Source of the DNA: Xanthomonas sp.
GTDB lineage: Bacteria > Pseudomonadota > Gammaproteobacteria > Xanthomonadales > Xanthomonadaceae
DNA: 64,000 bases
Direction: 5' to 3'
Assembly: GCF_017163755.1 (NCBI RefSeq)
Contig: NZ_JAFIWC010000006.1
Location: 1-64,000, forward strand
Under the pieces are notes generated by a model. It ran no database searches. It saw nothing but the letters and a program-made list of their open reading frames with translations, and was not told the DNA's origin. Below, piece by piece: positions 1 to 64,000 of this stretch (positions within the stretch are counted from its first letter, which is position 1; each line of letters starts with the position of its first letter). The position numbers and the translations under genes are program-made.

Positions 1-58
1 CGACTTAGCGGCCTGCCGCACTCCGCTCTCACCTCAACGGTATACCCGCATAAGACAC

Positions 59-137
59 AAGCGACTTCAGTCGCGACAAAGGAAGTGGCGAGCCTACCGT
101 GGCCGCAACGGGTCGGGACTGAAGTCTCTCCTACAGG
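59..137. repeat. REP-like palindrome pair 1
   Basis: A short palindromic unit (AGCGACTTCAGTCGCGAC, 59-76) is followed by a facing unit (TCGGGACTGAAGTCTCTCC, from 112). This head-to-head layout is typical of paired REP elements in Xanthomonas intergenic DNA. The second unit ends in the CTCCTACAG motif that also ends the longer palindromes at 9806 and 14101. Confidence 0.7.
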
Positions 138-236
138 GGCAAGTGTGCCTTCGGTCCGCCGGATGTGCGTTCTGCACGCGATTCAATCGTGACGGACAGT
201 GGCAGCTCGCCACGATCGGAAGGATCGACAGGACTG

Positions 237-301
237 TGGGAGCGACTTCAGTCGCGACGCATGAAGCGGCCGATCGCGGCCGCAAGGATCGGGACTGAAA
301 C
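237..301. repeat. REP-like palindrome pair 2
   Basis: This is a second copy of the arrangement at 59-137. GGGAGCGACTTCAGTCGCGAC (first 20 bases from 238) is followed about 30 bp later by GATCGGGACTGAAACCC in the opposite sense. Positions 1-350 contain no credible gene; these two repeat pairs are what can be recognised there. Confidence 0.65.
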
Positions 302-350
302 CCGTCTGCAAGATGCCAGCGTGCCGCGGCGTGGTGCCTCAAGTAGCGCC

Positions 351-388
351 TAAAACAAAGCGACCGGACGTAGCCCGGTCGCTTCTTT
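351..388 (-). terminator. Rho-independent terminator
   Basis: A 9-bp perfect stem (AGCGACCGG at 359-367 with CCGGTCGCT at 375-383) encloses a 7-base loop. Read on the minus strand it is followed by TTGTTTTAG, so it suits the minus-strand gene ending at 431. Confidence 0.75.
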
Positions 389-430
389 CGCTGCCGCCGC
401 CGTCCGACGGCGATACGGCGATACGGCGCG

Positions 431-844
431 TTATTCCTGGGTGCCTTCCTGCGCGGCCGCGGCGCGGCGGGAGACCCGCGTCGCCGAACGCCGCGCGCCG
501 GCATTGCCGCGCTTGCTGGCCTCGATGCGCTGCGAATCGCCGTCGATCGGCCCGTTGCGGTCGCGCTGGCGCTTGCGGTAGATCGCATAGCCCAGCAGGC
601 CGGCGCCCAGCGCCGCGGCGGCGATCGCGATGGCCGGGTTGCGGCGTACCACCGTGCCGGCGACCTTGGTGCCGGTCCTTACCGCACCCATCGCCGCACC
701 GGTCTTGATCGCGCCCATCGCGGCGCCCGACTGCAACCACCGGTTCGCCTGCGGCCCGAGGTGCTTGAGGCTGTCGCCGGCCTGGCTGGCGAAATCCAGC
801 GCACGGTCCAGGGCGCGGTCGGTGATGATGGTCAGCTTGTTCAT
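431..844 (-). CDS. Hypothetical protein with one membrane segment
   Basis: This 137-residue protein is of unknown function. It has an N-terminal helical part (MNKLTIITDRALDRALDFAS), a Gly/Ala-rich stretch with repeated GAAMGA-type motifs at about residues 40-65, one hydrophobic segment at about 70-87 (AIAIAAAALGAGLLGYAIY) and a very basic, low-complexity tail rich in Arg, Ala and Ser. The layout suggests a small membrane-anchored protein with a cytoplasmic basic tail, but no family is recognised. The start is supported by an AAGGAA ribosome site 6-8 bases upstream. A rho-independent terminator follows the gene, so it is probably a monocistronic unit. Confidence 0.7.
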   Translation of the reverse strand: MNKLTIITDRALDRALDFASQAGDSLKHLGPQANRWLQSGAAMGAIKTGAAMGAVRTGTKVAGTVVRRNPAIAIAAAALGAGLLGYAIYRKRQRDRNGPIDGDSQRIEASKRGNAGARRSATRVSRRAAAAQEGTQE

Positions 845-1319
845 GGGCGTTCCTTCTTGCAGGAATAAGGGCTGCAGTGTCCCTTGGCCGCCGTATAGAT
901 GGCGTTAGCGCGCCGTCGCGGATTCGTCTGGCGGCTGAATGTGGGCCGCTTTGCAGGCGCGTGCGGCGGTACCGTGCGCACGTGCCGGCTGGGGGAGCCG
1001 GCTGCGGAAGGGGCACCGGCCGACGTGCGTGGCGTCTGCGCGGCCTGGCGGCAATGCCTGGCTGGGAAACGCATTGGATCGGAGGGCAGGAGCGGCTGGT
1101 GGCCGTCGTACGGCGATTGCGCCGGTTCGGCATGCAGCGTCGCGGTCGCCGCGGGATTGCCGGCCATGGGTTTGGCGGGGTCCCTCCTTCCTGCATGCAG
1201 GCAGGCGTTGCAGGCCGCTCGGAGCGCGTCGTGCAGCCGCTGTTCCGCATCGCCGCCACCTTGCGTCGCAGGCACCGCGATGACGTCGCCGGATCGAGAT
1301 CGTCTTCGGCCCGCGAGCG
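845..1319. other. Intergenic region without recognisable gene
   Basis: These 475 bp separate the minus-strand hypothetical gene from the end of hrpB. Open frames here are long only because of high GC. None has a good ribosome site or a protein-like composition. I see no clear terminator or repeat. Confidence 0.5.
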
Positions 1320-3986
1320 TCAGGTGCCGCGCGGCTTGGCGCGATGGGTGGCGGCGGCGGTCCAGGGGTCGTCCGGCCAGGGGTGGCGCGGGTAGCGTCC
1401 CTTCATCTCCTTCTTCACTTCCGGATAGGTGCTGGACCAGAAGTTGCGCAGGTCCTGGGTCACCTGCAGCGGGCGCCCGCCGGGCGAGAGCAGGTGCAGC
1501 ACCAGCGGCACGCGGCCGTCGGCGATGCGCGGGGTGTCGGCCAGGCCGAACAGCTCCTGCAGCTTCACCGCCAGCACCGGCGGCCGCGGCTGGCCGTCGT
1601 GGTCCAGCGCGTAGTCGATGCGCCGTTCCATGCCGGACGGCACGGTGATCCGGGTCGGCGCATGGCGGTCGATCGCCTGCCGCTGGCTCCATTGCAGCGG
1701 CGATTTCAGCGCCTCGGCCAGGGCGTCCTCGTCCAGCGCGTCGAGCCGGGTCTTGCCGGCGAAGGCCGGGCGCAGCCAGGCGTCGAGCGTGGCCAGCAAC
1801 GCGGCGTCGCCCAGGTCGGGCAGGTCCAGCTCCGGCATCCACAGGCGCAGCCCGGCCACGCGCGCGCGCCATTGGCGCAGCGGCTCGCTCCACGGCAGCG
1901 CGTGCAGGCCCAGTTCGCGCACCGCGTCGGTCAACGCGGCGGCGGCATGCGCCGGATCGACGCGGCCGGCCGGGCGGCTGTCGAGCACGATGCGATCGAA
2001 GCGGCTCTCGCGCAGCGCGCTCAGCGCGCGCCGCTCCGCATCCCAGCGCACCACGTCCTGCTGCACGAAGCGCTGCGGGAAATCGGCGCGCAGCCGCGCC
2101 TCGTCCACCGGCGCGGCGCGCAGCAGCAGCGCGTCCTTGGCCTCGTAGCGCAGCTCGGTGGCGACCAGCCACGGTTCGCCGCGCAGGTCGCTGTGGTCGA
2201 ACAGGCGCGCGCTGCGGCCGTTGGCCAGCAGGTAGCGCAGCGGGTCGGACGGGTGGCGTGCGGCGATGCGGTCGGGGAAGGCATGGGCGAGCAGGTCGCC
2301 GAGTTCGTGCGCCTCCACGCTGTCCGGTGGGGTGGCGTCGCTGCGCAGGCGTCGCCGCCATTGCCTGGCCGCCGCATCGATCGCGGCCAGGCCGCCGCGG
2401 TTGGCGTCGTGCGGGGCGCGGCCGCGGCGGAACGCGGCCAGCGCGCGCCAGCGTGCGGCCAGCGCGTCGCCGCCCTGGCGCAGCGGGTCGCGCGCTTCGA
2501 CCAGCGCGGCCAGGTCGCAGGCCAGCGCCTGCGCGCGCGCATCCGGCGCGGCCAGCAGCATCGCCGCCAGCCGCGGGTGCGTGCCCAGCGCGAGCATGCG
2601 CCGGCCGGTCGCGGTGACCGCGTGGTTCTCGCTCAAGGCGCCCAGCCGTTGCAGCAGCTCGCGCGCGGCGGCCAGCGCGCCGGCCGGCGGCGGATCGACG
2701 AAGCGCAGCGCGTCGCTGCCCCACGCGGCCAGTTCCAGCGCCAGCCCGGCCAGTTCCACCTGCGCGATCTCGGGCCGGCGCTGCGCCTCCAGCCGCTGCG
2801 ACTGCGGCCACAGCCGGTAGGCCCAGCCCGACGCCACGCGCCCGGCGCGCCCGGCGCGCTGGTCGGCCGAGGCCTGGGCGATGGCGGTCACGTCCAGCCG
2901 CGAGAAGCCGCTGTTGGGGTCGTAGTGCGGCTCGCGCGCCAGCCCGGCGTCGATCACCACCCGCACGCCGGGCAGGGTGACCGAGGACTCGGCCACGTTG
3001 GTGGCCAGCACCACGCGGCGGCGTCTCTGCGGATCGGGTTGCAGCACCTTGGCCTGCTGCTCGACCGGCAACTCGCCATGCAACGGCAGGATGTCGACGC
3101 CGCCACTCCCTTCTCCCCCCGGGAGAAGGTGGCGCGCAGCGCCGGATGAGGGTACGCCGGAGGCGGTGCCGGAAGAGCGGGAACCAGAAGCAGCAGCGGA
3201 CGAGGACACGCCCGAGGCGGCGCCTGATGAGACGACTCCCGAAGCCGTACCGGACGAGAGCCCCGACACGGTCCCGGACCCCTCCAGCGCCGCCTGCACC
3301 CGCGCGATCTCGCGCTGGCCGGGCAGGAACACCAGCACGTCGCCGGGGTGCTGCTGCAGCGCGTGATCCACCGCGCGGCGGGTCTGCGCTTCCAGCGATT
3401 CGTCGCGGCGCGCGGGGAAGTGCGCGATCTCCACCGGATGGCTGCGCCCCGCGCTGGACAGCCGCGGCGCGTCCAGGAACTGCGCCAGCCGCTCGCCGTC
3501 CAGCGTCGCCGACATCACCACGATGCGCAGGTCCTCGCGCACCTGCGCCTGCACGTCCAGCGCCAGCGCCAGGCCCAGGTCGCCGGCCAGGTGGCGCTCG
3601 TGGAACTCGTCGAACAGCAGCGCGCCGACGCCGTCGAGCATCGGGTCGTCCTGGATCATCCGGGTCAGGATGCCTTCGGTGACCACCTCGATGCGGGTGC
3701 GCGAAGAGACCTTGTTCTCGAAGCGGATGCGGTAGCCCACCGTCTCGCCCGGCGCCTGGCCCAGCTGCCGGGCCATGAACGTGGCGGCGCTGCGCGCGGC
3801 CACCCGGCGCGGTTCCAGCATCACGATGCGGCGCCCGTCCAGCCACGGCGCGTCGAGCAGCGCCGGCGGCACCTGGGTGGTCTTGCCGGCGCCGGGCGGG
3901 GCTTCGAGCACCAGCCGCGGATGGCGGGCGAGGCTGGCGCGGATCTGCGGCAGCAGCGGGTCGATCGGAAAAACGGGGGAGGCCAT
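1320..3986 (-). CDS. hrpB: ATP-dependent helicase HrpB
   Basis: This is an 888-residue DEAH/RHA-type superfamily 2 helicase of the HrpB family. These enzymes are widespread in Proteobacteria and their RNA substrate is not well defined. Visible motifs are Walker A GAGKTT (residues 32-37), DEFH (125-128), SAT (158-160) and, after the linker, the ATNVAESSVTLPG and QRAGRAGR motifs, followed by the long HrpB C-terminal domain. The ATG at 3986 gives MASPVFPIDPLLPQIR, the usual family N-terminus; open frame upstream of it is non-homologous and GC-driven. Residues about 235-295, between the helicase motifs, are a Ser/Gly/Ala low-complexity insertion that ends in RHLLPGGEG. The last part is encoded by a copy of the dispersed repeat also found at 40476-41261. 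The frame stays open, so the protein is probably still made. The gene is divergent from tatD. Confidence 0.93.
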   Translation of the reverse strand: MASPVFPIDPLLPQIRASLARHPRLVLEAPPGAGKTTQVPPALLDAPWLDGRRIVMLEPRRVAARSAATFMARQLGQAPGETVGYRIRFENKVSSRTRIEVVTEGILTRMIQDDPMLDGVGALLFDEFHERHLAGDLGLALALDVQAQVREDLRIVVMSATLDGERLAQFLDAPRLSSAGRSHPVEIAHFPARRDESLEAQTRRAVDHALQQHPGDVLVFLPGQREIARVQAALEGSGTVSGLSSGTASGVVSSGAASGVSSSAAASGSRSSGTASGVPSSGAARHLLPGGEGSGGVDILPLHGELPVEQQAKVLQPDPQRRRRVVLATNVAESSVTLPGVRVVIDAGLAREPHYDPNSGFSRLDVTAIAQASADQRAGRAGRVASGWAYRLWPQSQRLEAQRRPEIAQVELAGLALELAAWGSDALRFVDPPPAGALAAARELLQRLGALSENHAVTATGRRMLALGTHPRLAAMLLAAPDARAQALACDLAALVEARDPLRQGGDALAARWRALAAFRRGRAPHDANRGGLAAIDAAARQWRRRLRSDATPPDSVEAHELGDLLAHAFPDRIAARHPSDPLRYLLANGRSARLFDHSDLRGEPWLVATELRYEAKDALLLRAAPVDEARLRADFPQRFVQQDVVRWDAERRALSALRESRFDRIVLDSRPAGRVDPAHAAAALTDAVRELGLHALPWSEPLRQWRARVAGLRLWMPELDLPDLGDAALLATLDAWLRPAFAGKTRLDALDEDALAEALKSPLQWSQRQAIDRHAPTRITVPSGMERRIDYALDHDGQPRPPVLAVKLQELFGLADTPRIADGRVPLVLHLLSPGGRPLQVTQDLRNFWSSTYPEVKKEMKGRYPRHPWPDDPWTAAATHRAKPRGT
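3107..3156. repeat. Dispersed CTTCTCCC/GGGAGAAG repeat inside hrpB
   Basis: The 50 bp with the palindrome CTTCTCCCCCCGGGAGAAG followed by GCGCAGCGCCGGATGAGGGTACG closely match the first half of the 131-bp unit at 40476-41261. That unit has CTTCTCCCCTCGGGAGAAG, then GTGCCCCGCAG and GGCGGATGAGGGTACG. Here the repeat is read in frame within hrpB. Confidence 0.85.
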
Positions 3987-4124
3987 CGGCCAAGGATACG
4001 GATCGCCCCGCCGCGTGTAGAGCGCCGCGCGCCGCCGCCTCGCGTTTTGGCGCATGCGTGCGGCCACCGCGTGCGGCGCGGCCGCTTACAATCGGCGGCC
4101 GTCCTTGCTGCGGCCCACCGTTCC

Positions 4125-4937
4125 ATGTCCCTGATCGATATCGGCGCCAACCTCACCCACGACTCCTTCGACCGCGACCGCGACGCGGTGCTGCAGCGCG
4201 CGCGCGCGGCCGGGGTGGCGCAGATGGTGGTCACCGGCGCCAGCCGCGAGCATTCGCCGCAGGCGCTGCAGCTGGCGCAGCAGCACCCCGGCTTCCTGTA
4301 CGCCACCGCCGGCGTGCACCCGCACCATGCGCTGGAATACACCGCCGAATGCGATGCGGAGATGCGCGCGCTGCATGCGCATCCGCAGGTGGTGGCGGTG
4401 GGCGAATGCGGCCTGGACTATTTCCGCGATTTCGCCCCGCGCCCGGCGCAGCACCGCGCGTTCGAGCGCCAGTTGCAGCTGGCCAGCGAGCTGGCGGCCG
4501 GCGGCGCGCGCAAGCCGTTGTTCCTGCACCAGCGCGACGCGCATGCCGATTTCCTGGCGCTGATGAAGCAGTTCGACGGCAAGCTCGGCCCGGTGGTGGT
4601 GCACTGCTTCACCGGCAGCCGCGAGGAGCTGTTCGACTACCTGGACCGCGACTGGCACATCGGCATCACCGGCTGGCTGTGCGACGAGCGCCGCGGCGCG
4701 CACCTGCGCGAACTGGTGCGCAACATCCCGGCGTCGCGGCTGATGGTCGAGACCGACGCGCCGTACCTGCTGCCGCGCACGCTCACGCCCCTGCCCAAGG
4801 ACCGCCGCAACGAACCTGCATTCCTGGCGCATATCGTCGAGGAACTGGCGCGCGACCGCGGCGAGGACGCGGCGGCGACCGCCGCGGCGACCACCGCCAC
4901 CGCCCGGGCGTTCTTCTCCCTGCCTGCCGCCGCCTGA
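4125..4937 (+). CDS. tatD: TatD-family metal-dependent DNase
   Basis: This 270-residue TatD hydrolase is a TIM-barrel metalloenzyme with 3'-5' exonuclease activity on DNA, linked to DNA repair. It matches TatD proper rather than the YcfH or YjjV branches: the N-terminus is SLIDIGANLTHDSFDRDRD, followed by GVHPHH, GECGLDYFRDF, VHCFTG, ITGWLCDERRG and ETDAPYLLPR, which hold the metal-binding His, Glu and Asp residues. The ATG at 4125 is the only start that fits the family. A TACAAT hexamer (4087-4092) lies 33 bases upstream as a possible -10. The gene is divergent from hrpB and lies 89 bp before the RND adaptor gene. Confidence 0.95.
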   Translation: MSLIDIGANLTHDSFDRDRDAVLQRARAAGVAQMVVTGASREHSPQALQLAQQHPGFLYATAGVHPHHALEYTAECDAEMRALHAHPQVVAVGECGLDYFRDFAPRPAQHRAFERQLQLASELAAGGARKPLFLHQRDAHADFLALMKQFDGKLGPVVVHCFTGSREELFDYLDRDWHIGITGWLCDERRGAHLRELVRNIPASRLMVETDAPYLLPRTLTPLPKDRRNEPAFLAHIVEELARDRGEDAAATAAATTATARAFFSLPAAA

Positions 4938-5026
4938 AGCGCCGCGCGTGCAGGCCGTTGCACGCTGAACTTGCCGGTACAATCGCCCGGCACCGATCCG
5001 GCTGCACTGTCTACGGAAAGCCCTGC

Positions 5027-6127
5027 ATGCCTGTTCGTCCGCTCTTGGTCGTGGTGCTTGCCGGCGCGATGCTGGTCCTGGCCGGGTGCGGCAAGCCGGC
5101 CGAACCGGAGGCCGACGCCGACGCCTCGGCGCTGGCGGTGACCCTGGTCCGCGCCGAGCCGCGGTCGATCCAGCGCACCGTGCTGGTGTCCGGCCCGGTC
5201 TCGGCGTACGAGGAGATGCAGCTGGGCGTGGAGATCAGCGGCGCGCGCGTCACCGCGCTCAACGTCGATGTCGGCCAGGCGGTGCGCCGCGGCCAGGTGC
5301 TGCTGGAACTGGACCACCGCACCCTGGACAGCGACCTGCAGCAGGCCCGCGCCGGCCTGGCCGAGGCCGACGCCAGCGTGGTACTGGCGCAGGCCAACCT
5401 GTCGCGCGCCGAGCAGCTGGTCAAGGACAAGTACATCAGCGCCTCGCAGTTGGACGAGCTGCGCGCCGCGCGCACCCAGGCCGAGGCGCAGCGCAACACC
5501 GCGCGCGCCGCACGCGATGCGGCGCAGCTGCGCCGCGACTTCGCCGAACTGCGCGCGCCCGCCGACGGCATCGTCTCCAGGCGGCTGGTGCAGCCCGGGC
5601 AGGTGGTCGCGTCCGGGACCGAGCTGCTGCGCCTGATCCGCGACGGCCGCCTGGAATGGCGCGCCGAGCTGCCCGAGGCCGAGCTGCCGCTGGTCGCGCC
5701 GGGGGCTCTCGTGACCCTGCCCGCCGCCGGCGGCAGCGTCGCCGGGCGCATCCGCGCGGTCAGCCCGGGCGTGGACAGCCAGACCCGCACCGGCACCATC
5801 TACGCCGACCTGCCCGAACCCGGGCCGCTCAAGCCCGGGACCTACGTCGAGGGCCGCATCGTCGTCGGCGCCGGTCCGGCGCTGATGGTGCCGGCCGCCG
5901 CGGTGGTGCAGCGCGACGGCCACCCGTACGTGTTCGCGGTCGACAAGCAGATCGCGCGCCGCCTGCGCGTGCGCACCGGCGCCACCGTCGACGGCCGCGT
6001 GGAGATCGTCGAAGGGCTCAAGGCCGGCGATGCGGTGGTCGAGCAGGGCGCCGGCTTCCTCGGCGACGGCGACCGGGTGCGGGTGGTGGCGAACGCGGCC
6101 GCGGCCGCGGCGAAGCCGGCGCCATGA
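5027..6127 (+). CDS. RND efflux periplasmic adaptor lipoprotein
   Basis: This 366-residue membrane-fusion protein couples an inner-membrane RND pump to an outer-membrane channel. The N-terminus (MPVRPLLVVVLAGAMLVLAGC) is a lipoprotein signal with lipobox LAGC. It is followed by a beta-barrel/lipoyl half (NVDVGQAVRRGQVLLELD), a long helical hairpin (about residues 100-165), the second lipoyl half (LRAPADGIVSRRLVQPGQVV) and C-terminal beta-barrel and membrane-proximal domains. The start ATG at 5027 is preceded by ACGGAAAG. The stop overlaps the permease ATG in ATGA, so the two genes are translationally coupled. No TolC-like gene is present in the window, so the outer-membrane partner must be encoded elsewhere. 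Confidence 0.93.
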   Translation: MPVRPLLVVVLAGAMLVLAGCGKPAEPEADADASALAVTLVRAEPRSIQRTVLVSGPVSAYEEMQLGVEISGARVTALNVDVGQAVRRGQVLLELDHRTLDSDLQQARAGLAEADASVVLAQANLSRAEQLVKDKYISASQLDELRAARTQAEAQRNTARAARDAAQLRRDFAELRAPADGIVSRRLVQPGQVVASGTELLRLIRDGRLEWRAELPEAELPLVAPGALVTLPAAGGSVAGRIRAVSPGVDSQTRTGTIYADLPEPGPLKPGTYVEGRIVVGAGPALMVPAAAVVQRDGHPYVFAVDKQIARRLRVRTGATVDGRVEIVEGLKAGDAVVEQGAGFLGDGDRVRVVANAAAAAAKPAP

Positions 6128-9100
6128 ACTTCTCCGCCTGGGCGATCAAGCGTCCGCTGCCGGCGCTGATGGTGTTCCTGGTGCTGTGCGTGGCCGGCCT
6201 GTGGGGCTTCCACAAGCTGCCGGTGGCGCGCTTCCCGGACATCGCCTTCCCGATGACCACGGTGACCATCACCCAGCCCGGCGCATCGCCGAGCCAGCTG
6301 GAGACCGAGGTCACGCGCCGGATCGAGGATTCGGTGGCGACCATCCCCAACGTCAAGCGGGTGATGTCCACCGTCAACGAAGGCGTCAGCGTCACCAGCA
6401 TCGAGTTCTTCCTCAGCACCGACCTGCCCACCGCGCTGGACGATACCCGCGACGCGGTCACCAAGATCCGCACCGACCTGCCGCAGGACATCCAGGAACC
6501 GGTGGTGTCCAAGGTCGATATCGGCGGCTCGCTGATGACCTACGCGGTGGTCGCCCCGGCGATGACGCCCGACGAGCTCAGCTGGTTCGTCGACCGCGAG
6601 GTCAGCAAGGCGATGTACGGCGTGCCGGGCGTGGCCCAGGTGACCCGCGTGGGCGGCGTCGAGCGCCAGGTGCGGGTGGACCTGGACCCCAACGCGCTGC
6701 AGGCCTTCGGCGTCACCGCCGGCGACGTGTCGCAGCAGCTGGCGCGGATCCAGGTCGAGCGCGCCGGCGGCAAGGCCGAGCTCGACGGCAGCCAGCAGGT
6801 GATCCGCACCGTCGGCACCATCGCCGACGCCTCCGCGCTGCGCGACTACAGCATCAGCGTGGCCGACGGCCGCGCGGTGCGCCTGTCGGCGCTGGCCAGC
6901 ATCAGCGACGCCGCCGCCGACCCGACCCAGGCCGCGCTGCTGGACGGCAAGCCGGTGGTGGCGTTCTCGATGTCGCGCACGCGCGGCTCCAGCGAGGTCG
7001 ACGTGGCCGAGGGCGTGGAGGCGGCGCTGGAGACGCTCAAGGCCGCGCATCCGGGCGTGAGCTTCAAGCTGGTCACCACGGTGATCGACGAGACCCTGCG
7101 CTCGTACAACTCGTCGATGACGATGCTGTGGGAAGGCGCGTTGCTGGCGCTGCTGGTGGTGTGGCTGTTCCTGCGCGACTGGCGCGCGACCTGGGTGTCG
7201 GCGGTGGCGCTGCCGCTGTCGATCATCCCCACCTTCGCGGTGATGTACTGGTTCGGCTTCAGCCTCAACCTGATCACCCTGCTGGCGCTGAGCGTTGTGG
7301 TCGGCATCCTGGTCGACGATGCGATCGTGGAGATCGAGAACATCGTGCGCCACCTGCGCATGGGCAAGCCGCCGCTGGAGGCCGCGCGCGACGCCGCCGC
7401 CGAGATCGGCACCGCGGTGATCGCCACCTCGCTGACCCTGGCGGCGGTGTTCGTGCCGGTGGCCTTCATGCCCGGCATCGCCGGCAAGTTCTTCCGCGAG
7501 TTCGGCTGGACCGCGGCCACCGCAGTGCTGTTCTCGCTGCTGGTGGCGCGCCTGCTGACGCCGATGATGGCCGCCTACACGCTCAAGGCGCATCCGGAAA
7601 CGCACCGCGAGTCGCGGCTGATGACCTGGTACCTGGGCTGGGTGGACGCGGCGCTGCGCCATCGCGCGCGCACGCTGTGGATCGCCACCGGCCTGTTCGT
7701 GGCGTCGCTGGCGATCGTGCCGCTGATCCCCACCACCTTCATTCCCACCTCCGACCTGGGCCGCAGCAACCTGAGCCTGGAACTGCCGCCGGGCACCACC
7801 CTGCAGCAGACCATGGCGGTGGCCGAGCGCGCCCGCGCGCAGCTGCGCGGCATCCCCGAGCTCAAGCAGGTGTACACCTCGGTGGGCGCGGTGCTGGACG
7901 TGGGCGATCCGTCCAAGTCCGGCGTCGGCGAGCCGCGCAAGGCCATGCTGATCCTCGACTGGGGCCCGGCCGAGGACCGCGACCGCGACCAGAAGACGCT
8001 CGAACGCCTGGTACGCACCCAGCTGGCGAACCTGGCCGGGGTGCGGGTGAGCTACCTCAGCTCCGAAGCCGGCGAGATGATGCAGCTGGTGCTGGCCGGC
8101 GACGATCCGCAGCGCCTGCAGGACGCGTCGATCGCGCTGGAGCGCGACCTGCGCACGATCCGCGGCCTGGGCAGCGTCACTTCCTCGGCGTCGCTGCTGC
8201 GTCCGGAGATCGTGATCGCGCCGGATTCCGCGCGCGCCGCCGACCTGGGCGTGGCCACCGCCGACATCGCCGAGGCCGCGCGCATCGCCACCTCCGGCGA
8301 CTACGAGCAGCGCCTGGCCAAGCTCAACCTGCCCGAGCGGCAGGTGCCGATCCGGGTCGGCTTCGCCGAGGCGCAGCTGGACAACCCGGCGCTGATCGGC
8401 CAGCTGCGCGTGAACGGCCGCTACGGCCCGGTGCCGCTGGCGGCGGTGGCTGACATCAGCGCCGGCAGCGGCCCGGCGCAGATCTCGCGCTACCAGCGCC
8501 AGCGCAACGTCACCCTCAGCGCCGAGCTCAACGGCCGCCCGCTGGGCGAGGTGATGGACGAGGTGCAGGCACTGCCCAGCGTGCAGAAGCTGCCCGACGG
8601 GGTCAGTTTCCTCAACACCGGCGATGCCGAGGTGTTCGTCGAGCTGTTCGTCGGCTTCCTGCTGGCGATGGCCGCGGGCCTGGTATGCATCTACATGGTG
8701 CTGCTGCTGCTGTTCAACCACGCGCTGATGCCGCTGACCATCCTCACCGCGGTGCCGCTGTGCGCCGGCGGCGCGTTCGGCGCGCTGCTGCTGACCCAGA
8801 ACCTGCTGTCGCTGCCGGCGCTGATCGGCCTGCTGATGCTGATCGGCATCGCCAGCAAGAACTCGATCCTGCTGGTGGACTATGCGGTGATCGCCGAGGA
8901 CGAGCACGGCCTGAGCCAGCACGATGCGCTGATCGACGCCTGCCGCAAGCGCGCCCAGCCGGTGATCATGACCACGCTGGCGATGGGCGCGGGCATGATG
9001 CCGATCGCGCTGGGCTGGTCCGGTGACTCCAGCTTCCGCGCGCCGATGGCGATCGCGGTGATCGGCGGGCTGATCACCTCCACGCTGCTGAGCCTGATCG

Positions 9101-9198
9101 TGATCCCGGCCGCGTTCACGGTGCTCGACGACCTGGGCGAATGGATGACGCGGCGCTTGCGCCGCGCGCCGGCACCGGCACCGGCACCGGCGGAGTAG
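6124..9198 (+). CDS. RND multidrug efflux permease (HAE1-like)
   Basis: This 1024-residue proton-driven RND transporter has 12 predicted membrane helices: TM1 near residues 12-30, two large periplasmic loops, and two six-helix blocks. Typical motifs are visible, including GASPSQLETEVTRRIEDSV in the first porter domain, VVGILVDDAIVEIENIVRH in TM4 with the paired Asp residues of the proton relay, and LLMLIGIASKNSILLVDYA in TM10 with the Lys. The length is normal for the AcrB/MexB type. It forms an operon with the adaptor gene (ATGA overlap). The C-terminus ends in a short Ala-Pro repeat. The substrate cannot be told from sequence; drugs, dyes or plant phenolics are plausible. Confidence 0.94.
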   Translation: MNFSAWAIKRPLPALMVFLVLCVAGLWGFHKLPVARFPDIAFPMTTVTITQPGASPSQLETEVTRRIEDSVATIPNVKRVMSTVNEGVSVTSIEFFLSTDLPTALDDTRDAVTKIRTDLPQDIQEPVVSKVDIGGSLMTYAVVAPAMTPDELSWFVDREVSKAMYGVPGVAQVTRVGGVERQVRVDLDPNALQAFGVTAGDVSQQLARIQVERAGGKAELDGSQQVIRTVGTIADASALRDYSISVADGRAVRLSALASISDAAADPTQAALLDGKPVVAFSMSRTRGSSEVDVAEGVEAALETLKAAHPGVSFKLVTTVIDETLRSYNSSMTMLWEGALLALLVVWLFLRDWRATWVSAVALPLSIIPTFAVMYWFGFSLNLITLLALSVVVGILVDDAIVEIENIVRHLRMGKPPLEAARDAAAEIGTAVIATSLTLAAVFVPVAFMPGIAGKFFREFGWTAATAVLFSLLVARLLTPMMAAYTLKAHPETHRESRLMTWYLGWVDAALRHRARTLWIATGLFVASLAIVPLIPTTFIPTSDLGRSNLSLELPPGTTLQQTMAVAERARAQLRGIPELKQVYTSVGAVLDVGDPSKSGVGEPRKAMLILDWGPAEDRDRDQKTLERLVRTQLANLAGVRVSYLSSEAGEMMQLVLAGDDPQRLQDASIALERDLRTIRGLGSVTSSASLLRPEIVIAPDSARAADLGVATADIAEAARIATSGDYEQRLAKLNLPERQVPIRVGFAEAQLDNPALIGQLRVNGRYGPVPLAAVADISAGSGPAQISRYQRQRNVTLSAELNGRPLGEVMDEVQALPSVQKLPDGVSFLNTGDAEVFVELFVGFLLAMAAGLVCIYMVLLLLFNHALMPLTILTAVPLCAGGAFGALLLTQNLLSLPALIGLLMLIGIASKNSILLVDYAVIAEDEHGLSQHDALIDACRKRAQPVIMTTLAMGAGMMPIALGWSGDSSFRAPMAIAVIGGLITSTLLSLIVIPAAFTVLDDLGEWMTRRLRRAPAPAPAPAE

Positions 9199-9202
9199 CG
9201 GG

Positions 9203-9715
9203 TCACTCGACCTGCTTGTCCTCGCGCTTGGCTTCGGCCATCGCTTCGGGCTCCAGTTCCTCGGCGCTGCGGTTGAGGCGCACGAACACGCCCCAGGCGA
9301 TCAGCAGCAGCGCCGCGCACAGCCCCACGGCGGTGGCGTAGGGCAGCTTGGACGGGTCGTCGTGCATCAGCTCGAAGATCGATACCAGCGTCTCGATCGC
9401 CAGGGCGATGACGATGACCACGAAGAAGCGCGACAGGTAGCGCCGGACCCGGGTGGGGCCGCTGACCTTGACGTCGCGCTGCACCTCTTCCTCGAAGATG
9501 GTCTGGCCCAGTTCCAGCGTCACCAGCGCCACGGTCAGCAGGCCGATCGCCTCCAGCACCACGTTGAAGCGGTCGCGCACCACCAGGTCGCCGCCGGGGG
9601 TGAGCCCGTGCCACAGCTCCAGCACCGCCATCGACACCAGCCCGGCGGCGCACAGCAGGAACAGCAGGATGATCACGATGTGGCCGCCGCGGAATATCTT
9701 TTCCATGAACTTCAT
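9203..9715 (-). CDS. Uncharacterised four-helix membrane protein
   Basis: This 170-residue integral membrane protein has four hydrophobic segments (about residues 12-34, 52-72, 95-115 and 126-145). A charged loop between the second and third contains FEEEVQRDVKVSGP and RRYLSRFFVV, and the C-terminal cytoplasmic tail is acidic/basic (EELEPEAMAEAKREDKQVE). The arrangement recalls small PsiE/YqhA-like membrane proteins, but I do not see a diagnostic motif and do not assign a function. It is convergent with the RND permease, with only 4 bp between the stop codons. Confidence 0.75.
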   Translation of the reverse strand: MKFMEKIFRGGHIVIILLFLLCAAGLVSMAVLELWHGLTPGGDLVVRDRFNVVLEAIGLLTVALVTLELGQTIFEEEVQRDVKVSGPTRVRRYLSRFFVVIVIALAIETLVSIFELMHDDPSKLPYATAVGLCAALLLIAWGVFVRLNRSAEELEPEAMAEAKREDKQVE

Positions 9716-9805
9716 GCGCTGCCGGCCGTGGTGAGGTCGCCGAGCATAGGCGGGGCGGGCGTCAGCGGCGCGCGAAGATTGCGGGCGGCCATTGCCTTGT
9801 TTCCT

Positions 9806-9874
9806 CTGTAGGAGCGGCTTCAGCCGCGACCGCTCTGCCGGTACGTCCGGTCGCGGCTGAAGCCGCTCCTACAG
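9806..9874. repeat. REP-like long palindrome
   Basis: Perfect 26-bp arms (9806-9831 and 9849-9874, starting CTGTAGGAGCGGCTTCAGCC) are separated by a 17-bp spacer. This is the full form of the Xanthomonas-type palindrome whose halves occur at 112 and 29874. It sits between the start of the 170-residue membrane protein gene and the end of the PanE-like gene and may act as a bidirectional transcription barrier. Confidence 0.85.
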
Positions 9875-9901
9875 GGGGGGGCGGCGGTGCTGCCGCGTGT
9901 C

Positions 9902-10846
9902 TCAGCGCTCCGCCAGCCCGGTCTGGTAAGCCTGCAGATGGCAGTACGCGGCCGTCAGCCACGGCGCGGCGTGGCCGGCGGCGCGGGCGCGCGCCAGCAT
10001 GTCGCCGACGATGTGCTGCGCTTCCACCTGCTGCCCGGCCTCCAGGTCGCGCAGCATCGAGGCCTTCGTCGGCGAGCCGGGCTGGGTCAGCAACTGCAGC
10101 GCGCTGGCCTGGGCCGTGTCGGGGATCGGCTCGCCCGCCGCGGCCGCCACCGCCAGGCATTCGGCGTACAGCCCGCGCATCAGCGCATCGCCGTCGTCGC
10201 CGGCGACGATGCGACCGACCGGCGCGCGCATCAGGCAGGTGCCGGCGGCCAGCGCGGTCAGGAAGGTGTACTTGATCCATTGCTCCTGCGCGATCCGCGG
10301 CGCGGCGACATGGTCGAGGCCGGCCGCCGCGCAGGCAGCGGCGAACGCGCGCACCCGCGCGCTGTCTGTGCCATGCCCGTCGCGTTCGCCGAAGGTCAGC
10401 GAGGCCGGCTTGCCCAGGTGCTGGACCACGCCGTCCGCGTCCAGCGTGGCGCTGATGAAGCACAGCCCGCCGAGCACGCGCTCGCGGCCGAAGCGCGCGT
10501 CCAACACCGGGTAGTGGCGCAGCCCGTTGAGGATCGGCAGCAGCGTGGTGGCGGCGCTCATCGCCGGCGCCACCGCGTCCAGCGCGCTGTCCAGGTCGTA
10601 GGCCTTGCAGCTGAGGATGACCAGGTCGAACGGTTGCGCCGCGGCCAGCGCCGGCAGCGCATCGGCGGTCGCCGTGGCCACCGCCAGCTGCGCGTCGCCG
10701 CGCGGGCTGCGGATGCGCAGGCCGTCGCGGCGCAGGCGTTCGGCGCGCGCCGGGCGCACCAGGAAACTGACGTCGACGCCGGCCTGGGCCAGGCGTCCGC
10801 CGAAGTAGCCGCCGGTGCCGCCGGCGCCGAGGATCAGGATGCGCAT
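9902..10846 (-). CDS. Ketopantoate reductase family protein (PanE-like)
   Basis: This 314-residue NADPH-dependent reductase is of the ApbA/PanE family, which includes the enzyme reducing 2-dehydropantoate to pantoate for pantothenate/CoA synthesis. The N-terminal Rossmann motif is GAGGTGGYFGG (residues 7-17). SCKAYDLDSAL and ILNGL follow, and the catalytic-Lys region EQWIKYTFLTALAAGTCL is in the C-terminal helical domain. Many genomes hold several paralogues, so the exact substrate is uncertain. The start at 10846 has AAAGG 7 bases upstream. It is the last gene of a probable four-gene minus-strand operon with the ABC exporter. Confidence 0.88.
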   Translation of the reverse strand: MRILILGAGGTGGYFGGRLAQAGVDVSFLVRPARAERLRRDGLRIRSPRGDAQLAVATATADALPALAAAQPFDLVILSCKAYDLDSALDAVAPAMSAATTLLPILNGLRHYPVLDARFGRERVLGGLCFISATLDADGVVQHLGKPASLTFGERDGHGTDSARVRAFAAACAAAGLDHVAAPRIAQEQWIKYTFLTALAAGTCLMRAPVGRIVAGDDGDALMRGLYAECLAVAAAAGEPIPDTAQASALQLLTQPGSPTKASMLRDLEAGQQVEAQHIVGDMLARARAAGHAAPWLTAAYCHLQAYQTGLAER

Positions 10847-10882
10847 CTGGTGCCTTTCTGGTGGTGGGGGGCGGAACAGCGC

Positions 10883-11332
10883 CTAGTCCTTGGCTTCTTC
10901 CTCGGGCAGCGGGCCGATCAGCGCCTCGACCCCGGCGCGCACCTCGGCGCACTGCTCGCGGTAGCGCGCCTGGCGTTGCGCCGGATCCTGCGCGTCGCCC
11001 TGCGCGTCGACGAGGGCGATCAACCGGCGGAAGTCGTCGAACCCGGATTTCATCGCGGCGCTGTGCTCGGCCGCGTCGAACGCCGCGTTGGCGGCCAGCG
11101 CGCGCTCGCGCGCGGCGTGCTGCAGGGCGCTGGCCAGGCGCGCGACCTCGGTCCGCGGCAGGTCGCAGTAGCGTGCCTGCGCCAGCTGGGTGCCGTCGGC
11201 CTGGCCCAGGCGGTACAGCGTGTCGTCGGCAAGCGCGGCCGGCGCCTGCCCGGCGGCGGAAGCGGCGCAGGGCAGGGCCACGACGGCGGCGCACAGCAGC
11301 CACCGCGACCGCGCCACGACGGGGCGGCGCAT
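10883..11332 (-). CDS. Small secreted/periplasmic hypothetical protein
   Basis: This 149-residue protein has a clear signal peptide (MRRPVVARSRWLLCAAVVAL, cleavage likely near ASAAGQA). The mature part is mainly helical, with two Cys residues (ARYCDLP and YREQCAEV) that could form a disulfide. No family is recognised. Its ATG at 11332 lies 2 bases after the stop of the ABC permease gene, which argues for translational coupling and co-expression. The downstream PanE-like gene begins 36 bp further on. Confidence 0.75.
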   Translation of the reverse strand: MRRPVVARSRWLLCAAVVALPCAASAAGQAPAALADDTLYRLGQADGTQLAQARYCDLPRTEVARLASALQHAARERALAANAAFDAAEHSAAMKSGFDDFRRLIALVDAQGDAQDPAQRQARYREQCAEVRAGVEALIGPLPEEEAKD

Positions 11333-11334
11333 GC

Positions 11335-12150
11335 TCAGCTGCGCAGTCCCACGCCGCGCTTGAGCAGCCACAGCGCCAGCGCGCTGAGCACCGCGACGAA
11401 GCCCAGCATCAGCGCATAGGCCACCCACAGCGGCACGTCGCTGCTGCCGAGCAGGCCGTAGCGGAACGCGTTGACCATGTAGAAGATCGGGTTGGCGTGG
11501 GTCGCCGCCTCGGCCCAGCCGGGCAGCAGCTTGACCGAATAGAACACGCCGCCCAGGTAGGTCAGCGGGGTCAGGATGAAGGTCGGCACGATCGCCACGT
11601 CGTCGAACTTCTTCGCGTACACCGCGTTGATGAAGCCGGCCAGCGAGAAGATCGTCGCGCCCAGCAGCACCGTGCTCAGCGTCACCAGCGGATGCGGGAT
11701 GCGCACCGGGGTGAAGAACATCGCGATGATCAGCACGATCACCCCGACCATCAGCCCGCGCAGCACCGCGCCGGCGACATAGCCCCACAGGATCACCCAG
11801 TTGGGCATCGGGCTGACCAGCAGCTCCTCGACGTGGCGGCCGAACTTGGCGCCGAAGAAGCTGGAGCTGATGTTGCCGTAGCTGTTCTGGATCACGCTCA
11901 TCATCACCAGCCCGGGGACGATGAACTGCATGTAGCTGTAGCCGCCCATCTCGCCCACGCGCGAGCCGATCAGCCCGCCGAAGATCAGGAAGTACAGGGT
12001 CATGGTGATCGCCGGCGGCACCAGGGTCTGGCCCCAGATGCGCAGGATGCGCTTGACCTCGCGGCGCACCACGGTGCCCAGCGCGACCCAGTTGCGCTGG
12101 GTCGGCGTGGCCTCGGAAAGGTGGGGGGGCGGAGTGCTTGTGGTGTTCAT
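11335..12150 (-). CDS. ABC-2 type exporter permease (YadH-like)
   Basis: This 271-residue inner-membrane permease has six hydrophobic segments and the ABC-2 family motifs FIVPGLVMMSVIQNSYGNISSS (first 20 residues near 90) and PLTYLGGVFYSVKLLP near residue 195. The match in size and pattern is to the YadH/NodJ branch. It pairs with the ATPase encoded 21 bp upstream, and together they should form a four-subunit exporter. The substrate is unknown. Confidence 0.9.
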   Translation of the reverse strand: MNTTSTPPPHLSEATPTQRNWVALGTVVRREVKRILRIWGQTLVPPAITMTLYFLIFGGLIGSRVGEMGGYSYMQFIVPGLVMMSVIQNSYGNISSSFFGAKFGRHVEELLVSPMPNWVILWGYVAGAVLRGLMVGVIVLIIAMFFTPVRIPHPLVTLSTVLLGATIFSLAGFINAVYAKKFDDVAIVPTFILTPLTYLGGVFYSVKLLPGWAEAATHANPIFYMVNAFRYGLLGSSDVPLWVAYALMLGFVAVLSALALWLLKRGVGLRS

Positions 12151-12171
12151 CGTCGTCCAGCGAAAGGGGGA

Positions 12172-13179
12172 TCAGGCGGCGGGGGGCTGCTTCGGCGGAT
12201 CCGCGTCCGCCGGGCTTGCAGGGTCCCGGTTGTCGCCGGTCAGGCGCACGAACAGCTCCTCCAGGCGGTTGCTCTTGGTGCGCATCGAGCGCACGCGGAT
12301 GCCGGCGTCGCCGAGCGCGGCGAACACGCGGTTGAGGTCCATCGCCCGCGGCATGTCCAGGTCCAGCGTATGCGCGTCCTGCGCGAACATCGTGGTGCCT
12401 TCGATCGCCGGCAGCTGCGCCGGCAACTCGCCGTCGATGTCGAACAGGAAGCCCTCCACGTCGAGCTTGGCCAGCAGCTCGCGCATCGGCCCCTGCTCGA
12501 CGATGCGGCCGTGGTCGATGATCGCCAGGTTGCGGCACAGGTGTTCGGCTTCTTCCAGGTAGTGGGTGGTCAGGATGATGGTGGTGCCGGCGAGGTTGAT
12601 CTCGCGCAGCACCCGCCACATGTCGCGGCGGATCTCGATGTCCACGCCGGCGGTGGGCTCGTCGAGGATCAGCAGCTGCGGCTGGGTCATCATCGCCCGC
12701 GCGATCATCAGCCGCCGCTTCATGCCGCCGGACAGCGTGCGGCTCATCACCCGCGCCTTCTCCCACAGGTGCGCGCGCTTGAGCTCCACCTCGGCCATCG
12801 CCTCGGCCTGGGCGCGCGGCATGCCGTAGAAGCCGGCGTAGTTGACCAGGATGTCGAACGGCTGCTCGAACAGGTTGAAGTTGATCTCCTGCGGCACCAG
12901 GCCGATCAGCTGCATCGCCGCGCTGCGCTGGCGCACCAGGTCGGTGCCGAACACCTCGACCTGGCCCTGGCTGAGGTTCACCAGCGAGCTGATGATGCCG
13001 ATCAGGGTGGACTTGCCGGCGCCGTTGGGGCCGAGCAGGGCGAAGAAATCGCCGGGCGCCACGTCCAGCGACACGCCCTTCAGGGCCTGCACGCCGTTGT
13101 CGTAGGTCTTGCGCAGTTCGCGCACGCGCAGCGCCGGTGCCGGCGGGCTCGGGAGCGGGTTCGGGGATGGGGAAGTCAA
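12172..13179 (-). CDS. ABC transporter ATP-binding protein (YadG-like)
   Basis: This 335-residue ATPase has Walker A GPNGAGKST (50-58), Q-loop VPQE (95-98), signature LSGGM (149-153), Walker B LLILDEP (169-175) and an H-loop LTTHYLEEAEH. A C-terminal extension carries the regulatory domain common in exporters of this branch, and the tail is Pro-rich (DPPKQPPAA). The start appears to be a TTG at 13179 with AAAGG about 9 bases upstream; no ATG occurs before the conserved LRVRELRKTYDNG. It is the first gene of the minus-strand operon and is divergent from the ferredoxin reductase gene. Confidence 0.92.
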   Translation of the reverse strand: MTSPSPNPLPSPPAPALRVRELRKTYDNGVQALKGVSLDVAPGDFFALLGPNGAGKSTLIGIISSLVNLSQGQVEVFGTDLVRQRSAAMQLIGLVPQEINFNLFEQPFDILVNYAGFYGMPRAQAEAMAEVELKRAHLWEKARVMSRTLSGGMKRRLMIARAMMTQPQLLILDEPTAGVDIEIRRDMWRVLREINLAGTTIILTTHYLEEAEHLCRNLAIIDHGRIVEQGPMRELLAKLDVEGFLFDIDGELPAQLPAIEGTTMFAQDAHTLDLDMPRAMDLNRVFAALGDAGIRVRSMRTKSNRLEELFVRLTGDNRDPASPADADPPKQPPAA

Positions 13180-13281
13180 AGCCAGGGCCTTTCGCGCCTT
13201 GTTGACGGCGCCGGATAAATGCAGCCGCTATTATAGGAGACCTCGCGGGCCCGGCCCCGGCTACAGACTGTTGCATCCTTC

Positions 13282-14031
13282 GTGCCTGCCCAATTTCCGC
13301 TCAAACTGGTCGATCGCCATATGCTGGCCCCGGCCGTCGGCCACTATCGCTTCGTCCGCGACGACGGTGAGCCGCTGGCGTTCGTGCCCGGCCAGTTCGT
13401 CCAGGTGCATTTCCACTACGCCGACGGCACCGCGACCAAGCGCAGCTATTCGCTGGCCACGCGCCACGATCCGGCCGCGCCGCCGGACACAGTGGTGGAG
13501 ATCGCGGTCAGCTTCGTCGCCGGCGGCGCGGCCACCGCGCTGTTCGAAGGGCTGGAGATCGGCGGCCAGGTCTCGGCCAGCGGTCCGTACGGGCGTTTCT
13601 GCCTGGGCCAGGGCGACGTCAACCGCCGCTACCTGTTGATCGCCACCGGCACCGGGGTGACCCCGTACCGCTCGATGCTGCCGCTGCTGGAGGCGGCGAT
13701 GGCCGAGCGCGGCGTGGAGGTGGTGCTGCTGCTGGGCGCGCGCTCGCCGGCCGAGCTGCTGTACGGCGACGAGTTCCGCGCCTTCGCCGAGGCGCACCCG
13801 GGGTTCCGCTTCGTGCCGTGCTTTTCGCGCGAGCTGCCCGCCGCGCCGCACGCGGACGTGCGCCACGGCTACGTGCAGCAGTTCCTGGCCGAATTCGCCC
13901 CCGACCCGTCGACCGACATCGCCTACCTGTGCGGCAATCCCAACATGGTCGACGCCTGCTTCGACGCGCTGAAGGAGGCCGGCCTGCCGGTGCAGCAGAT
14001 CCGTCGCGAGAAGTACGTCAGCAGCAAGTGA
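13282..14031 (+). CDS. fpr: Ferredoxin/flavodoxin-NADP reductase
   Basis: This 249-residue FAD enzyme transfers electrons between NADPH and ferredoxin or flavodoxin. Motifs are the FAD-binding KRSYSLAT, the glycine-rich nucleotide motif ATGTGVTPYRSM, and the C-terminal CGNPNMVDACFDAL followed by RREKYVSSK, which is characteristic of the bacterial FPR subfamily. The start is probably the GTG at 13282, which gives a normal family N-terminus; the ribosome site is weak, and an ATG at residue 14 is too far into the conserved fold. The gene is divergent from the ABC operon and is followed by a dense repeat block. Confidence 0.92.
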   Translation: MPAQFPLKLVDRHMLAPAVGHYRFVRDDGEPLAFVPGQFVQVHFHYADGTATKRSYSLATRHDPAAPPDTVVEIAVSFVAGGAATALFEGLEIGGQVSASGPYGRFCLGQGDVNRRYLLIATGTGVTPYRSMLPLLEAAMAERGVEVVLLLGARSPAELLYGDEFRAFAEAHPGFRFVPCFSRELPAAPHADVRHGYVQQFLAEFAPDPSTDIAYLCGNPNMVDACFDALKEAGLPVQQIRREKYVSSK

Positions 14032-14044
14032 GGCTTCGGGAGCC

Positions 14045-14076
14045 GGGACTCGGGACTCGGGACTCGGGACTCGGGA
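14045..14076. repeat. 7-bp tandem repeat GGGACTC, four copies
   Basis: Four perfect tandem GGGACTC units (14045-14072) plus a partial fifth start 14 bp after the fpr stop codon. They are in the opposite orientation to the eleven-copy block at 14284. Confidence 0.9.
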
Positions 14077-14100
14077 TTTTCGCAAGTTCGTAGCTTTTGC

Positions 14101-14178
14101 GCTTTTCTGTAGGAGGGGCTTCAGCCCCGACGCGTTACCGGTAAGGCGTCGGGGCTGAAGCCCCTCCTACAGAAAAGC
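14101..14178. repeat. Perfect 33-bp-arm palindrome (REP-like)
   Basis: The arms at 14101-14133 and 14146-14178 are perfect reverse complements, starting GCTTTTCTGTAGGAGGGGCT, with a 12-bp loop. They contain the REP-type CTGTAGGAGGGGCTTCAGCC core. The hairpin would be extremely stable and may end fpr transcription. Confidence 0.9.
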
Positions 14179-14189
14179 GGTTGCGCCGG

Positions 14190-14263
14190 AACCGCAAAAA
14201 AAAGGGCCGCTTTTTTCTAAAAAAACTGGCACTTTTTTCATCAAATCGCTTGACAGCGATTTG
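14190..14263. other. Homopolymer-rich segment with short hairpin
   Basis: Runs of 6-8 A or T (14196-14203, 14210-14215, 14219-14225, 14233-14238) break the local GC-rich composition. A perfect 9-bp stem follows (CAAATCGCT 14242-14250, AGCGATTTG 14255-14263). Neither strand offers a convincing gene; a 23-codon minus-strand frame beginning MKKVPVFLEK is present but unsupported. Confidence 0.5.
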
Positions 14264-14283
14264 CCCCGGGACATCATCCTGCC

Positions 14284-14367
14284 GTCCCGAGTCCCGAGTC
14301 CCGAGTCCCGAGTCCCGAGTCCCGAGTCCCGAGTCCCGAGTCCCGAGTCCCGAGTCCCGAGTCCCGG
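14284..14367. repeat. 7-bp tandem repeat GTCCCGA, eleven copies
   Basis: Eleven perfect GTCCCGA units (14284-14360) plus one imperfect unit. This is the reverse complement of the unit at 14045-14076. With the central palindrome it forms a composite inverted structure between fpr and the hydrolase gene. Confidence 0.92.
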
Positions 14368-14436
14368 CCTTCGGTCACATCCGGCATGGGGCCGCGTCAT
14401 GGCATCCTGCAAGCCATCATTCCAAGGATGCGAACC

Positions 14437-15951
14437 ATGCGATACCCCAGCAGACTGCTCGCCCTGGGCGCGGCGACCGTGCTGCTCGCCGCCTGCCAGC
14501 CGGCGCGGGCGCCGCAAGCGCAGCAGGCCGAGCGCAGCTACGGCCAGCTGCGCTTCCGTCCCTGCACGCTGACCAGCCCGGTCGCCACCGGCAATGTCGA
14601 GGCGCAGTGCGCGCGCCTGGCGGTGGCGGAGAACCCGGCCGCGCCGGGCGGGCGCAGGATCGAGCTCAACATCGCCTGGCTGGAGGCCGGCAACCAGGGC
14701 GGCGGCACGCCGGACCCGGTGTTCTTCCTCGCCGGCGGGCCCGGCCAGTCCGCCACCGAGGTCGCCGGCATCGTCAACCTGGCGCTGCGCGAGGTGCGCA
14801 AGCAGCGCGACATCTTCCTGGTCGACCAGCGCGGCACCGGCCAGTCCAACCCGCTGCGCTGCCTGGACGCCGACGGCCAGGAGCTGGCGCTGGACGATGC
14901 CAGCCAGGTGCCCAGCGCGAGCGAAATGGCCGACTACGCGCGGCGCTGCGCGCAGTCGCTGCAAGGCCGCGCCGATCCGCGCTACTACACCACCACCCAG
15001 GCGATCGGCGACCTGGACGCAGTGCGCGCCGCGCTCGGCGTGGACAAGCTCAACCTGATCGGCGGCTCCTACGGCACCCGCGTGGCCCAGCAGTACGCCG
15101 CGCGCTACCCCGCGCACACCCGCAGCGTGGTGCTCGACGGCGTGGCGCCGAACGACCTGGTGGTCGGTGGCGAGTTCGCCACCACCTTCGAGGACGCGAT
15201 CGCCCTGCAGGCCGCGCAATGCAAGGCGACCCCGGCCTGCGCCAAGCGTTTTCCCACCGACACCCGCGCCCAGCTGCGCGCGGTGATGGCGCGCCTGCAG
15301 CAGGCGCCGGTGGACGTGGACTACCGCGACCCGGCCAGCGGCGAGAGCAAGCGCGACCGGGTCACCGCCGATACCGTCACCAGCCTGGCGTTCTCGTTCT
15401 CCTACGCCCCGCAGACCGCATCGCTGCTGCCGCTGGTGCTGGACGAGGCCGCGCACGAGCGCTACGCGCCGCTGCTGTCGCTGGCGCAGCTGATGGGCAA
15501 GCAGATGGCCGGGCAGATGAGCCGCGGCATGCAGTGGTCGGTGATCTGCGCCGAGGACGCCGACCGCTACCGCGAACCGGCCGCCACCGGCACCTTGCTC
15601 GGCCCGGAGGTGGCGCGGATGTTCTTCGCCGCGTGCCCGGCCTGGCCCACCGGCACGCGGCCGGCCGGTTTCACCGCGCCGTTCAAGTCCAGTTTGCCGG
15701 TGCTGCTGACCTCCGGCGAACTGGACCCGGTGACCCCGCCGCGCTACGCCGAGCGCGTGCTGCAGGGCCTGCCCAACGGCCGCCACCTGGTGGTGCGCGG
15801 GCAGGGCCACGGCACCATGACCCTGGGCTGCATGCCCAAGCTGCTCGGCCAGTTCTTCGAGACCGCCGACGCCAAGCAACTGGACGCGCAGTGCCTGGAC
15901 GCGATGAGCGGCGTGCCCGCTTTCACTTCATTCAACGGATGGGAACCATGA
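14437..15951 (+). CDS. TAP-like alpha/beta hydrolase lipoprotein
   Basis: This 504-residue exported alpha/beta hydrolase resembles tripeptidyl aminopeptidases (peptidase family S33). The N-terminus has a lipobox (ATVLLAAC, Cys near residue 21). Motifs are the oxyanion loop LAGGPGQSA, the nucleophile elbow GGSYGTRVAQQYA, the C-terminal TAP domain with SGELDPVTPP (acid) and GQGHGTM (His). I chose the ATG at 14437 because AAGGA lies 9 bases upstream and it starts a proper signal peptide; ATG 14428 overlaps that site and ATG 14386 lacks one. It ends 31 bp before the ABC ATPase gene, so the three genes may be one operon. Confidence 0.9.
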   Translation: MRYPSRLLALGAATVLLAACQPARAPQAQQAERSYGQLRFRPCTLTSPVATGNVEAQCARLAVAENPAAPGGRRIELNIAWLEAGNQGGGTPDPVFFLAGGPGQSATEVAGIVNLALREVRKQRDIFLVDQRGTGQSNPLRCLDADGQELALDDASQVPSASEMADYARRCAQSLQGRADPRYYTTTQAIGDLDAVRAALGVDKLNLIGGSYGTRVAQQYAARYPAHTRSVVLDGVAPNDLVVGGEFATTFEDAIALQAAQCKATPACAKRFPTDTRAQLRAVMARLQQAPVDVDYRDPASGESKRDRVTADTVTSLAFSFSYAPQTASLLPLVLDEAAHERYAPLLSLAQLMGKQMAGQMSRGMQWSVICAEDADRYREPAATGTLLGPEVARMFFAACPAWPTGTRPAGFTAPFKSSLPVLLTSGELDPVTPPRYAERVLQGLPNGRHLVVRGQGHGTMTLGCMPKLLGQFFETADAKQLDAQCLDAMSGVPAFTSFNGWEP

Positions 15952-15982
15952 GCCGCGCATCGTCACGCAGGGAGGGCCGCGC

Positions 15983-16725
<743 letters not shown>

Positions 16726-16729
<4 letters not shown>

Positions 16730-17907
16730 ACCTGTTCGGCACACTACTGACCGTGATGCGCAAGGAATTGCGCGACCTCTCGCGCGACCGCCGCACGCTG
16801 GCACTGGCCCTGCTGCTCGGCCCGCTGCTGTACCCGGCGCTGATCCTGGGCATGGGCGCGCTGGCCGAGAGCCGGGTCAAGACCCAGATCGACAAGCCGC
16901 TGGACATCGCCGTGGTCGGCCGCGAGCGCGCGCCGAACCTGGTCGCGTTCCTCGCCGCGCAGGGCCTGAACGCGGTCGCGCCGCCGGCGGACCTGACCGC
17001 GGCGATCCGCAACCAGGACATCGACCTGGCGTTGCGCATCGGCGAGGACTACGAACAGGCCTGGCGCGAAGGCCGCCCGGCGCTGGTGGAGATCGTCAAG
17101 GACAGCACCCGCCGCGACGCGGACATCCCCGCCAGCCGGGTGCAGGCGGCGTTGAGCGGCTACAGCCAGCAGGTGGGCGCGCTGCGCCTGCTCGCGCGCG
17201 GCATCGACGCGCAGGTGGCGCGGCCGCTGGACATCGCCACCCAGGACCTGGCCACCGCCGAGGCCAAGCGCGGCGCGCTGCTGTCGATCCTGCTGCCGGT
17301 GCTGCTGACCATCACCTCGTTCATCGGCGGCGCCTACCTGATCCTGGACGCCACCGCCGGCGAGCGCGAACGCCAGTCGCTGGAGCCGCTGCTGGCCACG
17401 CCGGCCTCGCGCGGGGCGATCGTCAGCGGCAAGATCGCCGCCGCGTGCGTGGTCGGATTGGTGTCGCTGCTGCTGACCCTGCTCGCGTTCAAGCTCAGCG
17501 CGCAGTTCGCCACCGGCATCGGCCGCCAGCTCAACGTCGGCTTCGTGGCGATGCTGCAGATGCTGTTCGTGCTGGTGCCGATGCTGTTCATCGGTACCTC
17601 GCTGCTGACCGTGCTGGCCGCGGCGGCCAAGAGCATGAAGGAAGCGCAGAGCCACATGACCTGGCTGATGCTGCTGCCGATGCTGCCCGGCTACGCGCTG
17701 ATGGTGTATCCGTTGAAGACCACGCTGTGGCAGTTCGCGGTGCCGTTCCTGGCGCAGAACCAGATGCTGCTGAAGATTATCCGCCGCGAGCCGATCGACC
17801 TGCAGACCTGGGCGGTGTACCTGGCCGCCGGCTTCGGCCTGGCCGCGCTGCTGTGGTTCGCCGCGGTGCGCCGCTATCACCAGGAGCGGCTGGCGATTTC
17901 GGGTTGA
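16726..17907 (+). CDS. ABC transporter permease (NatB-like)
   Basis: This 393-residue ABC-2 permease has one N-terminal membrane helix (LALALLLGPLLYPALILGMG), a long extracytoplasmic domain of about 150 residues (35-185) and five more helices after residue 185. The GERERQSLEPLLATPASRG motif typical of NatB/YhaP proteins follows the second helix. It begins within the stop codon of the ATPase gene. In Bacillus the homologous pair exports Na+; whether that holds here cannot be seen from sequence. Confidence 0.9.
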
Positions 17908-18234
17908 GGTTGCCTGACCTGCATGCTGCCTGCGTGCATGCAGCCGCGGCCGCGGCACGGACAAGGGTGTGGGTGTGCGTGGCCGGCGCCCGGGCCCGGC
18001 GGCGTGGCCGAAGAAGCGGTCATGCAGGTGCCGACGGACGGCGGCGCGCGACGAGACCCATGGCACCCAGCCGTTCCGTGTGCGGGAGTCAGTCGAGTGC
18101 CGTGGGAGGGATTGCCATGGCCGCTGGCGCTATATCGGCCGTGCCGTCGCGACTGAAGTCGCTCCCGCGGGAGGCCGCAGCAGTCGCTCCCGCGGGGGCC
18201 GCACGCGCCATCGTCCGGCGGCGGCGCGCGGCGG
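17908..18234. repeat. Intergenic region with REP-like repeat
   Basis: These 327 bp lie between the natB-like stop and the convergent hydrolase stop. Positions 18145-18171 hold GTCGCGACTGAAGTCGCTCC followed by CGCGGG, and a half copy (CAGTCGCTCCCGCGGG) follows at 18181. No gene is supported here. Confidence 0.6.
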
Positions 18235-24517
<6,283 letters not shown>

Positions 24518-24551
24518 TACCCTCGCGCTCCTCCCACGAAAAGGAATTCGC

Positions 24552-25133
24552 ATGTCCGTGCCGCCGCCGCTGGATCCGTTGCCGCCCGCCGCGCCGCCCG
24601 CGCCGGCACCCGTCGCGCGCGGCTGGTGGAGCCGCCACTGGAAATGGGCGGCGCCGTTGATCGCGCTGCTGCTGGGACTGCTGCTGCTCGCGTCGATCGC
24701 GGTGTTCTTTTTCGGCATCGCCAGCATGACCAAGTCCTCCGAGCCGTACCGGCACGGCGTGGCCACGGCGCAGCACGATGCGCGGGTGCAGGCCGCGCTC
24801 GGCGACCCGGTCAAGGACGGCTTCATGCCCTCGGGCAGCATCAACACCACCAACGGTAGCGGCCAGGCGGAGTTCAGCGTGTCGCTGAGCGGCCCGCGCG
24901 GCACCGGCACCTTGTACATCGAGGCCGAGCGCCACGCCGGCCAGTGGCACTACAGCACCTTGCAGGTGGCGCCGGACGACGGCAGCGAGGCGATCGTGCT
25001 GCTCGAAGAGGAAGCCGATGCGGACGGCGAATGGGAAACCGACGCCGAGTCCGACCTGGACGTGGACGCCGAGCCGCAGGACGCGGCGGCGGACGCGGAC
25101 GTGCAGGCCGCGCAGGAAGCGCCGGCGCAGTAG
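24552..25133 (+). CDS. Coa1-like membrane protein
   Basis: This 193-residue protein has a Pro-rich cytoplasmic N-terminus (residues 1-22), one membrane helix (about 33-57, AAPLIALLLGLLLLASIAVF), and a domain resembling cytochrome oxidase assembly factor 1 (EPYRHGVATAQHDARVQAAL, GTLYIEAERHAGQWHYSTLQV). An acidic low-complexity tail follows (about 150-193). Bacterial Coa1-like proteins are not characterised, and a role in oxidase assembly is only inferred from the fold. AAGGAA precedes the ATG. It probably shares a transcript with the DPP IV gene. Confidence 0.8.
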   Translation: MSVPPPLDPLPPAAPPAPAPVARGWWSRHWKWAAPLIALLLGLLLLASIAVFFFGIASMTKSSEPYRHGVATAQHDARVQAALGDPVKDGFMPSGSINTTNGSGQAEFSVSLSGPRGTGTLYIEAERHAGQWHYSTLQVAPDDGSEAIVLLEEEADADGEWETDAESDLDVDAEPQDAAADADVQAAQEAPAQ

Positions 25134-25662
25134 CCGGCCACGCGATGCCGCCGCGCGGCGCCCGCTCGGGCGGCCGCCGGATGGAGCGGTGAGCCGCTCG
25201 CTGTCCCGGTCGGCACCCGGCGGCGCGAGCGCGTGGTGCGGCATCGCGGGGGGTATTCGTTTGCCGGCCTCGCCGGCTGGGTGTGCGAGAAAGCAGGCTC
25301 GGCGCCGCATGCGTCCGCTGTCCAAAGCGCGCGCATCCCGTTGTCGGAAACCTGGGGAGCCCGTTCTTCGCATCCGCGGTGGCAAGCGCGCTGCACAGCG
25401 GTGCTGGCGCCCCCTCGCGCACGCGCAGCGCCGGCTCCTGCTGGCTGGCCGCATGTTGCCCTGCGCGATCGAGGCGGTCGATGCCGGGTGCTCGATCCGA
25501 GTTGGTCTTGGCATGTCGACGATTCTGTCGCGCTGCCCCGAGCCAGGCGCCGGAAGCGCGCAAGCCGGCGCCCCCGTTGCGCCGGCCATGACCTACGGCG
25601 CATTGCCGGCCTCCGCCGCGACGCGCTAGGGTCGCCCCACTACCCAAACCGGATCCATCCCG
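25134..25662. other. Intergenic region without supported gene
   Basis: These 529 bp between the Coa1-like and DUF885 genes have open frames on both strands, the longest about 100 codons at 25283-25591. These lack ribosome sites and have Arg/Ser/Cys-rich compositions typical of GC shadow frames. No strong palindrome was found. Confidence 0.45.
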
Positions 25663-27456
25663 ATGAAGCCACTTGTCCTCGCCGTCGCGCTGGCCCTGGC
25701 CGCGCCATTGCCCTCGTTCGCGCAGGCCGCACCCGCACCGGCGGCCAAGCCGGCCAAGGCCGCAAGCAGCCCGGCGTGGGTAAAGCGCAGCAACGAATAC
25801 GCGCAGATCCTGCTGCAGGCGCAGGCGCCGTTCCAGCCCGAACAGGTCAGCTTCTTCGGCGTGCCCGGGTTCGACGACAAGGTCGCCGACCTGGGACCGG
25901 ACCGCGAGCGCCGCTACCGCGACGCGGTGGCCGCGGCCAAGCGCGAACTGCAGGCCAAGCTCGCGGTCGAGCGCGACGCCGACGTACGCCAGGACCTGGC
26001 GATCATGATCGCCGCCGCCGACGAGAGCATCGAAGGCAGCGCGTTGAACGAGCGCCTGATGCTGCCGTGGGTCGACGCGCCGCAGATGGTGTTCGGCGGC
26101 CTCAACAACCTGTTGTCGGCGCAGGTGGCGCCGGAGCGCCGCGGCAAGGCGCTGGACCGGCTCAAGCGCTACGTCGGGCTGGCGCCGGGCAGCACCTCGT
26201 CGCTGCTGCTGGCGCGCCAGCGCTACGAGGAAAAACTGGCCGACGGCAAGCTGCTGCAGCCGACCAAGCGCGAGGTCGAGCAGGCGCTGAGCAACGTCGA
26301 TACCTACGCCAAGGGCGTGCGCGAGCTGTTCGCCGAATACAAGATCGACGGCGCCGATGCGGCGCTGGCGGCGATGGACCAGCAGTTCAAGGACTACGCC
26401 GCCTGGACCCGCAGCCGCGTGCTGCCCAAGGCGCGCGAGGACGCGCGGCTGCCGCCGGAGCTGTACGCGTTCCAGCTCAAGCAGTTCGGCATCGACATCG
26501 ATCCTGCGGTGCTGATGCAGCGCGCGCAGCTGGAGTTCATGGAAACCCGCGCCGCGATGCAGCAGCTGGCGCCGCTGGTGGCCAAGGCCAAGGGCATCGA
26601 CGCCAGCGACTACCGCGCGGTGATCCGCGGGCTCAAGCGCGACACCATCGCCAACGACGCGCTCGAGGCGCACTACCGCGGCGTGATCGACCGCATCGAC
26701 CCGATCATCCGCCAGCAGCGCATCGTCGACGTGCCGCAGCGGCCGATGCAGATGCGGCTGGGCTCGGCCGCCGAGAGCGCGGCGCAGCCGGCGCCGCATT
26801 TCCGCCCGGCGCCGCTGGTCGGCAACACCGGCGAGCAGGGCACGTTCGTGCTGCCGCTGGGCAATCCGGACACGGCCGGCAAGGGCGAGCACTACGACGA
26901 CTTCAACTACGGCTCGGCGGCGTGGACGCTGAGCGCGCACGAAGGCCGGCCCGGCCACGAACTGCAGTTCACCGCGATGGTGGAGCGCGGCGTGTCGCTG
27001 GCGCGCAGCATGTTCGCGTTCAACTCGGTCAACGTCGAAGGCTGGGCGCTGTACGCCGAGGCCGAGATGGTGCCGTACGAGCCGCTGGACGGGCAGCTGA
27101 TCGCGCTGCAGTTCCGCCTGCTGCGCGCGGCGCGGGCGATGCTCGATCCAATGCTCAACCTGGGCCTGATCGACCGCGAACGCGCGCGCGTGGTGCTGGA
27201 GGAGGAGGTGATGCTGTCGCCGGCGATGGCGCGGCAGGAGCTGGACCGCTACATGGTGCGCGCGCCCGGCCAGGCCGGCAGCTACTTCTACGGCTACACC
27301 CGCATCCTGGAGCTGCGCATGCGCACCGAGCTGGCGCTCGGCAAGCGCTTCGACCGCCTGGCGTTCAACAACTTCCTGCTCGACCAGGGCCTGCTGCCGC
27401 CGAGCCAGCTGGCCAAGGCGGTGGACGAAGTGTTCATCCCGTCGCAGCGCAAGTGA
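25663..27456 (+). CDS. Exported DUF885 family protein
   Basis: This 597-residue protein has a signal peptide (MKPLVLAVALALAAPLPSFA). It belongs to the DUF885 family, large mostly helical proteins with an M32-like metallopeptidase fold. The candidate metal site is SAHEGRPGHELQ, with His426, Glu427 and His432 in a HExxxxH arrangement. Other family segments are GALNERLMLPW-like (SALNERLMLPW) and YFYGYTRILELR near the C-terminus. Peptidase activity in the periplasm is inferred from fold. A second family motif (EGWALYAEAEM) contains further acidic ligands. Confidence 0.88.
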   Translation: MKPLVLAVALALAAPLPSFAQAAPAPAAKPAKAASSPAWVKRSNEYAQILLQAQAPFQPEQVSFFGVPGFDDKVADLGPDRERRYRDAVAAAKRELQAKLAVERDADVRQDLAIMIAAADESIEGSALNERLMLPWVDAPQMVFGGLNNLLSAQVAPERRGKALDRLKRYVGLAPGSTSSLLLARQRYEEKLADGKLLQPTKREVEQALSNVDTYAKGVRELFAEYKIDGADAALAAMDQQFKDYAAWTRSRVLPKAREDARLPPELYAFQLKQFGIDIDPAVLMQRAQLEFMETRAAMQQLAPLVAKAKGIDASDYRAVIRGLKRDTIANDALEAHYRGVIDRIDPIIRQQRIVDVPQRPMQMRLGSAAESAAQPAPHFRPAPLVGNTGEQGTFVLPLGNPDTAGKGEHYDDFNYGSAAWTLSAHEGRPGHELQFTAMVERGVSLARSMFAFNSVNVEGWALYAEAEMVPYEPLDGQLIALQFRLLRAARAMLDPMLNLGLIDRERARVVLEEEVMLSPAMARQELDRYMVRAPGQAGSYFYGYTRILELRMRTELALGKRFDRLAFNNFLLDQGLLPPSQLAKAVDEVFIPSQRK

Positions 27457-27540
27457 CCGCAGCGCGGGCGGCGCGATCGCACCGCCCGCGCTTCACCCCG
27501 GGTCCGGCGCCCGGTGGCCCGGGCGTCGGGAGCGCCGGGC

Positions 27541-27999
27541 TTATTGCACCGGCGGCTGCGGACGCGGCGGCGCAGTGCCGCGGTCCGCGCCCGGCGGCAC
27601 CCAGATCGCCATGCCGGCGGCGCGTTTCTGCGTGGTCGGGATGCCGATGCCCAGGCCGCCGCCGACGTGGCCGCCGTAGCTGCCCGCGCCCACCGACATG
27701 CCCACCGGCGAGCCGTTGGTTCCCACCCCCATCAGCACCACGCCGTTGGCGCCGAGCTTGGCCGCCTCGCGCTTGAGCCGCGCCACCGCGGCGTCGGTCT
27801 GGCCCTGGGTGCCGAAGCCGACCGCGCTGGAGGACTCCAGCTGGGCGATATCCTCCGCACCGGCCGGCGGGGTGGAGTAGACCTGCACCAGCGCCGGATC
27901 GATCGGCGGCCGCGGCGCACTGAGCATCACCTTCGAGGAGCTGGCGCAGCCACCCAGCGCGAACAGCAGCGCCAGCGGCAGCAGTGGACGGAACGTCAT
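27541..27999 (-). CDS. Small lipoprotein, RcsF/YbjQ-like
   Basis: This 152-residue predicted lipoprotein has MTFRPLLPLALLFALGGC with lipobox LGGC. The mature part has a short beta/alpha unit (VQVYSTPPAGAEDIAQLESS, AVARLKREAAKLGANGVVLMG) resembling the fold of YbjQ or RcsF-type domains, then a Gly-rich stretch and a Pro-rich tail. Function is unknown. The ATG at 27999 follows AGGGGTG; open frame upstream has no signal-peptide character. It is convergent with the DUF885 gene. Confidence 0.8.
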   Translation of the reverse strand: MTFRPLLPLALLFALGGCASSSKVMLSAPRPPIDPALVQVYSTPPAGAEDIAQLESSSAVGFGTQGQTDAAVARLKREAAKLGANGVVLMGVGTNGSPVGMSVGAGSYGGHVGGGLGIGIPTTQKRAAGMAIWVPPGADRGTAPPRPQPPVQ

Positions 28000-28180
28000 G
28001 GCATTCACCCCTGGGTCGTGGATCACGATCGCGATGATAGGCCAGGCCGGTGAATCGGGACGAACCCATGCTCGCGGCGCCACCGTGGCACGGCCGGTGT
28101 TAGGCCCATGCCAAGAGTTGGCTTGCGCCGCCGCCAGCGCGCGCTATGGTGCGTGCAACGTCCATTCGAAGGGGAACATC

Positions 28181-29633
<1,453 letters not shown>

Positions 29634-30019
29634 AGGCCGCCGCCGCTTGGCGTCCGGTCCACGGCATCAGGGACGCTTCGGTCATGGCGCTATCCGGCGC
29701 CGGTACGCCTCGCGCGGGTTTCAGCCCCGGCGGTGCCCGGCACGGCAGGCCCGCCGCTCGCCCGGCGCCGATGCGCCAGGCCAGCGACCTTGCCGCGGGC
29801 GGCGAGGATTCGCTTCCCGAGAACAGAGCGGCTTTCCCCAGGTCCGGCTCAGGGCCGACGGCAAGCGGCACCTTGTAGGAGGGGCTTCAGCCCGACAGCG
29901 GCGGCAAGTCCTCGCCGTCGCGGCTTGGGCCACTCGCAAGCCGGCCGCGCCCAGCCGCCGACCCCACCCTCGGGACGTCGCCGCCGACCAGCGCGCGAGC
30001 CTGTCGTGGCCTCTGACCC
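29634..30019. other. Intergenic region with half REP element
   Basis: These 386 bp between hemB and the Fur-box region hold one half REP element (TTGTAGGAGGGGCTTCAGCC from 29873) whose partner arm is missing or degenerate. I see no gene here. Confidence 0.5.
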
Positions 30020-30041
30020 GATAACGATTCTCATCTACAAT
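30020..30041 (+). promoter_or_regulatory. Fur box overlapping a -10 element
   Basis: GATAACGATTCTCATCTAC (30020-30038) matches the 19-bp Fur consensus GATAATGATAATCATTATC at 13 positions and overlaps TACAAT (30036-30041), a good -10. The downstream gene starts at 30082. Fe-Fur binding would block the promoter in iron-replete cells. Confidence 0.75.
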
Positions 30042-30081
30042 CGACGGTCGTTCGCCACCCCACCGGCGAGTCCCGCGGCCG

Positions 30082-32601
30082 ATGTTCAAGAAAATTCTGT
30101 TCCAGCTGCACTGGCTGTTCGGCATCAGCGCCGGCCTGGTGCTGGCGGTCATGGGCCTGAGCGGGGCGACGCTGGCGTTCCAGGACGAGATCGAGCGCCT
30201 GGCGAACCCGTCGCTGGCGGCGGTGGCCGCGCAGCACAGCGCCGGTGCGACCACGCTGCCGTTGGCGCAGCTGCTGCCGAAGCTGCAGGCCGGCCGGCCC
30301 ACCGCGCCGGACCGCGTGCGCATCGATCCGACCGGGCAGCGCCTGTCCAGCGCGCGCTTTCCCGGCGCTGGCGGCGTGGTCCATTTCGATCCCTACACCG
30401 GCGCCACGATCGCGCAGCCGCGGCTGGTGGGCTTCTTCGACGTGGTCGAGGACCTGCACCGGCGCCTGGTGGCCGGCAAGCGCGGCGAGGCGGTCACCGG
30501 CGCCTGCGTGCTGATCCTGCTGTTCTTCTGCGTGTCCGGCCTGTACCTGCGCTGGCCGCGGCAGTGGTGGCGCTGGCGGCCGTGGCTGGCGGTGGAGTGG
30601 CGGCGAAGCGGGCGCAGCTTCCTGTGGAGCCTGCATTCGGTGGTCGGCACCTGGTGCATGGCGGTGTATCTGCTGATCGCGCTGACCGGCCTGTACTGGT
30701 CCTACGACTGGTACAAGCACGGCGTGACCGCCTTGCTCGGCGGCTCGGCACAGGGCGACGGCATCGGTCGCGGCGGGCGCGGCGCGGCGATGTCCGCGGC
30801 CGACCTGGCGCGCATCGATCGCGCCCTGGCGGCGCTGCCGGACACGCACGGCACCTGGCTCGACCTGCGCCTGCCGGTCGCCGCCGGCAAGCCGCTGAGC
30901 GTGCGCTACCTGCCGCCGCGTCCGCGGCACAGCCGCGCCTACGACCTGCTGGCCCTGGACCCGGGCAGCGGCCGCGTGCTCAAGCAGCAGCGCTATGCCG
31001 CGCAGCCCACCGGCCGGCAGTGGCTGGCCAGCGTGTTCGCGTTGCACAGCGGCAGCTATTTCGGCCTGCCGGGGCGCGTGGCGGTGATGCTGGCCAGCCT
31101 GTGCATGCCGCTGTTCTTCGTCAGCGGCTGGCTGCTGTACCTGGACCGGCGCCGCAAGCAACGCCAGGTGCAGGCCACGCGCGGCAGCCTGGCCGGCGCG
31201 GCGGCCGGCGGCGAGCCGTGGCTGGTCGGTTTCGCCAGCCAGAGCGGTTTCGCCGAGCAACTGGCCTGGCACAGCGCCGCGCAGCTGCAGGCGGCCGGGC
31301 ACGCGGTGCAGGTGCGGCCACTGGCGCAGCTGGACCCCGCCACGCTGGCGCAGGCCGCGCGCGCATTGTTCGTGGTCAGCACCTTCGGCGACGGCGAGGC
31401 GCCCGACAGCGCGCATGCCTTCGACAGGAAGCAGCTGGCCAGGGCGTTGCCGCTGCCGCGGCTGCGCTACGCGATGCTGGCGCTGGGCGACCGCCAGTAC
31501 GCGCAGTACTGCGGTTTCTCGCGGCGCCTGGAGCGCTGGCTGCAGCAGCAGGGCGCGCAGGCGCTGCTGGGCACGGTGGAGGTGGACAACGCCGATGCGC
31601 GCGCGCTGGACGACTGGCAGCAGCGTCTGGCGACGCTGACCGGCCACGACGCCGGCCCGGCCTGGCGCGCGTTGCCGATGCAGGCGTGGACGCTGTGCGG
31701 GCGCGCGCTGCTCAATCCCGGCAGCCAGGGCGCGCCGGTGTGGCGAATCGACCTGGTGCCGCCGGCGCGGGCGCACTGGCAGGCCGGCGACATCCTCGAG
31801 ATCCAGCCGCGCAATGCCGACGCCGATGTGCGCGCGGCGCTGGCGCAGTGGCGGCTGGATCCGGCGGCGCCGGTATGGCTGGACGGCGCCGAAGTGTCGC
31901 TGGCCGCGGCCGTCGCCGTGCGCGAACTGCCGGCGCCGCCGCGCGACCGCTCCGCGCCCGCGCCCACCGCGCAGGCGTGGCTGGAAACGCTGGCGCCGCT
32001 GAAGCATCGCGAATACTCGCTGGCGTCGCTGCCGCGCGATGCGGTGGCGCAGTTGGTGGTGCGCCAGGTCCGGCGCCACGACGGACGCAGCGGGATCGGT
32101 TCGGGCTGGCTGGGCGAGCACGCGCCGCTGCATGCCGGCATTGCCGCGCGCGTGCGGCGCAACCCCGGCTTCCATCGCCACGCCACGGCCGCACCGATGC
32201 TGCTGATCGGCAACGGCACCGGCATCGCCGGCCTGCGCAGCCTGCTGCGCGAAGCGGCGCGCGACGGGCAGGGCGGCCATTGGCTGCTGTTCGGCGAGCG
32301 CAACGCCGCGCACGACGCGCTGTTCGACGCCGAACTGCGCGCCTGGCAGGCCGACGGCCACCTGCGCCGGCTGGAGCGGCTGTATTCGCGCGACCAGCCG
32401 CAGCGGCGCTACGTGCAGCACCGCCTGCGCGAATGCGCCGACGAGGTGCGCCAATGGCTGCGCGACGGCGCCACGCTCTACGTCTGCGGCAGTCTCGAGG
32501 GCATGGGCCAGGAGGTCGACGCGGCGATGCGCGAGATGCTTGGCGAAGCCGAGCTCGATGGGTTGATCGCTGCGGGGCGTTATCGGCGCGATGTCTATTG
32601 A
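30082..32601 (+). CDS. PepSY membrane/flavodoxin/FAD reductase fusion
   Basis: This 839-residue inner-membrane flavoprotein has three parts. Residues 1-370 form a PepSY-associated membrane domain with four helices and conserved His motifs (QLHWLFGISAG, EDLHRRLVAG, SLHSVVGTWCM, ALHSGSYFGLPGR) that suggest haem ligands. Residues about 379-530 are a flavodoxin-like FMN domain (VGFASQSGFAEQLA, VVSTFGDGEAPDSA, LALGDRQYAQYCGF). Residues about 545-839 are a cytochrome P450 reductase-like FAD/NADPH domain (REYSLAS, LIGNGTGIAGLRSLL, YVCGSLEGMGQEVD). Such fusions are often annotated as sulfite reductase flavoprotein subunits. The Fur box and membrane domain instead support electron delivery to ferric siderophores in the periplasm. 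That role is inferred. Confidence 0.9.
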   Translation: MFKKILFQLHWLFGISAGLVLAVMGLSGATLAFQDEIERLANPSLAAVAAQHSAGATTLPLAQLLPKLQAGRPTAPDRVRIDPTGQRLSSARFPGAGGVVHFDPYTGATIAQPRLVGFFDVVEDLHRRLVAGKRGEAVTGACVLILLFFCVSGLYLRWPRQWWRWRPWLAVEWRRSGRSFLWSLHSVVGTWCMAVYLLIALTGLYWSYDWYKHGVTALLGGSAQGDGIGRGGRGAAMSAADLARIDRALAALPDTHGTWLDLRLPVAAGKPLSVRYLPPRPRHSRAYDLLALDPGSGRVLKQQRYAAQPTGRQWLASVFALHSGSYFGLPGRVAVMLASLCMPLFFVSGWLLYLDRRRKQRQVQATRGSLAGAAAGGEPWLVGFASQSGFAEQLAWHSAAQLQAAGHAVQVRPLAQLDPATLAQAARALFVVSTFGDGEAPDSAHAFDRKQLARALPLPRLRYAMLALGDRQYAQYCGFSRRLERWLQQQGAQALLGTVEVDNADARALDDWQQRLATLTGHDAGPAWRALPMQAWTLCGRALLNPGSQGAPVWRIDLVPPARAHWQAGDILEIQPRNADADVRAALAQWRLDPAAPVWLDGAEVSLAAAVAVRELPAPPRDRSAPAPTAQAWLETLAPLKHREYSLASLPRDAVAQLVVRQVRRHDGRSGIGSGWLGEHAPLHAGIAARVRRNPGFHRHATAAPMLLIGNGTGIAGLRSLLREAARDGQGGHWLLFGERNAAHDALFDAELRAWQADGHLRRLERLYSRDQPQRRYVQHRLRECADEVRQWLRDGATLYVCGSLEGMGQEVDAAMREMLGEAELDGLIAAGRYRRDVY

Positions 32602-33124
32602 GGTGGGGATTGGGGATTCGGGATTGGCGGACGGTCGCGTGCGCTGACGGGAGCGGGCCTCCGCAGCGCGTGGTGCGGCGATGTGGGGTTGCCAGCGTGC
32701 TTTTCTGGTCTGTTCGCAGGTGTCGCGATCTGTGCAGGAGCGGCTCGCGTGGCCTTGGGCTACCCGCCGCGACAGATTGTGCCGGTATGGCCGTCGCGAT
32801 CGATGGCCGGAGCCGCCCGGAGCGCCTCCCGCAGGACTTCGCCGACGGTGACGGCTGAATCGAACTGCGCTGGCGCACCAGGCCGGGCGATGCGAACTCG
32901 CGTTGGCGCCGTTGCCGCTGCCCTGCTCTTGGATGGTGTTGCCCTGGCGCCGCGCCGCGCGACGCGTGCCACTTCACCGCGTTCTTGTGTCGAGCGGCAG
33001 GATCGTGTTGATGATGTTGTTGGTGTTGACTCGCGTATCGAGGTCGCCACGGGACTCAGAAATGCTACCTGCCTGCCGACGTCTCGCGGCATGCATCGGC
33101 GAGACGACCCAAGGCCGCGTTCGG
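32602..33124. other. Intergenic region, degenerate repeats
   Basis: These 523 bp lie between the reductase fusion and the convergent PD40 gene. Short GGGGATT/GGGATT repeats lie just after the stop (32607-32627), and a degenerate REP half (GTGCAGGAGCGGCTCGCG) lies near 32734. No gene is supported. Confidence 0.45.
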
Positions 33125-34021
33125 CTACTGGCAATCGGCGCTGCCCGTCGCCGCCGGCGCGCGCATCCGGTACACATCCAGCTTCCCGGCCTTGGGTGCG
33201 CGTGCGCTGCCGCTGACCAGCAGTTCGCCCGGCTTGGACGCGTCCAGCACCGGGCCGCGGGTGACGCCGTCGGCGCCGTTGAACGACAGCGGCAGCGGCT
33301 GCGCCTGTGCATAGCGGCCAGCTGCGCATTGCGCGAGGAACAGCCGCACCGGCCCGCCGCCCGCGTCCGCCGCGCGCGCGAACACCAGCGCGCGGCCATC
33401 GCCCAGCCACGCCGCATCCACTTCGTCGCCGCTGCCGTCGATGCCGGGCAGCGGCGCGGGACCGGCGAAGGCCTGGCCGTTCCAGCGCGCCAGCCACAGG
33501 TCGTGGCCGCCGGCGCCGCCGTGGCCATCGCTGGCGAACAGCAGCCGGGTGCTGTCCAGCGACAGCGTCGGCGCGCGCTCGTCGCCACGCGTGTTCACCG
33601 CCGCGCCCAGGTTCTGCGGCGCCCCGTAGCCGCCGTCGGCCTGCACCGCCACGCGGTACAGGTCGGCGCCGCCGTGGCCGCCGGCGCGGTCGGAGGCGAA
33701 GTACAGCCAGCGCCCGTCGGCGCTGAAGAACGGGTCGAAGTCCTTGCCCGGCGAGTTCGCCGGCGCCGGCAGTGGCTGCGGATCGGACCAGCGCCCGCCG
33801 CGCAGCGTGGCCTGCCACAGGTCGCCGCCGCCGGGCCCGCCGGCGCGTTCGGCGCTGCCCCAGACGATGCGCTGCCCGTCCGGAGCCACGCTGGCGCGGG
33901 CTTCGTCGCCCGGGGTGGACACCACGCCCATGCCCTCGATGCCGAATTCGGAAAGCGCGAACGCCGGCGGCGCGCAGAGTAAACTCGCGCACATCGCGAG
34001 CAGCAGGGGTTGGGTCCGCAT
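33125..34021 (-). CDS. Exported PD40/TolB-like beta-propeller protein
   Basis: This 298-residue protein has a signal peptide ([20 protein letters not shown], then FALSEF). It contains at least four WD40-like PD40 blades with recurrent motifs such as [41 protein letters not shown] and [12 protein letters not shown]. The Gly-rich loops ([27 protein letters not shown]) recur at each blade. PD40 propellers in the periplasm bind proteins or peptidoglycan-associated partners, and the specific role is unknown. The ATG at 34021 follows AGGA. It is divergent from aroE with 52 bp between. Confidence 0.85.
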
Positions 34022-34073
34022 GTCGGAGTCCTGGGGTGTCGCGACCAGTCTAGAACAACCTAAAGAGCGTTCC

Positions 34074-34922
34074 ATGCCCACATCCCGTTATGCCGTGTTC
34101 GGCCATCCCGTCGCCCATTCGCTGTCGCCGCGCATCCACGCCGCGTTCGCCGCGCAGCGCGGCATCGCGCTGCAGTACGACGCGCTAGACGCCACGCGCG
34201 ACGGGTTCGCCGCGGCCCTGGCCGGGTTCGCCGCGCAGGGCGGCGTCGGCGCCAACGTCACCTTGCCGCTGAAGGAAGCGGCGTTCGCGCTCAGCGCGCA
34301 TACCAGCGAACGCGCGCAGCGCGCCGGTGCGGTCAACACGCTCAGCTACCGCGACGGCCACTGGCATGGCGACAACACCGACGGCACCGGCCTGGTGCGC
34401 GACCTCACCGGGCGCCGCAGCCTGGACCTGCGCGGCCGCCGCGCGCTGCTGCTCGGCGCCGGCGGTGCCGCGCGCGGCGTGGCCGCCGCGCTGCTCGATG
34501 CCGGCATCCGCGAACTGGTGATCGTCAACCGCTCGCCCGAACGCGCCGATGCGCTGGTCGACGTGCTGGGCGAACCCGGCCGCGCCTGGTCGCGCTACTG
34601 GGACGACCTGCGCGAGCAGGGCGACTTCGAACTGATCATCAACGCCACGGCGGCCGGCCGCGATCCGAACGCCGGCTTCGCGCTGCCGCTGTCGCTGGTC
34701 AACAGCCTGACCCTGGCGGTGGACCTGAACTACGGCGAGGTGGCGATCCCATTCCTGGCCTGGGCGCGCGCGGCGCAGTGCCGCGACACGGTGGACGGGC
34801 TGGGCATGCTGGTGGAACAGGCGGCCGAGAGCTTCGAACTGTGGCATGGCGTGCGCCCGGACACCGACCCGGTCTACGCCTCGCTGCGCGAGCGCGACGC
34901 GGTGCTGGTCAGCGCCGACTGA
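34074..34922 (+). CDS. aroE: Shikimate dehydrogenase
   Basis: This 282-residue enzyme reduces 3-dehydroshikimate to shikimate with NADPH in aromatic amino acid synthesis. The shikimate site is visible as [14 protein letters not shown], catalytic Lys67 in [10 protein letters not shown] and Asp103 in GDNTDGTG. The nucleotide motif GAGGAARGV starts near residue 128, with NRSPERAD giving NADP preference. [19 protein letters not shown] closes the protein. The length is typical of AroE rather than YdiB. Confidence 0.96.
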
Positions 34923-34965
34923 TCCTGCGCCTTCTGCTTCCTTCCATGGCTAGACGGAGATTCCC

Positions 34966-35334
34966 TTGGACAATGGATTCGTGCTGCAGCTGTTGACCAC
35001 GGTGGGCTTCCAGCTGCCGATCCTGATCGTGCTCGGCACCGGCCTGGTGCTGCTGGCCACGCGTCGCCCCGGCCGCGCACGCACGCTCGGGCTGTGGGGC
35101 TTGAGCCTGCTGCTGCTCGGTGGGCTGTGCGGCACGGTCACTTCGTTGCTGCCGATGTGGATCCTGTCGCAGGGCGGGACCTTCTCCAGCTACGCGGCCT
35201 GGTTCGGCATCCTGCAGGCGGTTTTCACCCTGCTGCACGCGGTGGCGATGCTGCTGGTGGTGCTGGCCTTGCGCCTGGCGCTGCCTGGGCACGCGGCGGC
35301 GGCGCCTGCGGCCGTGCGCCGGCCGGCACCGTGA
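34966..35334 (+). CDS. Small membrane protein A of a neighbouring pair
   Basis: This 122-residue protein has three to four hydrophobic segments (about 5-31, 43-66, 73-104) and a Pro/Ala tail. The start is a TTG at 34966 with GGAG 9-12 bases upstream; the nearby ATG at 34972 is out of frame. The pattern of helices and the Ala/Pro-rich C-terminus resemble the protein encoded at 35389, so the two may be distant paralogues. No family is recognised. Confidence 0.7.
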   Translation: MDNGFVLQLLTTVGFQLPILIVLGTGLVLLATRRPGRARTLGLWGLSLLLLGGLCGTVTSLLPMWILSQGGTFSSYAAWFGILQAVFTLLHAVAMLLVVLALRLALPGHAAAAPAAVRRPAP

Positions 35335-35388
35335 CGCAACGCCGCTGCCGCGCTCGGTTGCCGCGCGCCTGTTCCCAGGAGTACCGCC

Positions 35389-35742
35389 ATGTCCGATGAG
35401 ATCTCCTTCCAGCTGATGGCCTTCGCCTATCGCGCCCCGATGCTGGCCGCGGTGGTGGTCGGGTTGGTGCTGCTGCTCGGCGCCGCGCGCGGTCCGGGCA
35501 AGCCGCTCGGTCTGGCCGGCCTGGCCGCGATGCTGGTCAGCGAGCTGGTTGCCGCACTGGTGGTGTTCATGCAGATGGCGGGGGCATGGACCACCATCGG
35601 CTCGGTGCTGTCCATCCTCAACGGCCTGCTCACGGTGAGCAGCGCGGTGGGCCTGCTGCTGGTGCTGGTCGCACTGCGCCAGGCGCTGCAGGCCTCGCGC
35701 GCCGCCAGGCCGCCGGCGCCGCCGGCGCCGCCGCGACGCTAG
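35389..35742 (+). CDS. Small membrane protein B of a neighbouring pair
   Basis: This 117-residue protein has four hydrophobic segments: APMLAAVVVGLVLLLGAA, LAGLAAMLVSELVAALVVFM, TTIGSVLSILNGLL and VGLLLVLVALRQAL. A Pro/Ala/Arg tail follows. CAGGAG lies 9 bases before the ATG. It sits 54 bp after the similar gene at 34966 and 114 bp before dinG. Function unknown. Confidence 0.75.
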   Translation: MSDEISFQLMAFAYRAPMLAAVVVGLVLLLGAARGPGKPLGLAGLAAMLVSELVAALVVFMQMAGAWTTIGSVLSILNGLLTVSSAVGLLLVLVALRQALQASRAARPPAPPAPPRR

Positions 35743-35856
35743 CGCGCTGGGCGCGCGGTCGCTCCTTTGCGCCCCGGGCGTTCACCTTCCCGCAGCACGC
35801 GCGCGCCAGACCTGGGAAAATAGCCGGCCGAACACCGGCACGAGCAGACAGGCGGC

Positions 35857-37956
35857 ATGGAGAAGGCAGCACCCACGCGGATATTGACGGACGAGCTGAA
35901 GGCCGGCATCCGCGACGCCTACACCAAGCTGCAGGCCAACACGCCCGGCTTCCTGGTGCGCCGCGCGCAGAGCCAGATGATCGGCGTGGTGTCGCGCGCG
36001 CTGGGCACCTCCGGCGGCATCGGCGTGGCCGAGGCGCCCACCGGCGTGGGCAAGAGCCTGGGCTATCTCACCGCCGGCGTGCCGATCGCGCTGGCGAGCA
36101 AGAAGAAGCTGGTGATCAGCACCGGCACCGTGGCGCTGCAGTCGCAGCTGGTGGAGCGCGACATCCCGGCCTTCCTCAAGGCCACCGGCATCGAGGCGAC
36201 GGTGGCGCTGGCCAAGGGCCGCACCCGCTACCTGTGCGTGCGCAACGTCGCCGAGCTGCACGGCGAAGCGGCGCAGGACAGCATGTTCGAGGACGAGGCG
36301 CCGCTGTACGACCGCCCGCTGAGCCCGGCCGAGGCCGAGCAGGCGCGCAGCCTGGCCAAGGCCTACGCCGACAAGACCTGGAACGGCGACCTGGACACCG
36401 CGCCGGAGCCGATCCCCGCAGCGCTGCGCACGCGCATCACCACCAACGCCGCCGGCTGCGCCGGCCGCCGCTGCTCGTTCGCGGTGCAGTGCCCGGTGCT
36501 GAAGGCGCGCACCGACGTGCGCGAAGCGCAGATCGTGGTCACCAACCACGCGCTGCTGCTGTCGTCGCTGTCGTTGGGCGACAGCGACAACGGCCAGCCG
36601 CTGATCGCACCGCCCTCGGACATGCTGCTGGTCCTCGACGAGGGCCACCACATTGCCGGCGTGGCCATCGACCAGGGTGCGGCCAGCCTGGCGCTGGACG
36701 AGATGGCGCGGCGCAGCGGCCGCATGCAGACCCTGATCGCCGCCGCGTACCGGCTGGTGGACAAGGAGACGATCGGCAACCAGCTGCCGAACGAGGCCAT
36801 CGAGCTGGCGGTGCAGGTGAGCAAGGGGCTGAAGGCGTTCCGCGCCGCGATCGAGCGCGCGTGGACGCCGGATCCGGCGCAGGAAGAACCGCTGTGGCGC
36901 GCGCCCAACGGCCGCCTGCCCGAGGATTGGATGCCGATGGTCGAAGCGCAGGCGCAGGACACCGCCGCGCTGCTCAACTGGGTGCAGGCCGCGCACCAGC
37001 TGGTGGCCAAGTCCAAGCAGGAGGATGCGGCGAAGGAGCGCCTGCAGCGCAACCTGGGCGTGGCGCTGGAGATGGTGGAGCAGCAGTACGCGCTGTGGTC
37101 GGGCTGGCGCCGCGAGGACAAGGACGGGCAGCCGCCGATGGCGCGCTGGATCACCCTGTTGCGCGATGCCGACCTGGTCTGCCATTGCTCGCCGATCTCC
37201 GCTGCGCAGGTGCTGCGTTCGCTGCTGTGGAACGAAGTGGACTCGGCGGTGCTGACCTCGGCCACGCTCACCGGCGGCGGCGATTTCCAGTCGCTGGCGA
37301 TCGACAGCGGCCTGCCCGAACACGCCGAGATGGTGTCGCTGTCCTCGCCGTTCGACCTGCCCAACCAGGCCGAGCTGATCGTGCCGAAGTTCCCGGTGGC
37401 GCCGGACGACCGCGAAGGCCATCCGCGCGAAGTGGCGCGCTACCTGGTCAGGGAACTGGACTGGGGCAAGGGCTCGATCGTGCTGTTCACTTCGCGCTGG
37501 AAGATGCTCAAGGTGGCCGACCTGCTGCCGATCGCGCAACGCAACCGCGTGCTGGTGCAGGGCGAAGGCTCCAAGTCGCAGATGATCGGCGAGCACATGC
37601 GCCGCATCGGCGCCGGCGAAGGCTCGGTGCTGTTCGGCCTGAACTCGTTCGGCGAAGGCCTGGACCTGCCCGGCGAAGCCTGCACCACGGTGGTCATCAC
37701 CCAGGTGCCGTTCGCGGTGCCGACCGACCCGCAGACCTCCACCCTGAGCGAATGGTTCGAAAGCCGCGGCCTCAACGCGTTCAACCTGATCGCCGTGCCG
37801 CACGCGCTGCGCACGCTGACCCAGTTCGCCGGCCGCCTGATCCGCACCTCCAGCGACCACGGCCGCGTGATCATCCTCGACTCGCGCCTGCTCACCAAGC
37901 GCTACGGCAAGCGCATCATCGACGCGCTGCCGCCGTTCAAGCGGGTGATCGGGTAG
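35857..37956 (+). CDS. dinG: ATP-dependent DNA helicase DinG
   Basis: This 699-residue XPD-like iron-sulfur helicase unwinds R-loops, D-loops and forks with 5'-3' polarity. Visible are Walker A APTGVGKS (60-67), the four cluster cysteines Cys127, Cys201, Cys206 and Cys212 (RYLCVRN; AGCAGRRCSFAVQC), the DEGH box (261-264), TSATLTGGG, and the C-terminal motif FAGRLIRTSSDHGRV. In E. coli dinG is LexA-controlled; I see no obvious SOS box here. Confidence 0.95.
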   Translation: MEKAAPTRILTDELKAGIRDAYTKLQANTPGFLVRRAQSQMIGVVSRALGTSGGIGVAEAPTGVGKSLGYLTAGVPIALASKKKLVISTGTVALQSQLVERDIPAFLKATGIEATVALAKGRTRYLCVRNVAELHGEAAQDSMFEDEAPLYDRPLSPAEAEQARSLAKAYADKTWNGDLDTAPEPIPAALRTRITTNAAGCAGRRCSFAVQCPVLKARTDVREAQIVVTNHALLLSSLSLGDSDNGQPLIAPPSDMLLVLDEGHHIAGVAIDQGAASLALDEMARRSGRMQTLIAAAYRLVDKETIGNQLPNEAIELAVQVSKGLKAFRAAIERAWTPDPAQEEPLWRAPNGRLPEDWMPMVEAQAQDTAALLNWVQAAHQLVAKSKQEDAAKERLQRNLGVALEMVEQQYALWSGWRREDKDGQPPMARWITLLRDADLVCHCSPISAAQVLRSLLWNEVDSAVLTSATLTGGGDFQSLAIDSGLPEHAEMVSLSSPFDLPNQAELIVPKFPVAPDDREGHPREVARYLVRELDWGKGSIVLFTSRWKMLKVADLLPIAQRNRVLVQGEGSKSQMIGEHMRRIGAGEGSVLFGLNSFGEGLDLPGEACTTVVITQVPFAVPTDPQTSTLSEWFESRGLNAFNLIAVPHALRTLTQFAGRLIRTSSDHGRVIILDSRLLTKRYGKRIIDALPPFKRVIG

Positions 37957-37983
37957 GCGACGCCGCGCCGTCGCGCATGCGGC

Positions 37984-38353
37984 TCAACCGGCCGCGCTGA
38001 AGGTCTGGCCGGTTCCGCCCATGCGATGTTCTTCCAGCGCCTTGGCCAGCGACGGGTAGGCGGTCTGCATGCTGTCCCGGAGCATGGCCATCTCCTGGCG
38101 GATGGCCCTGGCGCGCTCCTGCTTCTGCCCGGTGCTGAGTGCAGCGTCGGCCATGGTCTTCTGCAGCTCCTGCGACTTCCGTGCGATCTGTTCCTTGAGC
38201 CGCTCGATGGTTTGCTTCAGCTGGCGGGGCGCCGGCGGGTCGTTGTTCCCGCTGCTCGCCGCGCGCCGTTCTTCGCGGTGCCGGCCGCGCGGTGCCGGCG
38301 GACTTCAGCGCGGCGTACACGTTGAGCGTGGAGGCGGCGGCGACGCTGGCCGT
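37984..38353 (-). pseudogene. Frameshifted FlxA-like gene remnant
   Basis: Three consecutive minus-strand frames give pieces of one plausible FlxA-like helical protein: ASTLNVYAALKSAGTA (38347-38294), then RAAGTAKNGA, then SSGNNDPPAPRQLKQTIERL running to a TGA at 37984. Switching between them needs two -1 shifts. The expected start codon is ACG (38351-38353) in place of ATG, only 5 bases after AAGGAAGG. The last frame has an upstream TGA and no ATG before residue MADAAL, so no intact gene is possible. The C-terminal part is a good coiled coil (KEQIARKSQELQKTMADAAL). FlxA-like proteins are often in the flagellar regulon. Confidence 0.6.
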
Positions 38354-38567
38354 GGCGGCCTTCCTTGTTGGGTGGCGTCGGTAGCGACGGGCCGTCGCGA
38401 TACTTGAGCGATCGAGCGTCCGGCCGATGTCGCCCCGCGAGGCGGCAGGACGCACGCCGCCGAAGACGCGACAACCTCTCGTCGTATCGCCTCGGCTGCG
38501 CTCTACGCGACGACGTCTGCGCACCGGCCAGCACATGGCAAGGCGCAGTTCGCTGCGCCGCATGCCG

Positions 38568-39779
38568 TTACCTCGCGGCGTCCGCCGGCATCCAGCGCAG
38601 CGTCGCCGCCCAGAACGCGAGCGCCGCGGCGCTCACCGCGGCGCCCAGCGCGCACACGCCGCTCCAACCAGCGTGCGCATAGACGGTGGTGGATGCGAGC
38701 GCGCCAAGGCCGCTGCCCACGGCGTAGAACAGCATGTAGCCGGCCACGCGGCGGCTGTGCGCCTGCGCGTCGGCGCGGAAGATCAGGCTCTGGTTGGCGA
38801 CGTGGATGGCCTGGCCGGCCATGTCCAGCACAATGATGCCGATCACCAATGCGGCCAGCGAGCGCATGCCGAGCGCCAGCGGCAGCCACGCGGTCAGCAG
38901 CAGGACCAGCATGATCGCGCTGCTGCGCTGCGCCCAGCCACGGTCGGCCCAGTGCCCGGCGCGTGCGGCGGCCAGCGCGCCGATCACGCCCACCAGGCCG
39001 AATGCGCCGATCGCGGTGTGCGAGTACCGATAGGGTGGGGCGCTCAGCGGCAGCACCAGCGCCGTCCAGAAGATCGAGAAGCTGGCGAACATCAGCAGCG
39101 CGATGATGCCGCGGATCTGCAGCACGCGTTCGCGCGCCAGCAGCGTCGCCATCGAGCCGAGCAGGGCCAGATAGCTGGGCGGCCGGTGCGGGGCCGGCAG
39201 CGGCGGTAAGGCCCGGCGCAGCCACAACAGCAGCGCGAGCATCGCCAGCGCCGACACCACGTAGACCCCGCGCCAGCCGCCGACGTCGGCGATGGCGCCG
39301 GCCAGCACCCGTGCCAGCAGCAGGCCGATCACCACGCCGCCCTGCGCAGCGCCGACCACACGGCCGCGCTCGGCCGGCGCCGCGCTGGATGCGGCATAGG
39401 CGATCAGGCCTTGGGTCATGGCCGTGCCGAGCAGGCCGACCGCCAGCATGCCGGCCAGCAGCGGCACGATCGACGGCGCCATGGCCACCGCCAGCAACGC
39501 GGCCACCAGCGCGACGGCCTGCCACAGCATCAGCGGACGCCGCGCGTAACGGTCGCCCAGCGGCACCAGCAGCAGCAACGCCAGCGCGCAGCCGGCCTGT
39601 GTCGCGGCGATCACCCCGCCGGCGAGCGCCTGGCCGATGCCGAACTCGGCCGCCAGCGCATCGAGCAGCGGTTGCGCGAAATACACGTTGGCCACGCTGG
39701 TGCCGCTGGCGCAGGCGAACAGCGCGACCTGGGCGCGGGTCAGGTTCGGCGAGGCGCTCGCCATGCTGTTGCTGTTCAT
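38568..39779 (-). CDS. MFS transporter, YnfM/drug:H+ antiporter type
   Basis: This 403-residue major facilitator has 12 hydrophobic segments. Motif A after TM2 reads VPLGDRYARRPLML. The TM1 region ALFACASGTSVANVYFAQPLLDALAAEFGI is typical of the YnfM/AraJ-like branch (first 20 residues near 19). The second half repeats with HWADRGWAQRS. The start is the ATG at 39779. It is divergent from an HxlR regulator with 86 bp between, so the regulator probably controls it. Substrate unknown, likely a toxic compound. Confidence 0.9.
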   Translation of the reverse strand: MNSNSMASASPNLTRAQVALFACASGTSVANVYFAQPLLDALAAEFGIGQALAGGVIAATQAGCALALLLLVPLGDRYARRPLMLWQAVALVAALLAVAMAPSIVPLLAGMLAVGLLGTAMTQGLIAYAASSAAPAERGRVVGAAQGGVVIGLLLARVLAGAIADVGGWRGVYVVSALAMLALLLWLRRALPPLPAPHRPPSYLALLGSMATLLARERVLQIRGIIALLMFASFSIFWTALVLPLSAPPYRYSHTAIGAFGLVGVIGALAAARAGHWADRGWAQRSSAIMLVLLLTAWLPLALGMRSLAALVIGIIVLDMAGQAIHVANQSLIFRADAQAHSRRVAGYMLFYAVGSGLGALASTTVYAHAGWSGVCALGAAVSAAALAFWAATLRWMPADAAR

Positions 39780-39820
39780 TGCGATCCAGTTGCGATTCGA
39801 AACCAGATGCAGGTTGGGCA

Positions 39821-39846
39821 AGTTGGTTTTAAAATGCAACCGGTTC
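39821..39846. promoter_or_regulatory. Putative operator between MFS and HxlR genes
   Basis: AGTTGGTTTTAAAATGCAAC followed by CGGTTC (39821-39846) contains an imperfect inverted repeat GGTT-TTAAAAT-GCAACC and the overlapping palindrome AACCGGTT. It is markedly AT-rich for this genome, midway between the two start codons. HxlR proteins bind such symmetric sites; binding is inferred. Confidence 0.5.
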
Positions 39847-39865
39847 GTGATCCGGAGATGCAAGA

Positions 39866-40330
39866 ATGGCCACAGCTCGCGGCGAGACGGCGCAGCCCTG
39901 TCCGGTGGCGCGGTCGGTCGAAATGATCGGCGAGCGCTGGGCGCTGTTGATCGTGCGCGACGCCTTCGATGGCGTGCGCCGGTTCGGCGACTTCCAGCGC
40001 AGCCTTGGCGTGGCGCGCAACATCCTCTCTGACCGCCTGCGGCGCCTGCTGGAGGCGCAGATCCTGGAACTGCAGCCGGCCGCGGACGGCAGCGCCTACC
40101 AGGAGTATGCGCTGACCGACAAGGGCGAACAGCTGTTCCCGCTGGTCGTCGCGCTGCGGCAGTGGGGCGAGCGCCACCTGTTCGCACCGGGCGAAGCGCA
40201 TTCGCGCCTGCTCGATCGCCGCAGCGGCAAGCCGGTGCCGGCGATGGCGCCGCGCGACAGCGCCGGCCGCGTGCTCAAGCCCCGGCATACGCTGGTGCGA
40301 AAGGTGGAGGCGCCTGCGGCTGACGATTGA
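39866..40330 (+). CDS. HxlR-family transcriptional regulator
   Basis: This 154-residue winged-helix regulator has a conserved N-terminal Cys (PCPVARSVEMIGERWALLIV, Cys12), the recognition-helix region FGDFQRSLGVARNILSDRLR and the wing YQEYALTDKGEQLFPLV. Many HxlR proteins sense electrophiles or oxidants through that Cys and control a divergent transporter or reductase. GGAG lies 10 bases upstream of the ATG. The C-terminal 40 residues are basic and probably flexible. Confidence 0.92.
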   Translation: MATARGETAQPCPVARSVEMIGERWALLIVRDAFDGVRRFGDFQRSLGVARNILSDRLRRLLEAQILELQPAADGSAYQEYALTDKGEQLFPLVVALRQWGERHLFAPGEAHSRLLDRRSGKPVPAMAPRDSAGRVLKPRHTLVRKVEAPAADD

Positions 40331-40475
40331 GCGTCGCCGCCACGTGCCATAGCGGGTGGGCGGGTGGCGCGCCGCCGTGGCGGCAGCCGCACTTCGGCAT
40401 GCGATGCGGTGGTGCGACGTTTGCTGCGGTGGATGCGCTGGCCCTGGTCCGGGCCATCCGTCCGGACTAGCAGCG

Positions 40476-41261
40476 CTTCCTTCTCCCCTCGGGAGAAGGT
40501 GCCCCGCAGAGGCGGATGAGAGTACGGGCCACCCGTGCAGCGATTACGTGCGCTGCGCGCCCGACCCTCACCCCGACCCCTCTCCCGGTGGGAGAGGGGC
40601 TAGCGGCTTCCTTCTCCCCTCGGGAGAAGGTGCCCCGCAGGGGCGGATGAGAGTACGGGCCACCCGTGCAGCGATTACGTGCGCTGCGCGCCCGACCCTC
40701 ACCCCAACCCCTCTCCCGGTGGGAGAGGGGCTAGCGGCTTCCTTCTCCCCTCGGGAGAAGGTGCCCCGCAGGGGCGGATGAGGGTACGGGCCACCGGTGC
40801 AGCGATTACGTGCGCTGCGCGCCCGACCCTCACCCCAACCCCTCTCCCGGTGGGAGAGGGGCTAGCGGCTTCCTTCTCCCCTCGGGAGAAGGTGCCCCGC
40901 AGGGGCGGATGAGGGTAAGGGCCACCCGTGCAACGACTGCGCGCGCTGCGCGCCCGACCCTCACCCCGACCCCTCTCCCGGGAGGAGAGGGGCCAGCAGC
41001 GCTTCCTTCTCCCCTCGGGAGAAGGTGCCCCACAGGGGCGGATGAGGGTAAGGGCAGCCAGTGCAACGATTGCGCGCGCTGCGCGCCGACCCTCACCCCG
41101 ACCCCTCTCCCGGTGGGAGAGGGGCTAGCGGCTTCCTTCTCCCCTCGGGAGAAGGTGCCCCGCAGAGGCGGATGAGGGTACGGGCCACCCGTGCAACGAC
41201 TGCGCGCGCTACGCGCCCGACCCTCACCCCAACCCCTCTCCCGGTGGGAGAGGGGCTAGCG
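40476..41261. repeat. Six-copy tandem array of about 131 bp
   Basis: Units begin CTTCCTTCTCCCCTCGGGAG at 40476, 40607, 40738, 40869, 41002 and 41132 (spacings 131, 131, 131, 133, 130). Each unit holds two palindromes: CTTCTCCCCTCGGGAGAAG, and CCTCTCCCGGTGGGAGAGG about 95 bp later. Between them are GGCGGATGAG and a CGTGCGCTGCGCGCCCGACC stretch. The copies differ by a few substitutions. Open frames of 77-121 codons arise here because 131 is not a multiple of 3 but the repeat lacks stops; they are not genes. The 255 bp after the array, before the SDR gene, hold nothing else recognisable. Confidence 0.95.
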
Positions 41262-41516
41262 GTGCCGGTACCGGCGAAGTCCCCGACTGCGGTGCGCAGC
41301 GCAGTCGGGGCGCGGTACGGGCGGCATGGCGCCCAGGCCCCCGGATCGGCGAAAATGGGCGCTCGGCCGCCGCCAGCGGCCCGTTGCCACGTTCGTCCAG
41401 GCCCTGCCCACATCCGTCCACGGCGGCTGGCGCGGGCGCCGCAACGCCTGCATCGCCATCCGACGGCCGCCCGTCGCTCTTGCCACGGCTCGCCGCCGCA
41501 AACCACGGATTTTCCC

Positions 41517-43094
41517 TTGAACGCTACCGCCCCGCTTCCCGCCGACGACCTGCCCTTGACCGAACGCCTGCGCGTGGCGCTGGACCTGCTCGAAGCCATC
41601 GACGCCGACCGCAGCGTGCTCGAAGCGCTGCCCGAGGCCGATCGCGTCCGCCTGCACCAGGTGGTGGCCAAGGTCTACCACCCCGAGCCGAAGGCGCGCC
41701 GGCAGAAGCTCAAGCAGCAGGCGCGCGAGCGGCACCAGGAGAAGGTGCGCAAGGCCGAGGCGCTGCTCGAACAGACCGGCATCCGCGCGCTGCGGCGCAA
41801 GCCGGTGTTCAGCACGCCCAACTACTTCCCGCCGCATGCGCCGGGACTGCACGACGCCAGCAACGGCGCGGCCGAGCAGGTCGAAGCGGCGCATTCGCCC
41901 GAGCTGCGTCACTGCTACGTGTGCAAGCAGAAGTTCACCCAGCTGCACCATTTCTACGACCAGATGTGCCCGTCCTGCGCACAGCTGAACTACTTCAAGC
42001 GCACCGAGACCGCCGACCTGCGCGGGCGCGTGGCGCTGCTGACCGGCGGCCGGGTCAAGATCGGCTACCAGGCCGGCCTGAAGCTGCTGCGCGCCGGCGC
42101 CGAGCTGATCGTGACCACGCGCTTCCCGCGCGATTCGGCGGCGCGCTATGCGCAGGAGCCGGATTTCGCCGAATGGGGCCACCGCCTGCAGGTGTTCGGC
42201 CTGGACCTGCGCCACACGCCCAGCGTCGAGGCGTTCTGCAGCCAATTGCTGGCCACGCGCGAGCGGCTGGACTTCATCGTCAACAACGCCTGCCAGACCG
42301 TGCGCCGCCCGCCGCAGTTCTACGCGCACATGATGGCCGGCGAGACCGCGGCGTTGCACGAACTGCCCGAGCACGTGCGCCGGCTGGTCGGCCACTACGA
42401 AGGCCTGCGCAGCCCGGAGCTGCTGCCGGCGGCCTCGGCGACCACGCTGCCGGCAGGCCAGGGCCACGGCCTGAGCGGTGCCGACGGGCTGACCCGCGCC
42501 GCCGAGCTGTCGCAGGTGCCGCTGCTGGCCGACGAACTGCTCGGCCAGCAGCATCTGTTCCCCGAAGGCCGGCTGGACCAGGACCTGCAACAGGTGGACC
42601 TGCGCGGACGCAACTCCTGGCGCCTGCTGATGGCCGAGGTGCCGTCGGTGGAACTGCTGGAGACGCAACTGGTCAACGCGATCGCGCCGTTCATCATCAA
42701 CGCGCGGCTCAAGCCGCTGATGCTGCGCACGCCCGAACGCGACAAGCACATCGTCAACGTCTCGGCGATGGAAGGGCAGTTCTACCGCAACTTCAAGACC
42801 ACCCGGCACCCGCATACCAACATGGCCAAGGCCGCGCTGAACATGATGACGCGCACCTCGGCGGCGGACTACCAGAACGACGGCATCCACATGAACAGCG
42901 TCGACACCGGCTGGGTGACCGACGAGGATCCGGCCGAGATCGCCGCGCGCAAGGTGCAGGAAGAGCGCTTCCATCCGCCGCTGGACATCGTCGACGGCGC
43001 CGCGCGCATCGTCGATCCGATCATCCACGGCTTCAACACCGGCGAGCACGTGTGGGGCCAGTTCCTGAAGGACTACGCGCCAACGGATTGGTGA
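41517..43094 (+). CDS. SDR oxidoreductase with N-terminal zinc ribbon
   Basis: This protein of about 525 residues has a helical N-terminal region with a basic coiled coil (about 55-85), a four-Cys zinc motif (Cys133, Cys136, Cys151, Cys154 in CYVCKQKF and QMCPSC), then a short-chain dehydrogenase fold from residue 168 (GRVALLTGGRVKIGYQAG, FIVNNACQT, HIVNVSAMEGQFYR). At the usual Tyr-x3-Lys site the sequence is HTNMAK, so the Lys is kept but Tyr is replaced by Thr, and an insertion of about 100 residues lies before it. A TTG at 41517 follows ACGGAT and is the best start; no ATG lies near. Substrate unknown; enzymatic activity is uncertain. Confidence 0.85.
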   Translation: MNATAPLPADDLPLTERLRVALDLLEAIDADRSVLEALPEADRVRLHQVVAKVYHPEPKARRQKLKQQARERHQEKVRKAEALLEQTGIRALRRKPVFSTPNYFPPHAPGLHDASNGAAEQVEAAHSPELRHCYVCKQKFTQLHHFYDQMCPSCAQLNYFKRTETADLRGRVALLTGGRVKIGYQAGLKLLRAGAELIVTTRFPRDSAARYAQEPDFAEWGHRLQVFGLDLRHTPSVEAFCSQLLATRERLDFIVNNACQTVRRPPQFYAHMMAGETAALHELPEHVRRLVGHYEGLRSPELLPAASATTLPAGQGHGLSGADGLTRAAELSQVPLLADELLGQQHLFPEGRLDQDLQQVDLRGRNSWRLLMAEVPSVELLETQLVNAIAPFIINARLKPLMLRTPERDKHIVNVSAMEGQFYRNFKTTRHPHTNMAKAALNMMTRTSAADYQNDGIHMNSVDTGWVTDEDPAEIAARKVQEERFHPPLDIVDGAARIVDPIIHGFNTGEHVWGQFLKDYAPTDW

Positions 43095-43240
43095 AGCTGG
43101 CGGCGAACATCGGCGCTGGCGTGATGCGCCGGTGTCGGCGGCCGTGCAGGTTCCGTGCGCACGGCATTGGAAGCGACTTTGCGCGCTGCAGGTGCGAGCG
43201 CAGAATCCCGCACCAGTCCCCTTGAACCGAGAACGACGAC

Positions 43241-43582
43241 ATGGCCACCGATGCCGGCTATCTGGATTACGTAGTGGAACAGGCAGGGCTCGGCGCTGCG
43301 TTGACCCACAAGAAGATGTTCGGCGAGTACGCGCTGTACCTGGACGGCAAGGTGGTGGCCTTCGTCTGCGACAACCAGTTGTTCGTCAAGCCGACCGCGG
43401 TCGGGCGCGCGTTGCTCGACGAGGTGGTCGAGCAGGCGCCGTATCCCGGCGGCAAGCCGCACCTGTTGATCGACGAAGGCCTGGATGACCGCGCATTGCT
43501 GCAGCGCTTGCTGCGCGCCACCGCGCAGGCCCTGCCGGCGCCGAAGCCGGCGAAGAAACCCGCCAAGCCGCGCAGCGCCTGA
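43241..43582 (+). CDS. TfoX N-terminal domain protein
   Basis: This 113-residue protein matches the TfoX/Sxy N-terminal domain: KKMFGEYALYLDGKVVAFVC, DNQLFVKPT and YPGGKPHLLID. Full-length TfoX regulates competence in gamma-proteobacteria and also has a C-terminal DNA-binding-like domain, which is missing here. The tail is a short Lys/Pro/Ala stretch. Stand-alone N-terminal domains are common and of unknown role, so a competence function should not be assumed. Confidence 0.88.
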   Translation: MATDAGYLDYVVEQAGLGAALTHKKMFGEYALYLDGKVVAFVCDNQLFVKPTAVGRALLDEVVEQAPYPGGKPHLLIDEGLDDRALLQRLLRATAQALPAPKPAKKPAKPRSA

Positions 43583-43838
43583 TCCGGCGAAGTCGCCGCC
43601 GCGCAGCATCGCCCCGGGCTCGCGCTGGGGCCGGCAGCGCTGCGCGACGACACGCGTGGTTGGGACCGGACGTTGCTGGCCACGGCTGCCGCAATGGCAG
43701 CTTCCACCGAGTGCTGCGCCATGCGGCGACCAAGGCCGGTAGGCGCCACCTGCCTGGCGCGGCGGAGAACGGGTGCTGGTGCCCGCGATCCGGCCCGGCC
43801 ATCGGCAGCCCACGCATGCTCGGCCATCCGCGCGCCGC

Positions 43839-44306
43839 TCAGGCCAGCTCGCGCAGCTCGGCGCGGATGCCGTCCTCGTCCAGGTGCAGATAGCCGACGC
43901 TGATCGGCAGGCGGAAGCGGCGCGGTCCGGCGCTGCCCGGGTTCACGCACAGCACGCCGTGGCGGGTCTGCACCCGCGGCGCATGCGAATGCCCGCTGAC
44001 CACCACGTCCACTGCCGCCGCGGTCGGCGACCAGGCCTTGAGGTCGTGCAGCACATGGATGCGGATGCCTGCGATCGTCACGTCCAGCTCGTCGGGCAGC
44101 GCCGCTGCCCACGGTGCGGTGTCGATGTTGCCGCGGATGGCATGCAGCGGCGCCACCTCGCGCAAGGCCTCCAGGATCTCGGGCTTGCCGACGTCGCCGG
44201 CGTGCACGATCGCAGCGCAGCCGTGCATCGCGGCCAGCGCCTGCGGCCGCAGCAGGCCGTGGGTGTCGGAGATCAGGCCGATCCGCAATGGCGCGGCTGG
44301 ACGCAT
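43839..44306 (-). CDS. YfcE/MJ0936-type metallophosphoesterase
   Basis: This 155-residue calcineurin-like phosphodiesterase has metal ligands in ISDTHG (Asp14, His16), HAGDVG (Asp38), IRGNID (Asn60), LHDLKAW and VSGHSHAP. The size fits the minimal YfcE/MJ0936 class that cleaves small phosphodiesters in vitro; the physiological substrate is unknown. I place the start at ATG 44306, which gives MRPAAPLRIGLISDTHG; upstream codons are Arg-rich and unlike the family. Confidence 0.88.
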   Translation of the reverse strand: MRPAAPLRIGLISDTHGLLRPQALAAMHGCAAIVHAGDVGKPEILEALREVAPLHAIRGNIDTAPWAAALPDELDVTIAGIRIHVLHDLKAWSPTAAAVDVVVSGHSHAPRVQTRHGVLCVNPGSAGPRRFRLPISVGYLHLDEDGIRAELRELA

Positions 44307-44612
44307 CGGTGCTCGTTCGCAAGGCGTGGCGCGCCAGCCTAACCTGGCGCGCGTCAAGGCTGTCGCAGAGCATGGCCGCTGGCCGCGACGGCGCGGAAAA
44401 CGCAGGATCGGCGATGTACGCACGATCGCTTGTCCGGACGCGGCGCAGGTGCCAATCCGGCGGCGCCGTGGCAGTAGCTGGCCCGTCGCGCCAGGACAGG
44501 CGCAGCTTGATCCAGCCGCTACTGCCCGCCAGTACGGCCGCGGTCAGGCTGCTGCCGCCTGCGGTCCGATACCGAAAGCGACTTCAGCGACCGGGCGCCG
44601 GGTAGTGGCCGC
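44307..44612. other. Intergenic region, no gene seen
   Basis: These 306 bp separate two minus-strand genes. A degenerate REP half (AAGCGACTTCAGCGACC) lies near 44576. Nothing else was recognised. Confidence 0.4.
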
Positions 44613-45059
44613 TCATGCGTTCTGGGTGCTTGACTGCACCGCACCGCGACCGCGCGGACGCAGGGCTTCCGTCAGGCCGAGAAGGACAAACACCAGGCCC
44701 ATGGCACCCACCATCCCGGGCGTGCCCCACAGCGCGCCCCGGTCATCGACGAGGGCGCTGCCGGCCGGCCACTCGGGCAGGTAGCGCACCCGCACCGGTT
44801 GACCCGGCCGATAGCCGGAGATGAAGCCGCCCTGGGGATAGGAAATTCTTTCGCCACGGCTGGTGGTGAAGGCGATCTCAGGGTGGGACCCACCGGCATT
44901 CAAACGGGTGACGATGCCATCGGCGATCTGTGCGTGGGCAAGGAATTCGCGCCGGTCGAGGACGATATGGACGGCAATGCCCAGCAGGCCGATGCCGACC
45001 AGGGCAAAAAGCAGGCCCAGCAGCCTTTGTCCGATGGAGGGCGAAGCGTGGTTGGCCAT
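44613..45059 (-). CDS. DUF3592-like membrane protein
   Basis: This 148-residue protein has two hydrophobic segments (about 12-32 and 113-131) flanking an extracytoplasmic beta domain. The domain contains ADGIVTRLNAGGSHPEIAFT, RGERISYPQGGF and YRPGQPVRVRYLPEWP, typical of the DUF3592 family (G-x-V...Y.P.V.F..G..I.......Y..G..V.V.Y.P). Function unknown. The ATG at 45059 (MANHASPS) fits other small members; ATG 45080 would add seven residues. Ribosome sites are weak for both. Confidence 0.75.
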   Translation of the reverse strand: MANHASPSIGQRLLGLLFALVGIGLLGIAVHIVLDRREFLAHAQIADGIVTRLNAGGSHPEIAFTTSRGERISYPQGGFISGYRPGQPVRVRYLPEWPAGSALVDDRGALWGTPGMVGAMGLVFVLLGLTEALRPRGRGAVQSSTQNA

Positions 45060-45314
45060 GTTCTGTCTAGGCTCGTCCATGAAATTAAGGAAGTCAGGAT
45101 ACCAAGAAGCCTCGCGATGCCGTCCCCAGGAGATGCTGGGCCGTCCTGTGATCCGGATGGAGAACGGCAGCTTGGCCGGACGCACGATAGCGGCAGTGCG
45201 ATGCGCTCGCGCGCATCCGCCAAGGCGATCGTGCAAGCGAACGACAGCCGCCGCTGTCCCATCCGGTCCGCCGGCAACCTGCACGGCGTCGCGTGGGCCT
45301 GCGATCTGCCGACG

Positions 45315-45710
45315 TCAGGGCACCGTGTTGACGGCCTCGACGTGGTGCCCGTCGGGATCGACGACGAAGGCGGCGTAGTAGTCGTCGCCGTAGTCCGGGC
45401 GCAGCCCGGGAGCGCCGTTGTCCTTGCCGCCATTGCGCAATGCCGCGTCGTGGAACGCGTCGACGGCGGCGCGGTTGGCCGCAGCGAAGGCGAGATGGAA
45501 CCCGGGACCCGGCGCGCGCGCGTTGGCGCCTCTGAGCTTGATCGCCAGCTTGTCGCCGCCGCCGGGCAGGCCATAGCCGACGGCCTGGTCGTCGTCTCCC
45601 GGACAAATGTCCTCCCACACGCGAACGTATCCGAGCGCGCCAAGCGCCGCGTCGTAGAAGCGCGCCGCGCGCTCGATGTCGGAAACGCCGAGGGAAAGGT
45701 GGTGAAGCAT
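45315..45710 (-). CDS. VOC/glyoxalase superfamily protein
   Basis: This 131-residue protein has the vicinal oxygen chelate fold: MLHHLSLGVSDIERAARFYDAALGALGYVRV at the N-terminus (metal-ligand candidate His3/His4), GPGFHLAFAAANRAAVDAFH in the middle and FVVDPDGHHVEAVNT at the C-terminus with the Glu ligand. It belongs to the branch often annotated as lactoylglutathione lyase-like. Substrate unknown; resistance proteins and dioxygenases share the fold. The ATG at 45710 starts the conserved strand. Confidence 0.85.
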   Translation of the reverse strand: MLHHLSLGVSDIERAARFYDAALGALGYVRVWEDICPGDDDQAVGYGLPGGGDKLAIKLRGANARAPGPGFHLAFAAANRAAVDAFHDAALRNGGKDNGAPGLRPDYGDDYYAAFVVDPDGHHVEAVNTVP

Positions 45711-45940
45711 AGGCAGAGGTCTCTGATGGGCTCGGAGGTCGGGAGAACCGGCCGAACCGCGTGTGGTGGATGGATTGCCGGCGTGGAGGCGACGCAAGGC
45801 CGATGGCACACGAGCCGTTGTACGTTCGCGTCGGCCGACGCGTGGCGCGCGCAGGCGAGTTGCGTAGGATAACCGCCGGCGATCATGTCGCCCATGGCAA
45901 TCCACGTTACGACCGCCTGCGACGAATGGCTGCAACCGGA

Positions 45941-46171
45941 TCAGCGGTCGGGCCGGTCGTCGGTGCCCAGGGCGTCGGTGTCCGAATCCGGCTTGGCGGG
46001 CGTCGGCTTTCGTTTGAAGTGGCCGCTGTCGTACAGGTAGCCGAGCGCCACGCAAAGGGCGATCCCGATAGTGATGCGACCGAAGAATGCGCCTATGGCG
46101 GCGCCATACACGAAGCCCAGCAGCACGCCTTTGTGCGCAGCGAGGGAACCGAAGTGCTTGTCGCTGCTCAT
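45941..46171 (-). CDS. Small membrane protein with glycine-zipper-like helix
   Basis: This 76-residue protein has a hydrophobic stretch (about 15-46, GVLLGFVYGAAIGAFFGRIT then IGIALCVALGYLY) containing small-residue spacing like glycine zippers. A basic/acidic tail follows (KRKPTPAKPDSDTDALGTDD). A strong GAGGAGG ribosome site lies 6 bases before the ATG. No known family. Confidence 0.7.
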   Translation of the reverse strand: MSSDKHFGSLAAHKGVLLGFVYGAAIGAFFGRITIGIALCVALGYLYDSGHFKRKPTPAKPDSDTDALGTDDRPDR

Positions 46172-46324
46172 GGTGCCTCCTCGAAGCCCGGCGTTGACGT
46201 GAGCGGTTGCGCAGCAGCGTCGCTGGCGCTGGCGATCGTGCCGCCGCTGCGCTGGGAATCTACCGCTTGACGTTCCGCGGACGCAAGTCGCTCCAATCCG
46301 CCAGATTCTCCACTGCGCGGAGGA

Positions 46325-46666
46325 CTACTCCGCGTCTGGATAGATGCGCACGATGCTCGTAGTGGCCTCGACCACGAAGCGGAAGCCGGCCAGGCTATCC
46401 AGAAGTTCGGCCGATACGTCGATCCGCGCATCCGGCACCCGGCGGCCCCGGTGCACGCTGCGGGTCATGTCGAACTCCACCCATTCGATTTCGGCACCCG
46501 GAACCGGCCCGAGATGCTCGGGTTCGAGGTAGCCGGGCACCGGCGCGATGAGCCGACCCCAATCGCAGGGCGCATCGCCAAGCACCTTCTTTACGCGCGC
46601 CGCGACCTTGTACCGAGAGGCAAGCACGGCGGTGGCCTGGCACCAGGTTGTTTCGCTGGATCTCAT
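46325..46666 (-). CDS. Hypothetical protein
   Basis: This 113-residue soluble protein has no membrane segment: TTWCQATAVLASRYKVAARV, then WGRLIAPVPGYLEPEHLGPV, EIEWVEFDMTRS, RIDVSAELLDSL and FRFVVEATTSIVRIYPDAE. It looks like a small alpha/beta protein with balanced composition and is probably real. I recognise no family. AGGGC lies about 8 bases before the ATG. Confidence 0.6.
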   Translation of the reverse strand: MRSSETTWCQATAVLASRYKVAARVKKVLGDAPCDWGRLIAPVPGYLEPEHLGPVPGAEIEWVEFDMTRSVHRGRRVPDARIDVSAELLDSLAGFRFVVEATTSIVRIYPDAE

Positions 46667-46898
46667 GCGTCTGCCCTAGATGCGTGCCGCGGCGGCATCC
46701 TGCCACCCGGGAGTGCTGTCGCGCTCCCAATGCCGAAAGACGGCACACGTATCTGCAGGAGCGTCCGGCAGACCCGCGTGTAGGCCAAAGACGGTCCAAA
46801 GCGAGCGGAGGAAGCCATGCGTGCGCTGCTGTGCACCCGCCTTCCCACAACCCGAACTCCGACCAAGCCCAAGCCAACCCGGCTCGGCTCTCGCGGAC

Positions 46899-47165
46899 CT
46901 AGGTGGATGCACCACCTGGTCCGCCCTTGCCCCGCAAGCGCTTGGCGGCGTTGATCAGTTGGAACATGCGAATCATCTGGAAGGCTATGAATGCGACTAT
47001 CGCCACGACAATGGCGAGCACCCCTGCGGGCGGAATCGGAACCCCGATCAGCACCGACAGGACGATGCAAATTCCCGCCGTCGCCCCGACGAACAGGATG
47101 GACCTGCCCTTGGCGCGCATCTGGCGCAACAGGGTGTCCATCTCCTTGGATTGGTTCTGCTCCAT
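46899..47165 (-). CDS. Small two-helix membrane protein
   Basis: This 88-residue protein has two hydrophobic segments (about 22-43, ILFVGATAGICIVLSVLIGV, and 46-68, AGVLAIVVAIVAFIAFQMIR). A charged N-terminus (MEQNQSKEMDTLLRQMRAKG) and a basic Gly-rich tail flank them. AAGGG lies 6 bases before the ATG. Function unknown. Confidence 0.7.
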   Translation of the reverse strand: MEQNQSKEMDTLLRQMRAKGRSILFVGATAGICIVLSVLIGVPIPPAGVLAIVVAIVAFIAFQMIRMFQLINAAKRLRGKGGPGGAST

Positions 47166-47237
47166 CCGGCCCTTCTTTCAGGTCTTCATTTTTCGATGAG
47201 TGTAACCGACCGAAGCGAACCGACATGGCTCGAGCCG

Positions 47238-47393
47238 TCAGCCAACCGTGGCCCGTATCCAGCCGATGAGCGCCAGGGCGGGCAACAGGGCCAGCAATGC
47301 GATTCCCACCGCTATCCTGCCGCGCAGATGCTTCCTCTCTGCGAAGCCGAGCGCCAGGGCAGCCAGGCCAAGAATGAGGCCCGCCCACGACAC
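47238..47393 (-). CDS. Possible tiny membrane protein downstream of DUF2625 gene
   Basis: A 51-codon frame starting at GTG 47393 encodes two hydrophobic segments (SWAGLILGLAALALGF and IAVGIALLALLPALALIGWI) joined by the basic loop AERKHLRGR. This is a typical small two-helix protein. The open frame extends upstream into the end of the DUF2625 gene without an ATG, so the start is uncertain and may rely on coupling. The amphipathic charge pattern is the main support. Confidence 0.4.
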   Translation of the reverse strand: MSWAGLILGLAALALGFAERKHLRGRIAVGIALLALLPALALIGWIRATVG

Positions 47394-47421
47394 TGGCGAA
47401 GAAGCCCAGCCTGCCGCCTCA

Positions 47422-48060
47422 TCAGGCTTGGCCGCCCAATTCCATGTTGAAGGCGTATTGCTCCGCCACGCCGATCAGCCTGCGGGAGCTCGACTCAACG
47501 GAGCCTTCCTCGGTCGAAAGAAACGGAAAGAAGTTGAAGCACTGGCTTCCATCGGCCTGGCTCACGTCGGCTTCCCACCCGGACCAGCGCATGCCTTCGT
47601 AGAACGCATCGAGCCGCTCGCTCAGCGCCCAGCACAGGAAGTCGGTATATCCGATATCCAACGCTTCCCACCGCAGCGTGTCGGGGGCGAAGTAGTACAT
47701 CGAACCCAGGTCGCTTCCCAGGGCGCCACCGTTCATCGAGAAGAAGCCGCCCACCACATCGTCGGCCACCAGCAGGTGGCCGGAAGACCGGCCGGCGTTC
47801 CATTCGACGAGGTTGCGCGGCAGCCTTGGATGGCCCGAGCCCAGGATGCGCAGCCAGCCGTGGTCGAGCAGCAGGCCGCCGGTCTCGTAGGCGATGGCGC
47901 CCATGGGGGACCGGGTCGTGACCTGAAGGCCGAGCAGGACCTCGCCCTTCTGTGCCGAAGGAGCGAGGACCTCGACCGGCCTGCTGGCTTCGGCAAGCCA
48001 TTGCCTTACCAGCGGCATCGCCGGGTCGTCGCCATCCAGCAGTTCTTCGAGAGTTCGCAT
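47422..48060 (-). CDS. DUF2625 family protein
   Basis: This 212-residue protein matches the DUF2625 family: MRTLEELLDGDDPAMPLVRQW at the start, VLLGLQVTTRSPMGAIAYET, GGLLLDHGWLRILGSGHPRL, NGGALGSDLGSMYYFAPDTL and GYTDFLCWALSERLDAFYEG. The resemblance to SMI1/KNR4-like domains in length and motif order suggests a possible immunity-type role, but this is not established. The ATG at 48060 is the family start. Confidence 0.85.
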   Translation of the reverse strand: MRTLEELLDGDDPAMPLVRQWLAEASRPVEVLAPSAQKGEVLLGLQVTTRSPMGAIAYETGGLLLDHGWLRILGSGHPRLPRNLVEWNAGRSSGHLLVADDVVGGFFSMNGGALGSDLGSMYYFAPDTLRWEALDIGYTDFLCWALSERLDAFYEGMRWSGWEADVSQADGSQCFNFFPFLSTEEGSVESSSRRLIGVAEQYAFNMELGGQA

Positions 48061-48285
48061 GTAGACCTGTTGCCTGGAACCTGGCCGGCCCGCGGAGCGG
48101 ATTCGGCCCGGTCGAATCGTGGGCGGTGGCCATGGCGGCCGCCGCGTAGCCAAAGAACGATGCGGCCGGGTAAAGAAGCCACCCGGCCACGAAGCCTGTA
48201 CGAGGTGCCAAGGATACCTGCAGCCTCGCCGTGGCGGTTGCGGTGCGGGTTGCAGCCCGTCAGGCCGCAGGCACGTCCCGGAGGA

Positions 48286-48636
48286 TCACTTCAACTCCAC
48301 CACATAGGCATTGAGCTCAGCCATCAGGCCGTCCTCGAAGCGCCACACGTCGCAATACGAATACGTGGCGTCTCGTCCGTCTTCACCCTTGAGCGTGATC
48401 TCGCCGATGGCGGCGAGCAGTTGGCCTTCGGCGATCATCCGGTGGACGTTGAACACTGGCGGCTCCTTGTATGTCTCCGCCATCCACTGGCGCAAGGCTT
48501 CCTTGCCCTCTATGGTCCTGTCGCCGATGAAGTTCCAGACCGTATCTTCGGTGCAGTGGCGCAGGAAGCCTTCGAAGTCGCCTTGGGAGATGGCCTCATT
48601 GGCCATCTCCAGCGTCTGTTTGTGCGATATGGACAT
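48286..48636 (-). CDS. NTF2-like/SnoaL-type protein
   Basis: This 116-residue protein has the NTF2-like cone fold: TLEMANEAISQGDFEGFLRH, DTVWNFIGDRTIEGKEALRQ, FNVHRMIAEGQLLAAIGEIT and SYCDVWRFEDGLMAELNAYV. Such proteins include ketosteroid isomerase-like enzymes and many of unknown function. A strong GAGGAGG precedes the ATG at 48636. It lies just beyond the distal end of the cassette array, but no attC follows it, so I treat it as chromosomal. Confidence 0.82.
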   Translation of the reverse strand: MSISHKQTLEMANEAISQGDFEGFLRHCTEDTVWNFIGDRTIEGKEALRQWMAETYKEPPVFNVHRMIAEGQLLAAIGEITLKGEDGRDATYSYCDVWRFEDGLMAELNAYVVELK

Positions 48637-48797
48637 CAAAAGCCTCCTCTTCTATCTGACAGCCATAGTGGCCAGCCAGGTGCCGTCAACGCATCATGGG
48701 CGGCTTCTACGAGGAGACGCCGAGTCATGATGAGTCGATTCGCCGACTGGTAACCGTATTGCTACGATCTCAAAGCCGCGGAGCGCTGGCATCTGCA

Positions 48798-48887
48798 ACC
48801 TAACGCTTGAGTTAAGCTGGCCCGCCCTGGCCAGCGATCAGATTAGAACCGCCACGATGCGGGCTCGGCTTGAACGAATTGTTAGGT
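48798..48887 (-). repeat. Integron attC site 1 (distal)
   Basis: 90 bp. Read on the minus strand: ACCTAAC core, then AATTCGTTCAAGCCGAGCCC, a variable loop of about 35 bp, then GCTTAACTCAAGCG and the core GTTAGGT. Both 7-bp cores fit RYYYAAC/GTTRRRY, so this site looks recombination-competent. It follows the 173-residue cassette gene by 15 bp. Confidence 0.9.
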
Positions 48888-48902
48888 CATCCTTGGCGAG
48901 CA

Positions 48903-49424
48903 TTACTGGAGAATGGCTATGTCCCCAAAGACGGACTCCGAAGTCAAGAACCGTGCATGTCCCGTGCGTTGGTTGGCGGCATAAGTCGCCGGCAAACATT
49001 GGCGGACGTACAAGGTTCGAGAATCTAACCTAATGGCCGCGCCGACATCAACGCAGTCCAGGCCTCGCCCGGAGCGACTAGAAGACATGCTGGATATTTC
49101 CGCGGAGCGCAGATGGTCGTGGCCGAAAGTAAGTGTTAGAGCCGAGCCTATTGAAAAACAAACAAACGCATATGAGAAAAAGGCCGCTATAGGAGTCAAC
49201 AGAACCCGCTGCAGTGTCTGGTTCGGCCTGCCATATAGCGACGATCGGCGGGGTGCCGAAAGACGCGTGGTCACGAAGCGAGCAAAATACCACGCGATTA
49301 GCATTGCTGGGAATGCTGCCAGAATTATCCATAGCCGAGATGGAACATAAAGCCCCCCCAACATCGATAAGATGCCTACTACAGCCATTGCTGCGAAGCC
49401 AACAGATACTGCAGCGATCTTCAT
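48903..49424 (-). CDS. Integron cassette membrane protein (orphan)
   Basis: This 173-residue protein of unknown function starts at ATG 49424 directly at the edge of attC site 2 and ends 15 bp before attC site 1, the normal cassette layout. Hydrophobic segments lie at about 2-24 (IAAVSVGFAAMAVVGILSML), 30-49 (RLWIILAAFPAMLIAWYFAR) and 75-99 (LLTPIAAFFSYAFVCFSIGS). The C-terminal half is hydrophilic with two Cys (GLDCVDVG, VRQCLPA). Codon use is less GC-biased than in neighbouring core genes. The ribosome site is poor, common for cassette genes. Confidence 0.72.
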   Translation of the reverse strand: MKIAAVSVGFAAMAVVGILSMLGGLYVPSRLWIILAAFPAMLIAWYFARFVTTRLSAPRRSSLYGRPNQTLQRVLLTPIAAFFSYAFVCFSIGSALTLTFGHDHLRSAEISSMSSSRSGRGLDCVDVGAAIRLDSRTLYVRQCLPATYAANQRTGHARFLTSESVFGDIAILQ

Positions 49425-49425
49425 A

Positions 49426-49487
49426 GCTACGCCTGAATTGAGCGAGCTGCGCCGTGAAGCGGTGTCGGCTCGAATGAATTTTTAGGC
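49426..49487 (-). repeat. Integron attC site 2 (degenerate)
   Basis: 62 bp. Minus strand: GCCTAAAAATTCATTCGAGC, a short loop, then CTCAATTCAGGCGTAGCTA. The first core reads GCCTAAA instead of GCCTAAC and the second GTAGCTA instead of GTTRRRY, so both cores are damaged. The TAA of the upstream cassette gene (49482-49484) lies inside the first core. Confidence 0.82.
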
Positions 49488-49859
49488 CGCGTCACGCGCG
49501 ACCCAAACGACTACAGCAAGCATCACCAAGGCTATGGCGCCGAGCCAACGTGGATCAAGGGCAATGGTCCTTCCGCGCGAGTCGGGGACAGTCCCTTGCT
49601 CTAGGCTGGCAATGATCTCACTCAGAGCCTCGTCCTGTTCTTTCCGATACCCAAGATATTTGACCCGGATGTCAGCGTCGTGCAGGTAGAACACGACGTG
49701 CGGAGGCAGCTGCACATCCGGAAATGTTGAGTGCCGCCAGTCAGTAAACCGTCGAGCAGCCGCGGACCAACTGTCTACGTCCTCGCGGGAAACGGGAGAG
49801 GATTGCTGCAGTCTCCGGAGCTCTTGGGCAATCTCTCTGAGTTGTGACGGATTTGCCAT
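49482..49859 (-). CDS. Integron cassette protein with C-terminal membrane anchor (orphan)
   Basis: This 125-residue protein starts at ATG 49859, 5 bases after attC site 3, and stops inside attC site 2. The N-terminal part is helical and charged (SQLREIAQELRRLQQSSPVS, WSAAARRFTDWRHSTFP). The middle contains VVFYLHDADIRVKYLGYRKE, and the end is a single membrane helix (LGAIALVMLAVVVWVARDAA), so it is probably tail-anchored in the inner membrane. No family is recognised. An upstream start at 49973 would translate the attC itself (PNNSFKPNPFAGR) and is not credible. Confidence 0.72.
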   Translation of the reverse strand: MANPSQLREIAQELRRLQQSSPVSREDVDSWSAAARRFTDWRHSTFPDVQLPPHVVFYLHDADIRVKYLGYRKEQDEALSEIIASLEQGTVPDSRGRTIALDPRWLGAIALVMLAVVVWVARDAA

Positions 49860-49864
49860 GAGTG

Positions 49865-49923
49865 ACCCGACGCCTGAGTTAAGCCGACCCGCGAACGGGT
49901 TCGGCTTGAATGAATTGTTAGGT
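49865..49923 (-). repeat. Integron attC site 3 (proximal)
   Basis: Exactly 59 bp. Minus strand: ACCTAAC, AATTCATTCAAGCCGAACCC, loop GTTC, GGGTCGGCTTAACTCAGGCG, then GTCGGGT. The first core is intact; the second has C in place of the third-position T (GTC for GTT). The stem is almost fully paired. The frame of the truncated upstream cassette reads through this site into the next cassette gene. Confidence 0.9.
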
Positions 49924-50142
49924 GCCAAGGTCAGCGTCCTTGCCGCAACGACAAGAGTACCCGGAGCAATCAATACAGCGAAAGCTACGGCGGCGCCCCG
50001 TACTAGCGGGTTGGGAAACAGAGGTCAGAGTCAACTTTCTTGCCATTGTATGAGGAGGGCGGCCCTGGCCCCTGTTTCGTTGTCCGACAATACCGCCCTA
50101 TACTCGCAGGCCCGCAGGCTTATGAACTGAAGGACGTAGATC
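49924..50142. other. Array breakpoint with truncated cassette
   Basis: On the minus strand the 70 bp before attC site 3 encode a hydrophobic end (AAVAFAVLIAPGTLVVAART) of a membrane protein with no start, so the first visible cassette is truncated near 49990-50005. The adjoining GGGAAACAGAGGTCAGAGTC (50012-50031) resembles end sequences seen near REP-associated transposase genes in this group. attI and intI would be expected here but are absent. The promoter of the Dabb gene fills the rest. Confidence 0.5.
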
Positions 50143-50571
50143 ATGACCGATCGCTCGCGCCGAGATGTCATCGTTGCAGCCACCGCTCTGGCTGTCGGCG
50201 TTGTCGCCACCGGCGCCCGCGCGGCCACTCCCATGTCCGCCGGCAAGGCATCGTTCCCGCCGGTCGTGCACCACGTGTTCTTCTGGCTGAAGAATCCGAA
50301 TTCCAAGGAGGATCTCGCCAAACTGCTCGCCGGATTACGAACGTTGGCGGGCATCGACAGCGTGCGAGGCATCCACATCGGCGTGCCGGCGGATACCGAG
50401 CAGCGCGGCGTCGTCGACGGCAGCTACAGCGCGTCGGAAATCCTGTTCTTTGACGATGTGGCCGGACAGAACGCCTATCAGGTTCATCCCATTCACAAGC
50501 AGTTCGTCGCCGACTGCGAGCACCTATGGCAGCGCGTGGTCGTGTATGACGTCAAGGCCGTCGCGCCGTAA
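50143..50571 (+). CDS. Tat-exported Dabb-domain protein
   Basis: This 142-residue protein has a twin-arginine signal ([22 protein letters not shown] at 6-7) ending near ARAA. The mature part is a stress-responsive A/B-barrel (Dabb) domain: [59 protein letters not shown] and [18 protein letters not shown]. The paired HHVFFWLK and HPIHKQF motifs are conserved in the family. Export by Tat suggests the folded domain acts in the periplasm, but its function is unknown. It lies between ilvD and the cassette array, where an integrase would be expected. Confidence 0.85.
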
Positions 50572-50743
50572 CTCGTTTGCTCCAAAGGCATGTACATAGT
50601 TCGCCGAATTCGCGAGATGCCTCTAGTTCCTTTCCTTGGCATTGGCGGGGAGAGGCACCGGCCGTAGCCGGATGCGTTTCCGGCGACGGACACTGTCGGG
50701 GCTGAAGCTCTCCTACATGCATTGCGGCGCGCGACGGAGCGCC

Positions 50744-52582
50744 TCAGCCGTCCAGCATCGCCTTGTCGCGCACCGCGCCCTTGTCCGCGCTCGTGGCCAG
50801 CAGCGCGTACGCCTTGAGTGCGGTGGTGACCTTGCGTGGACGCACTTCGACCGGCTTCCAGCCTTGCGCGTCCTGCGCGGCGCGGCGTGCGGCCAGTTCG
50901 GCGTCGTCGACCAGCAGGTTGATGCTGCGGTTGGGGATGTCGATCAGGATCCGGTCGCCGTCGCGGACCAGGCCGATTGCGCCGCCGGCGGCCGCTTCCG
51001 GCGAGGCATGGCCGATCGACAGGCCGGAGGTGCCGCCGGAGAAGCGGCCGTCGGTGAGCAGCGCGCACTGCTTGCCCAGGCCCTTGGATTTGAGATACGA
51101 GGTCGGATACAGCATCTCCTGCATGCCGGGGCCGCCCTTGGGGCCTTCGTAGCGGATCACCACCACGTCGCCGGCCTTCACTTCGTCGGCGAGGATGCCC
51201 TTGACCGCCGAATCCTGGCTCTCGAACACCTTGGCGTTGCCTTCGAACACGTGGATCGACTCGTCCACGCCGGCGGTCTTGACCACGCAGCCGTCGAGGG
51301 CGATGTTGCCGTACAGCACGGCCAGCCCGCCTTCCTGCGAGTAGGCGTGTTCGACGTCGCGGATGCAGCCGGCGGCGCGGTCGGCGTCCAGTGTCGGCCA
51401 GCGCGTGGCCTGGCTGAAGGCGACCTGGGTGGGGATGCCGGCCGGGCCGGCCTTGTAGAAGGTGTGCACGGCGTCGTCGTCGGTCCGGGTGATGTCCCAC
51501 TGCGCGATCGCATCGTCGAGCGTGCGGCTGTGCACGGTGGGCTGGCCGGTATGCAGCAGGCCGCCGCGCGCCAGTTCGCCGAGGATGGAGAGAATGCCGC
51601 CGGCGCGGTGCACGTCCTCGATGTGGTACTTCTGGATGTTCGGCGCGACCTTGCACAGCTGCGGCACGTGCCGCGACAGGCGGTCGATGTCGCGCAGGGT
51701 GAACGGCACCTCGCCTTCCTGCGCGGCGGCGAGCAGGTGCAGGATGGTGTTGGTCGAGCCGCCCATCGCGATGTCCAGGGTCATCGCGTTCTCGAATGCT
51801 TCGAAGGTGGCGATGCCGCGCGGCAGCGCGGTCGGGTCTTCGGCGCCGTACCAGCGGTGGCACAGTTCCACCGCAGTGCGTCCGGCCCTCAGGAACAGCT
51901 GTTCGCGGTCGGCGTGGGTGGCCAGCACGGTGCCGTTGCCCGGCAGCGCCAGGCCCAGCGCCTCGGTCAGGCAGTTCATCGAGTTGGCGGTGAACATGCC
52001 CGAGCAGCTGCCGCAGGTGGGGCAGGCGCTGCGTTCGAACGCGGCCACTTTCTCGTCGGAGGCGCTGTCGTCGGCGGCGATCACCATCGCGTCGATCAGG
52101 TCCAGGTTGTGGTCGGCGAGCTTGGTCTTGCCCGCTTCCATCGGCCCGCCGGACACGAACACGGTGGGGATGTTGAGCCGCAGCGCGGCCATCAGCATGC
52201 CGGGGGTGATCTTGTCGCAGTTGGAGATGCACACCAGCGCATCGGCGCAGTGCGCGTTGACCATGTACTCCACCGAGTCGGCGATGATCTCGCGGCTGGG
52301 CAGCGAGTACAGCATGCCGTCGTGGCCCATGGCGATGCCGTCGTCCACGGCGATGGTGTCGAACTCCTTGGCCACGCCGCCGACGCGTTCGATCTCGCGC
52401 GCGACCAGCTGGCCCAGATCCTTCAGGTGCACGTGCCCGGGCACGAACTGGGTGAACGAGTTGGCGATGGCGATGATCGGTTTGTGGAAATCGGCATCCT
52501 GCATGCCGGTGGCGCGCCACAGCGCGCGCGCGCCGGCCATGTTGCGGCCGTGGGTGGAGGTCTTGGAGCGATAGTCGGGCAT
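50744..52582 (-). CDS. ilvD: Dihydroxy-acid dehydratase
   Basis: This 612-residue enzyme converts 2,3-dihydroxy-isovalerate and 2,3-dihydroxy-3-methylvalerate to the 2-keto acids, the third common step of valine and isoleucine synthesis. Fe-S ligand cysteines are Cys122 (SNCDKITPG) and the CPTCGSC group (187-193). The Mg site includes Asp81 (VDDGIAMGH) and Lys124. PMEAGKTKL and [14 protein letters not shown] are family motifs, and the latter holds the catalytic Ser. The length is that of the E. coli enzyme. Its 3' end faces the cassette array, matching the known chromosomal site of Xanthomonas integrons. A degenerate REP half (GTCGGGGCTGAAGCTCTCC) lies just after the stop. Confidence 0.97.
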
Positions 52583-53064
52583 GGGAGTGGCGATATGCGG
52601 GCGGAAGGCTGGCCTGGCGCAGCCGCTAGAAACGTTGCCGTTGCAACCGTCTTGCGGCGTTTTTTTGCCTGGCCCATCACGTTAGCACGACGCCGCAGTG
52701 CACGCTGTCCGGCGCCTTGTTCGGGCGGTTCATGAGCTGCGCGTGTCGTCCCGGAAACGCCACTGCACGATCGTGCTGCTGGCCAACAACCACCTCCAGC
52801 ACGCAACAGGGGTGCTTCGGCTCGGGGGTGCCCGCCAACGACGTGCTTGGCATGCGCAAGCACGTGGACCAGAACACCTGCAGGCGAAGGGCAACATTGG
52901 CGCGGTGCAAACGTTCTTCGGGATGCGCCTTTCGAGCTACCGGCCGCCGGCGTAGTGTTCGGACACGACTTCGGCCATCCTCCCGCGACGCGCGAGGACG
53001 CCACACACACCGATGCTGGCGTCGCCGCGGCGCGCCAGCTGGTCGCGATGCCGATCCGTGGCGC
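52583..53064. other. ilvD upstream region, no gene seen
   Basis: These 482 bp lie between ilvD and the terminator of the first PstS-like gene. Open frames on both strands are unsupported. I looked for an attenuator leader peptide rich in Ile, Val or Leu before ilvD and did not find one with a start and terminator. A run of T/A (CAAAAAAACG, near 52658) lies about 75 bp before the ilvD start. Confidence 0.4.
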
Positions 53065-53096
53065 AAAAAAACCGGCGGGCATCGCTGCCCACCGGT
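53065..53096 (-). terminator. Rho-independent terminator of PstS-like gene 1
   Basis: On the minus strand the stem ACCGGTGGGC / GCCCGCCGGT (loop AGCGAT) is followed by TTTTTTTGCG, about 30 bp after the stop codon at 53128. Confidence 0.88.
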
Positions 53097-53127
53097 CGGG
53101 TGCCATCCTGGCGTGAAGCGCGAAGCG

Positions 53128-54456
53128 TTACTGCACGCAGTTGGTGATCGTCGACTGCACCGAGGTACGGAACGTGGCCACGCCGTCCAGATAGGCGAAG
53201 CCGTTCGGCAGCACCGGGCGCGTGGTGGTGTTGTAGAACTGGCCGTACAGGTCCTTCAGCGCCTGGATATGCGCAGCGCTGCCGTTGCCGTTGGTGTAGC
53301 CGGCCAGGTAGGTGATCGCGGCGATCGGGTACGCGTTGGCGATCGCGGCCGTGGGGTTGACCAGGCGCACGCAGTTCTTGATCGCGGTCGAGCCGCTGCC
53401 CGGGACCGGGTTGTGGGTGGCGCCGTCGAGCACGCGGCCGGTCAGCAGCCCGGTGACGGGAATGCTGATCGGGGTGGGCGCGCCGGACGAGTTCTTGCCG
53501 AACAGCGCCGGGTCGAAGCCGTTGACCGTGGCGTAGTCGGCCGCTTGGGCGATGACTTCGCCGATGTCGGCGTAACCCAACGCATCGGCGTTGGCGGTGC
53601 TCAGTACCGCCGCGACCACGCCGGCGTTGCCGCTGGCACCGACGCCGCGCGTGCCATAGACGGCGCTCGCGCCGCCCGGCAGGGCAGCCGTGAAGCTCTG
53701 GTTCGGGGTGAAGACGAAGCCGGACGGGACGTTGGCGGTGCCGTTGCAGCGCGCGGCCAGGAAGCTGGTGAAGGCGAAGCTGGTGCCGCTGCCGTCGGTG
53801 CGGTAGACGATCTTGATCGGGCCGGTGGAGCCGGTCACGCCCGGGATCGACGACCAGTTGCTGACCAGGCCGGAGTAGACCCGGCAGATCTGCGCGGTGG
53901 TCAGCGCGACGTTGTCGACCGAATCGTTGTGCGGCAGGGCGATGGCGCCGGCGATGGTCGGGATCTGCACCAGGCCCACGCGCGCTGCGGCATTGGCGCC
54001 GGTCAGGAAGGCGTTGTAGTCGTTGGTGCTCAGCGGCGAGTCGGTACCGATGAAGTCCGGGGTGTTGGTGGCGCTGGTCGGGGCGCTGAAGCCCACCGGC
54101 GTGGCGCTGAAGTCGCGGCAGCTCTGGTTGGCGATCGCGCCGTTGAGCGCGGTCTTGCCCAGGCCGCTGCCGGTCTGGCAGTACGACACGTTGTTGGTGG
54201 TGTTGGTCTTGTAGGTGCCGAACACCGAGCCGGCGGCGATGCCGGAGACGGTGAAGCCGGTGCCGGGGGTGTTGCCGGCGTTGGTGGACAGGCGCGCGTC
54301 CGGGTTGGGGGTCAGGTAGCCGGTGCCGACGTACGGCTGCGCCGGGAAGGTGGCGCCGCCGCCGTACAGGTTCTCGGCCGCCATGGCCGAACCGCTGGAC
54401 AGGGCCGCGACCGCCACGGCGATCGCGCTGAAACGGGAAAGTTTGAGGTTGAGCAC
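53128..54456 (-). CDS. PstS-like secreted binding protein, copy 1
   Basis: This 442-residue protein has a signal peptide (ending SAMAAENL, about residue 26). The mature part is of the PBP-like/PstS superfamily: NLYGGGATFPAQPYVGTGYL, the SGIAAGSVFGTYK loop, DFIGTDSPLSTNDYNAF, ALPHNDSVDNVALTTAQICR, YRTDGSGTSFAFTSFLAARC and the C-terminal YPIAAITYLAGY. PstS-type proteins bind phosphate, but ligand identity here is unproven and no pstCAB genes are near. Four Cys residues may form disulfides. Start GTG with AAGGAG 8 bases upstream. A tandem paralogue of identical length lies upstream. Confidence 0.9.
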   Translation of the reverse strand: MLNLKLSRFSAIAVAVAALSSGSAMAAENLYGGGATFPAQPYVGTGYLTPNPDARLSTNAGNTPGTGFTVSGIAAGSVFGTYKTNTTNNVSYCQTGSGLGKTALNGAIANQSCRDFSATPVGFSAPTSATNTPDFIGTDSPLSTNDYNAFLTGANAAARVGLVQIPTIAGAIALPHNDSVDNVALTTAQICRVYSGLVSNWSSIPGVTGSTGPIKIVYRTDGSGTSFAFTSFLAARCNGTANVPSGFVFTPNQSFTAALPGGASAVYGTRGVGASGNAGVVAAVLSTANADALGYADIGEVIAQAADYATVNGFDPALFGKNSSGAPTPISIPVTGLLTGRVLDGATHNPVPGSGSTAIKNCVRLVNPTAAIANAYPIAAITYLAGYTNGNGSAAHIQALKDLYGQFYNTTTRPVLPNGFAYLDGVATFRTSVQSTITNCVQ

Positions 54457-54720
54457 TTGCTTATCTCCTTGGTGAGAAAACGACGGATGGATATCCGGGG
54501 GATTTCTTGACCTGTAGCGTGCTTGCGCCCGAGGGGGTGGCGCAGGAGAAAGGTTGCGCTCGATTAGTGATATTGCGGAGACACTCGTGGGAACTTTTCT
54601 TTACCTGTGATGTGATGTTGAAAACAGAGTATTTATATTCGTCAGTGTAATAAAGCGTGCACGTGGAAATAACGTTTAAATGAAGGAGGAGATTGTCGCA
54701 ATGATATTGTCTACATAATG
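54457..54720 (-). promoter_or_regulatory. AT-rich upstream region of PstS-like gene 1
   Basis: The 264 bp before the GTG start include about 150 bp nearly identical to the region before copy 2 (56315-56465), then an AT-rich divergent stretch, and finally the 14-bp motif TTGTCTACATAATG (54707-54720) also present at 56561-56574. No ORF of interest. A promoter and possibly an activator site lie here; exact elements cannot be fixed by eye. Confidence 0.55.
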
Positions 54721-54930
54721 AACCATTGTTATAAATTTAGGGCCTGACTCAGTCATGGATATGGATGCCGCCGCCCTAGTGTCACGGCCCGGGATGGCGC
54801 GAGCGTTCGGCATGGATCGCCAAAACTGTGCCACGCACAGCGAATCGACGGCACCTCGGAATCGGCGGGCTGCTTGGGCATCGCGTCACATGGATGTTTG
54901 GATGTGTAGAGAGATATCTATACGCATACG

Positions 54931-54969
54931 CAAAAGCATCGGACGGGCTTGCGGCCCCGCCCGATGTGC
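54931..54969 (-). terminator. Terminator of PstS-like gene 2
   Basis: On the minus strand the stem ACATCGGGCGGG / CCCGTCCGATGC (loop GCCGCAAG) is followed by TTTTGCG, about 20 bp after the stop at 54986. The 210 bp on to 54720 hold no supported gene. Confidence 0.75.
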
Positions 54970-54985
54970 AGTTGGTACTTGAGTT

Positions 54986-56314
54986 TTACTGAACGCAGTT
55001 GGTGATCGTCGACTGCACCGAGACGCGGAACGTGGTCACGCCGTCCAGGTAGGCGAAGCCGTTCGGCAGCACCGGGCGCGTGGTGGTGTTGTAGAACTGG
55101 CCGTACAGGTCCTTCAGCGCCTGGATGTGCGCAGCGCTGCCGTTGCCGTTGACGTAGCCGGACAGGTAGGTGATCGCGGCGATCGGATACGCGTTGGCGA
55201 TCGCGGCCGAGGGGTTGACCAGGCGCACGCAGTTCTTGATCGCGGTCGAGCCGCTGCCCGGGACGGGGTTGTGGGTGGCGCCGTCGAGCACGCGGCCGAT
55301 CAGCAGCCCGGTGACGGGGATGATGATCGGGGTGGGCGCGCCGGAGGAGTTCCTGCCGAACAGCGCCGGGTCAAAGCCGTTGACCGTGGCGTAGTCGGCG
55401 GCCTGGGCGATGACTTCGCCGATGCCCGCATAGCCCAGCGCATCGGCGTTGGCGGTGCTCAGCACCGCCGCAACCACGCCGGCATCGCCGCTGGCACCGA
55501 CCGCGCGCGTGCCGTAGATGCCGCTCACACCGCCTGGCAGCGCCGCGTTGAAGCTCTGCTGCGGGGTGAAGACGAAGCCGGACGGGACGTTGGCGGTGCC
55601 GTTGCAGCGCGCGGCCAGGAAGCTGGTGAAGGCGAAGCTGGTGCCGCTGCCATCGGTGCGGTAGACGGTCTTGATCGGCCCGGTGGAACCGGTCACGCCG
55701 GGGATCTGCGACCAGTTGCTGACCAGGCCGGAGTAGATCTGGCAGACCTGCGCGGTGGTCAGCGCGACGTTGTCGACGGAATCGTTGTGCGGCAGGGCGA
55801 TGGCGCCGGCGATGGTCGGGATCTGCACCAGGCCCACGCGCGCTGCGGCGTTGGCGCCGGTCAGGAAGGCGTTGTAGTCGTTGGTGCTCAGCGGCGAGTC
55901 GGTACCGATGAAGTCCGGGGTGTTGGTGGCGCTGGTCGGGGCGCTGAAGCCCACCGGCGTGGCGCTGAAGTCGCGGCAGCTCTGGTTGGCGATCGCGCCG
56001 TTGAGCGCGGTCTTGCCCAGGCCGCTGCCGGTCTGGCAGTACGACACGTTGTTGGTGGTGTTGGTCTTGTAGGTGCCGAACACCGAGCCGGCGGCGATGC
56101 CGGAGACGGTGAAGCCGGTGCCGGGGGTGTTGCCGGCGTTGGTGGACAGGCGCGCGTCCGGGTAGGGGGTCAGGTAGCCGGTGCCGACGTACGGCTGCGC
56201 CGGGAAGGTGGCGCCGCCGCCGTACAGGTTCTCGGCCGCCATGGCCGAACCGCTGGACAGGGCCGCGACCGCCACGGCGATCGCGCTGAAACGGGAAAGT
56301 TTGAGGTTGAGCAC
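54986..56314 (-). CDS. PstS-like secreted binding protein, copy 2
   Basis: This 442-residue tandem paralogue of the protein at 53128 starts at the same GTG with the same AAGGAG site. I count 22 amino-acid differences (about 95 percent identity). Only one falls in the first 188 residues (Tyr for Asn at LTPYPD); the rest lie in the C-terminal part (for example QVCQIYS for QICRVYS, PGGVSGIYGTRAVG for PGGASAVYGTRGVG). Its own promoter region and terminator suggest independent expression. It lies 321 bp after the haemagglutinin-like gene end. Ligand unknown; divergence around the ligand domain could tune specificity. Confidence 0.9.
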   Translation of the reverse strand: MLNLKLSRFSAIAVAVAALSSGSAMAAENLYGGGATFPAQPYVGTGYLTPYPDARLSTNAGNTPGTGFTVSGIAAGSVFGTYKTNTTNNVSYCQTGSGLGKTALNGAIANQSCRDFSATPVGFSAPTSATNTPDFIGTDSPLSTNDYNAFLTGANAAARVGLVQIPTIAGAIALPHNDSVDNVALTTAQVCQIYSGLVSNWSQIPGVTGSTGPIKTVYRTDGSGTSFAFTSFLAARCNGTANVPSGFVFTPQQSFNAALPGGVSGIYGTRAVGASGDAGVVAAVLSTANADALGYAGIGEVIAQAADYATVNGFDPALFGRNSSGAPTPIIIPVTGLLIGRVLDGATHNPVPGSGSTAIKNCVRLVNPSAAIANAYPIAAITYLSGYVNGNGSAAHIQALKDLYGQFYNTTTRPVLPNGFAYLDGVTTFRVSVQSTITNCVQ

Positions 56315-56574
56315 TTGCTTATCTCCTTGGTGAGAAAACGACGGATGGATATCCGGGGATTTCTTGACCTGTAGCGTGCTTGCGCCCGAGGGGGGCGCAG
56401 GAGAAAGGTTGCGCTCGAACAATGATATTGCGGAGACATTCGCAGGAACTCTTTTACCTGTGATGCGTAGCTTGAAATAAGGTCGTTTTCGCCACCTTTG
56501 ACATGATGCGTATACGGAAACATAACGATCCGAACAGATTCACGCCGATTATATTTTTCTTTGTCTACATAATG
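56315..56574 (-). promoter_or_regulatory. Upstream region of PstS-like gene 2
   Basis: 260 bp homologous to 54457-54720 near the gene and again at the distal motif TTGTCTACATAATG (56561-56574). The middle part is AT-rich and not conserved. No gene is seen here. Confidence 0.55.
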
Positions 56575-56594
56575 CGACGGAGATTATCGGTTCG

Positions 56595-56626
56595 GACATG
56601 GGCCGGCCGCGGGTCCGGCCCATGTC
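56595..56626. terminator. Strong hairpin after the haemagglutinin-like gene
   Basis: A perfect 12-bp stem (GACATGGGCCGG 56595-56606 with CCGGCCCATGTC 56615-56626) lies 10 bp after the stop codon at 56636. It lacks a T-tract on the minus strand, so termination may be partial or Rho-assisted. Confidence 0.6.
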
Positions 56627-56635
56627 GTCGCAATG

Positions 56636-59600
56636 TCATGGGCCGGGCTGGCAACGCGGGTCGTCCATAGCGCAATCGCCGAGACCGATGACCTGCACGG
56701 TGATGACCGACGGCGCCTCGCGCGGCGGGGTGTTGCCGCGCGAGGCCATGTCGCCGACCGCGTCGGACACCGCGGCCGCGGCGTTGGAGGCCGCGCTCAG
56801 CGTGCCGCCATCGACGCCGCGCGCGCTGCCTACGCCCACCGTATCGCCCTGCACCTGGATGTTGTCGGCATTGGCCACGAACTGCGACGCCACGATCAGG
56901 TTGCCGCTGACGCGGATGCCGGCGTCGCCCGCATCCACCGTGCCGCGCGGCGCGACCAGCACCACGTCGCCCTGCGGATCGGCCGGGTCCACGCGCAAGG
57001 TGGCGATGCCGGCGCCGCTGACCTGGCCGCGCGCGTTGAGGGTGCAGTAGCGGTCCAGGTCGCACTGATAGCTGGCGCGCGACTTCTCCGAACTGGTCTT
57101 GGCGCCCTTGCCGGCGTTGATGTCGCCGTTGGAGCTCCACATCGCCAGGTCGCCGCCGCGCTGGGTGAAGATGCGGCTCTGCGCAAGCAGCACGCTGGCA
57201 TCGGTGAATACGCCGACGTCGCCCTGGCCCAGCGCCAGGATGCCCTGCTGGGCCGGGCCGATCAGCACGGTGCCTTGCGTATCGAATACCGCCGGCGGTG
57301 CCAGCGCGCTGCCCACCTGCATGCCGCCGCCCGGCCCGAGCACGCGGATGTCGCCGCCTTCCTCGGTTTGCAAGGTCGAACCGCGCATGTCCAGCGCGCC
57401 GGTGTCCACCCGCGCGGCCGCGCCGTTGGCGCCGCCTTGCAGGTTGTTGGCGGTATAGCCCAGTCGCGCCGGGTACAGGGCTTCGATCGCCTGGTAGCCG
57501 CGTGCGTATTGCTGGTAGTCGGCGCTGGCCGGGTCGGCATAGCCTTCGCCGACCTGCTTGAGCACGTCCAGGAACACGCGCTCCACCAGCAGTCGCCGGT
57601 CCTCGCCAGGCAGTTGCTGGAACGCGGTCCAGGCCTGCGCGACCGGCAAGTCTTGCAGCGGCGCCTGGCCCTCGCGCTCGCGCGCGTCGTTGCGCTGCTG
57701 CAGCACGAACTCCACCAGCCAGCGGCGGTAGGCATCCTGGCTCTGCGCACTGGCCGGGTCCAGGTACAACGCGGTGAACGCATCGGCGTCCTCGCCGGGA
57801 GCCGCGCCGAAGCGCGCTACCAGCGTGGCGCCGGTGCTGGGCAAGCCGGGGTTGTTGCGATTGCCGATGGTGCGGATGCCGCCGGCCAGGGCGTCGATGT
57901 TCGCCCCCTGTACGGCGGCCAGCGCCTCGTTGGCCGAGGTCAACGGCCCCAGGTTGCGCCCGGCCTGTACTTCGAAGGTGCCAGGCCCGCCCAGTTGCAG
58001 CCATCCCCAGCGCGCGACGTAGCCGGGATCCAGCGGCGCGCCCTGGATCGGCGTGTAGTACAGGTCGCGTCCGGCCACCACCCGGGTGACGTCGCCGGCA
58101 CGATAGTTCTGCGCGCGCAGGTCGAGGTTGACGATGTCGCGCCCGGCGCGGATCCGTGCCGGCTTGGGCAGATCGAGCGTCAGCGGATTGAGCCGATAAC
58201 CGTCGGCGGCGAAGCCGTTGACGATGTCGCCGTCGAGGCTGTACAGCAGCGCGGGCGCAGCGTCGTTGCGATGCAGGTTCAACAACTGGTTGCGGTCGGG
58301 CACGCTCAGGTCGTTGCCTGCATAGGCACCTGGCGCATCGAGCATCCACAGCGAGGTGCCGGGCAGCACGCTGTCGTTGAACAGCGCGATGTCGTCGCGC
58401 GCGAGCAACGCCAACTGCCCGGTCGCCGACGGGAACAGGCGTGCGGCGCCCTCGACCTGGATGGCGCCATGCTGCGCGATCGCTTCCAGCCGCGCCGGCA
58501 GCACGTTGTCGAACACCTGCTGGCTCAGCGCGACGCTGTCGGGCAGGGGGCGGTTGTTGTCGCGCTCGCCGAAGCCGAACAGCAGGCCGGGCAATTTCAG
58601 CGTCTTCAGCCGGATGTCGCCGTCCAGCGCGGCGATCTGCACGCTGGAATCGGCGCTGTAGTCCTGGCTGATCCGGTCGGTCGCCAGCAGCGCGGGGATG
58701 CCGCCTTCGTTGGGAATCACGTAGGTCGGGTTGACGATCGCGCCGATCGCCGCATCGCCGCGCGCCTGGATCGACCACTGCGCATCCTGCAACGCGAAGA
58801 CCGGATCCACCGCGCTTTCGACCTGGCGCAGTTCGCCGCCACCGTCGTAGCCCTGCGCCTGCAGATCGAAGGCGGTGCCGAGGCGTCCGCCGGCGCGCAG
58901 GCGGCCTTCGCCGTTGGCGACGAAATAATCGCCGCCGAGCACGTCGCGGCCGGCATCCACGCTCAGGTTGCCGCCGCCGAAGACGCGGCGGCCCTGCGCG
59001 TCTTCGATGTAGCTGGTCGGCAGCGACACCGACAGCTCGCGGATATCGCGACCGGCGTCCACGGCGACATCGCCGCCGCTGCTCATCACGCCCTGGGCGA
59101 AGCCGCCGTAGTTGATCTGCGCGGCGACCGGGGTGCCGTCGGCGCCCAGCGGATTGCCCAGCTGCATCCACGGCCACCAGTACTGGCCGACGTAGTTGCC
59201 GACCACGCCGCTGCGGCTGCCGTCGGTGTCGAAGATCTGCCGGTTGCCGACGATGTCGCGGTTGGCCTGCAGGCTCAGGTCGCCGCCGGCCTCGGCGTTG
59301 GCCTGGGCGCCGATCACCACGTCGGCGGCGCGGCTGTCCACGCTGCCGCGCGCCACGTAGGTATCGGTGCCGATCGCGCTGCCGTCCGCCGGGCGCCCGG
59401 CGGTGTAGATGCTGGCGGGTGCGTCGGCATCGGCGAAGCGCAGGTCGCGAGCGGCGGCGATCTGGATGCTACCGGTGCCGGTGCGCAGCACGGTCGGCAG
59501 CAACACGTCCTTCTGCCCTTCCTGCTGGTAGCGCTGATGGCCGTCGAGCACCACGTCCGCGGCGGCGTCCTGGCGCAACGCGTCGGGACGCACGCTGGCG

Positions 59601-62600
59601 AAATCGGCGCCGGCGACGATGCGATAGCGGCTGCTGTCGCCGCCGATCAGGCTGGCGGTGGCCAGCGGCAGCGGGTTGCTGCGGCTGGCCTGCAGCGAGG
59701 ACGGCGTGTTGTGGGTGTCGGCGGGCAGCAGCGCACCGACCACGGGCAACGACGGTGGAACGTAGGTCGGCAGCGTGCCGAAGCCGGTCTGGCTCCAGAA
59801 CGCGTACAGGTCCAGCACGTAGCGCTCGTAGCTGGCCAGGTAGCCGGGATAGTCGGCCGGCGCGGTCGGCGACGGCGGCGGCGCCGGTTGGCCGGGGAAT
59901 TGTTCCACCACGCTGCCGAGCTCCGGCGCGTATGACAACAGGAAGCCGTCGAGCAGGCCGATCGGGATAGTCGGATCGGTGCTCAGTTCCGACTGCGGCT
60001 TCTGCAGCATCGCCAGCAGCTGCAGGTATTGCCCGTAGTATTGCTGGGCCTGCGCGTCGTCGCCGTCCTGCGCGGACGGCATGGGTATCAACGCATCGAT
60101 GCTCAGGCCGAAACCCAGGTACATTTCGGTCAATCCCTGGTACTGGCCCGCGGCATCGTCGTAACTGGCCTGCGGGCCGCCGCTGCCGAACGGATTGCGC
60201 AGCTGGTAGAAGCCGTCGCTGAGGCTGGCCTTGATCGTCACCTCCTGCGCCGCGCGCAGGGTCAGTACCGGCGCGGCGCCGTTGTAGCGGAAATCCAGCG
60301 CGTCGCGCGTGGCGCCGGAACCCAGGTTCCAGCTGGTCAGCACGCTGATCGCGCCGCCGTTGATCGCCGGGTCCGGGTTGCGCAGCTCGATGCCCGGCCG
60401 CGCGCGGAAGTTGGCGATGCCGGCGAAGCGTCCGGCGAAGGCGAAGCCGGGCTGCTGCACGAAGCCCATCAGCGTGCCGGGGGCGGCGGTGGCGTCGTCG
60501 CGGTAGCCGTAGAACTGGCGATGCGCGGCGTTGGCCGCGTCCGGCGTGAACAGGTGGCGGCTCAGATAGTCGGCCAACTGTGCCGGCGTGGACGGCGCAG
60601 CCAAGGCATTGCCGGCGGTGTCGGTCCAGCTGCCGGGCAGCAGCTGGCCCTGCGCGTCGTACCAGCCGGCCGGATCGACGATGCCGTCGAAATGCTGGGT
60701 CGGGTCGCTGCTGGCATCGGTGGTGCTCCACACCGCATAGGCTTCCAGGCCCACTTCGCGGGCGCCGGCGATGCGCGCGCCGTCGGCGATGGTCACGTTG
60801 ACCTCGCCGTCGGCCAGCAGCGGCGCGCGCAACTGCACGCTGCCGCCGGACAGGCCGCCGGCGCTGCCGCCGGAGACGTCGAGCAGCGCGCCGGCGCCGA
60901 TCGCGATGGTGCCGGCCGCGGCGGCCTGCACGTTCTGGTAGCCATGCTCGGCGTTGAGCGTGCCGTCCTCGCGGCCGCTGCTGCCGAGCACGATGTTGCC
61001 GCCGCGCCGGTCGGCGGCGCTGCCGCGCGCCAGCAACTGGCCGTTGACCGCTACGCCGTGCCGGCCCCACAGCGCGATGTCGCCGCCCTGCGTGCCGGAG
61101 GCGTCGATCAGCCCGTCGATGCGCACGTTGCCGTTGCCGGCATCGCGCAGCAAGGCGTCAGCGCCGCCATCGGCGGTCAGGCTGACGCGTTGCGCCTGCA
61201 GCGAACGGCCGGCGGACAGGCTCAGATTGCCGCTGCGCGCATGGATGTCGATGGCGCCGTCGATGCCGCTGACGGCCAGTTGCGGCGCCAATGCGTCCAG
61301 GTCGACCGCGGCGCCCGAATCCAGCGCGAAACGGCCGCCGCGGCCGCTGCCGGCGGCGCCGTCGAGCGTGCCCAGCAGGCGCGCGGCGCCCAGCGGCGTG
61401 GCGATGTCGAGCGAACCGGCATCGGCGCTGCCGGCGGCGGAGAAATCCAGCAAGGTGGAGGCGGCGGCGGTCACCGCGCCGCGGTCGGCGCGCAGCGCGA
61501 TGTCGCCGCCGGCGGTGTAGGTCGGCGTATCGAAGAAGACCTGGGTGGTGCCGGAGACGTCGATGCTGGCGCCGGAATCCAGCCGCAGGTCGCCGTGGGT
61601 GGCATGCAGGTCGACGCTGCCGGAGCGCGCTCGGATCGCGCCGTCGCCGTCGATGCTGCCGCCGACCAGGCCGACGCGGCCGCCAAGCGGCGTCGCCGCG
61701 CTCGCGGTGCCACCGTTGCGCTGCAGGTGCAGCGCGCCTTGGGTGACCAGGCGGTTGTCGGCACCGGCGTCGGCCATCAGCACGGGCGCGCGCAGCGTCA
61801 CCTCGCGCGTGCCGAAATCGAACTCGCCCTGCCCGCGCACGAACAAGGCTTGCTCGGCATCGACCGCGACCGCGCCGAAGCCGGCCAGCCGCTTGTCGCC
61901 GCTGCCGAACGCCACCTCGCGTCCCTGCAGTTGCAGCAGGCCACCGCCGCTGGCGCCGTCTGCGGCGGGGCTGGTGCCGATCTCGTTGGACAGGGTCAGC
62001 TGGTCGGCGCGCAGCCGCACCGTGCTGCCGTCGCCGACGAAGCGCGCGGCGCTCAGGTTCAGCGCGTTGTCCACGCTCAGGTCCAGGCCGCTGGCGAAGC
62101 TCATGTCGCCGTAGCTGCGCAGGCTGACCCGCCTGGCGTCGGCGAACTGCGCCAGGCTGGCCGCGCCGACCACCAGGCCATCGGCATCGGTCGCCGCCGC
62201 GGCCCCGTCCAGGCGGACTTGGCCGGCGCTGGCGGTGATCGCATCGCCCTGCAGGCGGGCGCCGGCGGCGACCTCGGTGTCGCCGGTGGAATCCAGGTTC
62301 AGCGAGGCGCCGCCGAGCAGCTGGGCGCCGTCGCCCACGCGCAGCCGGCCCTGCGCCAGCGTTGCGTCCGGAACGTTGCGACGCTGCAGGGCCGCATCGC
62401 CGTAGCTGGACAGGCGCAGCAGTGCGCCGTCGCCGCTGGCACCGGCCGGATCGCTGTCGCCGATCAGCAGTGCGGTGGAACTGGCCGTGCCGCTGCCGCC
62501 CTGGGCCTGCAGCACGCTGCCGTTGGCGACCTGCACGCCGCCGTCCGCGCTGGCGCCGGCCACCAGGATCAGTTCCGGTGCGCGCAGCGGATCGCGCGCG

Positions 62601-64000
62601 TCGTTGTTCACCAGCACGTGCTCGGCGCCGACGTGCAGCAGCGTGCCGGCGGCGGTCTGTTCGCGGGTGCCGCCCAGCAGCAGGCTGCCGGCGTTGAGCG
62701 CATTGAGCGCGGCGACATCGACGCTGACGTAGCCGTCCAGCGCCGCCTGGCCCTGGCCGCGGACCTGCAGCGCGCGTGCGGTGATGTCGACCTGCGCGGC
62801 GGCGCCGCCGCTGGCCGCGGCGGTGGCGAGGGTGGCGCCCAGCTGCAGGCGCTGGTCCGCCGACAGCACCAGCTGCCCGCCGTCGCGCGGCAGCTGCGGC
62901 GTGGCGTTGCCCTGGCGCGTGGCCAGGCCGGCGAAGAAGCTGTTGGCGCCGGTCAGGGTGTACTCGGAGTACTGGCCCCAGGTCGCTCGCGATTGCACCT
63001 CGAACAGGCTGCTGCGCGCGTCGCGTGCGCCGCTGAGGGTGTCGACGTAGTGGCCGGCGACCATCGCGGTGCCGTCGGGCGCGATCTGGTTCTGCGTCGC
63101 GGTCGCGTCCTGGCTGCCGCTGCGCGCCACGACGCGATAGGCGCCGGGCAGGGTGGCGTACTTGGCGGGCAGCAGCGTGTAGACGCCGTCGGCCAGGCCC
63201 GGTACGCCGCTCAGCTGCACCGCGCGTCCCAGTGCCGGCGCCGCGTCGCCCTGCTCGAACAGCGCATCGGTCGCTGCGACCGGCGTCTGTACGCCGGGAA
63301 CGATCGCGTACACCTCGCGCGCGTCCGCATACAGCGGTACCTGCTGTGCGTTGCCGCTGGCGTAGCTGGTGTTGTAGCGCGACAGCAGGTCGCGGCTGCC
63401 GCCGGTGCCGGGGACCCATTCGATCGCCTGCAGGTCGCCGCCGCCGGACAGGTCGATCTGCGCGCCCGCGCCCAGTTCCACCTCTGCGGCCTGCAGCCGG
63501 ATCTGTTTCTGCGGCGGCGCGGCGAGGTCGGCGTTGCTGGCCTGAGGGTTGACGCCGTAGCGCCACTGGCTGCCGTCGACCGTGCTGCCGTAGGGCAGCA
63601 CCGCACCTGCCAGCGACACCGAGGTGACGCTGCCCGCGCCCAGGCTCACGCGGCGCGTGGGCGCCAGGGTGCGCGTGCCGAACAGCGCGCGCGCGGTGGC
63701 GTCCTCGCCCGTGGCGCCGGCCCCGAGCAGCAGGCGCCCGCCCGGCGCGCGCACGGTGCCGTGCTGTTCGATCTCGGTGGCGTCCAGCGCCAACGTACCG
63801 CCCGCCGACAGCGGCAGCGCCGCGTTGCCGCCGTGGTCGGCGATGTCGATGCGGGTGTCGGCGCGCACCCCGGTCTGCGGATCGGGCGCGCCCAGCGCAC
63901 GGATCAGGAAGGTCTCGCCGCTGGCCGGGTACAGCTGCGTGGCGCGGAACTCCAGGTTGCCGGCAGTGAGCAGTTCGCCGGCACGCGGCAGTGGCGTGTC
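56636..64000 (-). CDS. Filamentous haemagglutinin-like giant protein (5' end outside window)
   Basis: 2454 codons are visible; the frame is open to the window edge, so the start and the TPS secretion domain are not seen. The sequence is a long series of short beta-strand repeats with motifs such as DVSGGSAGGLSGGSVQLRAP, GNLSLSAGRSLQAQRVSLTA, GGDVAVDAGRDIRELSVSLP and AGRDIVNLDLRAQNYRAGDV, which is the right-handed beta-helix pattern of FhaB/TpsA exoproteins. Phrases such as VVAGRDLYYTPIQGAPLDPG and FEVQAGRNLGPL, and a less repetitive region near 57500-58000, fit the haemagglutinin family bearing the C-terminal DUF3739 domain. The mature end (VQVIGLGDCAMDDPRCQPGP) carries a Cys pair and no toxin domain. 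Likely role: surface adhesion or biofilm. No TpsB transporter is in the window. Confidence 0.9.
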   Translation of the reverse strand, partial: DTPLPRAGELLTAGNLEFRATQLYPASGETFLIRALGAPDPQTGVRADTRIDIADHGGNAALPLSAGGTLALDATEIEQHGTVRAPGGRLLLGAGATGEDATARALFGTRTLAPTRRVSLGAGSVTSVSLAGAVLPYGSTVDGSQWRYGVNPQASNADLAAPPQKQIRLQAAEVELGAGAQIDLSGGGDLQAIEWVPGTGGSRDLLSRYNTSYASGNAQQVPLYADAREVYAIVPGVQTPVAATDALFEQGDAAPALGRAVQLSGVPGLADGVYTLLPAKYATLPGAYRVVARSGSQDATATQNQIAPDGTAMVAGHYVDTLSGARDARSSLFEVQSRATWGQYSEYTLTGANSFFAGLATRQGNATPQLPRDGGQLVLSADQRLQLGATLATAAASGGAAAQVDITARALQVRGQGQAALDGYVSVDVAALNALNAGSLLLGGTREQTAAGTLLHVGAEHVLVNNDARDPLRAPELILVAGASADGGVQVANGSVLQAQGGSGTASSTALLIGDSDPAGASGDGALLRLSSYGDAALQRRNVPDATLAQGRLRVGDGAQLLGGASLNLDSTGDTEVAAGARLQGDAITASAGQVRLDGAAAATDADGLVVGAASLAQFADARRVSLRSYGDMSFASGLDLSVDNALNLSAARFVGDGSTVRLRADQLTLSNEIGTSPAADGASGGGLLQLQGREVAFGSGDKRLAGFGAVAVDAEQALFVRGQGEFDFGTREVTLRAPVLMADAGADNRLVTQGALHLQRNGGTASAATPLGGRVGLVGGSIDGDGAIRARSGSVDLHATHGDLRLDSGASIDVSGTTQVFFDTPTYTAGGDIALRADRGAVTAAASTLLDFSAAGSADAGSLDIATPLGAARLLGTLDGAAGSGRGGRFALDSGAAVDLDALAPQLAVSGIDGAIDIHARSGNLSLSAGRSLQAQRVSLTADGGADALLRDAGNGNVRIDGLIDASGTQGGDIALWGRHGVAVNGQLLARGSAADRRGGNIVLGSSGREDGTLNAEHGYQNVQAAAAGTIAIGAGALLDVSGGSAGGLSGGSVQLRAPLLADGEVNVTIADGARIAGAREVGLEAYAVWSTTDASSDPTQHFDGIVDPAGWYDAQGQLLPGSWTDTAGNALAAPSTPAQLADYLSRHLFTPDAANAAHRQFYGYRDDATAAPGTLMGFVQQPGFAFAGRFAGIANFRARPGIELRNPDPAINGGAISVLTSWNLGSGATRDALDFRYNGAAPVLTLRAAQEVTIKASLSDGFYQLRNPFGSGGPQASYDDAAGQYQGLTEMYLGFGLSIDALIPMPSAQDGDDAQAQQYYGQYLQLLAMLQKPQSELSTDPTIPIGLLDGFLLSYAPELGSVVEQFPGQPAPPPSPTAPADYPGYLASYERYVLDLYAFWSQTGFGTLPTYVPPSLPVVGALLPADTHNTPSSLQASRSNPLPLATASLIGGDSSRYRIVAGADFASVRPDALRQDAAADVVLDGHQRYQQEGQKDVLLPTVLRTGTGSIQIAAARDLRFADADAPASIYTAGRPADGSAIGTDTYVARGSVDSRAADVVIGAQANAEAGGDLSLQANRDIVGNRQIFDTDGSRSGVVGNYVGQYWWPWMQLGNPLGADGTPVAAQINYGGFAQGVMSSGGDVAVDAGRDIRELSVSLPTSYIEDAQGRRVFGGGNLSVDAGRDVLGGDYFVANGEGRLRAGGRLGTAFDLQAQGYDGGGELRQVESAVDPVFALQDAQWSIQARGDAAIGAIVNPTYVIPNEGGIPALLATDRISQDYSADSSVQIAALDGDIRLKTLKLPGLLFGFGERDNNRPLPDSVALSQQVFDNVLPARLEAIAQHGAIQVEGAARLFPSATGQLALLARDDIALFNDSVLPGTSLWMLDAPGAYAGNDLSVPDRNQLLNLHRNDAAPALLYSLDGDIVNGFAADGYRLNPLTLDLPKPARIRAGRDIVNLDLRAQNYRAGDVTRVVAGRDLYYTPIQGAPLDPGYVARWGWLQLGGPGTFEVQAGRNLGPLTSANEALAAVQGANIDALAGGIRTIGNRNNPGLPSTGATLVARFGAAPGEDADAFTALYLDPASAQSQDAYRRWLVEFVLQQRNDAREREGQAPLQDLPVAQAWTAFQQLPGEDRRLLVERVFLDVLKQVGEGYADPASADYQQYARGYQAIEALYPARLGYTANNLQGGANGAAARVDTGALDMRGSTLQTEEGGDIRVLGPGGGMQVGSALAPPAVFDTQGTVLIGPAQQGILALGQGDVGVFTDASVLLAQSRIFTQRGGDLAMWSSNGDINAGKGAKTSSEKSRASYQCDLDRYCTLNARGQVSGAGIATLRVDPADPQGDVVLVAPRGTVDAGDAGIRVSGNLIVASQFVANADNIQVQGDTVGVGSARGVDGGTLSAASNAAAAVSDAVGDMASRGNTPPREAPSVITVQVIGLGDCAMDDPRCQPGP

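Follow-up and report, generated by a model that had tools for sequence, protein, structure and literature searches.

The chromosomal integron next to ilvD in Xanthomonas was reportedly the subject of an earlier PCR survey by Gillings and colleagues in 2005. In the sections of Colombi et al. 2025 (PMC12444791) drawn on here, intI is described as ancestral downstream of ilvD but truncated or absent in most Xanthomonas strains, widespread loss of intI is said to have left arrays behind, and attC clusters are reported elsewhere in about half of Xanthomonas genomes. The same sections define a CALIN as a cluster of attC sites lacking an integrase, with a two-site definition, and place the cassette promoter typically within intI.

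The locus considered here lies in a window of 64,000 nucleotides (the whole stretch of DNA that was analysed) from a draft genome of 5.07 Mb assembled into 75 contigs. It resembles the Xanthomonas ilvD integron of Colombi et al., as portrayed in those sections, in its site downstream of ilvD, the type of its attC sites, its poorly known cassette genes and the loss of intI, and differs from it in that a Dabb-domain gene occupies the place of intI; in addition, a distal SnoaL-like gene may be a fossil cassette. As in a CALIN, there are at least 2 close attC sites (three of 40 to 68 bits and a weak fourth) and no intI nearby, but the array sits at the ancestral integron place, which makes it an integron stripped of its integrase and not one of the dispersed clusters. 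Given the picture of common intI loss in the cited sections of PMC12444791, such a state is ordinary for the genus, and the locus is an ordinary case of the known intI-less ilvD integron state in Xanthomonas. We are highly confident that it is a remnant of the ancestral ilvD integron, which presumably lost intI, attI and its proximal cassettes, in which the Dabb gene fills the gap, and the cassettes of which are most likely fixed. It thus represents one more documented case in which Xanthomonas, having inherited an integron, keeps losing the integrase while cassettes become fixed genes, with the useful detail of another gene sitting where the integrase was.

Downstream from ilvD, the Dabb gene is followed by attC3, gene A, attC2, gene B, attC1, the SnoaL-like gene, a weak relic and the DUF2625 gene:

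50744-52582, minus strand: ilvD, dihydroxy-acid dehydratase (NCBIfam PRK12448 and TIGR00110, far above cut-off)
50143-50571, plus strand: Dabb-domain gene occupying the intI place (Dabb, E 8.2e-18)
49865-49923, minus strand: attC3, belonging to a lost upstream cassette (68.5 bits, E 2.5e-18; R' triplet GTC, not GTT; outer arm unpaired)
49482-49859, minus strand: gene A, 125 aa (no Pfam, NCBIfam or PADLOC match; predicted helical domain and hydrophobic C-terminal helix)
49425-49487, minus strand: attC2, of cassette A (40.6 bits, E 1.5e-9; decayed)
48903-49424, minus strand: gene B, 173 aa (without a match above cut-off to any family; N-terminal part predicted to form helices, read as membrane helices, followed by a C-terminal beta domain)
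48798-48887, minus strand: attC1, of cassette B, 90 bases (63.4 bits, E 9.8e-17; AAC and GTT intact; outer arm paired)
48286-48639, minus strand: SnoaL-like gene, probably an old third cassette (SnoaL_2, E 4e-18; same gene distal in relatives G016 and G017)
48065-48124, minus strand: weakly scoring putative attC relic, flanked by the SnoaL and DUF2625 genes (24.6 bits, E 1.5e-4)
47422-48060, minus strand: DUF2625 gene, marker of the distal edge (DUF2625, E 5e-79; same order in G016 and G017)

The start of gene A is the ATG right after the attC site, which we chose over the longer TTG-start frame of the open reading frame list, and that of the DUF2625 gene was placed from the Pfam coverage, the list giving a TTG frame from 48153. 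The ilvD protein is 91% to 92% identical to those of X. pisi, X. melonis, X. phaseoli and X. populi and 84% to 85% identical to those of two Stenotrophomonas maltophilia records, which makes Xanthomonas very probable as the genus. The G+C content is 0.54 to 0.58 over 48500-49999, 0.59 to 0.61 in the adjoining intervals and 0.62 to 0.72 beyond. A promoter and terminator scan of 48700-50760, which was uninformative, yielded no site of either kind, and an Rfam scan of the 64,000-base window at gathering thresholds yielded no match.

Detection of attC sites

The sites were searched with a covariance model (R2) trained on 49 aligned attC sites from relatives and none from the genome under study; the training set was obtained from 113 distinct good matches, reduced to 51 by allowing at most 4 per genome and to 49 by dropping 2 long ones. 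An earlier model with a poor predicted structure of 7 pairs (R1) was used for no search. The base pairing of R2 is what we take to be that of attC sites and is supported by the training alignment: 89.9% of the cells pair (shuffles, 85.5%) and covariation scores 0.138 (shuffles, 0.070), both values being reached by none of 500 shuffles, while 25 of the 500 reached its 7 pairs with changes on both sides.

The first-pass annotation had read three minus-strand attC sites from the sequence and proposed a covariance-model search. The R2 scan, which took in all 64,000 bases of the window and returned 6 rows at E ≤ 10, bore this reading out, recovering all three sites with 68.5, 63.4 and 40.6 bits. 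The remaining 3 rows were the relic at 48065-48124 (24.6 bits), the site at 49865-49923 read on the opposite strand (14.3 bits) and a chance-level match (12.3 bits). With filters off, over 42000-53000, only the core of the site at 48798-48887 is matched (48805-48879, 32.2 bits). A regular-expression attC pattern read forward recovered 2 of the 3 window sites, missing the decayed one at 49425-49487, and gave no match in 639,563 reversed bases (38 loci, including those of this genome) or in the reversed window.

Further R2 matches occur elsewhere in the genome, on contigs C27 (40012, 40799), C33 (37153, 37754), C2 (46295, 46696, 3759), C41 (25181, 25815) and C74 (121685). They are mostly paired, several are without the core triplet, and no integron integrase was found in the draft genome. 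The first-pass annotation was right about the array but had overlooked these sites, as well as the Dabb gene and the weak fourth site.

Absence of an integrase at the ilvD locus

An intact intI, required for a complete integron, is absent from searches of both the window and the draft genome, in agreement with the earlier reading that no intI lies between the array and ilvD. In the window, tblastn with the IntI proteins of two relatives gave nothing better than E 0.40. Over the whole draft genome, a search also suggested by the first-pass annotation, TIGR02249 gave no intI over the cut-off on any contig and four sub-threshold pieces on two other contigs; such a sub-threshold signal is also present in 14 of 14 controls, and the two proteins concerned are identified above the cut-off as XerC and XerD.

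Comparison of the ilvD interval across 19 relatives of the genus revealed an IntI match beside ilvD in 14 and none in 5 (G001, G006, G013, G014 and G019), consistent with the proposal that this is the ancestral integron place. IntI is full-length in G003 and G017, for which no internal stop was reported, and in G002, for which one TAG was; in the others it is in pieces or truncated. The order ilvD, intI, array, SnoaL and DUF2625 is found in G016 and G017, the intI of G016 consisting of the N-terminal half alone, and G006 and G014 keep attC sites at ilvD without intI, like the genome studied here. Among 80 loci listed, 4 of them from Xanthomonas, intI sequence, whole or broken, adjoins ilvD in X. 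pisi, X. melonis, X. phaseoli and X. populi. Because the array shares both its place and its distal neighbours with the intI-bearing ilvD arrays of relatives, it is best understood as the ancestral ilvD integron minus its integrase.

A remnant of attI or intI was sought in 50581-50743 and 49926-50085, on both strands, against the proximal region of 8 relatives. In 32 local alignments, with 100 shuffles each, one score exceeded all shuffles (32 versus a maximum of 29, in G002 DNA downstream of ilvD) and one tied with the best (24 versus 24, upstream of the intI of G012). The attI region is poorly conserved, and hence its absence is weak evidence. In G017 (L081), the full-length IntI is divergent, being 60% identical to that of G003, and the attC matches of the ilvD array are weak (21.7 to 33.6 bits); this IntI may be compared with the second intI type of X. 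arboricola mentioned in the same sections of PMC12444791.

At the distal end, G017 and G016 have weak attC matches of 33.6 and 19.3 bits, respectively, in the same gap that separates the SnoaL gene from the DUF2625 gene. The DNA of 48065-48124 in our genome folds no better than shuffles (z −0.02). We regard it with moderate confidence as a fossil attC site, in which case the SnoaL-like gene would be an old cassette.

A Dabb-domain gene in the place of intI

The Dabb gene is 88% to 91% identical at the amino acid level to a gene present in 7 of the 19 relatives, always at another place, and occurs in none of the 19 fetched ilvD stretches; one copy was found in the genome studied here. The DNA match to relatives covers approximately 495 bases and ends at about 50085-50097 and 50580. 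Against the same two genomes, dS is 0.23 to 0.24 for the Dabb gene and 0.13 to 0.21 for ilvD, and since these values are close, the sequences are most simply read as those of a native gene that moved. A repeat was considered as an explanation for the junction and rejected, the pattern being single-copy in the genome at ≤1 mismatch. The Dabb replacement is the only unusual feature of the locus, and no case of a Dabb gene standing where intI would be was met in the literature consulted, which was that on integrons.

In the relatives, the surroundings of the Dabb gene (L127 to L133) are a variable region, and the 17 to 18 kb around it hold at least one attC site (E ≤ 0.001) in all 7 cases: G015 and G016 have 1 each, and the remaining five have 3 to 6. 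The left flank in G016 is common to G002, G003, G008 and G015, and the matching flank of our genome (G000) lies at the start of contig C2 (L141, 1-11000); these 11 kb, which begin at the contig end, contain one attC site but lack the Dabb gene. Recombination between two attC-bearing chromosomal loci might have transferred the Dabb gene to the ilvD integron with simultaneous deletion of intI, so that the integron would have switched itself off via its own kind of sites. The attC sites near the gene in all 7 relatives, its native-like divergence and the single copy fit such an event, but the approximately 495-base piece carries no attC site directly at either end, and we consider this route improbable.

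Decay of attC sites and cassette mobility

According to the relevant parts of earlier studies, sequence conservation in attC sites is confined to the terminal AAC and GTT (PMC2727003), and recombination takes place between the G and TT of the R' core (PMC3518468, PMC8876359). Both triplets are kept in attC1, whereas attC2 is without both and attC3 without GTT. In attC2, the AAC of R'' has become AAA, the GTT of R' is lost and 4 bases are inserted on the L' side. When the bottom strand is folded, the outer arms pair in attC1 and in two intact reference sites, whereas those of attC3 stay open and those of attC2 pair out of register. The intact core and folded bottom strand required of mobile cassettes are thus combined in just 1 of the 3 sites.

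The ilvD arrays of relatives keep GTT in 107 of 142 sites and both triplets in 96 of 142 (41 of the 142 had trained R2, being picked as good matches, and one partial match is counted as lost). Compared with the former figure, GTT in 1 of 3 sites of our ilvD array is not significantly different (Fisher p 0.16). Across the genome, GTT is present in 4 of 12 sites of ≥31 bits, as read by eye (p 0.004, which compares other loci with the ilvD arrays of relatives); the 12 are a lower bound, since 150 of 5342 first-look candidates were scored. Relatives with a broken intI or none often keep GTT in most sites (4 of 4 in G006 and 7 of 8 in G010), suggesting that loss of intI alone does not bring quick decay.

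Excision of A, B or both needs attC2 or attC3, both of which are without GTT and misfolded, and mobilisation in trans is therefore unlikely; judging from the sites themselves, the array would probably be locked even with an integrase supplied. Consequently, of the first-pass description, the decaying array without an integrase stands, whereas the suggestion that its cassettes could be moved by an integrase in trans is not supported in that form. The occurrence of well-scoring attC sites without the crossover triplet calls for caution in regarding every predicted attC cluster as mobilisable.

Origin of the locus

In the history that we favour, the cassettes would have been captured while an integron integrase was present, and intI, attI and the proximal cassettes would have been lost later, as their absence suggests, leaving a gap that the native-looking Dabb gene now fills. 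Without the integrase and, presumably, the promoter linked to intI, the cassettes would have become immobile; two of the three attC sites now have neither the crossover triplet nor the usual hairpin arms, and the cassettes are thus most likely fixed chromosomal genes, not mobile ones.

The array might instead be dormant but in working order, its cassettes being mobilised whenever an integrase comes in trans. This would accord with the intact cores and paired outer arm of 48798-48887 and with the plasmid matches to the attC DNA of the array: BLAST returned 2203 plasmid records, none covering 80% of the query, the best 8 of which are sat2 cassettes matching over 10% of the array. Short matches to sat2 only, among those listed, are however as expected if the attC sites alone match. 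Furthermore, the other two sites, being without GTT, fail even the loose GNT rule for secondary sites given in the relevant part of PMC3518468, their outer arms are open or out of register, and neither A nor B can be excised without one of them, making a working array improbable.

Integration of a separate cassette group off-target beside ilvD, independent of the old integron, would be in keeping with the lack of a clear intI or attI remnant and with the attC sites at other loci of the genome, but the place, orientation and distal neighbours match those of the G016/G017 array, which has intI sequence, and we regard such an origin as very improbable. It is likewise extremely unlikely that intI is really present and the Dabb junction a misjoin. 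The assembly is a draft of 75 contigs and the Dabb gene lies elsewhere in 7 relatives; nevertheless, the stretch is well inside a contig of 189,856 bases, no contig carries an intI over the cut-off, one Dabb copy was found, and 5 of the 19 relatives are likewise without an intI match beside ilvD. We therefore retain the ancestral ilvD integron stripped of its integrase as the origin of the locus.

Cassette genes

The two single-gene cassettes on the minus strand that had been proposed are well founded: two open reading frames fit the intervals between the attC sites, and in other genera relatives of both are found next to attC sites or enclosed by them. Neither gene A nor gene B has a family above the cut-off in Pfam, NCBIfam or PADLOC. 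A PDB sequence search gave no match for gene B and one at E 0.9 for gene A, and Foldseek comparison of the gene A model with the PDB gave no match at E ≤ 0.001. The predicted structures have pLDDT values of 83.8 for gene A and 73.8 for gene B (long helices and a beta domain); based on these models, the two genes may encode small membrane-anchored proteins.

Relatives were sought in 296 further family genomes, sampled evenly from a larger set. Those of gene A were found in 13 of the 296 (6 at E ≤ 1e-23 and 7 weak) and those of gene B in 3, adjoining an attC site in G080 and G181 but not in G193. Half of the 18 scanned loci with relatives of A or B have attC matches at E ≤ 0.001 (9 loci, two of which are the same place), and the other 9 have none at E ≤ 1. 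In G056, from another genus of the family, a gene approximately 80% identical to gene A at the amino acid level occurs at two places, each time bounded precisely by a pair of attC sites whose cores are intact; the DNA alignment extends through the whole of cassette A. Gene A has a low dN/dS of 0.17 to 0.23 in three comparisons; gene B is too divergent for dN/dS. A truncated gene was also sought upstream of 49923, but searches with three frames gave nothing outside the locus itself except one match at E 0.63. Lateral transfer of cassette A was also considered and is not demonstrable by dS, which is 0.90 between gene A and its G259 relative and hence not below the 0.43 of ilvD versus G080, from the same other genus as G259. 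The two copies of gene A in G056 (L113 and L126) are approximately 7 kb apart, each flanked by attC sites with intact cores.
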